Positions 1 through 64,000 of a DNA stretch of 64,000 nt are shown here, piece by piece. The notes under the pieces were generated by a model, which was given only the letters and a program-made list of their open reading frames with translations, was not told where the DNA came from and did no database searches. Source of the stretch: Campylobacteraceae bacterium (lineage in GTDB: Bacteria; Campylobacterota; Campylobacteria; Campylobacterales; Sulfurospirillaceae); NCBI GenBank assembly GCA_027050775.1, contig JALUBH010000020.1:1-64000 (forward strand). The letters run 5' to 3'. Both the position numbers and the translations under genes were made by a program. The number at the start of each line of letters is the position of its first letter. Within the stretch, counting starts at the first letter, position 1.

Positions 1-796
1 CATCAAAAAGCTGTTTTCTTCCTATCAAAATATTTAATCTATTATCAAAAAGTCCGTAACTTTGCAAATAAAGCTCTTTGATATTCAAATCAATTGAACT
101 GTTTGTTGTATGGTTTTTATGTTTTCTATATAAAATCACTCTGTCATCAGTATAAAATTTCCAGTTATCAGTAAAATACCCATATTGCAAACCGACTTTT
201 GTATTTTCATAATCTCCTCTAAGACGATTTGAATTAATCGGCTGTTGACCAAGTATATATGTAAAATTTCCATTTAGATAAAAACGGATAAATGATGCTG
301 AACGGGTATTGTTTGTTTCGTTGTTTTCTTTATAGGAGTTTATTTTTTTTGGAAATGCAATGAGTGGCTTGATATTTAATTTGACAGACTTTTTTATGGT
401 TGACTTGTTGATTTCCCATGAATAATGCTTATCATTGCACTTTTTGCAAGAAAAATTTTTACAATTTTTTCGACATGGAGTTAGCATTGATAAATTATTG
501 TGTTGTATCTTTTTTTTGTTTTTATGAAAACTGTTTTGACAGTTGACAATGAAAGCATCTTTGTAATCTTTTTTTACTTTTATGAGCATTGTTTTAGTGT
601 TGTTTATAAAATCAAAAGGTCCAAGTTTTAAGACTTCATATTTTTTTTGTTTTTCAATTATTGCTTTATCTTTAAATATATTTTGAAATTTCTCTTTTTG
701 AAAAATAGGAATTTTGATCGAACTATATGCGATAATACATGTTTTAGCAAACAGTGCGGAAGCTATAAGTAAAAAAACTAACAATACTCTTTTCAT
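1..796 (-). CDS. algE: AlgE-like outer-membrane polysaccharide exporter (3' end beyond window)
   Basis: I translated this region myself; about 265 N-terminal residues are inside the window and the gene continues past position 1. It starts with a clear signal peptide (MKRVLLVFLLIASALFA, then K). Residues about 45-75 (YEVLKLGPFDF onward) resemble a SPOR-type fold. A cysteine-rich stretch follows (C-x3-C-x4-C-x2-C, about residues 120-135). From about residue 195 the sequence is beta-barrel-like, with RLRGDYENTKVGLQYGYF and LNILIGRKQLFD, the pattern expected at the start of an alginate-export (AlgE) porin. Its ATG overlaps the algG stop codon (ATGA, 793-796), so the two are translationally coupled. 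Family knowledge: AlgE passes acetylated alginate across the outer membrane. The identity rests on N-terminal sequence and operon context; the barrel itself is not visible. Confidence 0.72.
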   Translation of the reverse strand, partial: MKRVLLVFLLIASALFAKTCIIAYSSIKIPIFQKEKFQNIFKDKAIIEKQKKYEVLKLGPFDFINNTKTMLIKVKKDYKDAFIVNCQNSFHKNKKKIQHNNLSMLTPCRKNCKNFSCKKCNDKHYSWEINKSTIKKSVKLNIKPLIAFPKKINSYKENNETNNTRSASFIRFYLNGNFTYILGQQPINSNRLRGDYENTKVGLQYGYFTDNWKFYTDDRVILYRKHKNHTTNSSIDLNIKELYLQSYGLFDNRLNILIGRKQLFD

Positions 797-3420
797 TTCT
801 TGCCTTGTATATTTAAAATATTTAGGATTTGTTTAAAATTAAGTTTTTTATTCCTGTATCTATTTATCAGTGATAGATAGCGTTCAAAAAGTGGCTTGTA
901 TCTATAAATATTATTTTGCAAGTCATTTTTCAATATATCCTTAGTTTCTTTTTGAAAATATTTATTTTTAATTAAATATCTTTTACACAGCTTGTCTTTT
1001 CTCATTTTATTTAGCTTATATTGAATAAAATGGTAATATCTTATTTTGGGAAGATTTTTTTTCCTGTAAATATCCTTCATTTTTTTAAAAATATTTGGGG
1101 GCATTAGAGAAAAATATTTATTTAATATATTAAAATATTCTAAGATATCTTTTGCTTTGCTTTTTTTATATTTATATATAAATATATCCATATATGATTT
1201 AATAACTTTTTTTGAAAAATTTGAAAAATGACATGCAATTTTTCCTTTTTTATCTTTATCGTCAAAAATCTCACCCTTTTGCATTCTATTTTTAGCAATT
1301 TCAAAGGCTTCTTGAATATTTTTCTTATTTACAGGCAAAACATATTTTATTTCGCATACAGACAAGGCAGCATCCTTGTTTTGCATAATGGCTGATTCGA
1401 TAATATAGCTCAAATATTTAATAAAATTTTTGCTATTTTTATTTAAACTCAGTTCATAAAAAGCATAAGCCTCAAGAGCTTTTGCAACAAGATTTGATGC
1501 TTCTCTTTTCAACTCATTTTTTGCTAAATCATGTAGATTTAAACGCCTGTAAATCTCTGCCAAACTCAGACCACTATCGCCATTATAATATGATAAATTA
1601 GAAAAAATATCATAAAAGGTATCTCTTATCCTAAGTCTATCTATACTTATGGCATGAAACCTGTTTCCTGCTCCATAAAGTTTAAAATCGTAATTATTGT
1701 TTATAATTTCATCAATAAACAACGAAAGATTATCTCCAAATAAATTAATATCTTTTTTCTTAAAATAGTTATTATAAAATTCTATAGCGGCCCAATTTTT
1801 AACAGTAATTTGGTTAAAATAATTATTTTTTATACTATTTTTAGTAACGACACAAGAAGTAGCTTTATGATAAGGGTCTCTCCCAAAATCACGATATATA
1901 GTATCATCTATATTTTTACTCATAACCTCGATACCGTTTTTCCCATTTTTGAAAATTTTATTTTTTTTAATGAGTATATTAAGCGAGTTTCTGATAATAA
2001 TTCCATCTATTAAGTTGTATGCCGCGATATTTTTTTCTATGATATTATTGTCACTCTCTTGAAAAGATATACCCGTATAGCCGTTAGCAAAAGTTAGATT
2101 GTCATAAACAATATTATTCGAAGACATTCTATCGAGCATTATACCGTTAGAGTGATTTCTGATAGATATGTTTTGCGCGATAAATGTTTTCGTTACTCCT
2201 CTTGAAATTATCACTCCATGGGCATAATGAGCCTTGCTTAAAAGATTTCTTGCAATCAAAAGATGTTCTGAATAATCATGTGGATCAATATTATAAATTA
2301 TATTATCATGAATATAATTTCCTACAATATTTACATTTTGTGCATTTGAACTGTAAAAACCCATCATCGAATCATACATTTCATTTCCGACATAAGTACC
2401 TTCAGGTCTTTTTGTTCTTAAAAAATTTAAAACATTAGAAACATGCAGTATAGATGTAGGAAGCTGTGCAAGAGAAATCCCAAAAGTTGATACACTATTA
2501 TGAAAGCCAAGCCCTTTGAAAGTTGAATTTAAAAAGAGAGTATAAGAGTTTGAAAGTCCCAAAAAGTATGGTCTTGGTTTTTGTTTGCCTACCAACAAAA
2601 TCTCTTCTTTAGGTATTTTTTCTCTTTTTGCATAGCTTTTTGTTTTTGCATTATAGACTATAAAGCTTGCATTATTAATATAAAGATTTCCATGATACAT
2701 TATGAATATAGGCTTTGGTTTACTTTCAAGCAAAACTTTTGAATTTTGTATCACTAAAGATGCAGTTTTTGAAATATATATAGGTACTCTTATCAAAAAT
2801 CTATTTTTAGATATTTTTCTGATTAAACTTGGAAATTTTTTATAAATATCATTTAGCGAATAAATACCATTGTACAATACTATCATTCTCATTGACAAAT
2901 GATACTTTTTGTAATATTTATAATATGTAAATATATTTGGGATAGGGAGCAAAGATATACTATCGATATTTTTTACCTCTATGCCGTTGCCATAAAAATG
3001 TTTAGGAATCTTTTTAACAAGTTTTTTTGGCATTAAATTATCTATTTTAGATAAAAACTCTTTTTTATATTTTGTAAGTTTTCTTTGAGTACTTTTTGCA
3101 AAATATGGAAAGATAATAAATTTTGTATGGCGCATCGGAGTAATTTTTACAATTTTTTCATTTTTAAAACGAAAACCTACTCTTTTTAAAAAATTAAATC
3201 TGATATATGCCTCTTTTTGGGTTTTGTAACATCCTATATAAGCCTTGTCTCCAAAAAACTCTAGAGGAAGTTCTTTTAGATGGCAAGTTCTTTGCAAAAG
3301 CATATTGTCAGGATATATTGGTGTAAATAAACCCACTTCTGTTTTAATAGAGTAGCAACTATTTTTTGCTGATGCAAAATCAAAAAATATAAGTAAAGAA
3401 ATTATTAGTATTTTTCTCAT
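793..3420 (-). CDS. algG: AlgG-type mannuronan C5-epimerase with helical C-terminal extension
   Basis: An 875-residue exported protein. I chose the ATG at 3420 (MRKILIISLL, signal peptide ending FASA-K) over an in-frame TTG 12 bases upstream. Residues about 230-560 form a right-handed parallel beta-helix with many N-N-I-I/G-I repeats. The AlgG signature is intact: HDNIIYNIDPHD, with the DPHD motif at about residues 379-382, followed by HGVIISRGVT. Family knowledge: AlgG converts mannuronate to guluronate in the periplasm and is part of the secretion scaffold. Pseudomonas AlgG is about 540 residues. Here an N-terminal region with a SPOR-like segment (about 55-95) and an alpha-helical tail of about 260 residues, with TPR/Sel1-like character, are added. 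The gene overlaps alg44 by 41 bases and algE by 4. Its DNA is visibly more AT-rich than that of algD and alg8. Confidence 0.88.
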   Translation of the reverse strand: MRKILIISLLIFFDFASAKNSCYSIKTEVGLFTPIYPDNMLLQRTCHLKELPLEFFGDKAYIGCYKTQKEAYIRFNFLKRVGFRFKNEKIVKITPMRHTKFIIFPYFAKSTQRKLTKYKKEFLSKIDNLMPKKLVKKIPKHFYGNGIEVKNIDSISLLPIPNIFTYYKYYKKYHLSMRMIVLYNGIYSLNDIYKKFPSLIRKISKNRFLIRVPIYISKTASLVIQNSKVLLESKPKPIFIMYHGNLYINNASFIVYNAKTKSYAKREKIPKEEILLVGKQKPRPYFLGLSNSYTLFLNSTFKGLGFHNSVSTFGISLAQLPTSILHVSNVLNFLRTKRPEGTYVGNEMYDSMMGFYSSNAQNVNIVGNYIHDNIIYNIDPHDYSEHLLIARNLLSKAHYAHGVIISRGVTKTFIAQNISIRNHSNGIMLDRMSSNNIVYDNLTFANGYTGISFQESDNNIIEKNIAAYNLIDGIIIRNSLNILIKKNKIFKNGKNGIEVMSKNIDDTIYRDFGRDPYHKATSCVVTKNSIKNNYFNQITVKNWAAIEFYNNYFKKKDINLFGDNLSLFIDEIINNNYDFKLYGAGNRFHAISIDRLRIRDTFYDIFSNLSYYNGDSGLSLAEIYRRLNLHDLAKNELKREASNLVAKALEAYAFYELSLNKNSKNFIKYLSYIIESAIMQNKDAALSVCEIKYVLPVNKKNIQEAFEIAKNRMQKGEIFDDKDKKGKIACHFSNFSKKVIKSYMDIFIYKYKKSKAKDILEYFNILNKYFSLMPPNIFKKMKDIYRKKNLPKIRYYHFIQYKLNKMRKDKLCKRYLIKNKYFQKETKDILKNDLQNNIYRYKPLFERYLSLINRYRNKKLNFKQILNILNIQGKK

Positions 3421-4522
3421 TGATAAATCCAAGTTTATTAATAAAAGTATCCAGCTTTACATATACACTACTCCCAATAAATTTTTTATCAATTTTTTGT
3501 AACGGCATAATGATAACATCAATAAAATTTCTTGGATTTGCATAAATATTTTCAATAGGTTTGCTTTTTATAATACTTATATTTTCAGGATAAAGGACTT
3601 TGATAATTTTTCCGTAATATATATTTGAGCCAAATATTATTTTAACTATATAGCCTATTTCAATCTTTTTGATTTCTTTAGAATAAAATACTGCATGAAT
3701 ATACTGAGTTGCATTTAGATCAATTATAGACAATATTGGCTCACCGGTATTGACAAATTCACTGTTTTTTGAATAAATCTTAAATATTTTTCCATCAACT
3801 GGAGAAACTATGCGACTCACACCTCCGCCTACAAGATATGCAACGGCTATAGTTTCACTATTTGAAATATTTTGGTCAGTTTGATAGTTTTTTTGAAATT
3901 TTATAAAAGAGGGATAAGGAGAGCGTAAAGTAGTAATATTGCTATCAACATATCCATTGACGCTTTCTACGATAAATACTTTTTTATAAACAATATATGA
4001 TAAAAATATGATAATAACCGCGAGGGTTGTAAAAATAAGAAAAAGTATTAGTTTAGCTTTCTTCTTTTCAACCTCATCTATCTTTTTCTTTTTAGGATAC
4101 ATTTGAATTTTGGTAACAGCAGTTATGATATCATCTTGCGTAATAATATCACCATTTATATAAGCAGTTATGATTTGGTTAAGTATTGATATTTGCTGAG
4201 GAGTAAGATCTGTAAAGCGGCATCCTATATAATTTTCTTTTTTATATAAACACTCCATCTTAAGATTATCAATTAATGTCTCAAACTGGTCAAATTTGAA
4301 AATCATTTTGACGGTTGTATGTTTTTTAACATATTCTTCAGACATATCGATGACGGAACATCCTGTCAAAGACCAATCCCTTAGTTTATATTTTTTTCCA
4401 TCTATTTCCATCTTTGCAGGGATTTTGAATCTGGCATTTTGGCGTGTTATTTCTGCTTCATGGACAATCTGTGGAGAAAATTTTTCTTCAGTATTGTCAA
4501 TAGATTCTATTTTTTCAGGCAT
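3380..4522 (-). CDS. alg44: Alg44: PilZ c-di-GMP receptor and alginate co-polymerase
   Basis: A 380-residue protein, close to the 389 of Pseudomonas Alg44. The cytoplasmic N-terminus is a PilZ domain with both c-di-GMP binding motifs: RxxxR (RQNAR, residues 27-31) and DxSxxG (DWSLTG, residues 49-54). One membrane helix spans about residues 157-178 (KLILFLIFTTLAVIIIFLSY). The periplasmic part is HlyD/biotinyl-lipoyl-like (GYVDSNITTLRSPYPSFI; VSPVDGKIFKI). Family knowledge: Alg44 binds c-di-GMP and activates the polymerase Alg8. It lies 12 bases after alg8 and overlaps algG. Both arginines and the DxSxxG motif are kept, so regulation by c-di-GMP is expected. Confidence 0.92.
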   Translation of the reverse strand: MPEKIESIDNTEEKFSPQIVHEAEITRQNARFKIPAKMEIDGKKYKLRDWSLTGCSVIDMSEEYVKKHTTVKMIFKFDQFETLIDNLKMECLYKKENYIGCRFTDLTPQQISILNQIITAYINGDIITQDDIITAVTKIQMYPKKKKIDEVEKKKAKLILFLIFTTLAVIIIFLSYIVYKKVFIVESVNGYVDSNITTLRSPYPSFIKFQKNYQTDQNISNSETIAVAYLVGGGVSRIVSPVDGKIFKIYSKNSEFVNTGEPILSIIDLNATQYIHAVFYSKEIKKIEIGYIVKIIFGSNIYYGKIIKVLYPENISIIKSKPIENIYANPRNFIDVIIMPLQKIDKKFIGSSVYVKLDTFINKLGFINEKNTNNFFTYIF

Positions 4523-4534
4523 ACTTGTTCCTTT

Positions 4535-6058
4535 TTAGATGATAATATCAAAAAATGACCATATTTCATCAAATGTAATATTTTGGACTAAAACATTTAC
4601 AGCAATAATAAAAAATAAAAGTTTAACTATTGTTAATGTATCACCGGCAGTTTTTCTATACCATTGAATAAATCTGTCTTCTGTTCTAAGTTTTGTTTTC
4701 TGTCTTGTCCATGACTGTTTGTACAAATGATTCCAAATATATATTTTAACAAAAGAGCCGACTATTTGATTGTAATATAAAAAAAACGGCCATGAGGGCA
4801 ATATCTCTTCTCTTGAAAGCCTGTATGCATATGTCATGAGAAGCCTGCTGAAAAGTACCCACCATATATAAGCATAAAAGATTTCTATACCCCAGTTTAA
4901 AGAGCCAAACAATGCGATAAAAAGCCCATAAGGAGCGGTCCACATAGTTACCCTTTGATCTATCAGCCCATACCACGGATACCAGTTAAATGTCTTTGGA
5001 GAAAGCTTAAGTGCTCTTGTGTTGGTTCTGTATTGATTACCAAACCATCTGTGCATTAAAGCAATGGAGCCTTTAAAATAGTTTCTGTCAGGGATTTCTT
5101 CAACTGTATAAACAACCACATCAGGGATATAAAGCATATCCCATCCTTCCTTGACCACATCAAACCAACTTGACTTGTCATCACCTGTTAAAAATTTAAA
5201 CTTACCGAGTATGGGATGATTTACATGATCATTTTGTACAGTTTCAATAAAGTCTTTTGAGGCAACTATATTTGCTCTTATCATAGACATTCTTCCGGTA
5301 AGTGTTAAAACACGATTGGAAAGAGACATAGAACTCATAGAGATATTACGCTGAGCAAAACGGAGTTTATACCATTGTCTATATACATTGTGAGGAAAGT
5401 CATCTCCGGCTAAGATAGCATCCTCGTCAGTTGTAAGTGCTCCAAGATTTTCATTCATACCAAAAAGTCTTGCGCATTTTCTTATCAAGTCCTCTCTAAG
5501 TATAGAGTCTCCGTCTATAACGGCAACAACACTTTTTTCCAAATTAATACTGGAAGCGTTGGCTACAACTCTAAATCCTATGGAAAGACCGTCTCTTTTT
5601 CCTGTACCTTTTATCCTTGAAATAGTAAGGCGAACACGAGGCGGCGGTTTGTGCTGTAAAAAAATTTTTCTAATCAACCTCTCTTCTGACATTTCGACAA
5701 TGGAAGCAATAATCGTTACATTATACCCACATCTAATCGCTTCTTCGATAGCAGCCCTGTAAACTCTGATGGTAACATCCGTACCGATACGAAATGTCGT
5801 AAGAAGTAAAAAAACGTGTTCAGGGTCTATTTCATCTTTGTGGGACTCCTCTATTTTTCTTATTTTTTTAAAAACAACCTTTTTATATATTGTAGCTCTG
5901 ATAACATTTATAAAAAACCAACTGTATCTCCATATTCCAACTAGTCCAAGTACAAATATAAGCTTTTTTTGATAAGGGTCAAAATATATTGAAGGCAGAG
6001 AAAATCCCATTGCTGTCAAAGCTAAGGTGTATATAAGAAAAAACCAAAAGTCTACCAT
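4535..6058 (-). CDS. alg8: Alg8: alginate (mannuronan) polymerase, GT2 family
   Basis: A 507-residue membrane glycosyltransferase (Pseudomonas Alg8 is 494). Two N-terminal membrane helices (residues about 5-50) precede a GT2 catalytic domain with LLTTFRIGTDV, the nucleotide-sugar site VAVIDGDSIL (DGD), LTTDEDAI, the LTGDDKSS acid motif, and MHRWFGNQYRT in the position of the processive QxxRW element. Several membrane helices follow. Family knowledge: it polymerises GDP-mannuronate at the inner membrane and needs Alg44. The start overlaps the algD stop by 7 bases, which indicates translational coupling. Processive GT2 enzymes are similar across polysaccharides, but the flanking genes make alginate the clear reading. 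Confidence 0.92.
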   Translation of the reverse strand: MVDFWFFLIYTLALTAMGFSLPSIYFDPYQKKLIFVLGLVGIWRYSWFFINVIRATIYKKVVFKKIRKIEESHKDEIDPEHVFLLLTTFRIGTDVTIRVYRAAIEEAIRCGYNVTIIASIVEMSEERLIRKIFLQHKPPPRVRLTISRIKGTGKRDGLSIGFRVVANASSINLEKSVVAVIDGDSILREDLIRKCARLFGMNENLGALTTDEDAILAGDDFPHNVYRQWYKLRFAQRNISMSSMSLSNRVLTLTGRMSMIRANIVASKDFIETVQNDHVNHPILGKFKFLTGDDKSSWFDVVKEGWDMLYIPDVVVYTVEEIPDRNYFKGSIALMHRWFGNQYRTNTRALKLSPKTFNWYPWYGLIDQRVTMWTAPYGLFIALFGSLNWGIEIFYAYIWWVLFSRLLMTYAYRLSREEILPSWPFFLYYNQIVGSFVKIYIWNHLYKQSWTRQKTKLRTEDRFIQWYRKTAGDTLTIVKLLFFIIAVNVLVQNITFDEIWSFFDIII

Positions 6059-7365
6059 GCTATCCCTATGTAGTTATCATGCGATATATCGGAATTGATA
6101 CGCATTAAGTCTATAAAAGTTTTATCTTTATATGACAAAAAGTCAATATTTTTAAATTTGTCATCACTGTTTCCGATGATTAATATTTCACTATTTTCAA
6201 TAACCCCGTTTAAATCATTTTTCAATCTTACATTGATATGGGGAAGCTCATTTTCAAGTAAAAGTTTATTGGCTCCTTTTTCTTTAGAAAGTGATATATT
6301 TTTGTCATATATTTTGACTTCATATCCTTTTCCTATGAGGATTTCGGCGAGCTCCAAAACGGGAGATTCTCTCAAGTCATCTGTATCTGCTTTGAAGCTA
6401 ATCCCCAAAAGCCCTATCTTTCTTTTTTTGAGAGGCTTTATAAAATGATAAAAAACTCTCTCGATTTGATATCGGTTGCTTGGTATTAAAGAATTTAGAA
6501 GTTGTGTATTTTCATCCAATGATTTTGCTTTGTAGGTTATGGCTTTTACATCTTTTGGAAGGCATGACCCGCCAAAAGCAAACCCCGGCTTTAAATAGTA
6601 TGGTGAAATATTAAGTTTTCTGTCCGTACAGAAAATATCCATAACCTTGCGGGCATCAATATCAACTCTTTTACATATCAAGCCAATCTCATTGGCAAAT
6701 GTAACTTTTACCGCGTGCCAAGAATTGTCCGCATATTTTATCATTTCGGCTACTTCAATATCTGTTTCAAAATATGGAGCTTTTAAAAAAGCATAAAGCT
6801 CTTTAAAAACTGATGCGCTTTTTTCATCATCAGTTCCTACGACGGTTTTGGGAGGATTGTAGAAATCATATATTGCAGAACTTTCACGTAAAAATTCCGG
6901 ATTTGAAACATATCCGAAATCTATACCTTCTTTTTTGCCTGAAACTTCTTCTATAACAGGAATGACAACATTTTTGCCGGTTCCGGGAAGGACTGTGCTT
7001 CGCATCGAAACTATATGAAAAGCATCTTTTTGTTTTATTTTTTCTCCTATAGCTTTTGCAGCTTCTTTTATATATGTTAAATCAATATCGCCGTTTGATT
7101 TTGAAGGAGTTCCAACCGAAATGATAGTAACATCACTGTTATTAATGGCTTCTTTTAAATCAGTTGTAGCTCTGAGTCTATTTTCTTTTACATTTTTTGA
7201 TATATATTCATCCAAATCTTTTTCAACAATAGGAGCCTTTCCATCATTTATCAAATCAACTTTTACTCTATCTATATCCATTCCTATTATATTATGCCCT
7301 TCCTCTGCAAAACAAGCACAACAAACCGCACCTACATATCCTAATCCGACCATAGAAATATTCAC
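6052..7365 (-). CDS. algD: GDP-mannose 6-dehydrogenase AlgD
   Basis: A 437-residue enzyme (Pseudomonas AlgD is 436) that oxidises GDP-mannose to GDP-mannuronate, the committed step of alginate synthesis. A longer open frame extends upstream to 7494. I place the start at GTG 7365 (VNISMVGLGYVGAVC) because the Rossmann motif GLGYVG must sit at the N-terminus, an AAAGGA sits just before it, and the GTG is one base past the lyase stop. The UDP-glucose/GDP-mannose dehydrogenase signatures are present: PEFLRESSA, the middle helix, and the catalytic cysteine in GFAFGGSCLPKDVKAI. It could in principle be a UDP-sugar dehydrogenase, but the length and context favour GDP-mannose. Confidence 0.9.
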   Translation of the reverse strand: MNISMVGLGYVGAVCCACFAEEGHNIIGMDIDRVKVDLINDGKAPIVEKDLDEYISKNVKENRLRATTDLKEAINNSDVTIISVGTPSKSNGDIDLTYIKEAAKAIGEKIKQKDAFHIVSMRSTVLPGTGKNVVIPVIEEVSGKKEGIDFGYVSNPEFLRESSAIYDFYNPPKTVVGTDDEKSASVFKELYAFLKAPYFETDIEVAEMIKYADNSWHAVKVTFANEIGLICKRVDIDARKVMDIFCTDRKLNISPYYLKPGFAFGGSCLPKDVKAITYKAKSLDENTQLLNSLIPSNRYQIERVFYHFIKPLKKRKIGLLGISFKADTDDLRESPVLELAEILIGKGYEVKIYDKNISLSKEKGANKLLLENELPHINVRLKNDLNGVIENSEILIIGNSDDKFKNIDFLSYKDKTFIDLMRINSDISHDNYIGIAW

Positions 7366-7366
7366 C

Positions 7367-8068
7367 TCAATCCTTTTGTATAAGTTTGTCAAACAATACT
7401 TTTGCGCAACCGTCATCTTGCAAATAGACACCAGCTTTAAAGTAATTATAATATCTACTCCAATACGAAATATCAAAATTATACTTTTTAGCATTATCGA
7501 CTATTATGTTTAGCTTATTAGCTTTTACTATAATTTTTATATCAAAAAAATCTTTTGGCATCAATCCTAAATCTACTTTTTCATAGCTTTGCTTGTAAGC
7601 ATTGGGGCTTTTTCTTATGACTGCCCAAATATGATTTTTAAAATTATGAAGTTCTTTCATCCAAACTATTCTAAGCAAAGGCTTATTGATAGAGTTTTTA
7701 AGATTAGAGTCAGCATGGATTTGTAAAAATGTAAACTCCCTTTTAGCGTTAAGAGGGAAAAGCTTTACTTTTGCATACAAGCTGATACTTTTTTTTGTAT
7801 CCACTCTCCACTCTTTTTTCATGCGAAGTTCACTTCTATGTTTCTTACCACACATAAAAAATACTATATACTTACTATCTTGCAAATAAAAATATTTATT
7901 GAAATAGTCTGCAAAATTACCATATTTTACACTATAAAGCGGATCAAAGCTACTCTTTGGAGCTTGAAGCTTTGATATATCTAAGATATTTTGAAATTTT
8001 TCTAAAGAATATGGTGTATCTTGAGCAGAAAGAAGTGTTGCAAAAATAAAAAATACAAGTTGCTTCAT
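7367..8068 (-). CDS. Periplasmic PL7-family alginate lyase
   Basis: A 233-residue protein with a signal peptide (MKQLVFFIFATLLSA, then Q). It carries the three hallmark motifs of polysaccharide lyase family 7: RSELR (residues 78-82), QIH (116-118) and YFKAGVYLQ (209-217). These supply the expected Arg, Gln, His and Tyr active-site residues on a beta-jelly-roll. Family knowledge: PL7 enzymes cleave alginate by beta-elimination. In Pseudomonas and Azotobacter operons the periplasmic lyase is AlgL of the unrelated PL5 family, so this is probably a substitute doing clean-up or length control. It is the first gene of the alginate operon, with a -10 box just upstream and an AGG ribosome site. Substrate preference (M, G or mixed blocks) cannot be read from the sequence. 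Confidence 0.87.
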   Translation of the reverse strand: MKQLVFFIFATLLSAQDTPYSLEKFQNILDISKLQAPKSSFDPLYSVKYGNFADYFNKYFYLQDSKYIVFFMCGKKHRSELRMKKEWRVDTKKSISLYAKVKLFPLNAKREFTFLQIHADSNLKNSINKPLLRIVWMKELHNFKNHIWAVIRKSPNAYKQSYEKVDLGLMPKDFFDIKIIVKANKLNIIVDNAKKYNFDISYWSRYYNYFKAGVYLQDDGCAKVLFDKLIQKD

Positions 8069-8086
8069 ATGAAACCTATCAATTAT

Positions 8087-8092
8087 ATTATA
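8087..8092 (-). promoter_or_regulatory. -10 box of the alginate operon
   Basis: On the minus strand the sequence CTCTTTATAATATAATTGA lies between tRNA-Leu and the lyase gene. TATAAT is a perfect sigma70 -10 element about 19 bases before the lyase ATG, so transcription probably starts near 8080 with a very short leader. I see no clear -35 box, as is usual in Campylobacterota. Confidence 0.6.
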
Positions 8093-8106
8093 AAGAGTTT
8101 ATCAAA

Positions 8107-8191
8107 TGGTGCGACCAGCGAGATTTGAACTCGCACACCTTGCGGCACTACCCCCTCAAGGTAGCGTGTCTACCAATTCCACCATGGTCGC
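8107..8191 (-). tRNA. tRNA-Leu (anticodon GAG)
   Basis: The minus strand folds as a class II tRNA. The acceptor stem is GCGACCA/TGGTCGC, the D arm contains GGTAGACACG, and the anticodon stem-loop CTACC-TTGAGGG-GGTAG places GAG at positions 34-36. A long variable arm (TGCCGCAAGGTGT) and the T arm GCGAG-TTCAAAT-CTCGC follow, with an encoded CCA. Its 3' end faces the alginate operon. Confidence 0.96.
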
Positions 8192-8206
8192 TTATTTGTA
8201 AGATAA

Positions 8207-8234
8207 TGTAGAGAGATTTTTAAATCTCTCTACA
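8207..8234. terminator. Perfect 13-bp inverted repeat between atpE and tRNA-Leu
   Basis: TGTAGAGAGATTT, two bases, then AAATCTCTCTACA. It lies just after the atpE stop, where a terminator or RNA-processing hairpin is expected. On the atpE strand the hairpin is not followed by a long U run, so termination is likely but not certain. Confidence 0.5.
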
Positions 8235-8241
8235 AGTAAAA

Positions 8242-8547
8242 TTATCCTAAGAAAGGGTTTGCATATAGTGCTATCAAAGCGATAACAAGTGCATAGATAA
8301 CTTGTGCTTCGATCATCGCTAGAGCGATAAACATAGTTGTCATCAATTTTCCACCAAGACCCGGGTTTCTTGCAGTACCTGCTATAGTTGCAGCTGCAGT
8401 ATGTCCCATGCCGATAGCTCCACCAAGAGCAGCAAGACCAAGACCTAGTCCAGCAGCAACAACAGAGTATGCTTGAATCATACTATCGCCTTCTCCTGCA
8501 AATGCGAATCCTGCAAATGCTACCAATAAAAATACAATCTTCTTCAT
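8242..8547 (-). CDS. atpE: F0F1 ATP synthase subunit c
   Basis: A 101-residue hydrophobic protein: a signal-like first segment (MKKIVFLLVAFAGFAFA) followed by the two-helix hairpin of the rotor ring. The first helix is glycine/alanine rich (AAGLGLGLAALGGAIGMGHTAA), followed by the polar loop ARNPGLGGK. The second helix has the proton-carrying carboxylate in ALAMIEAQVIYALVIALIALY (the glutamate of MIEAQ). Family knowledge: this oligomeric ring couples proton (or sodium) flow to ATP synthesis. It stands alone, away from other ATP synthase genes, as in other Campylobacterota. The SD is AGGAG. A -10-like TAGAAT about 100 bases upstream implies a fairly long 5' UTR. Confidence 0.96.
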   Translation of the reverse strand: MKKIVFLLVAFAGFAFAGEGDSMIQAYSVVAAGLGLGLAALGGAIGMGHTAAATIAGTARNPGLGGKLMTTMFIALAMIEAQVIYALVIALIALYANPFLG

Positions 8548-8644
8548 CCATTTTCTCCTTGTTAAAGATACGAAATCTTTAATTTTAATTTTTACAAAGT
8601 CCGTTCGGCTTGCGTATCCCTACTTATCACTTTGCATCGGCGGT

Positions 8645-8650
8645 ATTCTA
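8645..8650 (-). promoter_or_regulatory. Putative -10 box for atpE
   Basis: The minus strand reads GGTTAGAATACCG in the 147-base gap between pnp and atpE. TAGAAT matches a sigma70 -10 hexamer at five of six positions. It would leave a leader of roughly 90-100 bases. Confidence 0.4.
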
Positions 8651-8694
8651 ACCAAACAATCGTTAAAATATGATTAAAAGCACCTTAAATAAAC

Positions 8695-10935
8695 CTATTT
8701 GACCAATCCTAGCTCTATTTTATTTCCATTTTGTTTCAAAATCTTTACCTTGACTTTTTGGTCAACCTCTAAATAATCACTCACTTTTTCAACTCTATGA
8801 TCTGCAATCTTTGATATATGCAAGAGTCCATCTATCTCACCGGGAAGCTCAACAAACGCACCAAAGTCAACTATTCTTCTAACAACCCCATCGACTACCT
8901 CATCTTTAACAAACTCCGGTACAGGCTTTCTTTCATGATGCCCTCCACCTCTTCTGTTGTCTCTTCCACCTCTGCCATCTCTTCCTCTTGAGGGTTTATT
9001 CACAATATCTATTATATGATTTTTCGCCGCTTCTACTTTTTCTTTATTATCACCTGCGATCTTCACTTCACCTTTATCTCTATCAAGGTCAATAGATACT
9101 TCAAATTTTTCTATTATCTCCCTTATAGTCTTTCCTGCTTGACCGATGATGTCAACTATCTTGGACGGATCTATACTGAAAAGCTCAAGTTTCGGTAGAA
9201 TTTTATTATTTATATGTATCTCGTCGGCTGCTTTTTCCATAATATCAAGTATATGTTTTCTACCATCTTTTGCTTGATATAATGCTTCTTGTAAGGTATC
9301 TCTAGATATGCCTCCTAATTTTATATCCATTTGAAGTGCTGTTATACCGTCTTTTGTACCTGCAACTTTAAAATCCATATCACCGTCATGATCTTCCAAT
9401 CCCATGATATCAGTCAAAATCGCATGCTCATTATCTTCAAAAATAACTCCCATCGCGATTCCTGCTACAAGTTTTTTTACTTCAACGCCAGCTGCTTTAA
9501 GAGCGAGAGAACCACCGCAAATAGTCGCTTGTGAAGATGAACCGTTTGATTCTAATATCTCAGAAACGAGTCGTATGGTTTGTAGTCTATCTATATCTAA
9601 AGTTGGCTCCAACGCACGACGGGCAAGATTTCCATGACCTAATTCTCTTCTGCCGGGTGCTTTTATAAAACCCGCCTCACCTACTGAAAATCCGGGGAAA
9701 TTATAGTTAACCATAAAGTTTTCTGTTAAATTCCCTTTTTTTGTGAGTCTTTCATACATTTGTCCATCTTTGTCACCACCTAGCGTAACAGTCACTAAAG
9801 CTTGAGTCTGCCCTCTTGTAAAGAGACAAGAACCATGAGTTCTTGGAAGCAGATTTGTCTCTATAGAAATAGGTCTGACTTCGGTAAGAGATCTGCCGTC
9901 TGCTCTAACCCTCTGTTTTACAATCATCTTTCTGACGATGTCTCTTTTATACTCGTTTATCACATTTTTAACAACATCCTCGTTCCACTCTTCTTCTTTT
10001 GCAATATCATCGTTTAAAACTCTCTTAACTATGTCGTTAAGTTCACTTGCTCTCTCACTTTTTGCCATTTGACTTATAGCATATTTTACATCATTTTTAT
10101 AAAATTCATCTATATAGGCTGATATTCCATCATCCAATAAGTCCTCTTTATACTCTAGGTCTGCATCCTCTTTTTTCAGAGGTGTAAAAACCTCTTCATA
10201 AGCAGTTGTAGCATCTGTTATGGAAGTTTGAGCTCTATCAATAGCTTCTAGGATTTCATCTTCACTAAATTCATTTATACTCTGGATAGGAATTAGATTT
10301 TCACTCATCGTAGGGTCGATCATAGGATCAATTGCGATAGCAGGAATCACTTCTGTTTTCATGGTAGAGATAGATCTCATTTCAATCATCAGCAACTCCT
10401 CTTTTGTACCTGCAACATAGAGGTCCAAACTCGAGTTTTCTAAATCAGAATTGGATGGATTTACCACCAATTCACCATCAATTTTTCCTATTCTTACACC
10501 GCATACTGACTTATTTACAGGGATATCAGATATAAAAAGAGCCGCACTTGCCGCATTTAGAGCAGCAACTTGGAGATCAACTTCAGGATCACAACTAAGT
10601 ACAAAAACTGTCAGCTGTGTAGGATATGCATATCCATCAGGGAAAAGTGGTCTAAGACTTCTATCGATAACTCTTGAAGTAAGTGTTTCAAAGTCACTAG
10701 GTTTTGTTTCTCTCTTTATAAAACCTCCGGGAAATTTTCCAAAAGCATAAGTTTTTTCTATATATTGAACAGTCAATGGTACAAAATTTCCATCTACTTG
10801 ATTGTCATCTCTAGCAACAGTTGCCAAAATCACTGTATCTTTTATCTTTAACATCACAGCACCTGCTGCTTGTCTTGCAACTTTACCTATATCGTATATC
10901 TCTACTTGATTATTTACCTCAACACTATATTCCAT
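8695..10935 (-). CDS. pnp: Polyribonucleotide nucleotidyltransferase (PNPase)
   Basis: A 746-residue phosphorolytic 3'-5' exoribonuclease, slightly longer than the usual 700. It has two RNase PH-like domains ([11 protein letters not shown]; later the catalytic core [11 protein letters not shown] and [19 protein letters not shown]), then a KH domain with its GxxG loop ([12 protein letters not shown]) and a C-terminal S1 domain ([29 protein letters not shown]). The extra length is an Arg/Gly-rich linker between KH and S1 (about residues 640-665). Family knowledge: it degrades mRNA, often with an endonuclease or helicase. It has an AGGAG SD and overlaps the upstream PRTase-like gene by 11 bases, making it the last gene of a purD-to-pnp operon. 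Confidence 0.97.
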
Positions 10936-11632
10936 CTTTACTCCTATTTTTCACAAAAGGTAAGTACCTTTTATCGTTATTTAAAACCTCTATTATATCA
11001 TCTTGCGATACTTTTTGCATCTTTTTATAATAAAAATCAACATTTACAAAATTTTCTTTCTTTTTTACACAAAATATCTCATCAGTGATCAACTCTAACG
11101 ATTCATAAACATCTTGAGCCATCACAGGTGTAGCATACATCACTGATTTTACTTCTGTTTTTATCGCATTCTTTACACAAGAAATTATATTAAAACCTGT
11201 TTCGCACCCAAAGTCCACAAATAGAACATTTCTATTTTTTATCGAACCGATTAACTCTCCTTTTCTAAACTTATAAACCATTGGTATGATTTTTTCTTCA
11301 TGCACTCTTCTTGCCTGCCCATAAACATAATCCAAATTGATCTGAAATGAGTTCAACAATGCTTCATCTATCACTATCTCTTCTGCTTCACTAACAATTG
11401 CTATTTCGCATTCACTATTGTTTGGTGCCATTATGGGCTTGTTGAAAAAAATATCATAATCCAAATTTAACCTCAAAGAGATTATACTTGCCAACAAAAC
11501 TGCTCTTTGATCTGCTGCTACTATCAACCAATCATCATCTTGCATCCTTGATTTTGGCAATATATCTAAAAGCTGATTGCTTGCATCTTTTAAATCTTGA
11601 AAATAAGAATTAAAATCTAAATCTTGAGACAT
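10925..11632 (-). CDS. Phosphoribosyltransferase-like protein
   Basis: 235 residues. The central segment [22 protein letters not shown] matches the PRPP-binding loop of type I phosphoribosyltransferases (usual form VDDGIATG), with one acidic residue replaced by Phe. The downstream [40 protein letters not shown] fits the COG1926-type family, which has no firmly assigned substrate. A perfect AGGAGG SD stands before the ATG. It overlaps pnp at one end and the J-domain gene at the other. Family membership is likely; the reaction is unknown. Confidence 0.7.
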
Positions 11633-11885
11633 AGTCCTCCTGTGGAAACTGCTTATAAATCTCCTCTTGAGTAAAAGTGAATTTAAAATTATCCATATAA
11701 CTCTTTAAAAGCCTATAGGCATCATTTATCTTCGCCATCTTTTCACTATCACCTCCTAAATCGGGATGATGGGTACTAGCCAAAACTTTATATCTTTGCT
11801 TGAGCTCCTTAATGCTTATCAAAACAGGCAATTCCATAGTAATTAGAGCATCTTTTATAAGAGTAAAACTATCTTCTTTCATCAT
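11610..11885 (-). CDS. Short J-domain (DnaJ-like) protein
   Basis: 91 residues made almost entirely of a J domain: the helices ISIKELKQRYKVLASTHHPDLGGDSEKMAKINDAYRLLKSYM contain the HPD tripeptide (THHPDLGG) that stimulates Hsp70 ATPase. It lacks the glycine-rich, zinc-finger and substrate domains of full DnaJ. A role as a specialised DnaK co-chaperone is inferred. It overlaps lptD (ATGA) upstream and the PRTase-like gene downstream; the same neighbourhood occurs in Helicobacter and Campylobacter. Two adjacent ATGs (11885 and 11882) are possible starts. Confidence 0.85.
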   Translation of the reverse strand: MMKEDSFTLIKDALITMELPVLISIKELKQRYKVLASTHHPDLGGDSEKMAKINDAYRLLKSYMDNFKFTFTQEEIYKQFPQEDYVSRFRF

Positions 11886-13948
11886 ATAACACCATTTGCT
11901 TGCGTCTCTTTTTCAAATGTATAATCGATACTTCCGAGTGGATAGAGATTAAACATAATATATATGCCTTTTTTATTTATGGAGTTATCTGAAGAACTTG
12001 TCAACTGTGGAGTTGTATTTTCGCTATATACTATAGAATAATCCCAACATTTTTTCCTCTTTTTGAAGCCAAATTTCCATGATTTTAGAAAAGAATTTTT
12101 TATATCATAATCAAATGAACTAAATATATTGTAATTTCTATAATATTTTGTACTCACAGAGAGTGTGACAAAATTTGTATCAATTGTCGGTAAATTTTCA
12201 TATGTATGGATTATACTGGCATTAAAAAGATCATTTTCATAATTTAGACTGTTTTGTATCTTTGAAAATTTAGAGTACTGAAATGAATAAAAAAGTGTAT
12301 TTGAGAAGTTTATCTTATCACTAAAATATATCTTTATATTATTTTCCAAATCACCATATTTATATCTGTAATTACTGAAATAATAACGCTCTCTGAGAGT
12401 ATGACTAAGCCTTTTATCTCCTTGAGAATCATAAAAATATTGAGCTAAATCTAATCTTAAACTTTTCACTTCTGTATCTAGCGGAATAAAATCTGCAAAG
12501 TATCCTGTTCTCTTCTCTTTACTCGGCACTACATAATCAAGATTTAGATAGATAGTATGAAAAAAGTTATCATAAGCTTTTGAAAGCTCTGAATAGACTG
12601 AAAATTTATGATAATTTCTATAATATTGTCCATAGCTATCAATGTTTGAATCATTTGAGTAGTCAGCATAAGTCATATATATATTTTCGGAGATAGAAAA
12701 ATGTAAAAAATCATCTAAAAGAGAAAAATAATATGTAAAAGGTGCATTTAACTCATATTGTGTTGCATTTAAACCATCTTTTCTATAGTAATTTTTTGAC
12801 TTTAAATCTACAGAGTATAGCAAGTTATCTAAAAATATTGGATTTGAAAATCTGTGGTATTGCAGTGTTGGCAACTCTTGCAGTGTATCGCTATTTGATA
12901 TTTTTGCTGTGTCAATATAATACTTTGCATATATACCATAGTAGTCTTTATCTTTTTTGAAATAATAATTAAGAGTAGATGTTACAAGTTTACTGTATGT
13001 TTCTGCACTGTTTTTTTTAGTGTTTAGATAGTCAATATCATTTAAATATATAAAGTTTAGGTAGAGTCCATCTTCATAGTTTTTATCAAAAATTTTGCTA
13101 AAAAGTTGGCTTCTATCGTAGTGGAGTTCAAAACCATAATGACTGCCGTTGATAAGGTTGTTTTTCTTTTTATATTTGGCGTATTCGCTAAAAACTCCTG
13201 TTTGGACCTTTAGTTCAGAATATGGTGAATCTGCATATCGCAGTGTAGAATTTATACCCACGCCTCTATCTGTTCTAATTTGCGGATCCAATTCAAAATC
13301 AAAATCAACACTAGGTGCAAAATAAATGGGCTGCATATAATACAGTCCTTCCGAGCTTCCAAAGCCTAATCTTGGTCTTAGAAGTCCTGATCTTCTTGTT
13401 TTATCAGTTGAAAAAGAGAAATAAGGAAGATAAAATATAGGTACATCCCCTGCATAAAAAAGAGCGTTATATATACTTAAAAAATGCTCTTTCTTGTCTA
13501 ATTTGCCGGAACTAAAATCTATCTTCCAATCTGGATCTTGCACATCACAACTAGAAGCTATAGATTTTTTTGTCAAATAATACTTCGGATTAGTTTTTGC
13601 ACTCTGACAGCTAATCCATAAATTTGTTGTATTTTCAAAAAAGAATAACGGGGCAAAAGAACCTATATCACTATTAAGATTTAGAGTAACTCTACCACTT
13701 TTGGAGGAGTACTCCAACCCTTCCAAAACCGTTATATCTCCAAAAAGATTGAGTTCTCCGGTTTTTTGATTATAATCTGCCCTGTCAGCTGTTATTAGGT
13801 ATTTTTGTGAGTATAAAACCACATCGCCCTTAGCATGTATGACATCACCTTTTTTGTTAACTTTTTTTGCTAAAACTTCAACATTTTGAGTCTGTGAAAA
13901 AGCAGAGACTAAAAAAAGTATAAAAAAGAGAAAAAATCTAATATACAT
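11882..13948 (-). CDS. lptD: LPS-assembly outer-membrane protein LptD
   Basis: 688 residues with a signal peptide (MYIRFFLFFILFLVSAFS). The N-terminal OstA/LptA-like jelly roll (VEVLAKKVNKKGDVIHAKGDVVLYSQKYLITADRADYNQKTGELNLFGDI) is followed by the conserved start of the LptD barrel (FYLPYFSFSTDKTRRSGLLRPRLGFGSSEGLYYMQPIYFA) and a long series of aromatic beta-strands. Family knowledge: with LptE it places lipopolysaccharide in the outer leaflet. The length is at the short end, as in other Campylobacterota. Start and stop overlap the RDD and J-domain genes. Confidence 0.95.
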   Translation of the reverse strand: MYIRFFLFFILFLVSAFSQTQNVEVLAKKVNKKGDVIHAKGDVVLYSQKYLITADRADYNQKTGELNLFGDITVLEGLEYSSKSGRVTLNLNSDIGSFAPLFFFENTTNLWISCQSAKTNPKYYLTKKSIASSCDVQDPDWKIDFSSGKLDKKEHFLSIYNALFYAGDVPIFYLPYFSFSTDKTRRSGLLRPRLGFGSSEGLYYMQPIYFAPSVDFDFELDPQIRTDRGVGINSTLRYADSPYSELKVQTGVFSEYAKYKKKNNLINGSHYGFELHYDRSQLFSKIFDKNYEDGLYLNFIYLNDIDYLNTKKNSAETYSKLVTSTLNYYFKKDKDYYGIYAKYYIDTAKISNSDTLQELPTLQYHRFSNPIFLDNLLYSVDLKSKNYYRKDGLNATQYELNAPFTYYFSLLDDFLHFSISENIYMTYADYSNDSNIDSYGQYYRNYHKFSVYSELSKAYDNFFHTIYLNLDYVVPSKEKRTGYFADFIPLDTEVKSLRLDLAQYFYDSQGDKRLSHTLRERYYFSNYRYKYGDLENNIKIYFSDKINFSNTLFYSFQYSKFSKIQNSLNYENDLFNASIIHTYENLPTIDTNFVTLSVSTKYYRNYNIFSSFDYDIKNSFLKSWKFGFKKRKKCWDYSIVYSENTTPQLTSSSDNSINKKGIYIMFNLYPLGSIDYTFEKETQANGVI

Positions 13949-14393
13949 TCACAACCAATGTTTTTGCTACCTTATCATGCCAAGTCTCCTTTTTGGGATT
14001 CGTAAGAGCCCACAAAAAACCGATATAGAAAAAAGTCTCACTTATGATTCTCACTATAGCACGATTTAGAGCATATATCATAGCAGGATTTTCCAGATCT
14101 ATGGTGGAAATAACCCGTATTTTCATTAGCATTTTTCCAGGTGTTGCGCCATAATACCAAACAAAAAAAGTCTGATATATAATTTTCAATAAAATCACAT
14201 AAGAGAATAGAGAATTCAAAAGATTTAGAGTCTGCTCGTATGAGGCGTCTTGAGGAATTTTTCCAAAAAATATAATCATAAACAAAACTGAAATCAAAAT
14301 CTCATCAATACTATATGCCCAAACCCTTCGCTTTATAGTCGCAAGCGTAATCTCTTCTTGTTCAAACCTTTCTATTATCTGTTCATCTGTCAT
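13938..14393 (-). CDS. RDD-family membrane protein
   Basis: 151 residues. The RDD pattern is recognisable: RRVWAYSIDEILISVLFMIIFF (Arg plus the acidic DE pair in helix 1), a second helix LFSYVILLKIIYQTFFVWYYGATPGKMLMKIRVI with the typical GATPGKMLMKIRV motif, and a last helix. Family knowledge: RDD proteins are small inner-membrane proteins of mostly unknown transport function. It lies between purD and lptD with overlaps on both sides, so it is co-translated with envelope and purine genes. Confidence 0.88.
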   Translation of the reverse strand: MTDEQIIERFEQEEITLATIKRRVWAYSIDEILISVLFMIIFFGKIPQDASYEQTLNLLNSLFSYVILLKIIYQTFFVWYYGATPGKMLMKIRVISTIDLENPAMIYALNRAIVRIISETFFYIGFLWALTNPKKETWHDKVAKTLVVNVY

Positions 14394-15657
14394 TTTTTAA
14401 CGCCTGATATGCAATGTCATGTCTAAATTGTTTACCTGCAAAATGAATTTGTCCGCAGAGCATATATGCTCTGTCTCTAGCCTCTTTTATGCTATCTCCT
14501 AAGCCAATACAAAGTAGAACTCTACCGCCAGTTGCATAAAGTTTTCCATCCTCTTGTACTACGCCGGCATAAGAGATATGAGTCTCTTCTAGCTCTACAT
14601 GTATGGACTTGTCTATTATTATTTCTGATGGTGTTGAGCTTTTGTATGGATAATTTTGGCTTGCTACAACCACCGCAACTGCAAATTTGTCGTAAAACTC
14701 CAAATTTAAATTTTTCAAATCTTTACTTGCTGCTTTAAAAAAAAGCTGACTAGCAGGAGTCTTTAAAAGTGGCATTAGAACCTCACACTCAGGATCTCCA
14801 AACCTAACATTGTATTCGAGCACAACAGGTTCACCATCCATGACCATCAATCCAATAAAAAGTACACCCTCGAATGGTGTTCCCTCTTTTTGCATCCCTA
14901 AAAGTGTAGGTTCAATAACTCTTTTTTCTATCTTTTTATATAACTCTTTATCTATCAAAGGAGTCGGTGCATAAGCACCCATACCACCTGTATTTGGTCC
15001 TTTATCACCATCTAAAAGTCTTTTATGGTCTTGAGCGGCTGGAAGTATTTTATAGTCTTTTCCATCGCAAATAGCAAAAACAGACAGTTCATATCCATCT
15101 AAAAACTCTTCTATGATAATAGAACGGCCCGCATCCCCAAAGCTATCTCCACTAAGCATATCTTTGGCGGCGTTTTTCGCAGCTTCGGCACTTTGTGCAA
15201 TTATCACACCTTTGCCTCCACATAAGCCATCTGCTTTTACCACCATAGGCTCTTTTAGAGTATCTATAAATCTCGCTGCTTTTTCAAAATCATCAGTTTG
15301 TATATATGAAGCTGTTGGAATATTGTATCTTTTTAAGAAATTTTTCATATAGATTTTTGAGCCTTCCAATTTGGATGCCTCTTTTGAAGAACCAAAGATT
15401 AAGAGTCCTCTTTTTTTAAAGATATCCACGATTCCATCCACAAGTGGAGCTTCAGGTCCGACTATGGTCAAATCTATCTTTTTTTCTTCAACAAAATCAG
15501 CTAATTTTTCAAAATCACTTATATCAATATTTTTAGCAAATTTGTTTGTTGCACCATTTCCCGGAGCCATATAGACATTTTGTACATCTTTGTCTTTATC
15601 TAATGCAAGAGCTATGGAGTACTCTCTGCCACCACTACCAACTATCAAAATATCCAT
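14383..15657 (-). CDS. purD: Phosphoribosylamine-glycine ligase
   Basis: A 424-residue ATP-grasp enzyme that joins glycine to phosphoribosylamine in purine synthesis. Landmarks are the N-terminal MDILIVGSGGREYSIALAL, the ATP-grasp segment VVKADGLCGGKGVIIA, HKRLLDGDKGPNTGGMGAYAPTPL and EYNVRFGDPECEVLMPLL. It has an AGGAG SD. A strong intrinsic terminator and a structured RNA gene lie immediately upstream, so purD expression may depend on read-through (see the ncRNA and terminator entries). Confidence 0.97.
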   Translation of the reverse strand: MDILIVGSGGREYSIALALDKDKDVQNVYMAPGNGATNKFAKNIDISDFEKLADFVEEKKIDLTIVGPEAPLVDGIVDIFKKRGLLIFGSSKEASKLEGSKIYMKNFLKRYNIPTASYIQTDDFEKAARFIDTLKEPMVVKADGLCGGKGVIIAQSAEAAKNAAKDMLSGDSFGDAGRSIIIEEFLDGYELSVFAICDGKDYKILPAAQDHKRLLDGDKGPNTGGMGAYAPTPLIDKELYKKIEKRVIEPTLLGMQKEGTPFEGVLFIGLMVMDGEPVVLEYNVRFGDPECEVLMPLLKTPASQLFFKAASKDLKNLNLEFYDKFAVAVVVASQNYPYKSSTPSEIIIDKSIHVELEETHISYAGVVQEDGKLYATGGRVLLCIGLGDSIKEARDRAYMLCGQIHFAGKQFRHDIAYQALKNDR

Positions 15658-15670
15658 TGAGAATTCTCCT

Positions 15671-15706
15671 AAAAAAATAGCAGCACATGCAAAAGCATGT
15701 ACTGCT
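15671..15706 (-). terminator. Intrinsic terminator upstream of purD
   Basis: On the minus strand a 12-bp stem (AGCAGTACATGC / GCATGTGCTGCT, one G-U pair) with a UUUU loop is followed by AUUUUUUU. This is the strongest rho-independent terminator I see in the window. It ends the putative structured RNA and lies immediately before the purD SD. Confidence 0.85.
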
Positions 15707-15898
15707 AACCCAAGTGGGCGTTCGTTTATTCTTTGGCCCTAATCAAGCCAACGATGCAGAGCTAATTTTGTCTTTAGGCTGCGGATTCTAATCTCGCAAA
15801 AGACTCAAACAAAAACACAGACACACCGACAAAATACTCGTTCCACAAATAACAATATGTTGGACCCTCATAAAACGCTATCGCTTCACTCAGATACA
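15671..15898 (-). ncRNA. ssrS: Structured RNA upstream of purD, candidate 6S RNA
   Basis: This stretch of about 285 bases between hemD and purD has no credible ORF. It has its own -10 box (TATAAT, 15904-15909) and ends at a strong terminator, giving an RNA of about 190-230 nt. Hand folding gives a rod. An outer CGTTT/AAACG helix and CCAAC/GTTGG flank an unpaired 5'-side region, then CGGTGT/GCATCG, GTCTTT/AAAGAC, and a terminal TGCG...CGCA hairpin. A long rod with an internal bubble is the 6S RNA shape, and I recall 6S RNA being placed upstream of purD in Helicobacter and Campylobacter. The alternative is a cis-acting purD leader. The exact ends are uncertain. Confidence 0.55.
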
Positions 15899-15903
15899 GT
15901 GTA

Positions 15904-15909
15904 ATTATA
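15904..15909 (-). promoter_or_regulatory. -10 box of the purD-upstream RNA
   Basis: On the minus strand GCTTTATAATTACACTG contains a perfect TATAAT. It sits between the hemD stop and the structured RNA and places the RNA 5' end near 15898. Confidence 0.6.
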
Positions 15910-15943
15910 AAGCAATTTTGCTTAAGATAATATTGAATGATTG

Positions 15944-16579
15944 CTATATGTAGCTTTTTGCCAACTCAATACAGCTCAAAATTGTCTGTTTTTCAGACAG
16001 AGAGTTTTTGACATAACTAGGAAGCGAACTTGCCGTAACTTTGCCTATTGAAATTGCTCTGTATGTATCATTCCATTTGAAATTTTTAAAAAAACATTTA
16101 ACTGTTGAAGGAGATGTAAAGATGACAATAGAATCATCTCTAGGCTCTTTTCCTTTTTCGTAAGCTCTACATGTAGTCTCGTACACAATCTCCTCATGCA
16201 GATCAATCTGTGCTGTTTTTAGTATGTGATTTAGCTTTGAAGTTACTTTTTTTGCTCTTAAAAAAAGAACTTTTTTATTTTGAAGTATCTCTTTTATCTC
16301 TTGTGCAAAAGAATCTCCATAGGAGTTCTTAGCAGTATAAGCAAGATTTGAACTATATTTTTTAATCTCTTTTGAAGTTCCTTGACCGATTGAGTATATC
16401 TCTTTTTCTCTCCATGCTTTGTCTATTTTCTCTATAGCTTTTACTCCATTTTTTGATGTAAATATTAAAACATCATAGAGATTCAGATCAATCTCTCTTT
16501 TAAAAAAATTGATCTGAATCATAGGTAAATTTACTATATCTTCATATTTATCATCATTTAGAAGATATATCTTATTCAA
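15944..16579 (-). CDS. hemD: Uroporphyrinogen-III synthase
   Basis: 211 residues. The fold has two similar halves. The first contains VLIFTSKNGVKAI and SIGQGTSKEIKKY, with SYGDSFAQEIKEILQNKKVLFLRAK. The second contains EIVYETTCRA, SIVIFTSPSTVKCFF and AISIGKVTASSL, typical HemD elements (TSxxxV and IGxxTA). Family knowledge: it closes hydroxymethylbilane to uroporphyrinogen III in haem and sirohaem synthesis. It starts 3 bases after the guaA stop, so it is co-transcribed with guaA. Confidence 0.88.
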   Translation of the reverse strand: MNKIYLLNDDKYEDIVNLPMIQINFFKREIDLNLYDVLIFTSKNGVKAIEKIDKAWREKEIYSIGQGTSKEIKKYSSNLAYTAKNSYGDSFAQEIKEILQNKKVLFLRAKKVTSKLNHILKTAQIDLHEEIVYETTCRAYEKGKEPRDDSIVIFTSPSTVKCFFKNFKWNDTYRAISIGKVTASSLPSYVKNSLSEKQTILSCIELAKSYI

Positions 16580-16582
16580 ATT

Positions 16583-18133
16583 TTATTCCCACTCTATAGT
16601 TGAAGGAGGTTTAGAACTTATATCATACACCACCCTGTTTATCCCCTCTACTTCATTTATAATTCTACTACTCATTCTCTCTAATAACTCGTGTGGAAGA
16701 TGTGCAAAAGTTGCTGTCATTCCATCAACACTCTCTACAATTCTAACACAAATTGTATTGTCGTAAGTTCTATTATCGCCCATAACTCCTACACTTTTTA
16801 CATTTAGCAATACCGTAAAAGCCTGCCAAGTCTTATCATAATAACCGCTTGATCTAAGCTCTTGCAGCATTATCACATCTGCACTCCTAAGTATCTTCAA
16901 ATCTTCACTCTTTACATCACCCATAATCCTTATAGCAAGTCCCGGTCCTGGAAACGGATGCCTAGCTATCATCTCTTTTGGAATACCCAATTCAAGCCCG
17001 AGTGCTCTTACCTCATCTTTGAAAAGCTCCCTCAAAGGCTCTATTAGTTTAAACTTCATCCAATCAGGAAGACCCCCTACATTGTGGTGAGATTTGATGG
17101 TTTTGCTTGGTCCCTTCACGGAAACAGACTCTATAACATCCGGGTATAAAGTCCCTTGTGCCAAGTATTTTATATTGTCATGCTTTCTCGCCTCAGCGGC
17201 AAAAAGTTCTATAAAAGTGTGCCCTATAATCTTTCTCTTCTCTTCAGGGTCAACCACCCCTTTTAGTCGTGTAAGATAAGTTTCGCTAGCATCTATCGTT
17301 ATGAGTGGAATTTTCAGCTTGGTTTTGAACATATTTTCTACATCTTCTCGTTCATTTGCCCTTAAAAGTCCCGTATCTACAAATATAGCTATCAGTTTAT
17401 CTCCTATAGCTTCGTTCAATAGTGCTGCTACAACGGAGCTGTCGACTCCTCCACTAACCGCACATAAAACTTTTCCATCTTTTACGGTTGAGCGGATTTT
17501 TTCCATCTGTTCTTTTGCAAATGAGCCCATATTCCAAGTTGTTTCACATCCACAAATATATTTAGCAAAGTTTTTAAGTATCTCTCCGCCATAAACAGAA
17601 TGGGAAACTTCAGGGTGAAATTGTAGGGCATACATCTTTTTTTCTTCATTTGCTATAGCGGCATAAGGTGAGTTATCGGAGTGTGCAATTTTTACAAATC
17701 CATTTGGTAGGGTTTCAGCCTTATCTGCATGTGACATCCAAACTATTTGATTGTCTTGAGTGTTCTTAAATATAGGACTAATCAAGCCATTTAACTTATC
17801 AAACTCTATATTTGCCTTTCCATACTCATGGTGCAAAGCAGGAACAATCTCACCTCCAAAATAATCAATCAAAAGTTGCATTCCATAGCATATACTTAAA
17901 ATAGGTAAGCCTAATTCAAAAATCCCCTCATCTGTCCTATACGCATCTTCATCATAAATAGAGGCTGGTCCGCCTGACAGTATTATGCCTTGTGGATTTT
18001 TCTTTTTTATATTTTCAATTGGTTCATTATAAGGCAAAATTTCACAATATACTTTCTCTTCTCGCATCCTTCTAGCTATAAGTTGTGTATATTGTGAGCC
18101 AAAATCCAACACTACAATTGGGACATGTTTCAT
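16583..18133 (-). CDS. guaA: GMP synthase (glutamine-hydrolysing)
   Basis: 516 residues. The class I glutamine amidotransferase domain comes first (nucleophile in [10 protein letters not shown]; His/Glu in [11 protein letters not shown]). Next is the PP-loop ATP pyrophosphatase domain ([14 protein letters not shown]) and the dimerisation domain ending IEWE. It converts XMP to GMP. The ATG overlaps the stop of a small leader ORF (ATGA, 18130-18133). That leader is itself preceded by a near-identical copy, and the same leader stands before leuA. This suggests translational coupling or leader-dependent control of GMP synthesis. Confidence 0.97.
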
Positions 18134-18216
18134 TTTATTGTCCCCTTTTTATGGAAGTGAATTCCAAAAAAATTCCTCGCGACTGAAGCACGAGCTGACG
18201 CTCTGTATAATTTCAT
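18130..18216 (-). CDS. Repeated leader ORF, copy 2, coupled to guaA (28 aa)
   Basis: A 28-residue ORF with the sequence [16 protein letters not shown], then FGIHFHKK, then GTIK. It starts at 18216, after AAGGAG, and its TGA overlaps the guaA ATG. The codons for KKGTIK double as the guaA ribosome-binding region (AAAAAGGGGACA). It is almost base-identical to the copy just upstream (period 83 bases) and to a copy before leuA. The peptide is strongly basic with a hydrophobic/His tail. I do not recognise the family. It may be a true leader peptide or a dispersed DNA repeat that happens to be open. Homogeneity at the DNA level means coding selection cannot be judged from these copies. Confidence 0.55.
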
Positions 18217-18218
18217 TT

Positions 18219-18299
18219 TTATTTCTCCTTTTTATGGAAGTGAATTCCAAAAAAATTCCTCGCGACTGAAGCACGAGCTGACGCTCTGTATAATTTCAT
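18219..18299 (-). CDS. Repeated leader ORF, copy 1 (26 aa)
   Basis: A 26-residue ORF identical to copy 2 through residue 24, ending KKEK and then TAA. It has a good SD of its own (GCAAAGGAGAAATAAAAATG) and stops 2 bases before the ATG of copy 2. Its last codons (AAAAAGGAGAAA) form the SD of copy 2, so the unit is self-propagating: each repeat carries the ribosome site for the next ORF. It lies between nhaD and guaA. Confidence 0.5.
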   Translation of the reverse strand: MKLYRASARASVARNFFGIHFHKKEK

Positions 18300-18359
18300 T
18301 TTTATTTCTCCTTTGCCTGCAAAAGGCATCTTAAATTTTTATCTGCTTAAAGATATCTT

Positions 18360-19709
18360 TTAAAAATCTTTTAAAACTTCAAATTGCATATACCACACTA
18401 TTATGGATAAGATATATCCTACAAGTATAGTCCATGCATATTTTAAATGTGCTCCAAAAGTATAGATACCTCTTAGCTTACCCATTACGCCGACTCCGGC
18501 AGCCGAACCAAAACTTATAAGGCTCCCTCCTATACCTGCTGTCATCGTCACTAGAAGCCACTGGTCCATACCCATGTTAGGATTTGATTTTAGTACAGCA
18601 CTCATAACCGGCACATTATCAACAATGGCGGACAGAAAGCCGACTCCGATATTTACGGCATCCGGTCCTACAATCGTATATAATTTTGCAGCCATATCCA
18701 AATATCCTAAGAAATGCAATCCTCCGACTGCTGCTAAAATACCCACAAAAAACAGAAGTGTATCATGCTCAATCTTGCTTATAGACTTAAATATATTTAT
18801 ATCTGTATTGTGTCTTCTTTTCATTTGGTATGAATACAATTTAAGCAAAGAGAGTCCAAACATCATACCCCACATAGCAGGAAGATGGAACATTTGATGA
18901 GCTAAAACAGCACTAATTATCGTAGCAAGACCCAATGCCATCACAACCTTGCCTCCTTGGTATACTTTCTCTTTTTTCTCTTGTTTCACATCAAAATGCG
19001 GCTTATCTTTTGGCACGAAAAGAGACAACAACCACGCAGTTGTAATCCAACCAATAAATGCCGCAGGAAAAAGATAGAAAAAATCAACAAAACCGGCTTT
19101 TTCAGCTGTCCACGACATAAGAGTTGTGATATCCCCAAAAGGACTCCATGCTCCCCCTGCGTTTGCCGCAACTACTATATTTATCGCACCCGGCACTAAA
19201 AAATCTCTTTTCTCTTTTTCAATTGTTATCAACACTGTAGATAGTATCAAAGCTGTTGTTAAATTATCTGCAACCGGACTTATAAAAAATGCCAAAGTAC
19301 CTGTTATCCAGTATAGTTTTTTATATGAGTATCCTCTAGAGACAAGATTATATTTTAGAGCATTAAAAACATTTCTCTCTATTAAAGTCTCTATATAAGT
19401 CATAGCCACCATCAAGAAGAAAAAGATTTCTGCAATTTCAAGTATAAGCTTATCAACCTCTTCTGACAATGGCGCTTTGTTTAAGCCATTTATATAGAAG
19501 TAAAAACCTATGAGCATAAATATAAATGTTCCTATAAATAAAGCGGGTTTTGCTTTATTTATATGATAACTCTCTTCTGTCGCTATAACATAATAACCGG
19601 CAATAAATATAATCAAAGAAACTATACCGACCCAAGTCCCGGTCAAAGGCTCTCCTCCTTCTGCAAATGCACTTAATGAACAAAGCAACAACAAACCTAA
19701 TATTTTCAT
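18360..19709 (-). CDS. nhaD: Na+/H+ antiporter NhaD
   Basis: A 449-residue inner-membrane protein with about 12 helices and a signal-like N-terminus (MKILGLLLLCSLSAFA). NhaD/ArsB-superfamily motifs are visible: SPVADNLTTALILSTVLI, AANAGGAWSPFGDITTLMSWTA and LSAIVDNVPVMSAVL, with the paired polar sites in the two unwound helices. Family knowledge: NhaD exports Na+ (and Li+) at alkaline pH, common in marine and halophilic bacteria. It overlaps nadB by 4 bases, and the guaA leader repeats follow it. Confidence 0.93.
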   Translation of the reverse strand: MKILGLLLLCSLSAFAEGGEPLTGTWVGIVSLIIFIAGYYVIATEESYHINKAKPALFIGTFIFMLIGFYFYINGLNKAPLSEEVDKLILEIAEIFFFLMVAMTYIETLIERNVFNALKYNLVSRGYSYKKLYWITGTLAFFISPVADNLTTALILSTVLITIEKEKRDFLVPGAINIVVAANAGGAWSPFGDITTLMSWTAEKAGFVDFFYLFPAAFIGWITTAWLLSLFVPKDKPHFDVKQEKKEKVYQGGKVVMALGLATIISAVLAHQMFHLPAMWGMMFGLSLLKLYSYQMKRRHNTDINIFKSISKIEHDTLLFFVGILAAVGGLHFLGYLDMAAKLYTIVGPDAVNIGVGFLSAIVDNVPVMSAVLKSNPNMGMDQWLLVTMTAGIGGSLISFGSAAGVGVMGKLRGIYTFGAHLKYAWTILVGYILSIIVWYMQFEVLKDF

Positions 19710-21169
19710 ACACCATCTCCTTTTACTATATAATGTGCTCCCAAAGATACCTTTCTTTTCAGTGCACTTTTTATGATTTCTCTTGAACTTAGAAGTCTAA
19801 GTCTTAAAAGTTTTCCGATTGGCAATTTTAACATTTCTTCTACTCTATTCAAAGCTTTTTGAAGATTTTTTTCGTCTCTTTTGATTCCTGCATAATTCCA
19901 CATCAAGTTTCTTAACTCATTTTTCAGCTCCTTGTCAACCTGTTTTATCAAACTAGGTTCCACTTCATCAAATAAAACTATATCTTTTTTATTCTTCAAA
20001 GTAAGCTTTATATCCAAAGCTACTCTTTTGGAAAATACCAATCCCTCTAAAAGAGAGTTGCTTGCAAGTCTGTTTGCTCCATGAACTCTTGTATTTGCGG
20101 CTTCTCCAACTACATATAAAGAATCAACACTCTCAACTCTCCCAAACAGATCGCTCTTAATTCCGCCCATAGCATAATGAAATGCGGGAGAAATCGGCAC
20201 CAAATCTATAGGAAGATTGTATCCTATATTGCCCATATTAAAATATATACTAGGGAATCTTTTCATAAAAAACCCCTCTTCAAAGTTGCTAAGATCTAAA
20301 AATACTCTTTTTTTGGTTCTAAGCCGGTAATCAAAAATGGCTTGAGAAACTATATTTCTAGGACTCAATTCTCCTCTGTCATCATAATCAAACAAAAATC
20401 TTCTGCCCTCATCATCGACTACTTTTGCACCCTCTCCTCTTAGTGACTCACTTAGCAACTGCTTTCTTACAGCCCCACTTTCAACAAATACCGTAGGGTG
20501 AAACTGCATCATCTCCATGTCTCTAAGAGAAATACCGTGCATCACACAAATACCTTGCATATCAGAACTGATTGTTCTTGCATTTGTATGATATTCATAA
20601 ACAGATCCGACGCCACCGCTAGCTATAACTATTTTCTTTGAATATATATTAAAAATTTCGTTATTATGAAAAACCCTGACACCATAACATACACCATTGT
20701 GAATCAAGAGATCTGTTACTTGTGTATTATATAAAATAGGAAATTTTAGCATATCCATTAAAAATTGATGCACATACCTCCCTGTTGCATCTCCGCCTGC
20801 ATGCAATATCCTGCTTCTTGAGTGAGCTGCCTCTTTTGTGTAGAGCAGATTTCCATATCTGTCTTTATCGAATTCAAAGCCTTTTTTTATAAATTCTTTG
20901 ATGACGACAGGTCCTTCATGACATAAAATATCTACTGCCCCCTCATCGCAGAGGCCGGCACCTGCACTAAGTGTATCTTTTATATGGTATGGTATATCTT
21001 CTTCATCGACAGCAACTGCAATCCCTCCTTGCGCATAAAAAGTATTGCATTCCCAAGCATAATCTTTTGCTAAAACAAGAACATCAATATCATCATCCAA
21101 GCTCAAAGCAGTATGCAGTCCCGCTACACCGGCTCCTACTATAAGAACATCCTTATATATTTGTTTCAT
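19706..21169 (-). CDS. nadB: L-aspartate oxidase
   Basis: A 487-residue flavoprotein for the first step of NAD synthesis (aspartate to iminoaspartate). It has the N-terminal FAD dinucleotide fold (VLIVGAGVAGLHTALSL), the active-site region SRILHAGGDATGRYVHQFLM, the HPTVF segment and the C-terminal FAD motif GANRLASNSLLEGLVF. It is shorter than the E. coli enzyme (about 540) at the helical C-terminus, which is normal in Campylobacterota. The 175-base upstream gap is divergent from the DUF721 gene and holds a 14-bp inverted repeat that could be an operator. Confidence 0.95.
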   Translation of the reverse strand: MKQIYKDVLIVGAGVAGLHTALSLDDDIDVLVLAKDYAWECNTFYAQGGIAVAVDEEDIPYHIKDTLSAGAGLCDEGAVDILCHEGPVVIKEFIKKGFEFDKDRYGNLLYTKEAAHSRSRILHAGGDATGRYVHQFLMDMLKFPILYNTQVTDLLIHNGVCYGVRVFHNNEIFNIYSKKIVIASGGVGSVYEYHTNARTISSDMQGICVMHGISLRDMEMMQFHPTVFVESGAVRKQLLSESLRGEGAKVVDDEGRRFLFDYDDRGELSPRNIVSQAIFDYRLRTKKRVFLDLSNFEEGFFMKRFPSIYFNMGNIGYNLPIDLVPISPAFHYAMGGIKSDLFGRVESVDSLYVVGEAANTRVHGANRLASNSLLEGLVFSKRVALDIKLTLKNKKDIVLFDEVEPSLIKQVDKELKNELRNLMWNYAGIKRDEKNLQKALNRVEEMLKLPIGKLLRLRLLSSREIIKSALKRKVSLGAHYIVKGDGV

Positions 21170-21225
21170 TTGTAAATTCCCTTATTTATCAAACAAAAAG
21201 CAAAACTACTTATGCGATATCTCAT

Positions 21226-21239
21226 ACTATACATATAGT
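21226..21239. promoter_or_regulatory. Inverted repeat in the nadB/DUF721 divergent region
   Basis: ACTATACATATAGT is a perfect palindrome-type repeat (ACTATA, 2 bases, TATAGT) about 57 bases upstream of nadB. It could be an operator for nadB. No regulator is identified. Confidence 0.3.
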
Positions 21240-21332
21240 GCATCACTTAAGGGTCTTTGCACTGCTAGTTTGTGAATTGTACTTTGGAGATGTCTTGTAT
21301 CCACATCCTAAAAAACTAAAGGCGAGAGATGT

Positions 21333-21338
21333 TATAAT
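21333..21338 (+). promoter_or_regulatory. -10 box directly before the DUF721 start codon
   Basis: GTTATAATTATCGCATG: a perfect TATAAT ends 6 bases before the ATG at 21345. With normal spacing the transcript would begin at or next to the start codon, giving a leaderless mRNA. Confidence 0.6.
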
Positions 21339-21344
21339 TATCGC

Positions 21345-21806
21345 ATGAAAAAAGTAAATCAAATAATTTCGCATTTAAAAACTAAACCTTATCTAAAAAA
21401 TTTACAGCATATCGACTGTCACAATCGTCTGCTGTCACTTTTACCCAAAAACCTGAGAAACAATATAAGATTTATATATCAAAAAAATGATACTCTTTTT
21501 TTTGTACTCAGTCATCCGGGCATAAAAATGGAGTTTAATTATAAGAGTAATTTGATAAAGAGTATATTAAAAAAGCTAATTGAACTCAATCCTGAGTGCA
21601 TTTTTATGAAATCGTCTCAAATAAAAGCTTTTGTAAGCAATAAATCAGTTATAAAAGAGACAGAAAATTCAAAAACCAAAAAGTCAAAGTACAAAGAAAG
21701 GGCAAACGGCGCGTTTAAAAATAATACCAAAGACGAAGAGCTACATAAAATAATTGAAGAGATAAGGTTACAAATCAAACAAAAACGAGAAAATGAACTT
21801 AGCTGA
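21345..21806 (+). CDS. DUF721 (DciA-like) protein
   Basis: 153 residues. The first about 100 residues match the DUF721 pattern: short helices, then LLPKNLRNNIRFIYQKNDTLFFVLSHPGIKMEFNYKSNLIKSILKKL. Family knowledge: DUF721/DciA proteins include a replicative-helicase loader, but the shorter Campylobacterota versions are untested. A Lys/Glu-rich low-complexity tail (about 100-153) follows. There is no SD before the ATG, and a -10 box ends 6 bases upstream, so it is probably leaderless. It overlaps uvrC by 14 bases and they are probably co-transcribed. Confidence 0.7.
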   Translation: MKKVNQIISHLKTKPYLKNLQHIDCHNRLLSLLPKNLRNNIRFIYQKNDTLFFVLSHPGIKMEFNYKSNLIKSILKKLIELNPECIFMKSSQIKAFVSNKSVIKETENSKTKKSKYKERANGAFKNNTKDEELHKIIEEIRLQIKQKRENELS

Positions 21807-23586
21807 AGATTTAAAAAATTTACCTACTAGTAGTGGAGTTTATCAATATTTTGACGATAAAGAGAGACTTTTATATGTAGGTAAAGCAAAAAATCTTAAA
21901 AACAGAGTCAAAAGCTACTTTAGATTCACACCTTCACTCGCACCATCATCAAACTTGAGTATGCGAATTCACAAAATGATATCTGAAGCAAAACAGATAA
22001 AATACATCTTGGTTGAAAATGAGCATGATGCACTTATATTGGAAAACTCCCTCATAAAACAGTTAAAACCAAAATACAATATACTTCTGAGAGACGACAA
22101 AACATATCCTTACATAGCCATAAATTTAGAAGAAGATTTTCCACGATTTGAAATTGTAAGAAAAATCGTCAAAAAAAAGGGGATGAAGTATTATGGTCCC
22201 TTTACAAACTCATCCAAAGACATCATAGACTCTTTGTATCTACTGTTCAATCTTGTCCAGAAAAAAAATTGTCTTAAAAGCAAAGAGGCCTGCTTGTTTC
22301 ATCAGATGGGAAGATGTCACGCTCCGTGCGTAGGGAAAATAGATAAAATACAATACCACAAGATTATTAAAAGCTCAATTTTAGCACTTAAAGAGAGAAA
22401 AATTATGATCGAGATGCTAGAAGAGAAGATGAAAAAAACAGCAGAGAAAGAAAATTTTGAAGAAGCAGCCAACATAAGGGACAAAATCAAAGCGATAAAA
22501 AACTCTCTACATGTAAGTGGTATAGATTTTGCAAAACTGGAAAATTTAGATATTTTTTGTGTACAATCCGTGCAAAATAAGGCGATAATCATGAGGCTTT
22601 TTATGAGGGATGGTAAAATAATATCAACAAGCCACAACATCTTAAAAAATCAACAAGGTTTTGAAAAAGATGAGCTCTATAAAAGAGCACTTTTGCAGTT
22701 TTATAGCAATAATTCGCCTCTGCTTTGTGATCAAATTATAGTTGGTGATGACTTTAGCAGTAGAAATGAAATACAAAATTATCTTCAAAACAGTTTTAAG
22801 AAAAGCATCAAAATAACTCATCCAAAAATAGGTGACAAAGCAAATCTTATAAAAATTTCAAAAAAAAATGCCAATTACCTACTGTCGCTCGAATTAGAAA
22901 GAGAAGATATACATCCACTCTTGCAAAATCTTTTTGAATTGATAAAAACTCCATACAGGATTGAAGTCTTCGATAACTCCCATTTGGGTGGCGTGGCAAC
23001 TGTTGGAGCCATGGTGGTTTGGGATGGTAAATGGGAAAAGAACTCATATAGGAAATACATCCTTCATTCAAAAGACGAATATTCACAAATGAAAGAGTTA
23101 CTTAGCAGAAGAATTGAAAATTTTTCGATGGATGAAAAGCCAGATCTGTGGTTGATTGATGGTGGAAATACACTTCTTCAACTGGCAAAAAAATTACTCA
23201 AAAACAAAGAGATAATTCTAGATGTTCTTGCAATCTCAAAAGAAAAATTAGATGCAAAATCAATAAGATCAAAAGGTAGGGCAAAAGACATAATCCATAC
23301 ATCAAACCGAAACTATAATCTGCCTACAAATGATAAAAGATTGCAATTTTTGCAAAAACTAAGAGATGAGGCTCATAGGTTTGCAATTACTTTTCATCAA
23401 AAAAAGAAAAGAGAGATTGATTTAAGCGATAGACTAACCTCAATAAATGGTGTAGGAAATGCTACAGTAAAGAGACTTATATCATATTTTGGCTCCTTCG
23501 ATGCGATATACAAAGCCAATATAAAAGAGTTGGAAATTGTATTAAATAACAATCTTGCTAAAAAAATTTATGATTTTGTCCGATAA
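21793..23586 (+). CDS. uvrC: Excinuclease ABC subunit C
   Basis: A 597-residue nucleotide-excision repair nuclease. Domains in order: GIY-YIG (SSGVYQYFDDKERLLYVGKAKNLKNRVKSYF), a cysteine-bearing linker (CLFHQMGRCHAPCVG), a UVR motif near residue 215 (ENFEEAANIRDKIKAI), the RNase H-like 5'-incision domain (EVFDNSHLGGVATVGAMVVW; DLWLIDGG) and a C-terminal helix-hairpin-helix (LTSINGVGNATVKRLISYFGS). All expected catalytic elements are visible. It starts inside the DUF721 gene. Confidence 0.97.
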   Translation: MNLAEDLKNLPTSSGVYQYFDDKERLLYVGKAKNLKNRVKSYFRFTPSLAPSSNLSMRIHKMISEAKQIKYILVENEHDALILENSLIKQLKPKYNILLRDDKTYPYIAINLEEDFPRFEIVRKIVKKKGMKYYGPFTNSSKDIIDSLYLLFNLVQKKNCLKSKEACLFHQMGRCHAPCVGKIDKIQYHKIIKSSILALKERKIMIEMLEEKMKKTAEKENFEEAANIRDKIKAIKNSLHVSGIDFAKLENLDIFCVQSVQNKAIIMRLFMRDGKIISTSHNILKNQQGFEKDELYKRALLQFYSNNSPLLCDQIIVGDDFSSRNEIQNYLQNSFKKSIKITHPKIGDKANLIKISKKNANYLLSLELEREDIHPLLQNLFELIKTPYRIEVFDNSHLGGVATVGAMVVWDGKWEKNSYRKYILHSKDEYSQMKELLSRRIENFSMDEKPDLWLIDGGNTLLQLAKKLLKNKEIILDVLAISKEKLDAKSIRSKGRAKDIIHTSNRNYNLPTNDKRLQFLQKLRDEAHRFAITFHQKKKREIDLSDRLTSINGVGNATVKRLISYFGSFDAIYKANIKELEIVLNNNLAKKIYDFVR

Positions 23587-23680
23587 TAATATATATGTGT
23601 AATAATAATTTACCTTTAAGCTAGACTTAGTTAGAATTAAGTTTTATGCTAGATTTAAGACGCCAATCAAAGGATATAGT

Positions 23681-24790
23681 TTGATTTTATATGACAAGAA
23701 GAGTAATTTCTTAGGCATGGGTCAAAGTGAGCTCTCTATACTAGGCTATGAAGATATGGAAGAGTTTAAAAGCTATTTTGATGATTTTGCCGATCTGTTT
23801 GTTGACCATCCGGGCTATATATCAAAATTCAAAAATTTCTCTTGGATAGATTATGCATTACATAGTGGAGCACCAAATAAAAATGTTCTACTCAAACATA
23901 AAAACGGTACAGACATAGAGACAGCGCTGAAGATATCGGAAATATTTTTAGCTCAGCAAATCAATGACGAGTCTGCGGCTTACTGCATAGAACTAGGAAT
24001 CAATGTTCCTTCATCAGACCTGGGTGTCAAACATACTATAAAACTACCGGATGAAGATACAACCACACAAGAAAAGATCAAAACTACAGAGACCGATACA
24101 GACAAACATCACATAGAAGAAAATACTCAGATGCATAATTTCGATAAAATATTGGTTGATGACTATAAAGAAAACACAGAAGAGACCAAAGATATCCATA
24201 CAAAAATGCCTGATGACGAGATAAATATCAAGCAAGATGAAGAAGATAATATTTACAATAATAAGGAAATTTATACGGAAGAGAGTCCTGCTGTACATTT
24301 CGGTGAAACAGAAGATGAACATCCTGCCAAATTAAAAGTATTTTTCGATGATGACGATGATTACACACCGGAAAACAAACTAGAAATATCTCCCATAAGC
24401 GAAGATGAATATACCCAAACAAGCGATATTACCGATATTACTTCAAATGATAATGAAGAAATTCAAGAGATGCCGAATGAAAGTATTGATTTAACACAAA
24501 TAGCAGAAGATACTGGTATGGACCTTGGTGATATAGCTGAATTTATGGAAGGTTTTACAAAAGAGGCGGAAAGCTACCTTGAGAAATTAAATAATATTGA
24601 AAATGTCAAGAATATTGATTTTGTTAAGGATGAAACTATCAAACTAAAAGGTGTGGCATCAAATTTAAAAATTACAAATATAACAAATACGCTAAATTCG
24701 ATATTGCAAAACACTGAAGAGAAAAAGATAAATAATTTGCTTAAATTACTAAAAAAACAAATTAAAAATTTGGAGGAGCAGCTGTTTTGA
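23681..24790 (+). CDS. Signalling protein with degenerate HPt-like C-terminus
   Basis: 369 residues. The TTG start at 23681 is chosen for its AAAGGA at good spacing. Residues 1-115 form a compact domain (FLGMGQSELSILGYEDMEEFKSYFDDFADLF; SWIDYALHSGAPNKNVLLKHKNG) that I recognise from Campylobacterota signalling proteins but cannot name. Residues about 120-280 are a highly acidic, low-complexity linker. The C-terminus (about 285-369) is a four-helix HPt-like segment in which HxLKG is replaced by IKLKGVASNL, so the phosphorylatable histidine is missing. Its stop overlaps the Sel1 gene (TTGA). It may act as a docking or anti-phosphorelay partner of the hybrid kinase downstream. A function cannot be assigned. 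Confidence 0.6.
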   Translation: MILYDKKSNFLGMGQSELSILGYEDMEEFKSYFDDFADLFVDHPGYISKFKNFSWIDYALHSGAPNKNVLLKHKNGTDIETALKISEIFLAQQINDESAAYCIELGINVPSSDLGVKHTIKLPDEDTTTQEKIKTTETDTDKHHIEENTQMHNFDKILVDDYKENTEETKDIHTKMPDDEINIKQDEEDNIYNNKEIYTEESPAVHFGETEDEHPAKLKVFFDDDDDYTPENKLEISPISEDEYTQTSDITDITSNDNEEIQEMPNESIDLTQIAEDTGMDLGDIAEFMEGFTKEAESYLEKLNNIENVKNIDFVKDETIKLKGVASNLKITNITNTLNSILQNTEEKKINNLLKLLKKQIKNLEEQLF

Positions 24791-25200
24791 AGAAAATACT
24801 AATTTTTTTATTAATTATTTTTACATTTTTACTAGCAGATAATTTTAGAGATGGTATGCTTTTTTATAAAAACGGTGATTTTAAAAAGGCAAAAAAATCT
24901 TTTGAGTTGGCTCTTAACCGGGACAATGTAATCCAGGCAAATTTTATGCTTGGAAAAATGTATCTTTATGGAGAAGGCGTTTTACCACAAAGAGACAAGG
25001 CTATAAAATATCTCAAAAAAGCGAGTCAAGACGGTAATATAAGAGCAAATTGTTATCTATCTGAGGCATATCTAAAAAACAATACAAATAGAGATAAAGT
25101 CGTCTCTTTGCTTAAAAAAGGGCTAGAAAGAAACCTTAAAGAGTGCAAAAGAATTCAGAGAATATACAATATCAAAATAAAACAAGGAACAACAAAATGA
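24787..25200 (+). CDS. Exported Sel1-repeat protein
   Basis: 137 residues with a TTG start after a strong GGAGGAG SD and a signal peptide ([17 protein letters not shown], then D). Two Sel1/TPR-like repeats follow: [24 protein letters not shown], then [47 protein letters not shown]. Family knowledge: periplasmic Sel1 proteins mediate protein contacts. Placed directly before a sensor kinase and overlapping it by 4 bases (ATGA), it may present a ligand or partner to the periplasmic sensor domain. That role is inferred from position only. Confidence 0.8.
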
Positions 25201-28200
25201 AATTAAAAATGCAAAATACTTTAAAGATAATTGGCCTTTATCCTATTGTTATACTTTTTATATTTTCATCATATTTTTTATACCTATCATATAATCAATA
25301 CAATAAAGCTATATTTATAGAGAAAAAACTAGAAAGCACAGGTGTCTTGGAAAACCTCTCAAGTGCAATAGCAAAAGAGCGAGGACTTAGCTCTACATAT
25401 ATCGCTAGCAATGGGCATATAGCCAAAAAAATACTTATGAAGCAAAGACTGCTCGTAAATCAAAGTATGAGAAAATTTTATAATTTCTACAAAAGTCGAG
25501 GATCGAACAACAAAATAAAAATAATCACAAAACAGCTCAATGAGATAGGAAATATCAGAAAAAAAATCGACTCATTAAAAGATATAAATTATGATAAAAT
25601 ATTTTTTTCTTACTATTCACAAATCAACAAAAATATTCTTTCGGAATTAAAAACACTCAAGGATGTCGTAACAAACTCTGACATAGTCTCACTAAGTTCC
25701 TCTTTGATAGCTACGGTTAATGATGCCGAGTATAATGGTCAAGAGAGGGATTTCGTATCAAAAATCATCAGCGAATATGTTCCTTTTAGTCAAAAAAATA
25801 TGAAAATCTGGTTATCAATTTCGGGAAAAACAAATACATTCAACGCAGAACAATTAAAAGACCCTGTATCAAAGATGAGAATACAGAGTCTATATAACTC
25901 AAGACAAGCAAAAAAAGTCTTAAAAGAGGTATTAGATGCTAGAACTGATTTGATGCTAGCATCACAAAGCGGTGAATATTTAATGGACCCTACTTTATGG
26001 TTCAATCTTATGACGAAAAAAATTACACTATTACAAAAAAGCTCAAAATATATACAAAATTCTCTGCTAGATGATGTAAAAATTTATAAAAACCAAAATG
26101 TAGGTCAGCTTATATCTGCAGGCATCACCTGGCTTGTCTCAATCGTCTTTATGTTCATGGGAATCATTCTCTCTGGACAATTCAAAAAAAATATAAACGG
26201 ACTAGAGGGCGTATTTAAAAAAGTAGAAGAGTTGGCAGAAACAAAACAGGATGTTGATTTTAGCACTTCTGAGGGGATGAATCAAGCATATAAAATAATC
26301 GATCAGGCGATTGACAACATAGCCAAAGAGAAGGACTCGGCAAAAGAAGCTAGTGCGGCAAAAAGTATCTTTTTAGCAAATATGTCGCATGAAATCCGAA
26401 CACCGCTGAATGGGATTGTCGGTTTTACCGAACTACTAAAAGGCACTGATTTAGATGATGAAAAGAGAGAATTTGTAGATGTGATTGAAAAAAGCTCTGA
26501 AAACCTTCTTTCAATCATAAACAATATCTTAGATCTCTCAAAAGTTGAAAGTAATAAAGTAGAGATAGATAATATACTATTTGCACCTATTGAAGAATTT
26601 GAAAATGCCATTGAAGTTTATGGACCAAAAGCAGCAGAAAAAGGCATACATCTCTCAGCTTACATAGATCCGAATTTAAATAAATATGTCAAAGGTGATG
26701 TCACAAAGATAAAAGAAGTACTCATAAATCTCTTAAGTAATGCTGTAAAGTTTACTCCTGAAAACGGCTATATAACGACAGAAATCAAAAGAGTTGAAGA
26801 AACAGAAAATGGCAAGGCTAAGATTTATTTTAGTGTTCAAGATACTGGAATTGGAATCGAAAGAGATAAACTAAAAGATATATTTAGTGCTTTTTCTCAA
26901 GCAGACTCTACTATCACAAGAAAATTCGGAGGAACCGGTTTAGGATTGACAATATCTTCAAAATATATTGAGATGATGGGTGGAGTCTTGGCACTTGAGA
27001 GTGAGATAGGAAAAGGTTCAAAATTTTACTTTACATTAGAATTTGACGAGTCAACTTCTAGCAGTGAAGACTATATGGGATCATTTAGCGAATTTAACTG
27101 TGCCGTACTCTCTTCTGTGCAAACACCAAAACCACACAGCCAATTTATATATAACTACTTTCACTATTTCGGAGCTGAAGTAAAATTTTACAATGACTTT
27201 TCTAATTTGAAAAATTTAATATATAGATCAGGTTGCAACATAATAGTAGCAGACTATGAAGACTTAAGCAAAGATGAGATAAATGAATATAGCAAGATTA
27301 AACTTCCTATCATCATTATACTAAAAGCTTCGCAACAATCAAAATTTGATTCGTTAAAATCAAAATATATCACACCAATATACGAACCTATAAATATGAC
27401 AAAAATTATCAGAATTTTGAAAGCAGGAAGAAAATTTCTGCCATCAAACGAAACACCTAAAATACAACCAAAGACTATATCAACATTTGGTAAAAAGTTT
27501 AACGCTCAAGTTCTTGTTGCCGAAGACAACGAAATAAATCAAAAGCTCATAAGAAGAACTCTAAAAGATTTGGGTTTAAGCATCACAATCGCGGGAAATG
27601 GACTTGAAGCACTAGAAAAGAGAAAAGCAAATAATTATGATTTGATCTTTATGGATATAGCAATGCCTGTTATGGATGGGGTGATTTCAACTCAGGAAAT
27701 TATAAAATATGAAGAAAAAAAAGGAGTTCCACATATCCCAATCATTGCAATAACAGCAAATGCACTCAAAGGAGATAGGGAAAGATTTATGAAAGAGGGC
27801 TTAGATGAATATATCACCAAGCCGATAAAAAGAGATAGTATCTTAAATGTCTTAAATATGTTCATACCAAATAAAATTGTTAATGATGAAGGCGAAGAAC
27901 TTGATGAAATAATCATACAAAAAGTAAATGATACAGAAAAGAACTCAGAAGAAGAGAAACATATAGAGGTTGAAAAGAAAAATATATTGATTTTCAAAAA
28001 AAGCCCTATAGAAACAAAGATATTTTCAAGCATAATTTCAAAGATGTATGATGATGTGAATATAGCTAAAAATATAGAAGATTTTAAAGAAAAAATTGAA
28101 AACAACTTCTATAAACTTGTTATATTTGACAAAGAAGTTTCGGGATTAGACATAGAGGAGATTGCAAGATTTATAAAAAGCTGCAATGAAAAACAGAATG

Positions 28201-28337
28201 CAGGCAAAACAAAAATAATCTTATTTGTTGACTCATCATCAACAGTTTTACAGACAGAAGAGCAACTTTTTGATACCATAATATCAAATTCGATAAATAA
28301 AAATGACCTTGATGCCATCATTAAAGAAAATATATAG
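25197..28337 (+). CDS. NIT-domain hybrid sensor histidine kinase
   Basis: 1046 residues from the ATG at 25197 (AAGGA SD, overlapping the Sel1 stop), not the longer frame from 25143. Membrane helices at about 11-32 and 303-326 enclose a periplasmic helical NIT-type sensor ([28 protein letters not shown]). Next come a dimerisation/phosphoacceptor domain ([14 protein letters not shown], His near 398) and an ATPase domain ([36 protein letters not shown]). Then come a degenerate receiver-like stretch, a canonical receiver ([29 protein letters not shown]) and a final degenerate receiver. Family knowledge: NIT domains sense nitrate/nitrite or related ligands. The ligand here is untested. Confidence 0.88.
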
Positions 28338-28381
28338 ATAAAGAATTGTAGAATAACGATTAAGATAAAGGTTAACAAAGA

Positions 28382-28762
28382 ATGGATAAAAAACTTAAAT
28401 TACTAGCAGTTGATGATGATTTTATAAATTTAAAATTGATTCGTTCTATGTTAAAAAATAGTCCTGATATAAGAGAGGTCATAGAGGCCAAAGATGGCTT
28501 GGAAGCTCTCAATAAAATCAAAAATGAGGATGATATAGATATAATTCTTCTAGATATAAAAATGCCCGTTATGGATGGTATAGAATTCATGGAAAACATT
28601 TCACTTATTCCTAAAAAAAGGAATATCCCGATTATCATACTTACTACCGACGAAACAATGAAACACAAAGCATTTGACAGCGGAGCATTTGACTTTTTGG
28701 TAAAGCCCATCAGAGAGCATGAGCTATATAAAAAAATAGCAAAAGTTAAAAGTTTACTATAA
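28382..28762 (+). CDS. Single-domain response regulator (CheY-like receiver)
   Basis: 126 residues, a bare receiver domain: acidic pocket LLAVDDDF, phospho-acceptor Asp in ILLDIKMPVMDG, conserved Thr in ILTTDE and Lys in LVKPI. It has no output domain. It lies 44 bases after the hybrid kinase and is probably its stand-alone partner or a phosphate sink, completing a four-gene signalling cluster from 23681. It ends 4 bases from the convergent hisG stop. Confidence 0.88.
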   Translation: MDKKLKLLAVDDDFINLKLIRSMLKNSPDIREVIEAKDGLEALNKIKNEDDIDIILLDIKMPVMDGIEFMENISLIPKKRNIPIIILTTDETMKHKAFDSGAFDFLVKPIREHELYKKIAKVKSLL

Positions 28763-28766
28763 AGAC

Positions 28767-29375
28767 CTATATAACTTTTGAAATTTTTTCATATAAAGAG
28801 ATTATATCCTCTTTTTTTTCTATAAAACTGTTTTTATTTGCTATTAAATACGCTGAGGACTCCATAATCGTCTCCACAGCTTTCAAACCATTTTGTTTCA
28901 TAGTAGTTCCAGTTTCAACGATATCAACTATCGCATCACTAAGTCCGACCAAAGGAGCAAGTTCAATCGAGCCATATAATTTTATAATTTTTACACCCAT
29001 CGCTTTGCTTGAAAAGTATTTTTGTGCTATATTTGACATCTTTGTAGCAATTTTTATCTCGGGCAAGGAATAGTCAATCTCCATGTCATTTTTAACTCCA
29101 ACACAAACCTTACACCTACCAATACCCAAATCTAATAATCTTACTAAATCTTCTTCTTTTTCTTCCAATACATCTAATCCAACAACACCTATATCGGCAG
29201 CTTGATGCAAGACATATGAAGGAACATCTTGATTTCTAACTAACAAAAACTTAAATCCACTCGTTTTCAATATTAATTTTCTATCTTCAAAAACAAACTT
29301 TTTATTAAAAATTTCTTCAAATATATCTAAAGTTTCTTTTGCAATTCTGCCTTTTGGCAACGCTACGCTCAACAT
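28767..29375 (-). CDS. hisG: ATP phosphoribosyltransferase, short form
   Basis: 202 residues: MLSVALPKGRIAKETL, VRNQDVPSYVLHQAADIGVVGLDVL, and the PRPP-binding segment DAIVDIVETGTTMKQNGL. It lacks the C-terminal regulatory ACT-like domain of long HisG. Family knowledge: short HisG enzymes need the HisZ subunit for activity and histidine feedback, so a hisZ should exist elsewhere. AGGAG SD. hisA and hisH are about 29 kb away, so the histidine pathway is scattered, as is usual for the group. Confidence 0.95.
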   Translation of the reverse strand: MLSVALPKGRIAKETLDIFEEIFNKKFVFEDRKLILKTSGFKFLLVRNQDVPSYVLHQAADIGVVGLDVLEEKEEDLVRLLDLGIGRCKVCVGVKNDMEIDYSLPEIKIATKMSNIAQKYFSSKAMGVKIIKLYGSIELAPLVGLSDAIVDIVETGTTMKQNGLKAVETIMESSAYLIANKNSFIEKKEDIISLYEKISKVI

Positions 29376-29383
29376 AAATACTC

Positions 29384-30001
29384 CTAGTTTAAAGCTTCAA
29401 TTGCTTTTTTCATACCTCTAAATATCAGCGTTCTATCATATATAGAATTTTGAAAATGTTTAGAGAAAAATTTTCCGTCGCCTCCTGTAAAATAAATCAT
29501 TTTATCTTTACAAGAATCCTTCAAAATCATCAATATAGGTTTGATAACTCCATATGATAACGCATCTGTAGTTTTTTGCGGCAAAGCATCTAAATCAATA
29601 TTTGGCTTCAATCTAAAGTTTAACTGATCTGAAATTCCACAATAGCATTGCTCATAAGCTGCCAAACCAGGCAATATATAACCACCCAAATGCAATTTAT
29701 TTGACATTATATCAACCGTTATAGCACTTCCTGCATCAACTATCATACCATCGCTGATAGTAGTACACGCAGCAATCCTATCTATTCCCATACCTTGATA
29801 TATAGTATCAAAGTTAAAATATGGCTCTATATCGATGAAATTAGAGTCACTTTTTAATCTATTGGTAATTTTTTTATTTACGCTTATATAGTAAATTTTC
29901 TCTTTTGGTTTATAATTTTGGAATTCGGAATGATTCATGCTCCAAATCTTACCGTCATGAAAAAAATCAATACTATGATTTCCTATATCACAAAGTATCA
30001 T
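29384..30001 (-). CDS. coaX: Type III pantothenate kinase
   Basis: 205 residues from the ATG at 30001 (MILCDIGNHSIDFFHDGK), which has a strong GGAGG SD 6 bases upstream; the open frame extends 15 bases further but has no better site. Motifs are the N-terminal phosphate loop DIGNHSIDF, GMGIDRIAA and DAGSAITVDIM, plus GGYILPGLAAY. Family knowledge: it phosphorylates pantothenate to start CoA synthesis and needs a monovalent cation. It is somewhat short for the family (about 210-260). It overlaps the upstream small gene by 14 bases. Confidence 0.92.
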   Translation of the reverse strand: MILCDIGNHSIDFFHDGKIWSMNHSEFQNYKPKEKIYYISVNKKITNRLKSDSNFIDIEPYFNFDTIYQGMGIDRIAACTTISDGMIVDAGSAITVDIMSNKLHLGGYILPGLAAYEQCYCGISDQLNFRLKPNIDLDALPQKTTDALSYGVIKPILMILKDSCKDKMIYFTGGDGKFFSKHFQNSIYDRTLIFRGMKKAIEALN

Positions 30002-30365
30002 CTTTTGCCTCCACAACGCTCCACCCCTCTTCCTTTAAAAAAAAACTCGCTTTGGAACACAATGGCGAAGATATAACTAAAAGTTTATTTTTAAAGACAT
30101 GATTTTTCAGCTTTTCAAGTCTCTTTTCCAAGTCAACTATTTCACTTGCATTTTTTTTTAAAAATCTGCTCTTTTGTCTTATGAAAAAGATAGAAATATA
30201 ATATTTTTTTTCTGTTACTCCTGAAAATACTTCTATCTTTTTTCTCGTACCTAATAGTGTTAAATCTATCTCTTCCAAACTATGCAATACCGTATGTTTT
30301 GTATTTAAAATATCTACTATCACTTTAAAGATATCAGCCTTTAAACCAAATTTTTTACTATCCAA
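29988..30365 (-). CDS. Conserved-looking hypothetical protein
   Basis: About 125 residues. The frame is open to 30467. The two reasonable starts are ATG 30416 (no SD, 50 bases inside the upstream gene) and TTG 30365 (AAGAAGAG before it, right after the upstream TAG). I prefer the TTG, giving MDSKKFGLKADIFKVIVD. The sequence is mixed alpha/beta and basic (ISIFFIRQKSRFLKKNASEIVDLEKRLEKLKNHVF), ending in SSPLCSKASFFLKEEGWSVVEA. There are no membrane segments and no family I recognise. Its position between a lipoprotein gene and coaX, with tight overlaps, says it is expressed with them. Confidence 0.6.
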   Translation of the reverse strand: MDSKKFGLKADIFKVIVDILNTKHTVLHSLEEIDLTLLGTRKKIEVFSGVTEKKYYISIFFIRQKSRFLKKNASEIVDLEKRLEKLKNHVFKNKLLVISSPLCSKASFFLKEEGWSVVEAKDDTL

Positions 30366-30366
30366 T

Positions 30367-31377
30367 CTATCTCTTCTTTGAGAGTTTAAAGTATTTGTTT
30401 TGGTAGTAAAGCGCATCTTTTGTAAAGTAAAGAAACGAATCGATATTGTCCGGCATCTTGTATACATTGGTTGAAATCAAATCTACATCTGTAGCTATCA
30501 GATAACCGCCTCTTTCTATCATATAGACAAAGTTCCCATAGATAACTCCGGCAAAAACAGCAAAAGGAAATTTTTTTCTTTTCAAAACTTTCAAATTTGC
30601 ATCACACAGTATAACCGTGCCATCTTTTGTAAAAATAAAAACTCTATTTTTCAGAACTATGACATCTTTTACATCTTCATCTAGTATACCCATAGATTTT
30701 GGATTGATTGATATAACTCTATTTTTGGTTGCAGCAACCAAGTGATTACCTAAAACTCCTAAATATATTATATTCCCAAAATACTTTGCATTACTTACTA
30801 CCACACTTCTAATCACTTTGCCATTCTTCGCATCTACAATCAAAAGCTTTCCATCTAGAGTGGGAAATATAATCAAACTATTTAAAAAGTAGGGTGCTGC
30901 TATCCTAGAATCGACAGCATATATGGCATCCCCTTGCAAATCCACTATATATTTGTCTGTCTTCATATCAAGAAGCAGTATTCTGTTTGATGCCAATACT
31001 ATCGCTATTTTCGACTTTTTTATATCTGCAGAAGCAACTCCTACAGCAAACTTTTTTCTATATATTATTTTGGATTTATTGTTTAAGACAATTAAATCTC
31101 CACATTTGGACGCAGCAAGGTATTTTCCGTTGTCATCCCCCAAAAATGTAAAGCCTTGCGGCAATTTAATATCTTGCAAACCTTTGCTAGTGATAATTTG
31201 TCCATTTTTTAATGTTGCACCACCTCTTGTGACATCAACTATACTACTTGGCAGTGTCCCATCATAACTGATAGCAAAAGAGACATTTTTGGGTTCAAAA
31301 TATTGTCTTTTGGTGCCACAACCGGTAATCACTATAAGGGCAATTAATGAAATCGATATTAAGCTAAAAAATTTCAT
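30367..31377 (-). CDS. Lipoprotein with PQQ/BamB-like beta-propeller
   Basis: 336 residues with a lipoprotein signal (MKFFSLISISLIALIVITGC; Cys in the ITGC lipobox). The rest is a series of beta-strand repeats (LLIVDAKNGKVIRSVVVSN; RVISINPKSMGILDEDVKDVIVL; VILCDANLKVLKRKKFPF), as in PQQ-type propellers such as BamB. Family knowledge: BamB assists outer-membrane protein assembly. This protein has that architecture, but I cannot confirm orthology. It overlaps the upstream membrane-anchored gene by 4 bases. In E. coli bamB also follows a TPR membrane protein (YfgM), which supports the comparison. Confidence 0.7.
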   Translation of the reverse strand: MKFFSLISISLIALIVITGCGTKRQYFEPKNVSFAISYDGTLPSSIVDVTRGGATLKNGQIITSKGLQDIKLPQGFTFLGDDNGKYLAASKCGDLIVLNNKSKIIYRKKFAVGVASADIKKSKIAIVLASNRILLLDMKTDKYIVDLQGDAIYAVDSRIAAPYFLNSLIIFPTLDGKLLIVDAKNGKVIRSVVVSNAKYFGNIIYLGVLGNHLVAATKNRVISINPKSMGILDEDVKDVIVLKNRVFIFTKDGTVILCDANLKVLKRKKFPFAVFAGVIYGNFVYMIERGGYLIATDVDLISTNVYKMPDNIDSFLYFTKDALYYQNKYFKLSKKR

Positions 31378-31958
31378 TTTGTTTTGCCTTGATAATGTTC
31401 TAAGTTTTTAACAATTTTAAACAGAGGCGAATTCGAATCTATTTGAGCAAATTTCAATTTTGCTTCAGTAATTTTTCCATCTTTTAGCAAATCAAAACCC
31501 TCCTCCAAAAGAGAGAAGCCATTTAGCAGCCTACTATTTACAATCTTTGAATTTTTAAGTTGCTCAACCTGATATAAAGATAAGTCGGACAAGAGTTCAC
31601 TATTTTTATCTTTTGATAACTCCTCAAGCTTTCCTATGTTGTTGTTTTTAACTGCTTCTTCAAAAAGATAAACCTCATATAGACTAGGATTTTTATCTTT
31701 TAGCGTAGCTAGAGCTTCCTTGTTGTTTGGTGATTTATTTAATGTCTCATATGCTTCGTTTGATATTTTTAGATTTCTATCTTTTGAAATACTATATCCG
31801 GCATACCCAATAGCAGCCAAAATAACAACAACTACTAAAACCTGAATCTGTCTCTTATATCTCTTATAGAATCTCTCACCTTTGATAATACTCTCTAAAA
31901 ACTGTTCCTCTGCGCCAATTTCCTCTTTGATGATATTCATATTTTCTTTTAAACTCAA
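31374..31958 (-). CDS. Membrane-anchored helical (YfgM-like) protein
   Basis: About 194 residues. I place the start at TTG 31958, which has AAAGGA at 6 bases; the frame is open to 31982 and ATG 31940 is a third option. A cytoplasmic N-terminus (IIKEEIGAEEQFLESIIKGERFYKRYKRQ) precedes one membrane helix (VLVVVVILAAIGYAGYSI). The periplasmic part is alpha-helical and TPR-like (DGKITEAKLKFAQIDSNSPLFKIVKNL). The order YfgM-like then BamB-like mirrors the gammaproteobacterial yfgM-bamB pair, suggesting a periplasmic chaperone or assembly role. That is inference from architecture and gene order. Confidence 0.68.
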   Translation of the reverse strand: MSLKENMNIIKEEIGAEEQFLESIIKGERFYKRYKRQIQVLVVVVILAAIGYAGYSISKDRNLKISNEAYETLNKSPNNKEALATLKDKNPSLYEVYLFEEAVKNNNIGKLEELSKDKNSELLSDLSLYQVEQLKNSKIVNSRLLNGFSLLEEGFDLLKDGKITEAKLKFAQIDSNSPLFKIVKNLEHYQGKTK

Positions 31959-32007
31959 ACTTATTCCTTTGAAGCTAGACATCTATCTTTAATATGCCTA
32001 TTGATTA

Positions 32008-32029
32008 TTATTACCCTCTGTGGTAATAA
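32008..32029. promoter_or_regulatory. 8-bp inverted repeat in the gatC upstream region
   Basis: TTATTACC, six bases, GGTAATAA, within the 198-base divergent gap before gatC. It could be an operator or a 5' UTR hairpin of the minus-strand YfgM-like gene. Confidence 0.35.
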
Positions 32030-32082
32030 GTCGATATTTTATCATATTATATATAAATTATCTCTTTGTGTCTGTTTTTTGA

Positions 32083-32131
32083 TATAATCACATCAAAATT
32101 ACACTTTTGACATAGAAGAAAATGATATAAT
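32083..32131 (+). promoter_or_regulatory. Tandem -10 boxes upstream of gatC-pilT
   Basis: Two near-identical elements, TTGATATAATCAC (TATAAT at 32083-32088) and ATGATATAATAGA (32126-32131), lie 43 bases apart. The downstream one would start transcription near 32138, about 40 bases before gatC. The two could act as alternative promoters. Confidence 0.55.
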
Positions 32132-32180
32132 AGACTCCAAAGAAGTATATTAAAAATAATATAATAAAAGGATTGGCTAT

Positions 32181-32471
32181 ATGCAAATAAATGATAAGCT
32201 TTTAACAAAGTTAGAAAAACTCTCTGCTGTGCAAATAGACAGTAACAAAAGAGAAGAAGCGATAGAGGAGCTAAATAAAATTGTTGGTTTTGTTGAGATT
32301 CTAAATGAACTTGACTTAAGCCAAGAAAAAGCTACTTTTACAACACTCAAAGGAGGAACTCCCTTTAGAGAGGATAATCCGCATGTCAATGATGAAATCA
32401 TTGATACTATTTTGAAACATGCGCCAAAAAGTGAAAATAGGTATTTTGTTGTACCAAAAATTATAGAATAG
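32181..32471 (+). CDS. gatC: Asp/Glu-tRNA(Asn/Gln) amidotransferase subunit C
   Basis: A 96-residue small subunit: LLTKLEKLSAVQIDSNKREEAIEELNKIVGFVEILNELDLSQEKATFTTLKGGTPFREDNPHVND matches GatC, including the conserved PLREDxP-like segment (PFREDNPH). Family knowledge: it wraps around GatA and stabilises the GatCAB complex, which amidates misacylated Asp-tRNA(Asn) or Glu-tRNA(Gln). gatA and gatB are not nearby, which is common in Campylobacterota. AAAGG ribosome site. It is 9 bases from pilT. Confidence 0.93.
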   Translation: MQINDKLLTKLEKLSAVQIDSNKREEAIEELNKIVGFVEILNELDLSQEKATFTTLKGGTPFREDNPHVNDEIIDTILKHAPKSENRYFVVPKIIE

Positions 32472-32480
32472 GATATAAAA

Positions 32481-33539
32481 ATGAACATTAAAGCACTTCT
32501 TAAGAATGTTGTAAACTACAAAGCCTCCGATCTGCATATTGTAAGCAGAAGCGAACCCCAAATCAGGATAGACGGTTCACTCGTACCGTTAGATATGGAT
32601 AAACTTGATGGAACAACCATAGAGGAGATGTGCTATACACTCCTTAGTGATAAACAGAAAAAAGCACTTGAAGAAAATAGGGAACTAGACTTTGCCATAG
32701 AGTTTCCCGATATCGGCCGTTTTCGTGCAAATTATTACTACACTATGAATGGTGAACTTGCTGCTGCATTTAGAATCATTCCTATAGATATTCCTTCCCT
32801 AGATGACTTAAAATGCCCCCCAGTATTTAAAGATTTGATTTTAAGAGAGAAAGGATTGATTTTGGTCACAGGACCTACGGGCAGTGGAAAATCAACAACA
32901 CTAGCTGCACTTTTAAATGAAATAAACACAAGTGAAAACAAGCATATAATCACTGTTGAAGATCCTGTCGAATTTGTTCACTTAAATAAAAAATCTCTTT
33001 TTTCGCACAGAAATGTGGGAACTGACACCAAAAGTTTTGCACAAGGTCTCAAATTTTCACTTCGTGAAGACCCTGATGTTATCCTAGTAGGTGAACTTAG
33101 GGACAAAGAGACTATCAGCACAGCCATCACAGCTGCTGAAACAGGTCACTTGGTTTTCGCCACACTTCATACAAATTCGGCAGTTCAAACTATAAATAGA
33201 ATAGTTGACAGTTTTGAGGGTGCAGAACAAGTTCAAGTAAGAAACATGCTCTCTGCTTCTCTTTATGCTATTATTTCGCAAGCCCTACTTCCAAAAGTAG
33301 GTAGTGGAAGGGTTGCTATACATGAAATTCTGATTAATAATGCAGCTATATCAAATCTTATCAGAGAGAATAAGCTTCACCAGATATATTCACAAATGCA
33401 ATTAAACCAACAAAAAACCGGAATGATAACACAAACCCAATCTATGATAAAAAATCTGCAGGCCAAAACCATATCCAAAGATAACGCGATAAGATTTTCT
33501 ACGCAGCCCCAAGAGCTTATGAATAGCATTGGAATTTAA
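32481..33539 (+). CDS. pilT: PilT-type twitching/retraction ATPase
   Basis: A 352-residue secretion ATPase. N-terminal domain: YKASDLHIVSRSEPQIRIDGSLVPLD. Walker A is GPTGSGKST; the Asp box lies around HIITVEDPVEF; Walker B is DPDVILVGELRD; the His box is TGHLVFATLHTNSAVQTINRIVDSF. The C-terminus (RVAIHEILINNAAISNLIRENKLHQIYSQM) is PilT-like. PilT normally carries AIREDPD; here it reads SLREDPD. Family knowledge: it depolymerises type IV pili. No pilin or assembly genes are in the window. It follows gatC, where Campylobacter has no pilT, so it looks like a lineage-specific addition. Confidence 0.9.
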   Translation: MNIKALLKNVVNYKASDLHIVSRSEPQIRIDGSLVPLDMDKLDGTTIEEMCYTLLSDKQKKALEENRELDFAIEFPDIGRFRANYYYTMNGELAAAFRIIPIDIPSLDDLKCPPVFKDLILREKGLILVTGPTGSGKSTTLAALLNEINTSENKHIITVEDPVEFVHLNKKSLFSHRNVGTDTKSFAQGLKFSLREDPDVILVGELRDKETISTAITAAETGHLVFATLHTNSAVQTINRIVDSFEGAEQVQVRNMLSASLYAIISQALLPKVGSGRVAIHEILINNAAISNLIRENKLHQIYSQMQLNQQKTGMITQTQSMIKNLQAKTISKDNAIRFSTQPQELMNSIGI

Positions 33540-33605
33540 TGTTTTAACTGTTTCACAGTAAAAAAAGGATACACTTTAGTCAATATTTTTAGAGGAAATA
33601 CCAAA

Positions 33606-34550
33606 ATGAATAAAAACGAACAAATTTCAAGTAAGATTGAAGAGATTGGAAGTGAAACATTTAAAAAGTTAAAAAAGCTACAAATTCCTCCTTATCCAAA
33701 ATATTATCACGATACTTTTATGGATATTTTAACATATTCAACGAATAAAGATATTTTGGATTTGTCCAAAAAATACAATTATCTTTTCTCGACTAACGAT
33801 ATGGATCCAAACATGCAGGATGGTTGTTTTCACATAACAAAAGAGAGTGTATTGGAGTTTGAAAATTCAAATACAACTTTGAAAAATATTTCCAATGAGA
33901 ATATTATCGATATTGACAAAATAAGAAAAGAACCAAATAATGTAGATGCAAAAAAAATACTCCATAGTTTTGATAGTTTTCAAAGGCAAATCACTAAAGA
34001 ATTAGACAATGCAGACAGAACCATCACAAGATTAAAACTAGAAATAGAAAAACTAGAGAGAGAATCTAATATAGATCCTCTTACAAAAACTTACAACAGA
34101 AGAGTTCTCATAAAAGATTTAGAGGATATTTTAGAGATTGGGAAAGAAAAAAATCTTGATTTACAAATCATAATGTTTGATGCAGATGATTTCAAAAACA
34201 TAAATGATACCTTTGGACATATAGCAGGGGATAAAACTCTTATTTATATCACCAAACTCATACAAAATTCTGTTAGAAAAGGCATAAGAATCTATAGATA
34301 TGGCGGAGAGGAATTTATAGTAATCCTAAATCGAGTTGAAGAAAATGATGGCATAAGAGTAGCACAAAGAATTGTAAAAAATGCAGATGAAAGTAAACTT
34401 TTATACAAAGGAAATACAATACACCTGACACTTAGTGCCGGTATCTCTAAACATGCAAAAGGCGATACGGCAGAATCCATAATAGACAGAGCTGACAATG
34501 CTCTTTATGTAGCGAAAAAAGCAGGTAAAAACTGCTGCAAGATAGGTTAA
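33606..34550 (+). CDS. Diguanylate cyclase (GGDEF) lacking an I-site
   Basis: A 314-residue cytosolic protein. The N-terminal about 130 residues are helical (LKKLQIPPYPKYYHDTFMDILTYS) and lead through a coiled coil (about 125-155, ELDNADRTITRLKLEIEKLERESN) into a GGDEF domain. The catalytic motif is GGEEF (YRYGGEEFIVIL), with DPLTKTYNRRVL and MFDADDFKNINDTFGHIAGDK upstream. The inhibitory RxxD site expected before GGEEF is not there (RKGI in its place), so product feedback is probably absent. Family knowledge: it makes c-di-GMP, the ligand of Alg44 in this genome. Its input signal is unknown. Confidence 0.93.
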   Translation: MNKNEQISSKIEEIGSETFKKLKKLQIPPYPKYYHDTFMDILTYSTNKDILDLSKKYNYLFSTNDMDPNMQDGCFHITKESVLEFENSNTTLKNISNENIIDIDKIRKEPNNVDAKKILHSFDSFQRQITKELDNADRTITRLKLEIEKLERESNIDPLTKTYNRRVLIKDLEDILEIGKEKNLDLQIIMFDADDFKNINDTFGHIAGDKTLIYITKLIQNSVRKGIRIYRYGGEEFIVILNRVEENDGIRVAQRIVKNADESKLLYKGNTIHLTLSAGISKHAKGDTAESIIDRADNALYVAKKAGKNCCKIG

Positions 34551-34556
34551 ATTTAC

Positions 34557-35099
34557 ATGGAAAATATATCACTTTTTGATATCATATCTCTTTCATTGAT
34601 ATTGATTTTAGGAATCAAAGGCGTTATAAACGGCTTTATAAAAGAGGTATTTGGGTTAATTGGAATCGTAGGCGGTATCTTTTTAGCTTCAAGATATGCT
34701 CAAAATGCAGGTGAATTTATACAGAATAATTTTTACAATTTTGAAAACAAAGCATCTTTATATCTAATTGGGTTTATAGCTGTACTTATCCTGTTTTGGA
34801 TATTTAGCATTTTTTTAGGATTTATCATAGCAAAGCTACTTAAGATGAGCGGGCTTGGCGGGCTCGATAAATTATTTGGATTTTTGGTCGGTAGTTTAAA
34901 AATCTTTTTAGTATTTTCCATCTTGGCAATTGCGCTTTCAAACATAGCTTTCATAAAATCTCGGGCTGATAAATATATGAATAAGAGCTTTATGTACCCG
35001 ATTTTTATAGAAGTTGGTAGATATATAGTAAAATTAGATACAAATCATATCGTAGAAAAAGTTGTATCGGCAAAAGACAACAATTCGTCGAAACTATAG
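34557..35099 (+). CDS. CvpA-family membrane protein
   Basis: 180 residues with four membrane helices: LFDIISLSLILILGIKGVINGFIKEVFGLIGIVGGIFLASRYA, LIGFIAVLILFWIFSIFLGFIIAKLL and VGSLKIFLVFSILAIALSNIAFI. The conserved G-x-x-x-G-F-I/V-K-E segment near the N-terminus is the CvpA signature. Family knowledge: CvpA was found through colicin V production in E. coli; its general role is still unclear. The position ahead of fur, lysS and glyA is conserved in Campylobacter. It is 7 bases after the cyclase gene. Confidence 0.88.
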   Translation: MENISLFDIISLSLILILGIKGVINGFIKEVFGLIGIVGGIFLASRYAQNAGEFIQNNFYNFENKASLYLIGFIAVLILFWIFSIFLGFIIAKLLKMSGLGGLDKLFGFLVGSLKIFLVFSILAIALSNIAFIKSRADKYMNKSFMYPIFIEVGRYIVKLDTNHIVEKVVSAKDNNSSKL

Positions 35100-35116
35100 C
35101 TCTGGAGATTTTGCAA

Positions 35117-35593
35117 ATGCCTTTTTTAGAAAATATTGAATATGATAATTTAATAGATGAATTCAAAACTGTTCTTAAGAAAAATTCACTAAAATTTACA
35201 AAACAAAGAGAAACAATACTCCAAACGCTCTATAATTTTCCGGGGCATTTTTTACCTGAGGAGTTTTATCTGCTCATAAAAGAAAATAATCCAAAATCAA
35301 ATATAGGCATAGCAACTATATATAGGACTCTAAATCTTTTAGAAGATTCAGATATAGTCACTACGATATCGTTTGGAAAAAATGGTAAAAAATATGAACT
35401 AGCTAACAAACCTCACCATGATCATATCATATGTAAAAACTGCGGTTTAATCCTAGAGTTTGAGGATAAAAATATAGAAAAAAGACAAAATGATATAGCT
35501 TTAAAAAATGGATTTATTTTGACAAATCATATAATGCAACTTTACGGCATATGCCCGCAGTGTCAAAAAAAACTAAATAAAAAAGAAATTTAA
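35117..35593 (+). CDS. fur: Fur-family ferric uptake regulator
   Basis: 158 residues from the ATG at 35117 (GGAG SD); a TTG two codons earlier is less likely. The winged-helix DNA-binding domain comes first ([46 protein letters not shown]). The dimerisation domain follows, with metal ligands [11 protein letters not shown] and a second CxxC (CPQC). This is the layout of true Fur in Campylobacterota: a structural Zn site plus an HHDH regulatory site. It could be PerR, but the position before lysS-glyA matches Campylobacter fur. It represses iron-uptake genes in iron-replete cells. Confidence 0.92.
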
Positions 35594-35609
35594 CAAAAAG
35601 GCAAATAAA

Positions 35610-37124
35610 TTGGTATTTGAAAATCAGTATGAACAACAAAGAATACAGAAATCTAACGCTCTAAGAGACTTGGGCAAAAACCCATACGGACACAATATAA
35701 AAAAAGATACTACAACACAAAAGTTTTTAGAAAATTACACTTATTTAAAAGATGAAGAGCTAAAAAGAGATGAGACAAAATCTCATACTGTTGCGGGAAG
35801 AATCAAATTTTTAAGACATATGGGGAAAGCAGCATTTGCAAAAATCGAAGATGAGAGCGGATTGCTTCAAATATATTTTAGCAGAGATGAAATAGGTGCC
35901 GATTGGTTTAAAGAGATAAAAAAATTGATAGAAGTCGGCGATATCATAACTGTTGTAGGATTTCCTTTTGTGACAAAAACCGGTGAACTCTCACTACATG
36001 TAAAGAGTTTGGAATTAGCAACAAAATCTATAACACCTTTACCTGAAAAATTTCATGGTCTGACAGATATAGAGCTTAGATATAGAAAAAGATATCTTGA
36101 TATGATTATGAACTCGGATGTAAGAGAAACTTTTAAGTTAAGAAGTAAAATCGTAAGCACTATTAGACATTTTTTTGAAGAAAATAATTTTTTAGAGGTA
36201 GAAACTCCCATGATGCATCCGATAGCGGGTGGTGCTAACGCGAAGCCTTTTGTAACTTATCACAACTCCCTAGGTGTCGAAAGATTTCTAAGAATTGCAC
36301 CGGAACTTTATTTAAAAAGGCTTGTAGTAGGTGGTTTTGAGTCTGTTTTTGAAATTAATAGGAACTTCAGAAACGAAGGTATGGACCTTACTCATAATCC
36401 TGAATTTACAATGATTGAATTTTACTGGGCATATCACAACTATCACGATCTTATGAATTTAACACAAGAGCTTTTTAATACTCTCCTAGAGAAATTAAAA
36501 TTGCCCAAAAAACTTCAATTTGGTGATATCACGATAGATTTTTCAAAACCTTTTAGAAAAATCTCATTCAGAGACTCACTTGTTCAAATTGGAAAAGTAC
36601 CAAATGATATATTGGACAGCACAGATGAGATTGTAAGCTATCTAAAGGAAAATGATATAGATGTAGAGAGAAATCTTCTGCTTGGGAAACTATACGAAGA
36701 GTTATTTGATAATTTTGTAGAAGACAAATTAATAGATCCAACCTACATCATAGATTACCCGATAGAAATCAGTCCGCTAGCTAGAAGAAATGAAGAAAAT
36801 CCAAATATAGCAGAGAGATTTGAGCTTTTTATAGCAGGCCGGGAAGTGGCAAATGGCTTTAATGAACTAAACGATCCACTAGACCAATACGAAAGATTTT
36901 TAAAACAGATAGAGGCAAAAAATGCAGGAGATGATGAAGCCTGCGAGATGGATGAAGACTATGTAAGAGCCTTGGGTTATGGACTTCCTCCAACAGCAGG
37001 CGAAGGCTTAGGTATAGATAGATTAGTCATGCTTTTAGCAAATCAGCAATCCATAAGAGATGTTATACTGTTCCCGGCTATGAAACCACTCAATTGTGAA
37101 GTAAAAGAAGAAGATATTAAATAA
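35610..37124 (+). CDS. lysS: Lysyl-tRNA synthetase, class II
   Basis: 504 residues from a TTG start (35610) with AAAAGG upstream. The OB-fold anticodon domain ([32 protein letters not shown]) is followed by the class II core: motif 1 region [21 protein letters not shown], motif 2 [23 protein letters not shown], motif 3 [11 protein letters not shown]. It charges tRNA-Lys. It is 16 bases after fur and 13 before glyA, an order kept in C. jejuni and H. pylori. Confidence 0.97.
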
Positions 37125-37137
37125 AAAGGATGATGAG

Positions 37138-38385
37138 ATGAGCATATTAAAAGATATAGACCCAATAATTTATGATTTAACACAAAAAGAGTTACGAAGA
37201 CAAACTGACCATCTAGAGATGATAGCAAGTGAAAATTTTACATATCCTGCAGTTATGGAAGCTATGGGAAGTGTTTTTACAAACAAATATGCCGAAGGTT
37301 ACCCAAACAAAAGGTATTATGGCGGTTGCGAGTTTGCCGACAAAGTTGAACAATTAGCGATTGATAGGGCTTGCGAACTGTTTGGATGCAAGTTTGCAAA
37401 TGTCCAACCGAACTCTGGTTCTCAGGCAAACCAAGGCGTATATCAGGCTCTTTTAAAACCTTACGATAAGCTTTTGGGTATGGATTTAAGTCAGGGTGGA
37501 CATCTTACACATGGTTCAAAAGTAAGCAGTTCAGGAAAAACATACTCGAGTTTCTTTTATGGCGTAGATGAAAACGGTAGAATCGATTATGAAAAAGTAG
37601 AACAAATCGCAAAGATAGTAAAACCGAAGATAATAGTTTGCGGAGCTAGTGCTTATCCGAGGGTGATTGATTTTGAAAAATTTAGAGCTATAGCAGATAG
37701 CGTAGGAGCATACCTATTTGCCGACATAGCCCATATCGCAGGACTTGTGGCTGCAGGTGAACACCCTAGTCCTTTTCCTCATTGTCATGTAGTCACTACC
37801 ACGACTCATAAAACACTAAGAGGCCCTAGAGGCGGACTTATAATGACAAACGATGAAGATATTGCAAAAAAAATCAACAGTGCTATATTTCCCGGTATTC
37901 AAGGTGGACCACTTGTGCATGTAATCGCTGCAAAAGCTGTTGGATTTTCCTATAACCTGAAACCGGAATGGAAAGAGTATGCAAAAAATGTAAAAGCAAA
38001 TATGAAAGTTTTAGCCGCCATTCTTCTCAAAAGAGGATATGATGTGGTGAGTGGAGGAACTGACAATCATCTCATTCTCGTATCTTTTTTAAATAAAAGT
38101 TTCAGTGGAAAAGAAGCTGATATCGCACTTGGAAATGCCGGTATAACAGTAAATAAAAATACAGTTCCGGGAGAGACAAGAAGTCCTTTTGTAACAAGCG
38201 GAGTAAGAATAGGAAGTGCAGCCTTAAGCGCTAGAGGAATGGGCACAAACGAATTTAAAATTATAGCAAATAAGATAGCTGATGTATTGGACAATATAGA
38301 AGATTTGGAATTGCAAAAAGAGATAAAAGCACAGATGAAAGAGCTAGCTAGTAATTTTATAATTTATGACAGACCAACTTACTAG
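37138..38385 (+). CDS. glyA: Serine hydroxymethyltransferase
   Basis: A 415-residue PLP enzyme that interconverts serine and glycine and charges tetrahydrofolate. Landmarks are [36 protein letters not shown], the PLP-lysine segment [16 protein letters not shown], and [16 protein letters not shown]. The usual length is about 415. AAAGGATGATGAG precedes the ATG. It is in the conserved lysS-glyA-DUF1882 group. Confidence 0.97.
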
Positions 38386-38393
38386 GAGTTGTT

Positions 38394-38936
38394 ATGTACA
38401 ATATTGATACAACTTTGATAAAGATTGACACTTCTCACTATTGGATAAAAAGAGATAAAATAGTGCAAAAAATTTCTCATAACGGTAGAACTTTTTTTGA
38501 TAAATTTGAGAGAGTTGATGAAAAATTAACAAACCAAATAGTAAAAGAACATCTTTCGGGCAATATTACTGTTGCTCACTCTTTGATAAATAAATCTAAC
38601 AAAGTTGAAAATATTGTTATAGATTATAATGGTAGAAATACTCAAAGATTTTGGCATAGGGCACAGTTATTGCTTAGAGAAGAGGGGTACATAAATTTCA
38701 CTGCTTATGAGAGCAAAACTCCAGGTCATCTTCACCTTTATATTCATAAAGGTCATACGACTTTTCAGGAGGGTTGTCAAATAGCAAAACTGATTTCTAT
38801 GAAACTGGCACAGAAAATGCCAAGAGAGTGGAAAATGTTTCCAAATACTGATATGCCGAGGGAGTTTAATATATTAACACTTCCATATAAGGTATATAAC
38901 AAAGAGAGAGGCGCATCTTGGTCCAAACATATGTAG
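38394..38936 (+). CDS. DUF1882 protein
   Basis: A 180-residue soluble protein found downstream of glyA throughout Campylobacterota. It is rich in His, Lys and aromatic residues (HYWIKRDKIVQKISHNGRTFFDKF; RFWHRAQLLLREEGYINFTAYESKTPGHLHLYIHKGHT; EWKMFPNTDMPREFNILTLPYKVY). The segment with RAQLLLREEG and HLHLYIHKGHT is reminiscent of archaeo-eukaryotic-primase-like folds, but I would not assign that. Function unknown. GGAG SD, 8 bases after glyA. Confidence 0.82.
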   Translation: MYNIDTTLIKIDTSHYWIKRDKIVQKISHNGRTFFDKFERVDEKLTNQIVKEHLSGNITVAHSLINKSNKVENIVIDYNGRNTQRFWHRAQLLLREEGYINFTAYESKTPGHLHLYIHKGHTTFQEGCQIAKLISMKLAQKMPREWKMFPNTDMPREFNILTLPYKVYNKERGASWSKHM

Positions 38937-38954
38937 GCTTTAAAGGAGTACGAA

Positions 38955-39668
38955 GTGGAAAATAAAAATGAATTAAGCGATATTGTTTTAGAAAAAGATG
39001 ATGGGAAAATCCTAAAAGCAAAAAGAGTGCTAATAATCATAGCCATACTAATAATACTATTTTTGGCTGTGATTTTATCTATGAAACTTTTCAATGGTAC
39101 AGACAATAGCAAAACTCCAAATTTAATACTACCTCCTGCACCAACCGCTAGCGTAAAAAATATACAAAAAGATGAAGAACTTTTCAAACAAGTACCAATC
39201 ATAGAAGAGAATAATACTAAAAAAGATAATTTCGAAAATATTGTCAAAAACCTAAAAAATAAAGAAACAAAAGCACAACAACTAGAAACTAAAAAGGCAA
39301 ACAAAACTGCTATGGCCACAAATGAAACTCAAGTTCAACCTGTTGTAAAGCCGATTGTAAAAGCAAAAGTTGCACAAATTAAACCGAAGAAAAAAGAGAA
39401 CAAAACAACAAAAACCCAAAAAGTATTTGCAAAGAAAGGTACATATATACAAGTAGGCGCCACATCAAAACATAGCCCTGATAAAACTTTTCTAAAGAAG
39501 ATTTCTGCTCAAAAGCTTGATTATAGACTGCTTCCAATCACCATAAAAGGCAAAAAAATTACCAAAATTTTAGTCGGTCCTTTTAATAGTCGTAAAATTG
39601 CAAAAGAAAATTTGTCAAAAGTCAAAAAACACTTGAATAAAAATGCCTTTATTTATATTGTAAGGTAG
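38955..39668 (+). CDS. SPOR-domain envelope protein
   Basis: 237 residues from a GTG start (AAAGGAG SD). A short cytoplasmic N-terminus is followed by one membrane helix (about 25-45, VLIIIAILIILFLAVILSM), a Lys/Thr-rich periplasmic linker, and a C-terminal SPOR domain (GTYIQVGATSKHSPDKTFLKKISAQKLDYRLLPITIKGKKITKILVGPFNSRKIAKENLSKV). Family knowledge: SPOR domains bind peptidoglycan strands lacking stem peptides, typically at division sites. The order glyA-DUF1882-SPOR matches C. jejuni. Confidence 0.9.
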   Translation: MENKNELSDIVLEKDDGKILKAKRVLIIIAILIILFLAVILSMKLFNGTDNSKTPNLILPPAPTASVKNIQKDEELFKQVPIIEENNTKKDNFENIVKNLKNKETKAQQLETKKANKTAMATNETQVQPVVKPIVKAKVAQIKPKKKENKTTKTQKVFAKKGTYIQVGATSKHSPDKTFLKKISAQKLDYRLLPITIKGKKITKILVGPFNSRKIAKENLSKVKKHLNKNAFIYIVR

Positions 39669-39676
39669 GAATTGAT

Positions 39677-41086
39677 TTGTATTTTAAAACTCTTTTGTTT
39701 GATCAATTGACCCCAATTACAATATTTAAAAAATTGCAAGAAAATTTTAAAAATGAGCTCTCTTTCCTCTTTGAAAGTGCAATCAACTCTGAAGAGGGTA
39801 ACTTTAGTTTTCTTTTTATCGGTGCTAGAGAAGAAATTATCCATAAAGACTTGCAGAGTTTTCATATTGATGAACTAGGAGATAGAAAAAAAGTAGATGG
39901 CAATCCTTTTGATTTCCTAAAAAAAAGATATAGAGATATCAACACAGACAGATACAAAAAAATAACCAAACAATTGAACATAGGCTTCGCAGATGGCTTT
40001 GTGGGTTATGTGGGTTATGACTGCGTAAAAACATTTGAACCTGTATTGCAAAAACATATGAATCACCTCAAAGATGAACTAGACATACCGGATTTGCATC
40101 TTATAAGACCAAAATTGATTTGTGCATTTTCACATAAATCGAACACTTTAACATTGCTAACTTTTATGCCTGAATTTGGGGGAAAATTAGATCAAATTAT
40201 AAATCTTTTAAAAGAGCCCCACATAGATATGCCTATAATCAAAAGCGACATAAATAGTGCTAAAGGAGAGTTCGCTTTTTCAAAAGACAAATTTTTTGAA
40301 ATGGTAAAAAAATCCAAAGATATGATAAGAAGTGGCGATGTTTTTCAAATCCTGATGTCTAACAGATATGTGAAATATGCTAAGATAGACAGACTTAGTT
40401 TTTATAGAATCTTAAGAAATAAAAATCCCTCCCCATACATGTTTAATTTAAACTATGGAAATTTTTCTATCATAGGCAGTTCTCCTGAAGTAATGGTCGG
40501 CCTAAAAAACAACCACATAACACTCAGACCCATAGCCGGTACAAGAAAAAGAGGTGAGGATTTTGACAAAGATTTAAAACTTGCACAAGACCTTTTAAAT
40601 GACGAAAAAGAGAGAGCCGAACACCTGATGCTTGTAGATTTAGGCAGAAATGATGTAGGCAAAGTTGCTAGCATAGGAAGCGTCAAAGTAAAAGAGATGA
40701 TGAGAGTCGAAAGATACTCACATGTGATGCACTTAGTGACAGACATAGAAGCTATACTAGATAAAAAATACGATATGTTTGACCTCTTCTCTGCCACTTT
40801 TACAGCTGGCACCATGACAGGAACCCCTAAAATAAGAGCCATGGAGCTCATAAGCGAATTTGAGGAACTCAAAAGAAGCTTTTATAGCGGGGCGGTCGGA
40901 TACTTTGGATTTGACGGAAATATGGACAGCGCAATTTTGATAAGAACTGCTTATTTAGACGATGAAAAAATTATTTTTCAAGCAGGTGCAGGTATAGTAG
41001 CCGACAGTACGGCAGAATATGAGTATCAAGAAGTCACAAACAAATTGGCTGCAATGACAAGTTCACTTGATGACTTAAAGGCATAA
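39677..41086 (+). CDS. trpE: Anthranilate synthase component I
   Basis: 469 residues from a TTG start (39677, after GTAGGAAT). The chorismate-binding domain is typical: GDVFQILMSNRYVK, SPEVMVGLKNNHITLRPIAGTRKRG, EKERAEHLMLVDLGRNDVGKVA, TFTAGTMTGTPKIRAMELI and FQAGAGIVADSTAEYEYQE. It makes anthranilate with glutamine from TrpG. It is not next to other trp genes. An aminodeoxychorismate synthase (PabB) reading is possible, but LRPIAGTRKRG favours TrpE. Its TAA lies just before the unusual aroE start. Confidence 0.9.
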   Translation: MYFKTLLFDQLTPITIFKKLQENFKNELSFLFESAINSEEGNFSFLFIGAREEIIHKDLQSFHIDELGDRKKVDGNPFDFLKKRYRDINTDRYKKITKQLNIGFADGFVGYVGYDCVKTFEPVLQKHMNHLKDELDIPDLHLIRPKLICAFSHKSNTLTLLTFMPEFGGKLDQIINLLKEPHIDMPIIKSDINSAKGEFAFSKDKFFEMVKKSKDMIRSGDVFQILMSNRYVKYAKIDRLSFYRILRNKNPSPYMFNLNYGNFSIIGSSPEVMVGLKNNHITLRPIAGTRKRGEDFDKDLKLAQDLLNDEKERAEHLMLVDLGRNDVGKVASIGSVKVKEMMRVERYSHVMHLVTDIEAILDKKYDMFDLFSATFTAGTMTGTPKIRAMELISEFEELKRSFYSGAVGYFGFDGNMDSAILIRTAYLDDEKIIFQAGAGIVADSTAEYEYQEVTNKLAAMTSSLDDLKA

Positions 41087-41088
41087 AA

Positions 41089-41880
41089 ATCAAACTATTT
41101 ACTATATTTGGCAATCCAGTATCTCACTCTATATCGCCACTTCTGCATAACAGCGCCATCAATAATCTAAATTTGAATGCCTGCTATACAAGAGAACTAT
41201 TAGATGACGGTAGCAAAATAATAGAAAAATTTAAAAATTTAAAACTAGACGGTGCAAATGTAACAGTCCCTCACAAAGAGCACGCTTTTAAGCTTTGCGA
41301 CGAAGCAAAAAGTATATCTGAAAAAATTGGAGCTGTAAACACACTAGTTAAAGACGGTAGCAAAATAGTTGGTTACAACACAGATGCTCCCGGTTTTTAT
41401 AAATCCATACAATCTTTTACAGACATAAACAATGCTCTTATCTTGGGGGCAGGAGGAACAGCAAAAGCAATAGCCTTTATTTTAAACGACAAAGGTATCA
41501 AAACTTCAATACTCAACAGATCAAATCAAAGGTTGAAATTCTTTGAAGAGAGTGGTTTTGAAGCTTTCACTTGGAAAGATTTTAAGATTAAAAAATTTGA
41601 TCTGATTATCAATACTACTCCGGCGGGATTGAAAGATGAAAATCTACCTCTACATGTAGAGACTCTTGGGGGCCTTATGAGTCAGTCAAAATATGCTTTT
41701 GATGTTATTTATGGTAGAATCACACCTTTTATAAAAATGGCTAAAAAACATTCACTGATTTATAAAGATGGCTCCGACATGCTTCTGTTTCAAGCTGTTT
41801 TAGCTTTTAACCTTTTCTATAATAACAAATTTAAGTTTGAAGATATAGAAAAATATATGAGATATGCAACCGTTTTATAA
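41089..41880 (+). CDS. aroE: Shikimate dehydrogenase with apparent ATC start codon
   Basis: About 263 residues if read from the ATC at 41089. The essential N-terminal motif IKLFTIFGNPVSHSISPLLHNS is encoded in frame from there, but no ATG, GTG or TTG precedes it before an in-frame stop at 41071. The first conventional start (TTG 41173) would remove the substrate-binding SxS. AAAGG stands 7 bases before the ATC; ATA 41083 is the other candidate. Other motifs are DGANVTVPHKE (catalytic Lys), YNTDAPGF, and NADP-binding ILGAGGTAKAIAF. It reduces dehydroshikimate. The gene looks intact, so initiation is at a rare codon or the base is a sequencing error. Confidence 0.85.
   Translation: MKLFTIFGNPVSHSISPLLHNSAINNLNLNACYTRELLDDGSKIIEKFKNLKLDGANVTVPHKEHAFKLCDEAKSISEKIGAVNTLVKDGSKIVGYNTDAPGFYKSIQSFTDINNALILGAGGTAKAIAFILNDKGIKTSILNRSNQRLKFFEESGFEAFTWKDFKIKKFDLIINTTPAGLKDENLPLHVETLGGLMSQSKYAFDVIYGRITPFIKMAKKHSLIYKDGSDMLLFQAVLAFNLFYNNKFKFEDIEKYMRYATVL
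41648..41661. repeat. Perfect copy of iterated palindrome CTCTACATGTAGAG (in aroE)
   Basis: One of three perfect 14-bp copies. Shorter or imperfect copies occur at 14593-14603, 16165-16176, 22505-22515, 35994-36002, 49053-49061, 60950-60960, 61249-61258 and 63263-63273. Confidence 0.8.
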
Positions 41881-41895
41881 TATTTTCAGTACATT

Positions 41896-41901
41896 TACAA
41901 T
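41896..41901 (+). promoter_or_regulatory. -10 box of the TRAP transporter operon
   Basis: ATTTACAATAAAATAG in the 56-base gap after aroE. TACAAT is a good -10 element 35 bases before the dctP ATG, which has its own AAAGGA. Confidence 0.45.
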
Positions 41902-41936
41902 AAAATAGAAATCAAAATTTAACTTAAAGGAAAAAT

Positions 41937-43004
41937 ATGAAAAATATTTTTAAGCTAGTATTGATTGTTAGCACAATTTTACTGTTCTCTAGTAATGCTT
42001 TTGCAAAAAGAGTTCACTGGCGACTTGCTATGAGTTGGCCAAGTACCATGACTCCACTTGCAAGCCCACCTATAAAATTGGCAAAACTAGTAAAAAAAAT
42101 GACAAATGGAAAATTTATAATTAAAGTTGAAGGTGCTGAAAAAACAAAATCAGCTCTTGGCGTATTTGATATGGTTAGAGGTGGAGCATATCAAATGGGT
42201 CATACAGGCTCTTACTACTATATAGGAAAAGATCCAAATACCGTATGGTTTACTACAGTTCCTTGGGGCATGACTAAAGCTGAACAAGATGCTTGGTACT
42301 ACTATGGAAATGGAATGAAATATATGGAAAAAGTATATGGTAAGTACGGCATGCTAGCATTTCCTGGTGGAAATACAGGTGTTCAAATGGGTGGCTGGTT
42401 CAGAAAAAAGATCAACACTGTCAATGATTTAAAAGGTCTCAAGATGAGAATCCCTGGATTTGCAGGTAAAGTTATGGCAAAACTTGGTGTTAATGTTGTA
42501 AATATCCCAGGAGGAGAGCTTTATACTTCACTTGATAGAGGTACCATTGATGCACTTGAGTGGGTTGGACCGGGAATGGATATAAAAATGGGCTTCTATA
42601 AAGTTGCACCATACTACTATACAGGATGGCATGAGCCGGCAAGTGAAATGACTTTCTTAATCAATAAAAAAGCATATAACAAGCTTCCTGAGAACTACAA
42701 AGTTATACTAAAGACTGCTATGAAGGCAGTAAGTGCTGACATGTTTATGGAAAATTTTGCCGAGAGTGCAACTGCTTGGGCAAAGATGAAAAAAGAGTAT
42801 CCTAGCATCAAAGTTGAAACTTTTCCAAAGCCTGTCCTGAAAGCTATGAAAAAAGCAACTGACGAAGTTATGGAAAGTTACGCAAAGAAAAATCCTCTCT
42901 TTAAAGAAATTTGGAATGACCAAAAAGCTTTTATGTCAAAAGCTAGAAAATGGTCTTATATGTCAAGGTATTACTACCTAAAAGCTTCAAAAGAAGTACA
43001 ATAA
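41937..43004 (+). CDS. dctP: TRAP transporter substrate-binding protein (TakP-like)
   Basis: 355 residues with a signal peptide (MKNIFKLVLIVSTILLFSSNAFA, then KR). The DctP fold is evident: WRLAMSWPSTMTPLASPPIKLAKLVKKMTNGKF, NDLKGLKMRIPGFAGKVMAKLGV, LYTSLDRGTIDALEWVGPGMDIKMGFYKVAPYYYTGWHEPASEM. The EWVGP and GWHEP segments resemble the TakP/SmoM group (2-oxo acids, possibly as Ca salts), but the ligand is only a guess. It binds substrate in the periplasm for DctQM. A hairpin separates it from dctQ, which could favour its higher expression. Confidence 0.93.
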   Translation: MKNIFKLVLIVSTILLFSSNAFAKRVHWRLAMSWPSTMTPLASPPIKLAKLVKKMTNGKFIIKVEGAEKTKSALGVFDMVRGGAYQMGHTGSYYYIGKDPNTVWFTTVPWGMTKAEQDAWYYYGNGMKYMEKVYGKYGMLAFPGGNTGVQMGGWFRKKINTVNDLKGLKMRIPGFAGKVMAKLGVNVVNIPGGELYTSLDRGTIDALEWVGPGMDIKMGFYKVAPYYYTGWHEPASEMTFLINKKAYNKLPENYKVILKTAMKAVSADMFMENFAESATAWAKMKKEYPSIKVETFPKPVLKAMKKATDEVMESYAKKNPLFKEIWNDQKAFMSKARKWSYMSRYYYLKASKEVQ

Positions 43005-43009
43005 AACTT

Positions 43010-43037
43010 TTTTGACCGGTTTAATAGCCGGTCAAAA
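43010..43037 (+). promoter_or_regulatory. Intergenic hairpin between dctP and dctQ
   Basis: TTTTGACCGG, 8-base loop, CCGGTCAAAA: a perfect 10-bp stem six bases after the dctP stop. No U run follows it on the plus strand, so it is probably an mRNA-stability or partial-termination element that lets dctP exceed dctQM. Confidence 0.5.
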
Positions 43038-43056
43038 CCTCTTAGAAAGAAAATAG

Positions 43057-43596
43057 ATGCTTATAAAAATCGAACAAAAATTCAATAAATTTATGGATTA
43101 CATGGGAAATGTTCTTGTTGTGGTTCTGCTGTTAATGATATTAAATGTCTTTTATGATGTTTTGATGAGATACCTCTTCCACGATAGTTCAATCGCTATG
43201 CAGGAGATGGAGTGGCACCTTTTTGCCTTGATTATTCTTTTTGGAACATCATATTCGCTAAAAGAGAACGCACATGTCAGAGTTGACTTCTTGTATGACA
43301 AATTTAGTGAAAAAACAAAAGCTATCATAAATATAGTCGGAACTCTTGTATTTCTTCTCCCATTTACCACACTTATTATTTATGGATCTTACGCCTTTGT
43401 CATGGATTCATATAGCGTAAGTGAAACTTCCGGAGATCCCGGAGGACTAAAGTATCTGTGGCTTATAAAAGCCGCGATTCCCGTGTCGTTCATTATACTG
43501 TTTCTAGAGGGAATCAACTACATAATTAAAAATATAAATATCTATAGAGGCATAGAAAAAGCCAAAAAGAATGATCCTCAAGGAGCACTGTCGTGA
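43057..43596 (+). CDS. dctQ: TRAP transporter small permease
   Basis: 179 residues with four membrane helices (VLVVVLLLMILNVFYDVLMRYLF; WHLFALIILFGTSYSL; IINIVGTLVFLLPFTTLIIYGSYAFV; WLIKAAIPVSFIILFLEGINYII). The DctQ pattern QEMEWHLFALIILFGTSYSLKENAHVRVDFLY is clear. It stabilises the large permease. Its TGA overlaps the GTG of dctM (GTGA). Confidence 0.94.
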   Translation: MLIKIEQKFNKFMDYMGNVLVVVLLLMILNVFYDVLMRYLFHDSSIAMQEMEWHLFALIILFGTSYSLKENAHVRVDFLYDKFSEKTKAIINIVGTLVFLLPFTTLIIYGSYAFVMDSYSVSETSGDPGGLKYLWLIKAAIPVSFIILFLEGINYIIKNINIYRGIEKAKKNDPQGALS

Positions 43597-44930
43597 TAGG
43601 TCTTATTATGTTTGTAGCCGCTCTGGTACTGCTAGTAGTCGGCTATCCTGTTGCGTTTACTTTTGGTGCGGTATCTATGTTTTTCGGAGCTCTATCCGCA
43701 TTTTTTCAAGTTATTCCCGATGGCGGCACGATGAATGACTTTGTAAATGAATTTTTACAGATGTTCTCCATGATGCCATTTCGTATATTTTCTATAATGA
43801 CAAACAAAATTCTCATGGCGGTACCTCTGTTTATCTTCATGGGTATAGTTTTACAAAAATCAGAACTAGCAACTAGACTTTTGGAGTCTATGGGTGTACT
43901 TTTTGGCAGAGTCAGAGGTGGTTTGGCCGTAAGCACTGTCTTAATAGGTGCACTTTTAGCTGCATCAACCGGTGTTGTAGGTGCTAGTGTTGTTGCCATG
44001 GGTGTGATTTCACTACCCGTTATGCTAAAATACGGATACTCGAAGAAGTTGAGTACAGGAACAATTTGTGCAGCTGGAACACTTGGGCAAATCATCCCGC
44101 CATCTATCGTTTTAATCGTACTTGGAGATGTTTTTCAACTTCCTGTTGGAGATCTCTTTAAATTCGCATTTTTTCCGGGTCTTACACTTGTTGCTGCTTA
44201 TATCATTTATATATTGATTATCGCTTTTTTAGATAAAGATGTTGCACCGGCGATTGAGCTAGACCTCACTATGACAAAAAAACAAAATATAACAAAAGCA
44301 CTAATCGCAATCATACCGCCATTGGTCTTAATCATCTTAGTTTTAGGCTCCATATTTGTAGGAATTGCAACTCCTACAGAATCAGCATCTGTAGGCTCAG
44401 TCGGAGCGTTATTGCTGGCTGCAGGCTATAGACAACTGGATATCAAGATGGTAAGAGAGGCTTCTATCGGAACTATCAAGATCACTGCCATGGTTTTTGC
44501 TATTTTGATAGGCGCAACCGCTTTTTCTATGGTTTTTGTATATAGTGGAGCCGATGATATAACTGCAAATTTTATGACTCATCTTCCCGGTGACAAGTGG
44601 GGCTTTTTGGCTCTATCTATGCTTGCGGTTATGTTTCTGGGATTTTTTATAGATTTTATTGAAATTTCATATATAGTTCTTCCTATCATACTACCTATAG
44701 CTCATACTATAGGCTTGGATCCTCTTTGGTTTGCTATACTGATGGCACTAAACCTTCAGACATCATTCCTTACACCGCCATTTGGTTTTTCACTCTTTTA
44801 CCTAAAGGGTGTCGCACCTCCTAGCGTACAGACAACAGATATATATAAAGGCGTAGTGCCTTTTATTATCATACAGGTATTAGTATTGTTGTCTGTTATA
44901 TTTTTCCCACACTTTTATGGATTTAAATAA
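43593..44930 (+). CDS. dctM: TRAP transporter large permease
   Basis: 445 residues from a GTG start, with about 12 hydrophobic helices. DctM signatures: YPVAFTFGAVSMFFGALSAF, RGGLAVSTVLIGALLAASTGVVGASVVAMGVISLPVML, GTICAAGTLGQIIPPSIVLIVLGDV, and IATPTESASVGSVGALLLA, the usual Ser/Thr-rich re-entrant site. It forms the Na+-coupled channel with DctQ. Its stop TAA shares a base with the der ATG (TAATG). Confidence 0.95.
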   Translation: MIGLIMFVAALVLLVVGYPVAFTFGAVSMFFGALSAFFQVIPDGGTMNDFVNEFLQMFSMMPFRIFSIMTNKILMAVPLFIFMGIVLQKSELATRLLESMGVLFGRVRGGLAVSTVLIGALLAASTGVVGASVVAMGVISLPVMLKYGYSKKLSTGTICAAGTLGQIIPPSIVLIVLGDVFQLPVGDLFKFAFFPGLTLVAAYIIYILIIAFLDKDVAPAIELDLTMTKKQNITKALIAIIPPLVLIILVLGSIFVGIATPTESASVGSVGALLLAAGYRQLDIKMVREASIGTIKITAMVFAILIGATAFSMVFVYSGADDITANFMTHLPGDKWGFLALSMLAVMFLGFFIDFIEISYIVLPIILPIAHTIGLDPLWFAILMALNLQTSFLTPPFGFSLFYLKGVAPPSVQTTDIYKGVVPFIIIQVLVLLSVIFFPHFYGFK

Positions 44931-46318
44931 TGATCAAAACTATAGCAATAATAGGCAAACCAAATGTCGGCAAAAGTTCCCTGTTTAACAGGATAGCAAA
45001 ACAAAGAATCGCCATAACATCTGATTTTAGCGGTACAACAAGAGATGTAAAAACTCATGAAGTTGAGATATTTGAAAAGCCATGTAAAATCTTAGATACG
45101 GGCGGTTTGGATGACAAAGACGAACTTTTTAAAAATATAAGGGTAAAATCACTAGAAACTGGAGACAGAGCAGATATTATAGTCATGATGATTGATGGAA
45201 AGATGCCACCTGATGATGAAGATAAAAAGATATACTATTCACTGCAGTCTCAAAACAAACCGATCGCGTTAGTAATTAACAAGATAGACAATGATAAAGA
45301 GATGCAAAGAGCTTGGGAATTTACTGAATTTGGCGCTCAAAATGTATTTCCAATATCCGTTTCACATAATCGTGGTGTTACAAAGCTTTTAGAATGGATA
45401 TCTTCAAATTTACCGGAAAATCAAACCAAAATTGTTATACAAGAGGATGATAATGAGTTTGATTTGGATGATTTTTCGGAAAAAGAGCCTGTTTTAAAAG
45501 AGATAGACAAAGAAGAGACAAATGAGATAAATGTTGCTATCATAGGCAGAGTAAATGTTGGTAAAAGCTCGCTTTTAAACTCCCTTGTAGGTGAAGAAAG
45601 AGCAGTTGTAAGCTCAATTGCCGGCACAACAATAGACCCTGTGGACGAAAATATAACATACAAAGATAAAATCATCAATTTTGTTGATACGGCAGGGGTG
45701 AGAAGAAGAAGCAAAATTGAAGGTATAGAAAAATACGCTCTTATGCGTACAAATGCCATGCTAGAAAATGCAGATATTGCTCTTTTGGTGCTTGACTCAA
45801 GCGAGCCTTTCAAAGAATTAGATGAAAAAATAGCAAACTTGGCAGACAAAAATTCACTCGGAGTCATCATAGTATTAAATAAATGGGACAAAAGATTAGA
45901 GAGCTACGAAGAGAGCATAGACGAGATAAGAGACAGATTCAAGTTTTTAGCCTTTGCTCCCATTGTAACAGTCTCCGCACTCTCAAAACAAAGAGTACAT
46001 AAAATAAAAGATTTAATATTAAGTGTTTATGAAAATTACAAAAGAAGAATACCTACTTCAAAGCTCAATGAATTAATAAAAAAAGCAACTATTAGACACC
46101 AACTTCCTGCAGATAAAACAAAAAGAATCAAGATATATTTTGCTACCCAATATGACATAAAACCTCCAAAAATTGCACTTGTAATGAATAAACCAAAAGC
46201 TTTGCATTTTAGTTACAAAAGGTATCTCTTAAATCAACTAAGAGAAGAGTTCCTTTTAGAGGGCACCCCTGTGCTTCTATACCCTAGGGCAAAAGGCGAA
46301 AAGGACGAAGATCAGTGA
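44930..46318 (+). CDS. der: Ribosome-assembly GTPase Der (EngA)
   Basis: 462 residues with two tandem G domains. G1: IIGKPNVGKSSLFNRIA, DTGGLDD, NKID. G2: IIGRVNVGKSSLLNSLVG, DTAGVRRR, NKWD. An acidic linker lies between them (about 165-198), and a C-terminal KH-like domain follows (KTKRIKIYFATQYDIKPPKIALVMNKP). Essential for 50S maturation. It begins the der-aroK-trpS-serS-pflB run that is conserved with C. jejuni. Confidence 0.97.
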   Translation: MIKTIAIIGKPNVGKSSLFNRIAKQRIAITSDFSGTTRDVKTHEVEIFEKPCKILDTGGLDDKDELFKNIRVKSLETGDRADIIVMMIDGKMPPDDEDKKIYYSLQSQNKPIALVINKIDNDKEMQRAWEFTEFGAQNVFPISVSHNRGVTKLLEWISSNLPENQTKIVIQEDDNEFDLDDFSEKEPVLKEIDKEETNEINVAIIGRVNVGKSSLLNSLVGEERAVVSSIAGTTIDPVDENITYKDKIINFVDTAGVRRRSKIEGIEKYALMRTNAMLENADIALLVLDSSEPFKELDEKIANLADKNSLGVIIVLNKWDKRLESYEESIDEIRDRFKFLAFAPIVTVSALSKQRVHKIKDLILSVYENYKRRIPTSKLNELIKKATIRHQLPADKTKRIKIYFATQYDIKPPKIALVMNKPKALHFSYKRYLLNQLREEFLLEGTPVLLYPRAKGEKDEDQ

Positions 46319-46824
46319 AGTTCAAAAATATAGTTCTTATAGGTTTTATGGGTGTTGGAAAAGGGACGATTGCTAGAGAGATGAGTAAACAAAGCTCTTT
46401 CTTTGCGATTGATTGTGACGATCTCATTGAGAGTCTTGAGAACAGAAAAATAAAAGATATCTTTAAAGATAGTGGTGAGGATTATTTTAGAAACTTGGAA
46501 TTAAAAACTGCAAAATGGCTAGAAAAGAGTGTAAAAAATTCTATCATATCAACAGGTGGTGGTTTTTATAAGGTAAAAAATCTAAAAAAGATAGGAGCCG
46601 TTGTCTATCTTCAATCCTCGTTTGATGCTATATTTGAGAGAATCTTAAACCACCCGAATGCAAAGAAAAAATTGGCAAAAAGACCATTACTTAAAGACTT
46701 AAAAAATGCACAAAATCTCTTTGAAGGCAGAATCAAAGAGTATGAGAATTGTGCAGATATAACTATAAATATAGAAAAAAAAGATTCAAAAGATATAGCA
46801 AAAGAGATATTAAATATGTTTTAG
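46315..46824 (+). CDS. aroK: Shikimate kinase
   Basis: 169 residues from a GTG start overlapping the der TGA. P-loop GFMGVGKGTIAREM; shikimate-binding DCDDLIE and FRNLELKTAKWL; ISTGGGFY; LID KKLAKRPLL. It phosphorylates shikimate, four kilobases downstream of aroE. The loop reads GKGT instead of the usual GKST, common in Campylobacterota versions. Confidence 0.94.
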   Translation: MKFKNIVLIGFMGVGKGTIAREMSKQSSFFAIDCDDLIESLENRKIKDIFKDSGEDYFRNLELKTAKWLEKSVKNSIISTGGGFYKVKNLKKIGAVVYLQSSFDAIFERILNHPNAKKKLAKRPLLKDLKNAQNLFEGRIKEYENCADITINIEKKDSKDIAKEILNMF

Positions 46825-46856
46825 ATATAATCTCTAAAAAAATATTAGGGATTTTA

Positions 46857-47822
46857 ATGAGAGTTTTAACAGGACTTCAGCCTTCAGGTGCATTACACAT
46901 AGGAAACTATTTTGGCTCTATAAGACAGATGAAAGAGCTTCAAGATAGTAGTGACCTTTTTATATTTATAGCAAATTATCATGCCTTAACTTCACTAAAA
47001 GACAGCAAAGCACTAAAAGAAAATACACTAGATGCTGCCATCAACTTTCTATCACTAGGAATAGACCCAGACAAAAGTACTTTTTGGTTACAATCTGATG
47101 TCAAAGAGGTTTTGGAGTTGTACTGGATACTCTCCTCCTTTACACCCATGGGATTGCTCGAGAGAGCTCATAGTTATAAAGATAAGGTTGCAAAAGGTTT
47201 AACACCAAATCATGCCCTCTTCTCTTATCCCGTTCTTATGGCTGCCGATATTTTACTTTATGATTCACAAATTGTACCTGTTGGAAAAGATCAAATCCAA
47301 CATGTAGAAATCACAAGAGATATAGCTATAAAATTTAATAATGAGTTTGGCGATATACTTACTATGCCACAATTTAAAGTGGATGAAGAAGTAGCAACTG
47401 TTCCTGGAATCGATGGAGCCAAGATGAGTAAGAGCTATGGAAATACTATAGATATATTTTGCACAAATAAGGCCTTAAAAAAAGCCACAGGTAAGATAGT
47501 AACAAACTCTACTCCTATTGAAGAGCCTAAAGATTATGCTACTTGCAATGTATTTGCACTGGCTAAACTATTTTTAGATGAAAGTGAACAAGAAGAGCTA
47601 AAGCAAAGATATCAAAATGGCACAGAGGGATATGGTCACTTTAAAATGTATCTAAAAGAGCTGATTTGGGACTATTTCGGACCAGCAAGAGACAAGAGGG
47701 AGTATTATTTGAATCATAAAGACGAAGTCAGAGATATTCTGCATACGGGTGCTAAAAAAGCAAGAAAATTAGCTGTTGAAAAGATGGAAATTATAAAAGA
47801 AAAAGTTGGGATATTGAGTTAA
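46857..47822 (+). CDS. trpS: Tryptophanyl-tRNA synthetase
   Basis: 321 residues from the ATG at 46857 ([21 protein letters not shown], with TTAGGGA upstream). The open frame extends back into aroK, but the family always starts at this point. Class I motifs: HIGN (HIGH) and KMSKS ([12 protein letters not shown]). [24 protein letters not shown] is also typical. It charges tRNA-Trp. Confidence 0.97.
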
Positions 47823-47823
47823 T

Positions 47824-49062
47824 ATGTTAGATATAAAATTGATACAAAATGATTTTGAAAATGTGTGCAAGAAACTGCGAAAGAAAAATGTCAATGAAGA
47901 CATCATAGAGAGCTTAAAGGAAATTTCACTCAAACTAAAGAGTAAAAGAGCCGAACTTGAACCATTGCAGGCAGAGCAAAATGCAAGTAGCAAACTATTT
48001 GGAGTATGGGCAAGAGAGGGAAAAGACATAAGTGAGCTAAAAGCGAGATTAAGCCAAAATAAAGAGAAAATAGCAACTCTTAGCAAAGATGTTAAAGAGC
48101 TTGAAGAGAGACTTTCAAATCTAGCTCTTACTATACCAAACCTTCCTGATGATATTGTGCCACAAGGCAAAGATGAAAACGATAATATTGAGATTAAAAA
48201 AGTCCTTACTCCGCCCACCTTTGACTTCAAACCAAAAGAACACTGGGAAATCAGTGAAAATTGGATAGATTTTCAAAGGGGAGTAAAACTCTCAAAAAGT
48301 AGATTTTCCGTACTAAAAAATGAGGCGGCTAAATTGGAGAGAGCCTTGATAAATTATATGTTGGATTTCAATACAAAAAGAGGATTCAAAGAAGTGGCGG
48401 TTCCATATATAGTAAATCGTGAAACACTAACCGGTACAGGGCAATTACCAAAGTTTGAGGACGATCTGTTCAAAATTGAAGGTGAGGAGTTGTTTTTAAT
48501 TCCGACTGCGGAGGTACCTGTCACAAATCTATTTAGGGATGAAATTATTTCCGAAGATGAACTTCCAATAAAAATGACATCTTATACTGCATGTTTTAGA
48601 AAAGAAGCAGGAAGTGCTGGCAGAGACACTAGAGGTATGATACGACAACATCAATTTGATAAGGTAGAGCTTGTTTGTATCACAAAGCCAGAAGATAGCG
48701 ATAGAATTTTTAATGAGATGGTAAAGTGTGCAAGTGACCTACTCTCTTCTCTAGGGCTTGCCCATAGACACTTGATGCTTTGTGGCGGAGACTTAGGATT
48801 TGGAGCGGCGAAAACCGTGGATTTAGAAGCTTGGTTTCCCGGACAAGATAGATACAGAGAGATAAGTTCTATCTCAAATACAAGAGATTTCCAAGCAAGA
48901 AGAGCAAAGATAAGATACAAAGATGGCAAAAAGAACAGACTCGTTCATACATTAAACGGCTCTTCACTCGCTGTCGGTAGAACGCTTATCTCCATAATGG
49001 AAAATTACCAAAAAGCAGATGGAAGTATCGAGATACCAAAAGTTTTAAAAAGCTACATGTAA
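47824..49062 (+). CDS. serS: Seryl-tRNA synthetase
   Basis: 412 residues. The long antiparallel coiled-coil arm that holds the tRNA-Ser variable loop spans about residues 1-110 ([52 protein letters not shown]). The class II core follows: [43 protein letters not shown] and [19 protein letters not shown]. It starts one base after trpS. Confidence 0.97.
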
Positions 49063-49077
49063 AAACAAAGGCAAAAA

Positions 49078-51405
49078 ATGGCAGAAGAAGAAGTAGTAAT
49101 TCTCGAATCGCAGAATGATATAGCTCCACTTATATCAACGGAGGATGAAAAAACTACTGCCAAAACCACTGATAACTCCAAAAAAAACAATAAAAATAAA
49201 AAGCTGATTATTGCTATTGTTTCTCTTGTGGCTTTGCTGATTATTGTTATATTTATTGTCGTAATACTTATTCTCAGAAGTAAACAAATACCAAAAGCGC
49301 GAAATATAGACACTCAGGAGATTGTAAAAAAACTTACAAAAAAAGAGAATACTCGTCAATTTTCCAAATCAAAAGTAGAAAATATGATAAAAAAGGCAAA
49401 TCTACTATATGAAAAAGGTCAAAAACAAAAAGCTTTAAAAATTTATGGAGAAATTTCTACTTTTAACGAAGCTATATCTTCATACAATATTGGTGTGGCT
49501 AAAATGAAGGAGAAAAACTATAAAGACGCAATCAAAGCATTTAAAAAGGCTATCTTAAATCAAGAGCAAAAGACTATCAGCGCTATAAATGCAGCTGTCT
49601 GTGCTTTGCATCTAAAAAATACAAAACTTTTTAATTATTATATTGATTTAGCATATGCCTACATTCCAAACGAGACAAATTCACCTCTGTATTCATATCA
49701 AATGAGCTTAATAAATTATTATAGAAATTTTTACTATGAAGCACTTTCATCTCTGAAGCATCCTAGTAGTAAATTTTACAAAGTTAAACAGCAATACATT
49801 GCTTCTAAGATCCTTGCATATTTTGACAATAATAAAGACGCTATTGATATGCTTTTAAACATAAATTCCGATATAACAAATTTACCTTTAGGACTTCTAT
49901 ATGCAAGAATAGGAGAATACCAAATAGCAAAAAAACATCTCTTAAGAGCCCTAAATCATACCAACGAACCAATAAAAATAAAAATTGCACTAGCTCTAGT
50001 TGAAAACAAACTAGGCAATCTAGGAAGTAGTGCAAAGTTATTAAAAGATGCTCAACATCTTAATGAAAAAAAAGCAAAAGAGATGTATCCCATAAAAGCC
50101 ATACTGAAAGATTCTCTTTTTGATGTCAATCTAGCTCAAAGAAATTTTACAAAAGAGTTATTTTTCAACGAAGAAAATATATATGGTTTACTATTCTACT
50201 TTTCTCCTTACAAAATATTTGATGCAAGTCAAACAGTTGAGTACATAAGAAAGGGTAGCCTTAATGTTTTTCTTGACAAATTAGGACCTGCCCTTTCATA
50301 TTTAAAAGCAAGTTCATCTATCTCAAAAATAAATGTTTCCATAAGTAAAGGCATAAAAAAAGCTTTGGCAAATCATACTCTTCAGGCTAATATCATCTTT
50401 AAATCACTATTATCAGATTATCCTCAGCATTCTATCTTGCACTACGATTTGGCTCTAACCTATGCACAAATGGGTAATTATAATCTTGCTTATAAACATT
50501 TTGCAACAAGCTATCACCTGGACAATACAAATTTTTTAGCTGGAGTTTATGCAATTTTTACAGGAAAACTTATAAAAAAAGATATATCAAAACTGAGTGA
50601 CGATGTAAAAGCAAGCATACACCTAGAAAAAAATCTTCCAAATGTCAACATATACTCTTCGCTGATAAATTTAAGTGAAAATAACAAATTTTCTTTGTCA
50701 AGATGGATAGAAACAGACAAAGTGCAAAGCCCACTCAATCTAGCCTTTGACATCATAATATCACAAGAAATATCTAACCAGAAATTTTATAGATTAAAGA
50801 CTCAAGAACTTAAAACTCTACTCCCATATGATTTGATGAGTAATATTTTGTATTTCAATATGAACAATAGTCAAAAAAACATAAAAGAGTATGCAAAATC
50901 ATTTCAAATCTATTTTAAAGACGAAAAATTAAATTTGGACAGTTTTTATTATGGAGCAAAAATAGCTAGAGTTCAATACACAAAACTTCTTCAAATCTCA
51001 GGCTTGCTTTTCCATCAAAGAGACGAAATCAAAAAGAGACTTCCACTCGAGAGAGAAGACCCAATGTCGCTTACATATACTCTTGCCTATCTTGATATTT
51101 TTACTCATAATTTTGAAGAGTCTTATGTTTTATATAACAAACTTATAGATGGATACAAGCAAAAAGACAGTAAAACCATATTTTTAGCCTCTGTGGCATC
51201 TATCGGAGCTGAACATACTGAAAATGCAATTGCACTTTTAGAACTATCCAAACTTATAGATCCAACAAACATGGAAAGCAGATATGCATTAGGGCTCCTT
51301 TACCAAGGAGTTAAAAACTTTGATGGAGCCTCAATACAATATGCGAAAATAGGAGATATAGGATTCAAATCTAAATTTTTCAGTTTCAAAATTGAGAAAA
51401 AATAG
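49078..51405 (+). CDS. pflB: PflB-like flagellar motor scaffold (TPR protein)
   Basis: 775 residues. A short acidic cytoplasmic N-terminus is followed by one membrane helix (about 42-65, LIIAIVSLVALLIIVIFIVVILIL). The rest is a long periplasmic superhelix of TPR-type repeats (YNIGVAKMKEKNYKDAIKAFKKAIL; HYDLALTYAQMGNYNLAYKHFATSYHLD; ALGLLYQGVKNFDGASIQYAKI). C. jejuni PflB (about 820 residues) has the same layout and lies directly after serS, with trpS, aroK and der ahead, exactly as here. Family knowledge: PflB builds the proximal disk that recruits stator units to the wide Campylobacterota motor. Sequence divergence is large, so the call relies on architecture plus synteny. Confidence 0.82.
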   Translation: MAEEEVVILESQNDIAPLISTEDEKTTAKTTDNSKKNNKNKKLIIAIVSLVALLIIVIFIVVILILRSKQIPKARNIDTQEIVKKLTKKENTRQFSKSKVENMIKKANLLYEKGQKQKALKIYGEISTFNEAISSYNIGVAKMKEKNYKDAIKAFKKAILNQEQKTISAINAAVCALHLKNTKLFNYYIDLAYAYIPNETNSPLYSYQMSLINYYRNFYYEALSSLKHPSSKFYKVKQQYIASKILAYFDNNKDAIDMLLNINSDITNLPLGLLYARIGEYQIAKKHLLRALNHTNEPIKIKIALALVENKLGNLGSSAKLLKDAQHLNEKKAKEMYPIKAILKDSLFDVNLAQRNFTKELFFNEENIYGLLFYFSPYKIFDASQTVEYIRKGSLNVFLDKLGPALSYLKASSSISKINVSISKGIKKALANHTLQANIIFKSLLSDYPQHSILHYDLALTYAQMGNYNLAYKHFATSYHLDNTNFLAGVYAIFTGKLIKKDISKLSDDVKASIHLEKNLPNVNIYSSLINLSENNKFSLSRWIETDKVQSPLNLAFDIIISQEISNQKFYRLKTQELKTLLPYDLMSNILYFNMNNSQKNIKEYAKSFQIYFKDEKLNLDSFYYGAKIARVQYTKLLQISGLLFHQRDEIKKRLPLEREDPMSLTYTLAYLDIFTHNFEESYVLYNKLIDGYKQKDSKTIFLASVASIGAEHTENAIALLELSKLIDPTNMESRYALGLLYQGVKNFDGASIQYAKIGDIGFKSKFFSFKIEKK

Positions 51406-51429
51406 TAAACTTACTCTACTTAAATATAT

Positions 51430-52974
51430 CTATATTAACCTGTTTTTAATATCCCTCAAACCATCTCTCATAGATATATAACTATTTAAAGCACCTATAT
51501 ATGCTTTTGCTGTTGCCAACATAGTATCAACGCTAAGTCCATGTCCCATAATTGCCGGTTTACTCTCATCAAATACAACTTTTACGACTACGCGTGCAAG
51601 CGCATCTTTACCTTGAGTTACCGAGTCAACCTTATACTCTTTTAATTTTCCTTTTGCACCACAAACTCTATCTATAACTTTAAATATGGCATCCATAGTT
51701 CCATTACCAATAGCAGCATCTGTAGTATTTTTTCCATCATGTCTGATAGTAACTGCCGCACTTGGAACACCTCCTGGGTTGCAGTCAGATAGTTGAAGTG
51801 TAATCAACTCATATACTTCAGAAATTTTGATTATTTCAGAGGCGACCAAGGCTCTAATATCATCATCAAATATCTCTTTCTTAGCATCAGCTAAAATTTT
51901 AAATTTATCAAAAGCTTTTTGAATCTCTTCATTTTTTAGATTAAATCCCAAATCTTTTAACTTTTCACTAAAAGCATGGCGACCGGAATGCTTACCCATA
52001 ACCAAAGAATTTTTATCAAGCCCTATATCTTTTGCACTCATAATTTCATAAGTTTGTGCATTTTTCAAAACACCGTCTTGATGGATTCCACTCTCGTGAG
52101 CAAAAGCATTTTTACCGACTATCGCCTTGTTTGGTTGCGGTTCAATTCCTGTGATTGTGGAGACTAGTCTGCTTGTCGGATATATCTCTTTTATATTTAT
52201 ATTTGTATTATACTCGCCAAAGATATCTTTTCTAGTTTTTAATATCATAGCTATCTCTTCAAGAGCAGCATTTCCAGCTCTCTCTCCTAAACCATTTATC
52301 GTACACTCTATCTGTCTTGCACCATTTTGTATGCACTCTATCGAACTAGCAGTTGCTAAGCCTAGGTCGTTATGACAATGTACTGAAAGTATAGCTCTAT
52401 CACCAACACTTTCATATAGAGATTTTATAATGGCTCCCATTTCACCGGGCATTCTGTAGCCAACGGTATCAGGTATATTTAAGGTCTTAGCACCTGCTAT
52501 GATGACTGCATCTAATATCTCTTTTAAAAATCCCACATCGCTTCTTCCTGCATCTTCACAACTAAACTCTACATCATCACAAAATGTTTTAGCATACATT
52601 ACTGCATCTACGGCTTTTTGTATAACCTTTTGTGGTGTCATTTTGAGTTTATACTCCATATGTATAGGACTTGTAGCTATAAAAGTGTGAATTCTTCTCT
52701 TATTTGCTTCTCTAATGGCTTCTCCTGCAGCTTTTATGTCACCATCCAAGGCTCTTGCTAGGGAACATACCGTAGAGTTTTTAACCTGTTGTGCTATTTT
52801 TGAGATAGCATCAGCATCACCGGGACTAGCAGCTGCAAAACCTGCTTCTATGACATCTACTCCTAATTTTTCTAATTGTAAGGCTATCTGGATTTTTTCT
52901 TCAGTATTCATTGAAGCTCCCGGACTCTGCTCACCATCTCTTAGTGTTGTATCAAATATTATTATATTATTCAT
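51430..52974 (-). CDS. leuA: 2-isopropylmalate synthase
   Basis: 514 residues, first committed enzyme of leucine synthesis. The HMGL-type TIM barrel has [53 protein letters not shown] and [12 protein letters not shown]. The C-terminal LeuA dimer/allosteric domain (from about 385) includes [18 protein letters not shown]. The ATG overlaps the stop of a 28-residue leader ORF of the same repeat family as at guaA. A second, leucine-rich leader ORF lies further upstream. Allosteric leucine feedback is expected for the family. Confidence 0.97.
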
Positions 52975-53057
52975 TTTATTGTCCCCTTTTTATGGAAGTG
53001 AATTCCGCAAAAATTCCTCGCGACTGAAGCACGAGCTGACGCTCTGTAATTATTCAT
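52971..53057 (-). CDS. Repeated leader ORF, copy 3, coupled to leuA (28 aa)
   Basis: A 28-residue [19 protein letters not shown] then [12 protein letters not shown], ending in a TGA that overlaps the leuA ATG. It differs from the guaA copies at K2N, L3N and F17C, and the DNA from about 52971 to 53048 is otherwise nearly identical. The leuA SD (AAAAAGGGGACA) is inside its last codons. It is 34 kb from the guaA copies in an unrelated pathway, so the unit either moves as DNA or marks a shared regulatory response. I do not recognise the peptide. Confidence 0.55.
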
Positions 53058-53085
53058 TTTATTACCTTTTTTATATTATCTATAT

Positions 53086-53103
53086 TTTGTGTTTTAACAC
53101 AAA
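53086..53103. promoter_or_regulatory. 18-bp perfect inverted repeat upstream of leuA
   Basis: TTTGTGTTTTAACACAAA, followed on the minus strand by AT-rich ATATAGATAATATA. It lies between the two leader ORFs. It could be an operator over the leuA promoter or a weak RNA hairpin; without a U run it is not a terminator. Confidence 0.5.
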
Positions 53104-53130
53104 CCTTTGTTGTTGCATCTGATTTTTATT

Positions 53131-53229
53131 TTATGAGAGAAAGAGTAAGTTTTGCAGGAGAGCGTTTTTTGTTTCTATTTTGGGTAAAAATTTGATTGAT
53201 TTAGTTATGCCGATATGGATACTATTCAT
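53131..53229 (-). CDS. Candidate leucine-rich leader peptide (32 aa)
   Basis: A 32-codon ORF 19 bases after the pssA stop with a strong SD (AAAGGAG, 5 bases, ATG). It starts MNSIHIGITKSIKFLPKIE and ends NALLQNLLFLS, with five Leu codons (CTC CTG, TTA CTC, CTC) in the last nine sense codons. Leu codons just before the stop are what a leucine attenuation leader has. It sits 157 bases upstream of leuA. No terminator follows it, so if real it may act through anti-repression of translation rather than classical attenuation. Confidence 0.45.
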   Translation of the reverse strand: MNSIHIGITKSIKFLPKIETKNALLQNLLFLS

Positions 53230-53248
53230 CACGACTCCTTTAAATTAT

Positions 53249-53992
53249 TTATTGTTCGCCATTATACTGATTTTTTTTATATTTTGCAATCCAAAAGTTA
53301 TATATAGCCCTAGAAAGTCCATAAAAAAGATATATTGTTATAATTACCGTCACACTCTCTATTGGATATATATATATAATAGAAAAAACCATTATGAGAT
53401 AGATTAGCACTTTTAAGAGATTTTGTTTTTCTAAATCTATCTTTTTGAAACTTGGATATCTTATATTGCTCACCATCAAAAATGATAATATTATAACCCC
53501 TAAAACGATGATAAAATCAAAATTCCTAAAGAAAATATATTTTTCATGCATCAGTGTCCACATTGCCAGAACAACTGCTGCCGTAGGAATAGGCACACCG
53601 ATAAATACTGAAGGTTCGCTGACTCCAACCATTACATTAAACCTTGCAAGTCTTATGGCACCAAAAACAACATACATAGCAGTAAGCAAGGAGCCAACTT
53701 TCCCATAGTTTATCCCGACACTGTAATAAAAAAGCATAGCCGGAGCTACTCCAAAAGCAACTATATCGGCAAGAGAATCAAACTCCGCTCCAAATTTACT
53801 TGTTGTTTTTGTAAGCCTTGCAACTCTTCCGTCAAGTCCATCAAAAACTAGAGATATAAGTATAAAAATAGCTGCCTTCTTAAAATCTCCTTTTACTGAT
53901 GCCAATATACTGATAATTCCCACAAAAGCGCTAGCAGCAGTAAAAAGGTTTGGAATGATAAATATGAGTTGCGGTTTGTTACTGTTTGTCAT
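53249..53992 (-). CDS. pssA: CDP-diacylglycerol-serine O-phosphatidyltransferase
   Basis: 247 residues with about seven membrane helices. The CDP-alcohol phosphotransferase signature is complete (DGLDGRVARLTKTTSKFGAEFDSLAD, about residues 48-73). Family knowledge: it makes phosphatidylserine, the precursor of phosphatidylethanolamine. It overlaps the Psd-like gene by 14 bases, as expected for a lipid pair, although that neighbour lacks its catalytic serine. Confidence 0.94.
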   Translation of the reverse strand: MTNSNKPQLIFIIPNLFTAASAFVGIISILASVKGDFKKAAIFILISLVFDGLDGRVARLTKTTSKFGAEFDSLADIVAFGVAPAMLFYYSVGINYGKVGSLLTAMYVVFGAIRLARFNVMVGVSEPSVFIGVPIPTAAVVLAMWTLMHEKYIFFRNFDFIIVLGVIILSFLMVSNIRYPSFKKIDLEKQNLLKVLIYLIMVFSIIYIYPIESVTVIITIYLFYGLSRAIYNFWIAKYKKNQYNGEQ

Positions 53993-54638
53993 TTTTTATA
54001 CCATAAGCAAAGTATCCAAGAACACTCTCACCAGCCCTAACACTATCTCCTAAACTAACTTTAACCCTGATATCTATTGGCAAAAGTAATTCTACACCGC
54101 CATCAAGCAAGAGACCAAATCTTTGGGAAAATTTTAGAGGCCCTATACTTTTAAATAGCTCTATGCCACTGCTAAAAATACCCGCTGTGACGATTATAAA
54201 CATAGGTTTGTGTTCGGATTCCAACTTAATAATCGCTCTCTCTCCTAATTTTTTGAAGAGTGGGCTCTCACTATTTAAAAGAAGTCCATGAACTCTTTTT
54301 GTGCTAGATATATTTGCCAATATTGGGGATCTAAGTATAGACATATTCCATATATTTTTTCTTATCTCTAATTTTAAAAATTCTTTTCCATCTTGGAGAA
54401 TAACCTTAGATATGTCCACAACATGTCCATCAGCAGGAGCCAAAAGTGCCATTTTATCATCTTCAGCAGAAATTCTTTCAAAATTTCTGTATATAAATAC
54501 AGTTCCTAGGAAAAGAAATAAAAAAACCCACTGAAAAAAATTAACACTCAGTGAAAATAAAAACAGGATAAAAAATACACCAACATACTTCCAGCCTTCC
54601 TTGGCTATAAATTCTGTTGTGGTATGTGTCTTTATCAT
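53979..54638 (-). CDS. Phosphatidylserine decarboxylase-like protein lacking the pyruvoyl serine
   Basis: 219 residues. Two N-terminal membrane helices (VGVFFILFLFSLSVNFFQWVFLFLFLGTVFIY) precede a Psd fold: LLAPADGHVVDISKV, LEIRKNIWNMSILRSPI, and a C-terminus KFSQRFGLLLDGGVELLLPIDIRVKVSLGDSVRAGESVLGYF. Active short Psd enzymes read RFGLIRFGSRVDVYLP there, and self-cleavage at the G-S bond makes the pyruvoyl group. Here the serine position is DGGV. The protein should not self-process and is probably not a decarboxylase. C. jejuni and H. pylori have a Psd-related gene in the same slot between ftsH and pssA. A regulatory or lipid-binding role is only inferred. Confidence 0.78.
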   Translation of the reverse strand: MIKTHTTTEFIAKEGWKYVGVFFILFLFSLSVNFFQWVFLFLFLGTVFIYRNFERISAEDDKMALLAPADGHVVDISKVILQDGKEFLKLEIRKNIWNMSILRSPILANISSTKRVHGLLLNSESPLFKKLGERAIIKLESEHKPMFIIVTAGIFSSGIELFKSIGPLKFSQRFGLLLDGGVELLLPIDIRVKVSLGDSVRAGESVLGYFAYGIKNDKQ

Positions 54639-54641
54639 TTT

Positions 54642-56597
54642 TTAACTCTCTTGTGTATCTATCGGCTCTTTATCTTCTTTGAAATGCATAAGACTTGGCA
54701 TATCTTTCTCTTTTTCAAATGTAGATATTACCTCTCTTAATTTATCTCCATCTATTGTCTCATACTCTCTTAACTCAAGAACAATTCTTTCTATGCATTC
54801 TCTATATGTCTCGAGTCTCTCTTTGACAATCTTGTATCTTTCATTAAGCAAAGAGATTACATAGCCATCAAGATTTTCAGCCATTTTTTCGCTATACTCT
54901 TTAGAGCTGGCACCTGTTATAAATGTATTTCTCTGTTTTTCAAGCACCATTAGTCCTGCTACATCACTCATTCCATAAATGCCCACCATGGACTTAACTA
55001 TGTCTGTAGCTCTCTCTAAATCATTTCCTGCGCCGGTTGAAATCTCACCCAAAAAAACCTCTTCTGCACCACGGCCACCCAAAAGAACATCTACTTCAGC
55101 TATAAGCTCATGTCTTTGCATCAAAAATTTGTTTTCTTCAGGAGTATTTAAAGTGTATCCAAGTGCTGCCAAACCTCTTGGTATGATAGAAACTTTAGAT
55201 ACGCTTTTTGCGCCTTTTGTAGTTTCAGCAACAAGAGCATGTCCACTTTCATGATAAGCTACTATCTTTTTCTCTTTTGGGTTGATTCTTCTACTCTTTT
55301 TCTCCAGCCCAGCAATAGCTCTTTCAACTGCTTCAACCATATCTTTTTGTTCTACATATTCTTTACTTTTTCTACCGGCCAAAAGCGCTGCTTCGTTGAT
55401 AATATTTGCCAAATCAGCACCGGCTAAGCCAGCTGTAAGTCTTGCAACTTCTTTTAGATCTATATCTTTTGCAAGCTTTATATCTGTTATGTGAACTTTT
55501 AAAATATCTATTCTGCCTTGAAAATCCGGTTTATCCACGAGAACTTGCCTATCAAATCTTCCTGGTCTCAAAAGTGCAGCATCCAAGACTTCGGGTCTAT
55601 TTGTCGCCGCTAGAACGATAACAGGTGATTTATCAGAATTAAATCCATCCATTTCTGCTAAAAGTTGATTTAGTGTTTGTTCTCTCTCGTCATTTCCACC
55701 CATTTGACCATTTGCCGCCCTACTCTTTCCTATGGCATCAATCTCATCTATAAAGACTATAGCGGGAGCCTCTTTTTTTGCATTTTCAAACAAATCTCTT
55801 ACTCTACTTGCACCAACACCAACAAACATCTCTATAAATGATGATCCTGAAACCGAGAAGAATGGCACATCAGCCTCACCTGCGACTGCTTTTGCAAGGA
55901 GTGTCTTTCCTGTACCTGGAGGTCCTACTAGAAGTACACCTTTTGGTATTTTTGCACCCAAACTCATATATCTATCAGGATGCTTCAAAAAATCAACTAT
56001 CTCTTTAACCTCTTCTTTTGCCTCCTCTACACCTGCAACATCTCCAAATTTTACTTTTGGTTTTTCAGAATTGACAAGTTTTTTACTACTTCCCATTCCG
56101 AGGATTCCACCACCCATGTTTTTTTGCATCCTATTTGCCAAAAGTATCCAAATACCAAAAAATATAAATATAGGCAATACCCAGGAAAAGAGAATCTGAC
56201 TAAAGATATTGGTCTCATTGTAACCACCATATGGTATCTTTTTTGCTTCAAGTTGAGATATTAGTTTATTATCACCCGAAACTTTTTTTACAATATAGAC
56301 ATCTTTTGATGCACCACTTTGTTTGTATGCTCTTATCGTAGTTTGACCGATAGCCACATAACTCAAAGTTCCTTTTTTTACCATCTCTTTAAACTGATAA
56401 TAATTTATATTTTTGGTGATAGTATTTGCTGATTTATTCATAGAATTACCCATTATACCATCATCCGGAGTTATAAAATTTTTAAATATCACAATTATCA
56501 CTATCGAGAATATTGCAAAAACTATCAAAGGATTTTGATTAAAAAAGTTATTATCACCTTTTTTATTCGTATCTTTTTTCTTGTTATTCAGTGCCAT
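54642..56597 (-). CDS. ftsH: Membrane AAA+ zinc protease FtsH
   Basis: 651 residues. A first membrane helix (about 25-42), a periplasmic domain and a second helix (about 135-155, [20 protein letters not shown]) lead to the AAA ATPase (Walker A GPPGTGKT, Walker [36 protein letters not shown]). The M41 protease site is HESGH. It degrades damaged membrane proteins and regulatory targets. It is 3 bases after prmA. Confidence 0.97.
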
Positions 56598-56600
56598 TTA

Positions 56601-57428
56601 TTACCTTTTAAAAACCAATGTAAACCATTCGTTTTTTTTATATTTTTCTATTAATTTCATCTGAGAAAATTTATCCTCAACTCTTCGTGCATACTTATCT
56701 AAGATACCAGAAAGTATCAAATAGCCACCATTTTTAACGCTAGTGCTTAGCTCATTGCTTATCATAACTAGTACATCTGCTATTATATTTGCAACAACTA
56801 CATCATAAATATGATCTTGCTTACCGATGGAACCTACCCATGAGGAGTTAAATTTTACTCTATTTTGAGAAAAATTCTCTTTTGCACTCCGTACGGCTTG
56901 CTCATCTGTGTCACAGATATCAACTTTAGCTCCAAGTTTTGCAGCAACTATGCCCAGTATCCCACTTCCGCATCCTACATCCAAAAGAGTATCATCTTTT
57001 TTTAAATACTTTTGTAACTCAAGAATGCATCCATATGTACTTTCATGATGACCAGAGCCGAATGCAAGGGCTGGATTTATAATTATATCTATTTTAGAGT
57101 TATTTGCCTTTTCCCAATCAGGTCTAATATAAAAATTACCAACACCTACAGGTTGTATAGAATCTTTATATTTTTGTATCCAATCTTCACTCTTTTTTGT
57201 CTTTAACTCAGTTTTGAGATCTATTTTAATATTTAGTTTATCTGAAAGTTTTTTTACATATTCGTTTAGTGCAAAAACTAGCATATCAAGAGAATCTTCA
57301 CTTCTTACGATTATGGTGCCATTTTTCTCTTCGATAGCATCAAAATCAAGGGTAAAGATAAAATCCGTGATATGCTCAAATACAGCACTAGAAGTGACTA
57401 TGTAAAGTTCATTGTAAGTTCTACGCAT
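56601..57428 (-). CDS. prmA: Ribosomal protein L11 methyltransferase
   Basis: 275 residues. The N-terminal alpha/beta L11-recognition domain is followed by a class I SAM methyltransferase with DVGCGSGILGIVAAKLGAKVDICDTDEQAV and the target-site-like VVANIIADVLVMI. The preceding NPALAFGSGHHEST is characteristic of PrmA. Gene order cheY-prmA-ftsH is as in C. jejuni and H. pylori. It starts 3 bases after the cheY stop. Confidence 0.94.
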   Translation of the reverse strand: MRRTYNELYIVTSSAVFEHITDFIFTLDFDAIEEKNGTIIVRSEDSLDMLVFALNEYVKKLSDKLNIKIDLKTELKTKKSEDWIQKYKDSIQPVGVGNFYIRPDWEKANNSKIDIIINPALAFGSGHHESTYGCILELQKYLKKDDTLLDVGCGSGILGIVAAKLGAKVDICDTDEQAVRSAKENFSQNRVKFNSSWVGSIGKQDHIYDVVVANIIADVLVMISNELSTSVKNGGYLILSGILDKYARRVEDKFSQMKLIEKYKKNEWFTLVFKR

Positions 57429-57431
57429 ATA

Positions 57432-57797
57432 TTAACCTAGTACATCCTCTAGCTTTTCTTTTAAAACTTGCGGTGTAAAAGGCTTAACTATGTAGTTATT
57501 GACTCCAGCTCTCAAAGCTGTGATTACTTCAGCTTTTCCACCCTCTGTCGTAACCATTATGATAGGAAGGTCTTCATATTTTGATTCTGCTCTTACTTTT
57601 TTAACAAGCTCCAATCCATTCATCTCAGGCATATTCCAATCCGTAATGAGCATATCAATATCACTATTTTCTTGCATAACTTGCCAGGCTGCAACACCAT
57701 GTTCAGCTTCAAGAACATCTCTGTATCCCAACCTTGCCAATGTATTTTTTATAATTCTTCGCATTGTTGAGCTATCATCCACTACTAACAGTCTCAA
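57432..57797 (-). CDS. cheY: Chemotaxis response regulator CheY
   Basis: A 121-residue single receiver domain: acidic pair in VVDDSSTMRRI, phospho-acceptor Asp in MLITDWNMPEMNGLELV, Thr in IIMVTTEGG, Lys in YIVKPFTP, with Tyr two residues before it. It starts at TTG with AAAGGAT at good spacing, and a -10-like TAAAAT lies about 35 bases upstream. Family knowledge: phospho-CheY binds the flagellar switch. Synteny with Campylobacterota cheY before prmA-ftsH supports the motor-binding CheY rather than a generic receiver. Confidence 0.93.
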   Translation of the reverse strand: MRLLVVDDSSTMRRIIKNTLARLGYRDVLEAEHGVAAWQVMQENSDIDMLITDWNMPEMNGLELVKKVRAESKYEDLPIIMVTTEGGKAEVITALRAGVNNYIVKPFTPQVLKEKLEDVLG

Positions 57798-57842
57798 TAC
57801 TTATCCTTTTATATTTTAATTTAGGCACTATTTTAGCTTATT

Positions 57843-58556
57843 TTAGTTTGAAGTTACTTTAAAGGCTTCTCTTAGTTCTATAGTCCCTTCGTAATAGGCT
57901 TTTCCAACTATCACTCCTGAGACCTCATCTGTCTCTTGAAGTTTAATTATGTCGTCCAAGTTTTTTACACCACCACTAGCTATAGTATCTATCTTCGAAG
58001 CCCTGGCAATTTCCAATGTAAAATCAACATTTACACCACTTAACATACCATCTTTTTCAACATCTGTACAAATAATAGCCTCAACACCGGCATTTGCAAA
58101 CTCTGCTGCTAACTCTGCTGCTCTCATAGTAGATTTTTGGGCCCAACCCTCAACGGCTACAAAACCGTCTATCGCATCTATACCTACTACAACTCTATAC
58201 TTTTGGCACATCTCTTTGACAAAATCCGGATTCTTAAGAGCGATTGAGCCTAAAATTACCCTATCTATCCCCAAGTCTTCATATCTCTTGATAGTATCTT
58301 CATCTCTTATACCTCCACCCAATTCAAGGTTAAGATTGCAATTTTCTCTTATCTTTTTTATCTGTTCAAGATTTTTAGGCTCTCCTGCAAATGCTCCATT
58401 TAAATCAACCAAATGTAGCCAAACAGAACCCAACTCTTCAAATTTTTTTGCCAAAACCCAAGGCTCATTTGAGTAAATCTTAGCACTGTCCATAAGCCCT
58501 TTTGAGAGCCTTACTGCTTGTCCGTCTTTGAGATCAATCGCCGGTAATATATACAC
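57843..58556 (-). CDS. hisA: ProFAR isomerase HisA
   Basis: A 237-residue TIM-barrel: [20 protein letters not shown] (catalytic Asp), [60 protein letters not shown] (second catalytic Asp) and [12 protein letters not shown]. It opens the ProFAR ring in histidine synthesis. It is 12 bases after hisH in the same operon, so hisH and hisA are co-expressed; hisF is not in the window. Confidence 0.96.
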
Positions 58557-58568
58557 TTTTATCCTTTT

Positions 58569-59180
58569 TTACAATTGTATAAAATTTTTTAGTATTTTTA
58601 AACCATTTTCATGTGATTTTTCTGGGTGGGGCTGAAAACCGAAGATATTTTCTTTTTGTACAACGCTTGGAAAATCATATCCATAAGTTGTCTTGGCTAC
58701 TATGAACTCCTCTGCACATGTAGCGTGAAAACTATGCACAAAATACAGATAAGTCTCATCGTCTATCTCATTTAAAAGTGGAGAATTTTTTTGGATAAAT
58801 ATCTCATTCCAACCCATATGCGGAACTTTTAGCCTTGTTGAAAATTTTGATTTATCAAACTCAACCACTTCGCCCTCTATTAGACCCAAACCTTTATTTT
58901 CTCCAAATTCATAACTTTTGTTAAAAAGAAGTTGCATACCCAAACAGATACCCAAAAGTGGTTTTTTACTATCCGCAAACTCAAGCACAGCCTCTTTCAT
59001 ACCACTCTCTTTCAGACTCGACATAGCATCACCAAAAGCCCCAACTCCAGGAAGGATTATCTTGTCATACCCTTTTAGTTTTGAAGCCTCTTTTACTATG
59101 GAAACTTTTTTACCGATTTTTTCAAAAGCATTATAGACACTTCGAAGGTTCCCCATATTGTAATCAACGATCCCTATCAC
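58569..59180 (-). CDS. hisH: Imidazole glycerol phosphate synthase, glutaminase subunit
   Basis: A 203-residue class I glutamine amidotransferase: IGIVDYNMGNLRSV, LPGVGAFGDAMSSL, nucleophile LLGICLGMQLLF, and the His/Glu pair FGFQPHPEKSHE. It feeds ammonia to HisF. It overlaps the phosphomannomutase gene by 4 bases. Confidence 0.96.
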   Translation of the reverse strand: MIGIVDYNMGNLRSVYNAFEKIGKKVSIVKEASKLKGYDKIILPGVGAFGDAMSSLKESGMKEAVLEFADSKKPLLGICLGMQLLFNKSYEFGENKGLGLIEGEVVEFDKSKFSTRLKVPHMGWNEIFIQKNSPLLNEIDDETYLYFVHSFHATCAEEFIVAKTTYGYDFPSVVQKENIFGFQPHPEKSHENGLKILKNFIQL

Positions 59181-60550
59181 TTAAGTTCTTCTTTTGCTTT
59201 TTGGATTAGGGCATTTAGTTTTTGTTCGTACTCTATCGCTTTTGCCTCATCTGTAGATTCAAATCTTGTGACAAGTACGGGTGTAGTATTGCTAGCTCGC
59301 ACTAAGCCCCAACCCTCATCAAATATCACTCTTACACCATCGACATCTACTATCTCTTTAATATGAGGAAAATCACTTGGTGGATTTTTTAGCAACTCTT
59401 TTACTTTTTGAACCAATGGAAACTTCTCACTCTCATTTGTCTCTACTTTTATCTCTTCGGTAGAGTAAACTTTTGGCAACGCCTCTATCTCTTTATCCAC
59501 ATCAAGACCGTTTTTAATCAACTCAATCATACGCAATGAAGCATATATGGCATCATCATAACCAAAGTATCTGTCATTAAAAAAGAGGTGTCCGCTCACT
59601 TCGGCAGCAAAGTCAGCATTTAGTTCGGCTATTTTTACTTTTAGATTACTATGCCCCGTCTTATACATAACAGCCGTTCCATAGGAATTTATAGTATCAT
59701 ACATAACTTGTGAACATTTTACTTCGCCTATAACTGTTGGATTTTTCATGGATTTTGAGAAGAGTATCGCCATTATATCACCTTTGACATTGTGTTTTTT
59801 TGTCAAAAACGCGATTCTATCGGCATCTCCATCATAAGCAAATCCAAATTCAAACTCACCCTCTAACTCTCTTTTTATATCTATTAAGTTTTTCTCAACT
59901 GTAGGGTCAGGGTGATGATTTGGAAATGTTCCATCTGGTTCGGTAAAAAGGCTCTTATAGTCAAATCCAAGATTATCAAAAATCTGAGGTGCTACCACTC
60001 CTGCTACTCCATTGCCACAATCTATAACAAACTTTTTATCAAAACCCCTTAAGTGTTCAAACTCTTTAGTGAGAAAATCTATATATCTGTTTTTTGCATC
60101 TATAGTTTTACAAGCGATATTATCTTCCACTTTAAATTCTATATTTTTTAAAATCTCATCGCCTAGCGCATAAATATCCTCTCCAAAAAAAGGCTTTTTA
60201 TCCATAGTTATCTTAAATCCATTGTACTCGCTAGGATTATGAGAGCCTGTGATCATAACAGAGGCATCCGTAGTGACTCCATCCCACTCTTGAAAATTTG
60301 AAAAGTAATTTACCGGAGTTGCAACCATACCCATATTTAAAACTTCACAGCCTGCTTTATTAAATCCACTCACAAGATAGTCACAAAGCACAGGAGAGTG
60401 GCTCCTTGCATCGTAACCAATCGCAACAACCGAACCACCTATCTTTTTTACCCTCTTTCCCAAAAAATAACCGATCAATTTTGTCATCTGTTCATTTAAC
60501 TCTTTTTCAAAAATTCCTCTTATGTCATACTCTCTAAAGATTGATTTCAT
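59177..60550 (-). CDS. manB: Phosphomannomutase/phosphoglucomutase
   Basis: A 457-residue alpha-D-phosphohexomutase: FREYDIRGIFEKELNE, phosphoserine loop VMITGSHNPSEYNGFKI, metal loop FAYDGDADRIAF, sugar-binding EVSGHLFFNDRYFGYDDAIY, and phosphate-binding RASNTTPVLVTRFE. Length and motifs match AlgC-type bifunctional enzymes. Family knowledge: they make mannose-1-phosphate and glucose-1-phosphate for LPS and, in alginate producers, for GDP-mannose. It lies about 52 kb from the alginate operon, in a histidine/exonuclease operon. The alginate link is metabolic inference. Confidence 0.92.
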   Translation of the reverse strand: MKSIFREYDIRGIFEKELNEQMTKLIGYFLGKRVKKIGGSVVAIGYDARSHSPVLCDYLVSGFNKAGCEVLNMGMVATPVNYFSNFQEWDGVTTDASVMITGSHNPSEYNGFKITMDKKPFFGEDIYALGDEILKNIEFKVEDNIACKTIDAKNRYIDFLTKEFEHLRGFDKKFVIDCGNGVAGVVAPQIFDNLGFDYKSLFTEPDGTFPNHHPDPTVEKNLIDIKRELEGEFEFGFAYDGDADRIAFLTKKHNVKGDIMAILFSKSMKNPTVIGEVKCSQVMYDTINSYGTAVMYKTGHSNLKVKIAELNADFAAEVSGHLFFNDRYFGYDDAIYASLRMIELIKNGLDVDKEIEALPKVYSTEEIKVETNESEKFPLVQKVKELLKNPPSDFPHIKEIVDVDGVRVIFDEGWGLVRASNTTPVLVTRFESTDEAKAIEYEQKLNALIQKAKEELK

Positions 60551-61313
60551 TGCTCACTGCCTCCTTAAATATTTTTGTATATGATTTTTCATCACTTAAT
60601 TTTTCACCCATTATATCCAAGCTTCGTTTAAAATCCTCTACTATGAGATTTCCTTTTAAAAGTTCATACTTAAGGTAGAGCCAATAGGTATTTAAAACAT
60701 CGCTTTCGCAATACTCTTTTATCTGTTTTAACTCTCCCTTATAGTACATATCCATCACTTGATCACCTTTAACATCAAACTTTCCAGGCGCCCCTATGAG
60801 TGAGCATAAAACATCTAGTTTTAAACCTCTAGTTGCTCCAAACTCGCTGATGTGATCCATCAAATCTATATGAAATCTATGCGAAAATCTATACCTGTAA
60901 TTATCCCATTTACTCTTGCCAAGCTCACGATTTTCAACCTCAAAATAAGCTCTACATGTAAGGTTGTATTTCATAGCTCTTATCATCAAAAGAGGCACAT
61001 CAAAACTACGGCCATTGAAACTGACGAGCTTTGGGTTATGAGAATCTAAAAATCTCAAAAAATCTCTTATCATATCCCCCTCATTCTCGCCATCCATAGA
61101 GCTAACCTTTTGAAAAACTCCAAAATCATCGGCGATAACTGCCGAAATTGCCACAATCTTGTGATAAGGTAGAGGCAAAAAACTACTTCCGCTTTTAGCC
61201 TCTTGCTCACCCATAGCAATATTTGAAACCTCTATATCATCACCCTCCACATGTAGAGTTTTTCTTATCAAATCAACATCAGGAATCGTCTCTATATCAA
61301 ACACACAAATCAT
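60534..61313 (-). CDS. DnaQ-like 3'-5' exonuclease (PolB-associated type)
   Basis: 259 residues. The DEDD motifs are recognisable: MICVFDIETIPD (Exo I, D-x-E), LVSFNGRSFDVPLL (Exo II, N-x-x-x-F/Y-D), and a distal acidic site YCESDVLNTYWLYLKY (Exo III). It fits the predicted 3'-5' exonuclease family related to PolB proofreading domains. Its substrate is not known. It overlaps manB by 17 bases and is the first gene of that operon, divergent from the acyltransferase gene. Confidence 0.85.
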   Translation of the reverse strand: MICVFDIETIPDVDLIRKTLHVEGDDIEVSNIAMGEQEAKSGSSFLPLPYHKIVAISAVIADDFGVFQKVSSMDGENEGDMIRDFLRFLDSHNPKLVSFNGRSFDVPLLMIRAMKYNLTCRAYFEVENRELGKSKWDNYRYRFSHRFHIDLMDHISEFGATRGLKLDVLCSLIGAPGKFDVKGDQVMDMYYKGELKQIKEYCESDVLNTYWLYLKYELLKGNLIVEDFKRSLDIMGEKLSDEKSYTKIFKEAVSNEINL

Positions 61314-61376
61314 TTAGCACCTCTTTAGTCTAATTTTAGTATGATTATATCTATTATTTTTTTTGAAAGAGGTTAT

Positions 61377-62264
61377 ATGCGGGATAAGTTAGAGTACTAT
61401 AGTGTAAAATTTTTTATATCTATCGTAGGATTTTTGCCAAACTCTGCTGTGTATAAAATTTTAAAATCAATATCAAAATTACTTTTCAAATATGAAAAAA
61501 GACGCTCGAAACTGACAAAATTAAATCTAAAATCTGCCTTTCCCGATAAAAATAGAGATGAAATCAAAAAACTGGCTTTGGATTCTTATGAAAGCGTTGC
61601 CATAACTATATCAGAAATTATTTTGATGCTAAACAATAAAATAAATCTTAATGATATGGTAGAAAATAAAGAAGAGTTCTTAAAAAAAATGGAGCTATAC
61701 ACAAAAGACACAAAAAATGGCGTACTAATCATCACTGCCCACTTTTCAAATTGGGAATTAGCTGCTCAATTTTTACCACTTCACGGATACCCCATGCTGG
61801 CAATCGGAAGAGAAGGAAACAATAAACTGATAGAAAAAAATATCACCACTCCTTTTAGGCAAAGATACGGTAATAGAAATGTATATAAAAAAAGGGCGAT
61901 GTTTAACATCATAAAGACTCTAAAAAGAGGTAAATTTGCAGGATTGCTTTTCGATCAAAAAGCAGGTGGTGAAAATAGTGTCAAAGTCAATTTTTTTAAT
62001 CTTCCCGCAGATACAACAAAATCCATAGCCGAACTGAAACTAAAATTTAATCCTGTCATCTTACCGATATTTTTTCCTCGACAAAAAAATGGAAAATATA
62101 TCCCAATAGTCTATAAGCCGGTAGAATACATAGCAAAAGATGAAGAAAGCACGGATGAACAGATAAAAAATATAACTCAAAAATATAATGACATACTTGA
62201 AGAAGTGGTAAGAAAATACCCCGAGCAATGGTTTTGGATGCATAACAGATGGAGGCTTGTTTGA
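61377..62264 (+). CDS. Lipid A biosynthesis acyltransferase (LpxL/HtrB family)
   Basis: 295 residues from ATG 61377 (MRDKLEYYSVKFF, AGAGG SD); the frame is open 36 bases further up without an SD. An N-terminal hydrophobic segment precedes the acyltransferase site: VLIITAHFSNWELAAQFLP holds the HX4(D/E) motif, followed by AIGREGNNKLIEKNITTPFRQRYGN and AGLLFDQKAGG. The C-terminus WFWMHNRWR is typical. Family knowledge: it transfers a secondary acyl chain to lipid A. Its TGA overlaps the TTG of the next gene. Confidence 0.9.
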   Translation: MRDKLEYYSVKFFISIVGFLPNSAVYKILKSISKLLFKYEKRRSKLTKLNLKSAFPDKNRDEIKKLALDSYESVAITISEIILMLNNKINLNDMVENKEEFLKKMELYTKDTKNGVLIITAHFSNWELAAQFLPLHGYPMLAIGREGNNKLIEKNITTPFRQRYGNRNVYKKRAMFNIIKTLKRGKFAGLLFDQKAGGENSVKVNFFNLPADTTKSIAELKLKFNPVILPIFFPRQKNGKYIPIVYKPVEYIAKDEESTDEQIKNITQKYNDILEEVVRKYPEQWFWMHNRWRLV

Positions 62265-63112
62265 GTATATTAATTATAAGCGATGGAAAAGCCGGACACT
62301 TAAATCAATCAATCGCCTTTGCAAAGCTAAAAGGTCTCAAATATGATATACTTCCTATAAACAACAATATCAAACCACTTACTTATCTGCTTGATTTTTT
62401 CAAAATATATGTCGATTTTTTTTCTCTACATGTAGAGCCTAAAAATTACAAAGCCGTGGTCTCAACAGGGTCATCAACATATTATGCCAATAAATATATT
62501 GCGAAAAAATTAGGTATAAAATCTATAGCCATCATGCTTCCAAAAGGTTTTAGATATAGTGAATATGATTATATCATAGCTTCAAATCACGATAATCCTC
62601 CAAACTTGAAAAATATAATTTCCATTCCCCTAAATCTGTCCGTGAGTGAACCAAAAGGGTATATAAAAAAAGATACAAAAGATGCTGTCGGCATCATAAT
62701 AGGCGGAAATAATTCTATTTTTGAAATGGACAAAAAGATTATTCAAAGATATTTGGATGAAATATTTAAAAAATTTCCAAATCATCTGAAATACATAACA
62801 ACTTCAAGAAGAACGCCAAAAGGGATAGATAAATTATTGGAAAATTACAAATTTGATTATGAAATCATATATTCTAAAAATCCAAATATCAACCCAATTC
62901 CAGATTTTTTAGAGGTTTGTACTGAGCTTTTTATAACCATAGATTCCACTTCAATGCTTAGTGAAGCAAGGGCAAATTCGGAAGCAAACATACATATCAT
63001 AGAATTAAATTCAAAAAAGAGAGATACAAAATTTCACACCCTGGCAAAAAATATATCAAAATTAAAAGGTAAATTTGACTATAAACCCTATATCAAGCAG
63101 GTAGTTTTATGA
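62261..63112 (+). CDS. ELM1-family (mitochondrial-fission-ELM1-like) protein
   Basis: 283 residues from TTG 62261 (GGAGG 5 bases upstream; TTGA overlaps the acyltransferase stop). The sequence fits the ELM1/DUF1022 family: LIISDGKAGHLNQSIAFAK at the N-terminus, VVSTGSSTYYANKYIAKKLG, then VGIIIGGNNSIFEMD, YITTSRRTPKGIDKLL and ITIDSTSMLSEARANS. That is a GT-B-like two-domain layout. Family knowledge: bacterial members sit beside lipid A and LPS genes and are suspected glycosyltransferase-like enzymes. The reaction is unknown. Contains one perfect copy of the CTCTACATGTAGAG palindrome. Confidence 0.85.
   Translation: MSILIISDGKAGHLNQSIAFAKLKGLKYDILPINNNIKPLTYLLDFFKIYVDFFSLHVEPKNYKAVVSTGSSTYYANKYIAKKLGIKSIAIMLPKGFRYSEYDYIIASNHDNPPNLKNIISIPLNLSVSEPKGYIKKDTKDAVGIIIGGNNSIFEMDKKIIQRYLDEIFKKFPNHLKYITTSRRTPKGIDKLLENYKFDYEIIYSKNPNINPIPDFLEVCTELFITIDSTSMLSEARANSEANIHIIELNSKKRDTKFHTLAKNISKLKGKFDYKPYIKQVVL
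62424..62437. repeat. Perfect copy of iterated palindrome CTCTACATGTAGAG (in the ELM1 gene)
   Basis: Identical 14-mer inside an unrelated coding sequence, read as Leu-His-Val-Glu. Five copies or partial copies cluster between 60.9 and 63.9 kb. Confidence 0.8.
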
Positions 63113-64000
63113 AAATAGTCCAAATCTTACCGGAGCTAAACGAGGGTGGTGTTGAGAGAGGTACGGTTGAGTTAGCAAGAGAATTGGTTAAAAGGGGTTT
63201 TAATTCCATAGTCATCAGTCATGGCGGCAAATTAGTCAAACAGCTAGAAAAAGATGGAAGCTTACATGTAGAGTTGGATGTTTGCAGTAAAAATCCCTTG
63301 AGTATTTTTGGCAGAGTTTTGGCTTTAAAAAAAGTCCTCAAAAAACTGAAACCGGATATTATGCATGTAAGAAGCAGAGTCCCTGCATGGCTCGTATATT
63401 TCTCTAACAAAGAGTTAAAAATCCCTATCGTCTCTACTGTACATGGTTTTAATTCGGTAAGTTTTTACAGTAAAATTATGACTAAAGCAGACAAAGTTAT
63501 ATGTGTCAGCGGAGCGATAAAAGAGTATATACAAAGAAACTATAATACCGATGAAAACAAGATAACCATTATACCAAGAGGGATAGATTTGGTAAAATTT
63601 AATCCTGAAAATCTTGATAAAAATTTTATAAAAGAGTTTAGAAAGAGATTTGATTTAGACGGAAAGTTTGTAGTTTCCTCTGTTGGCAGGATTACCCAAC
63701 TAAAAGATTTGGAGACTTTTATAAGAGCTATCGCTATTATCCAAAAACAGATACCAAATACAGCAGGCTTGATAGTAGGAGGGGTCAGAGAAGATAAAAG
63801 AAAGTATTTTAACTCTTTGAAGATTTTAGCAAAAGCTCTACATGTAGAGATAATTTTCGCAGGCTCTACGCCTAATGTATCTGAAATATACGCTCTAAGC
63901 AATGCAGTAGTAAGCACTTCAAAAAAACCCGAAAGCTTTGGAAGAAGTGTAGCTGAGGCTATAGCGCTCAATACTCCGGTAATTGCTACAAATCACGGCG
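63109..64000 (+). CDS. GT4-family glycosyltransferase (3' end beyond window)
   Basis: About 297 residues are visible from ATG 63109 (ATGA overlap with the ELM1 gene); the frame is open to the right edge. GT-B fold of family 4: N-terminal MKIVQILPELNEGGVERGTVELAREL, linker IPRGIDLVKFNPE, donor-site VVSSVGRITQLKDLETFIRAIAII, and the EX7E-type ESFGRSVAEAIALNTPVIATNHG. It probably adds a sugar to LPS core or a related glycan. The specific acceptor is unknown. It carries two copies of the palindromic motif, one perfect and one with a single changed outer base. Confidence 0.9.
   Translation, partial: MKIVQILPELNEGGVERGTVELARELVKRGFNSIVISHGGKLVKQLEKDGSLHVELDVCSKNPLSIFGRVLALKKVLKKLKPDIMHVRSRVPAWLVYFSNKELKIPIVSTVHGFNSVSFYSKIMTKADKVICVSGAIKEYIQRNYNTDENKITIIPRGIDLVKFNPENLDKNFIKEFRKRFDLDGKFVVSSVGRITQLKDLETFIRAIAIIQKQIPNTAGLIVGGVREDKRKYFNSLKILAKALHVEIIFAGSTPNVSEIYALSNAVVSTSKKPESFGRSVAEAIALNTPVIATNHG
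63836..63849. repeat. Perfect copy of iterated palindrome CTCTACATGTAGAG (in the GT4 gene)
   Basis: Third perfect 14-mer, again read as Leu-His-Val-Glu. Other copies in hemD and the exonuclease gene are read in a different frame as Thr-Cys-Arg-Ala, so the conservation is at the DNA level. Confidence 0.8.

Follow-up and report, generated by a model that had tools for sequence, protein, structure and literature searches.

A predicted alginate-type operon with a PL7 lyase at a contig end in a Campylobacterota genome

The demonstrated bacterial producers of alginate belong to Pseudomonas and Azotobacter (PMC3815931). An earlier note on the DNA analysed here considered characterised synthesis to be confined to these two genera, which agrees with that source, but operons had already been predicted in deep-sea bacteria (PMC7112194, in its passages on the subject), and putative ones are present on plasmids of Rhizobium and marine alphaproteobacteria. 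In the sections of that 2020 survey bearing on operon distribution, 64 alginate operons are reported from 1733 genomes, some of them ‘atypical’, from deep-sea dwelling bacteria and missing either genes for export or some components of the acetylation machinery (PMC7112194, S5 Fig iii). From the degradative side, the PL7 lyase NitAly of Nitratiruptor sp. SB155-2 (Inoue 2016, cited in PMC9181867 and PMC6165035) is described as preferring polyM, with optima at pH 6 and 70 °C (PMC6165035, PMC9181867). The passages of these two reviews devoted to NitAly treat it as a degradative enzyme and leave its operon context unmentioned.

The window, the whole stretch of 64,000 nucleotides analysed here, starts at base 1 of a contig of 276,608 bases (G000:C20) in a genome of 2.19 Mb, position 1 being a true contig end. 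The tightly packed operon of lyase, algD, alg8, alg44, algG and algE described in the earlier note was recovered, with all six genes on the minus strand within 1..8068, transcribed from 8068 to 1 in that order (algE partial) and separated successively, from lyase to algE, by +1, -7, +12, -53 and -4 bases. All of the motifs claimed for it were likewise present: the catalytic Cys of AlgD, DGD and GDD in Alg8, RxxxR and DxSxxG in the PilZ domain and DPHD in AlgG. The features are the following.

8207..8234, minus strand: terminator-like hairpin between an atpE-like gene and the operon
7367..8068, minus strand: PL7 alginate lyase, 233 aa
6052..7365, minus strand: algD, GDP-mannose 6-dehydrogenase, 437 aa, GTG start
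4535..6058, minus strand: alg8, GT2 mannuronan synthase catalytic subunit, 507 aa
3380..4522, minus strand: alg44, 380 aa, PilZ domain, membrane span and HlyD-type periplasmic domain
793..3432, minus strand: algG, mannuronan C5-epimerase, 879 aa, ORF start TTG 3432
2..796, minus strand: algE, exporter of alginate in the outer membrane, cut after 265 codons by the end of the contig
500..739, minus strand: SPOR-like domain at the AlgE N-terminus

The algD start is most likely the GTG at 7365, in line with homologues, and not the upstream ATG at 7494 within the lyase gene. The atpE-like gene upstream of the operon (8242-8547) lies on the same strand, and the intervening hairpin, which has a stem of 12 pairs with a T-containing tail behind it, is weak evidence alone (1 found vs 0.5 expected). 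All operon genes but the lyase correspond to genes of the Pseudomonas alginate operon, and in tblastn searches algD, alg8, alg44, algE, algG, algK and algA each fell on the matching gene of a Pseudomonas alg operon. A record titled ‘Pseudomonas phage Y5’ and marked ‘UNVERIFIED’ (OQ572407.1, L041) holds a Pseudomonas alginate operon running from algD to algA, which makes the record, at least in part, bacterial chromosome.

Among sampled Campylobacteria genomes, AlgG was detected in 5 of 298. Alg8 was detected in 7 of 397, with G356 as an outlier among the seven. At the outlier locus (L037, G356:C41, 7342-11420), an Alg8-like glycosyltransferase (33% identity) is fused to a C-terminal beta-helix-type domain of the pectate-lyase/epimerase kind. 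Next to it are encoded a protein with PilZ and HlyD domains and a second glycosyltransferase, BcsA-like and with PilZ, and the locus may specify the synthase of another uronan or EPS. Five other Campylobacteria genomes, with presumed hydrothermal-vent bacteria among these relatives, have the operon complete (lyase, D, 8, 44, G, E, K), in these gene orders:

G004 and G040: algA-lyase-D-8-44-G-E-K
G036 and G053: D-8-44-G-E-K-lyase, with algA upstream
G381: lyase-D-8-44-G-E-K

The search for algK, algX, algJ, algI and algA beyond the contig end, proposed in the earlier note, was carried out in relatives, where algK was present and algA linked in four, and AlgX/AlgJ and AlgI were absent. Genes for an AAA ATPase, a Ser/Thr kinase with WD40 repeats and a PP2C phosphatase lie on the same strand between algA and algD in G036 (L038 3436-8978; domains checked in this genome) and G053 (L039 3269-8868), and phospho-regulation of alginate synthesis is a possible role for them. 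Two named MAG contigs encode AlgG proteins 83-87% identical to that of the window, and closely similar genes are found in three assemblies (window, L015 and L016). L015 (JALUWO010000225.1), from a MAG titled Candidatus Gracilibacteria, has an AlgG 87% and an Alg8 94% identical to those of the window, and this contig is probably misbinned Campylobacterota DNA.

The lyase of the operon is a PL7 enzyme (PF08787, E 1.5e-29), unlike the PL5 AlgL of Pseudomonas, and its nearest solved relatives are the alginate lyases 7w13 and 7c8g (E about 1e-23). It has a hydrophobic N-terminal leader and the motifs RSELR, QIH and YFKAGVY, and its Cys 73 and 221 align with the conserved Cys 80 and 232 of the homologue in a sister operon, L013, which is probably from Nitratiruptor; the motifs are conserved between the two lyases as well. 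Cys 80 and Cys 232 are also, as we take it, the corresponding residues of NitAly, and both are carried by the lyase of G036. Genome G036 is very probably that of Nitratiruptor sp. SB155-2, in which case the gene for NitAly sits in an operon for alginate synthesis; the L013 lyase itself appears to be the biochemically characterised NitAly. An alginate-type operon in this lineage is not entirely unheralded, then, with ‘atypical’ deep-sea operons listed in 2020 (PMC7112194, in the passages concerned) and one operon's lyase apparently NitAly; as far as those passages describe it, the ‘atypical’ set may include the Nitratiruptor operon.

AlgG matched the solved AlgG 4nk6 over the beta-helix (7.1e-43) and scored 166 bits against NF038177, under the 700-bit equivalog cut-off of that model. 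Its beta-helix core spans residues 183-554 of 879 aa and is flanked by N- and C-terminal extensions, the latter, of roughly 320 residues, giving no family match; a SPOR-like pattern at the N-terminus was seen by eye only. The product might be plain polymannuronate, with an AlgG that is structural or inactive as an epimerase. This divergence and the large extensions would suit such a polymer, as would the polyM preference described for the related NitAly (PMC6165035, in its passage on the enzyme) and the loss of intact polymer in Pseudomonas AlgG mutants (PMC3815931), which indicates that AlgG has a structural role too, but the DPHD motif and the ISR-region arginine are invariant among the aligned relatives, and we consider plain polymannuronate unlikely.

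AlgD matched the Pseudomonas GDP-mannose 6-dehydrogenase 1mfz with 493 bits (5.8e-147), the nearest UDP-glucose enzyme reaching 249 bits, and in a tree it joined the GDP-mannose dehydrogenases (GMDs) apart from UDP-glucose-type dehydrogenases (100/100), the latter represented by three proteins of the UDP-glucose/GDP-mannose dehydrogenase family that are encoded on plasmids and were taken to be UGDs. It keeps a GMD segment missing from these three proteins, as well as N252/Y256/Y257. An initial tree, in which the outgroups were Ugd and WecC of E. coli, had too long branches, was unresolved and was replaced by the one with nearer dehydrogenases. Alg8 (PF13641, 6.6e-32; GTGKRDG, DGD, TGDDKSSWF, RWFGN) is 43.5% identical to a Pseudomonas Alg8 and was placed with Pseudomonas and Rhizobium Alg8, split from BcsA, PgaC, IcaA and NodC at 100/100; within the Alg8 group, eight Campylobacteria sequences formed one clade (100/100), and the GTGKRDG motif and motifs of the TGDDKSSWF and RWFGN types are common to them, Pseudomonas and Rhizobium. 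The earlier note had said that placement of Alg8 and AlgD with non-alginate systems would speak against its reading; both fall with alginate enzymes (100/100). The Alg8 profile gave no matches among PDB sequences, and an AlphaFold model built from seven sequences was too poor for use (pLDDT 44).

An algA homologue in the window's genome (G000:C28:75860-77254, 54% identity) is unlinked to the operon. It is the sole one found there and, within L040 5861-8875, adjoins by eye a GDP-mannose 4,6-dehydratase-like gene, so the GDP-mannose supply may be common to another glycan pathway. That alginate-like parts make a different uronic-acid polymer, for instance a glucuronan, would be compatible with the AlgG score under its equivalog cut-off and with the fact that an Alg8-like glycosyltransferase alone is not diagnostic, the outlier locus L037 having one with no AlgD or AlgG seen alongside. 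Such a polymer is nonetheless improbable given an AlgD that by score and tree is a GDP-mannose and not a UDP-glucose dehydrogenase, the algA linkage in four relatives and the genes for a mannuronan epimerase and a PL7 lyase that accompany the core.

Alg44 combines PilZ (PF07238; RQNAR, DWSLTG) and HlyD (PF13437) domains, and the top matches of its family profile are the Alg44 PilZ structures 4rt1/4rt0/4xrn (4.2e-9). The c-di-GMP gating proposed in the earlier note is supported by this PilZ match and by the 16-35 GGDEF matches per genome, and would follow established alginate biology.

The truncated AlgE (265 codons) was identified through an 89% identical full-length copy in L015, whose barrel matches PF13372 at 7.1e-18. 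PF13372 was found in full-length AlgE relatives and was silent when searched in the window's own genome alone, which is uninformative given the truncation of algE; a KCTD_C match on AlgE did not reach the cut-off and was discarded. An AlphaFold2 model of the N-terminal domain of AlgE, built on an alignment of 12 copies, had a pLDDT of 84; its best PDB fold match was the CwlC SPOR domain 1x60 (probability 0.98, TM 0.58, but E 0.07), and Pfam SPOR was detected in 5 of 12 AlgE relatives (best E 0.00035). The AlgE proteins of G036 and G053 carry two copies of this SPOR-like domain, and a similar domain is found at the C-terminus of Alg44 in G004 and G040. These domains may stand in for AlgX. Neither the rest of algE nor algK was found anywhere in the window's assembly. 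Their place is at the contig end, which makes this an assembly gap and not evidence of loss, so that the completeness of the operon in this strain rests on relatives, in which algK is present (its profile matches include AlgK 3e4b and 7ula among Sel1/TPR proteins).

The GC content of the operon, 0.295, is lower than that of every 2 kb block in the remainder of the window, whose overall value is 0.337; together with the patchy distribution this weakly hints at acquisition. A degenerating or silent remnant cluster is improbable, for while the patchy distribution, this low GC and the distal genes missing from the assembly would fit one, every reading frame is open, the genes are tightly packed, catalytic residues persist across 38-70% identity, closely similar genes recur in the three assemblies (window, L015, L016) and the gap sits at a contig end.

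Searches of the six operon-bearing genomes found neither AlgX/AlgJ (PF16822) nor AlgI (MBOAT), both families being positive on two control plasmids (Rhizobium, Loktanella), nor the PL5 lyase AlgL, positive in a Pseudomonas record and a Rhizobium plasmid; no AlgF-like gene was seen within the complete operons. PF16822 had first been searched in the window's genome alone, where it was silent with no suitable control, and the search was repeated with controls. In P. aeruginosa AlgX is reported to be essential, whereas the polymer is still produced without AlgI, AlgJ or AlgF (PMC3815931). The absence here of an otherwise essential protein is thus a real mechanistic oddity, and the absence of the acetylation genes predicts a product that is not O-acetylated.

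Taken together, the system very likely makes mannuronan or alginate, as far as its genes allow prediction. The linked core, including a lyase of a family acting on alginate, counts for alginate, and an AlgG below its equivalog cut-off and the absence of AlgX count against it. We describe the locus as a predicted synthase of non-acetylated mannuronan/alginate, gated by c-di-GMP, in which a PL7 lyase substitutes for AlgL. GDP-mannose from the unlinked algA homologue (G000:C28) would be oxidised to GDP-mannuronate by AlgD and polymerised across the inner membrane by Alg8 once c-di-GMP binds the PilZ domain of Alg44. In the periplasm, AlgG would epimerise part of the M residues to G, and the chain would be exported by AlgK and AlgE, with a periplasmic PL7 lyase clearing or trimming stranded polymer in place of PL5 AlgL. 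Without AlgX, AlgI, AlgJ and AlgF the product would not be O-acetylated, so that all residues would stay open to AlgG, and the scaffold role of AlgX would either be dispensable or fall to AlgE, with its SPOR-like domain, and to the enlarged AlgG. More tentatively, and with doubts of our own, we propose a minimal alginate machine without AlgX and acetylation, in which the AlgX scaffold is replaced by SPOR-like domains, of peptidoglycan-binding type, on AlgE (possibly also on AlgG and, in one genus, Alg44), PL7 replaces AlgL and the product is a Ca-gelling unacetylated alginate of hot-vent chemolithoautotrophs.

If the predicted synthase is real, bacterial alginate synthesis reaches a distant phylum, far from the two known producer genera, in a form that would reveal AlgX, acetylation and PL5 AlgL as dispensable parts and offer a natural test of the disputed role of AlgX. 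It would also be a source of heat-stable alginate enzymes and would give a biosynthetic meaning to the vent PL7 lyases, hitherto reviewed as tools for degrading algal alginate.

Compared with the Pseudomonas/Azotobacter operon (algD-8-44-K-E-G-X-L-I-J-F-A), the Campylobacteria operons are without algX, algI and algJ, with no algF seen, and have a PL7 in place of a PL5 lyase. They further differ in that algG precedes algE and algK, algA is unlinked in the window's genome, AlgE bears a SPOR-like domain and the AlgG of the window has 879 aa. Alphaproteobacterial plasmid clusters (Rhizobium, Loktanella, Salipiger, Jannaschia) also have AlgD, Alg8 and AlgG-like beta-helix proteins, but, unlike the operon in the window, those of Rhizobium and Loktanella lie on plasmids that code for proteins of the AlgX/J and MBOAT families, with PL5 lyases in addition on the Rhizobium plasmid. 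Putative alginate-type clusters were seen on Rhizobium and marine alphaproteobacterial plasmids (L042, L043, L044, L052), some with MBOAT and AlgX/J-like genes. The ‘atypical’ operons resemble that of the window in being predicted alginate operons without parts of the acetylation machinery in deep-sea hosts, as the survey describes them in the relevant passages (PMC7112194). With Pseudomonas and Azotobacter, the window and its relatives share AlgD, Alg8, Alg44, AlgG, AlgE, AlgK and AlgA, and the order algD-alg8-alg44 is the same.
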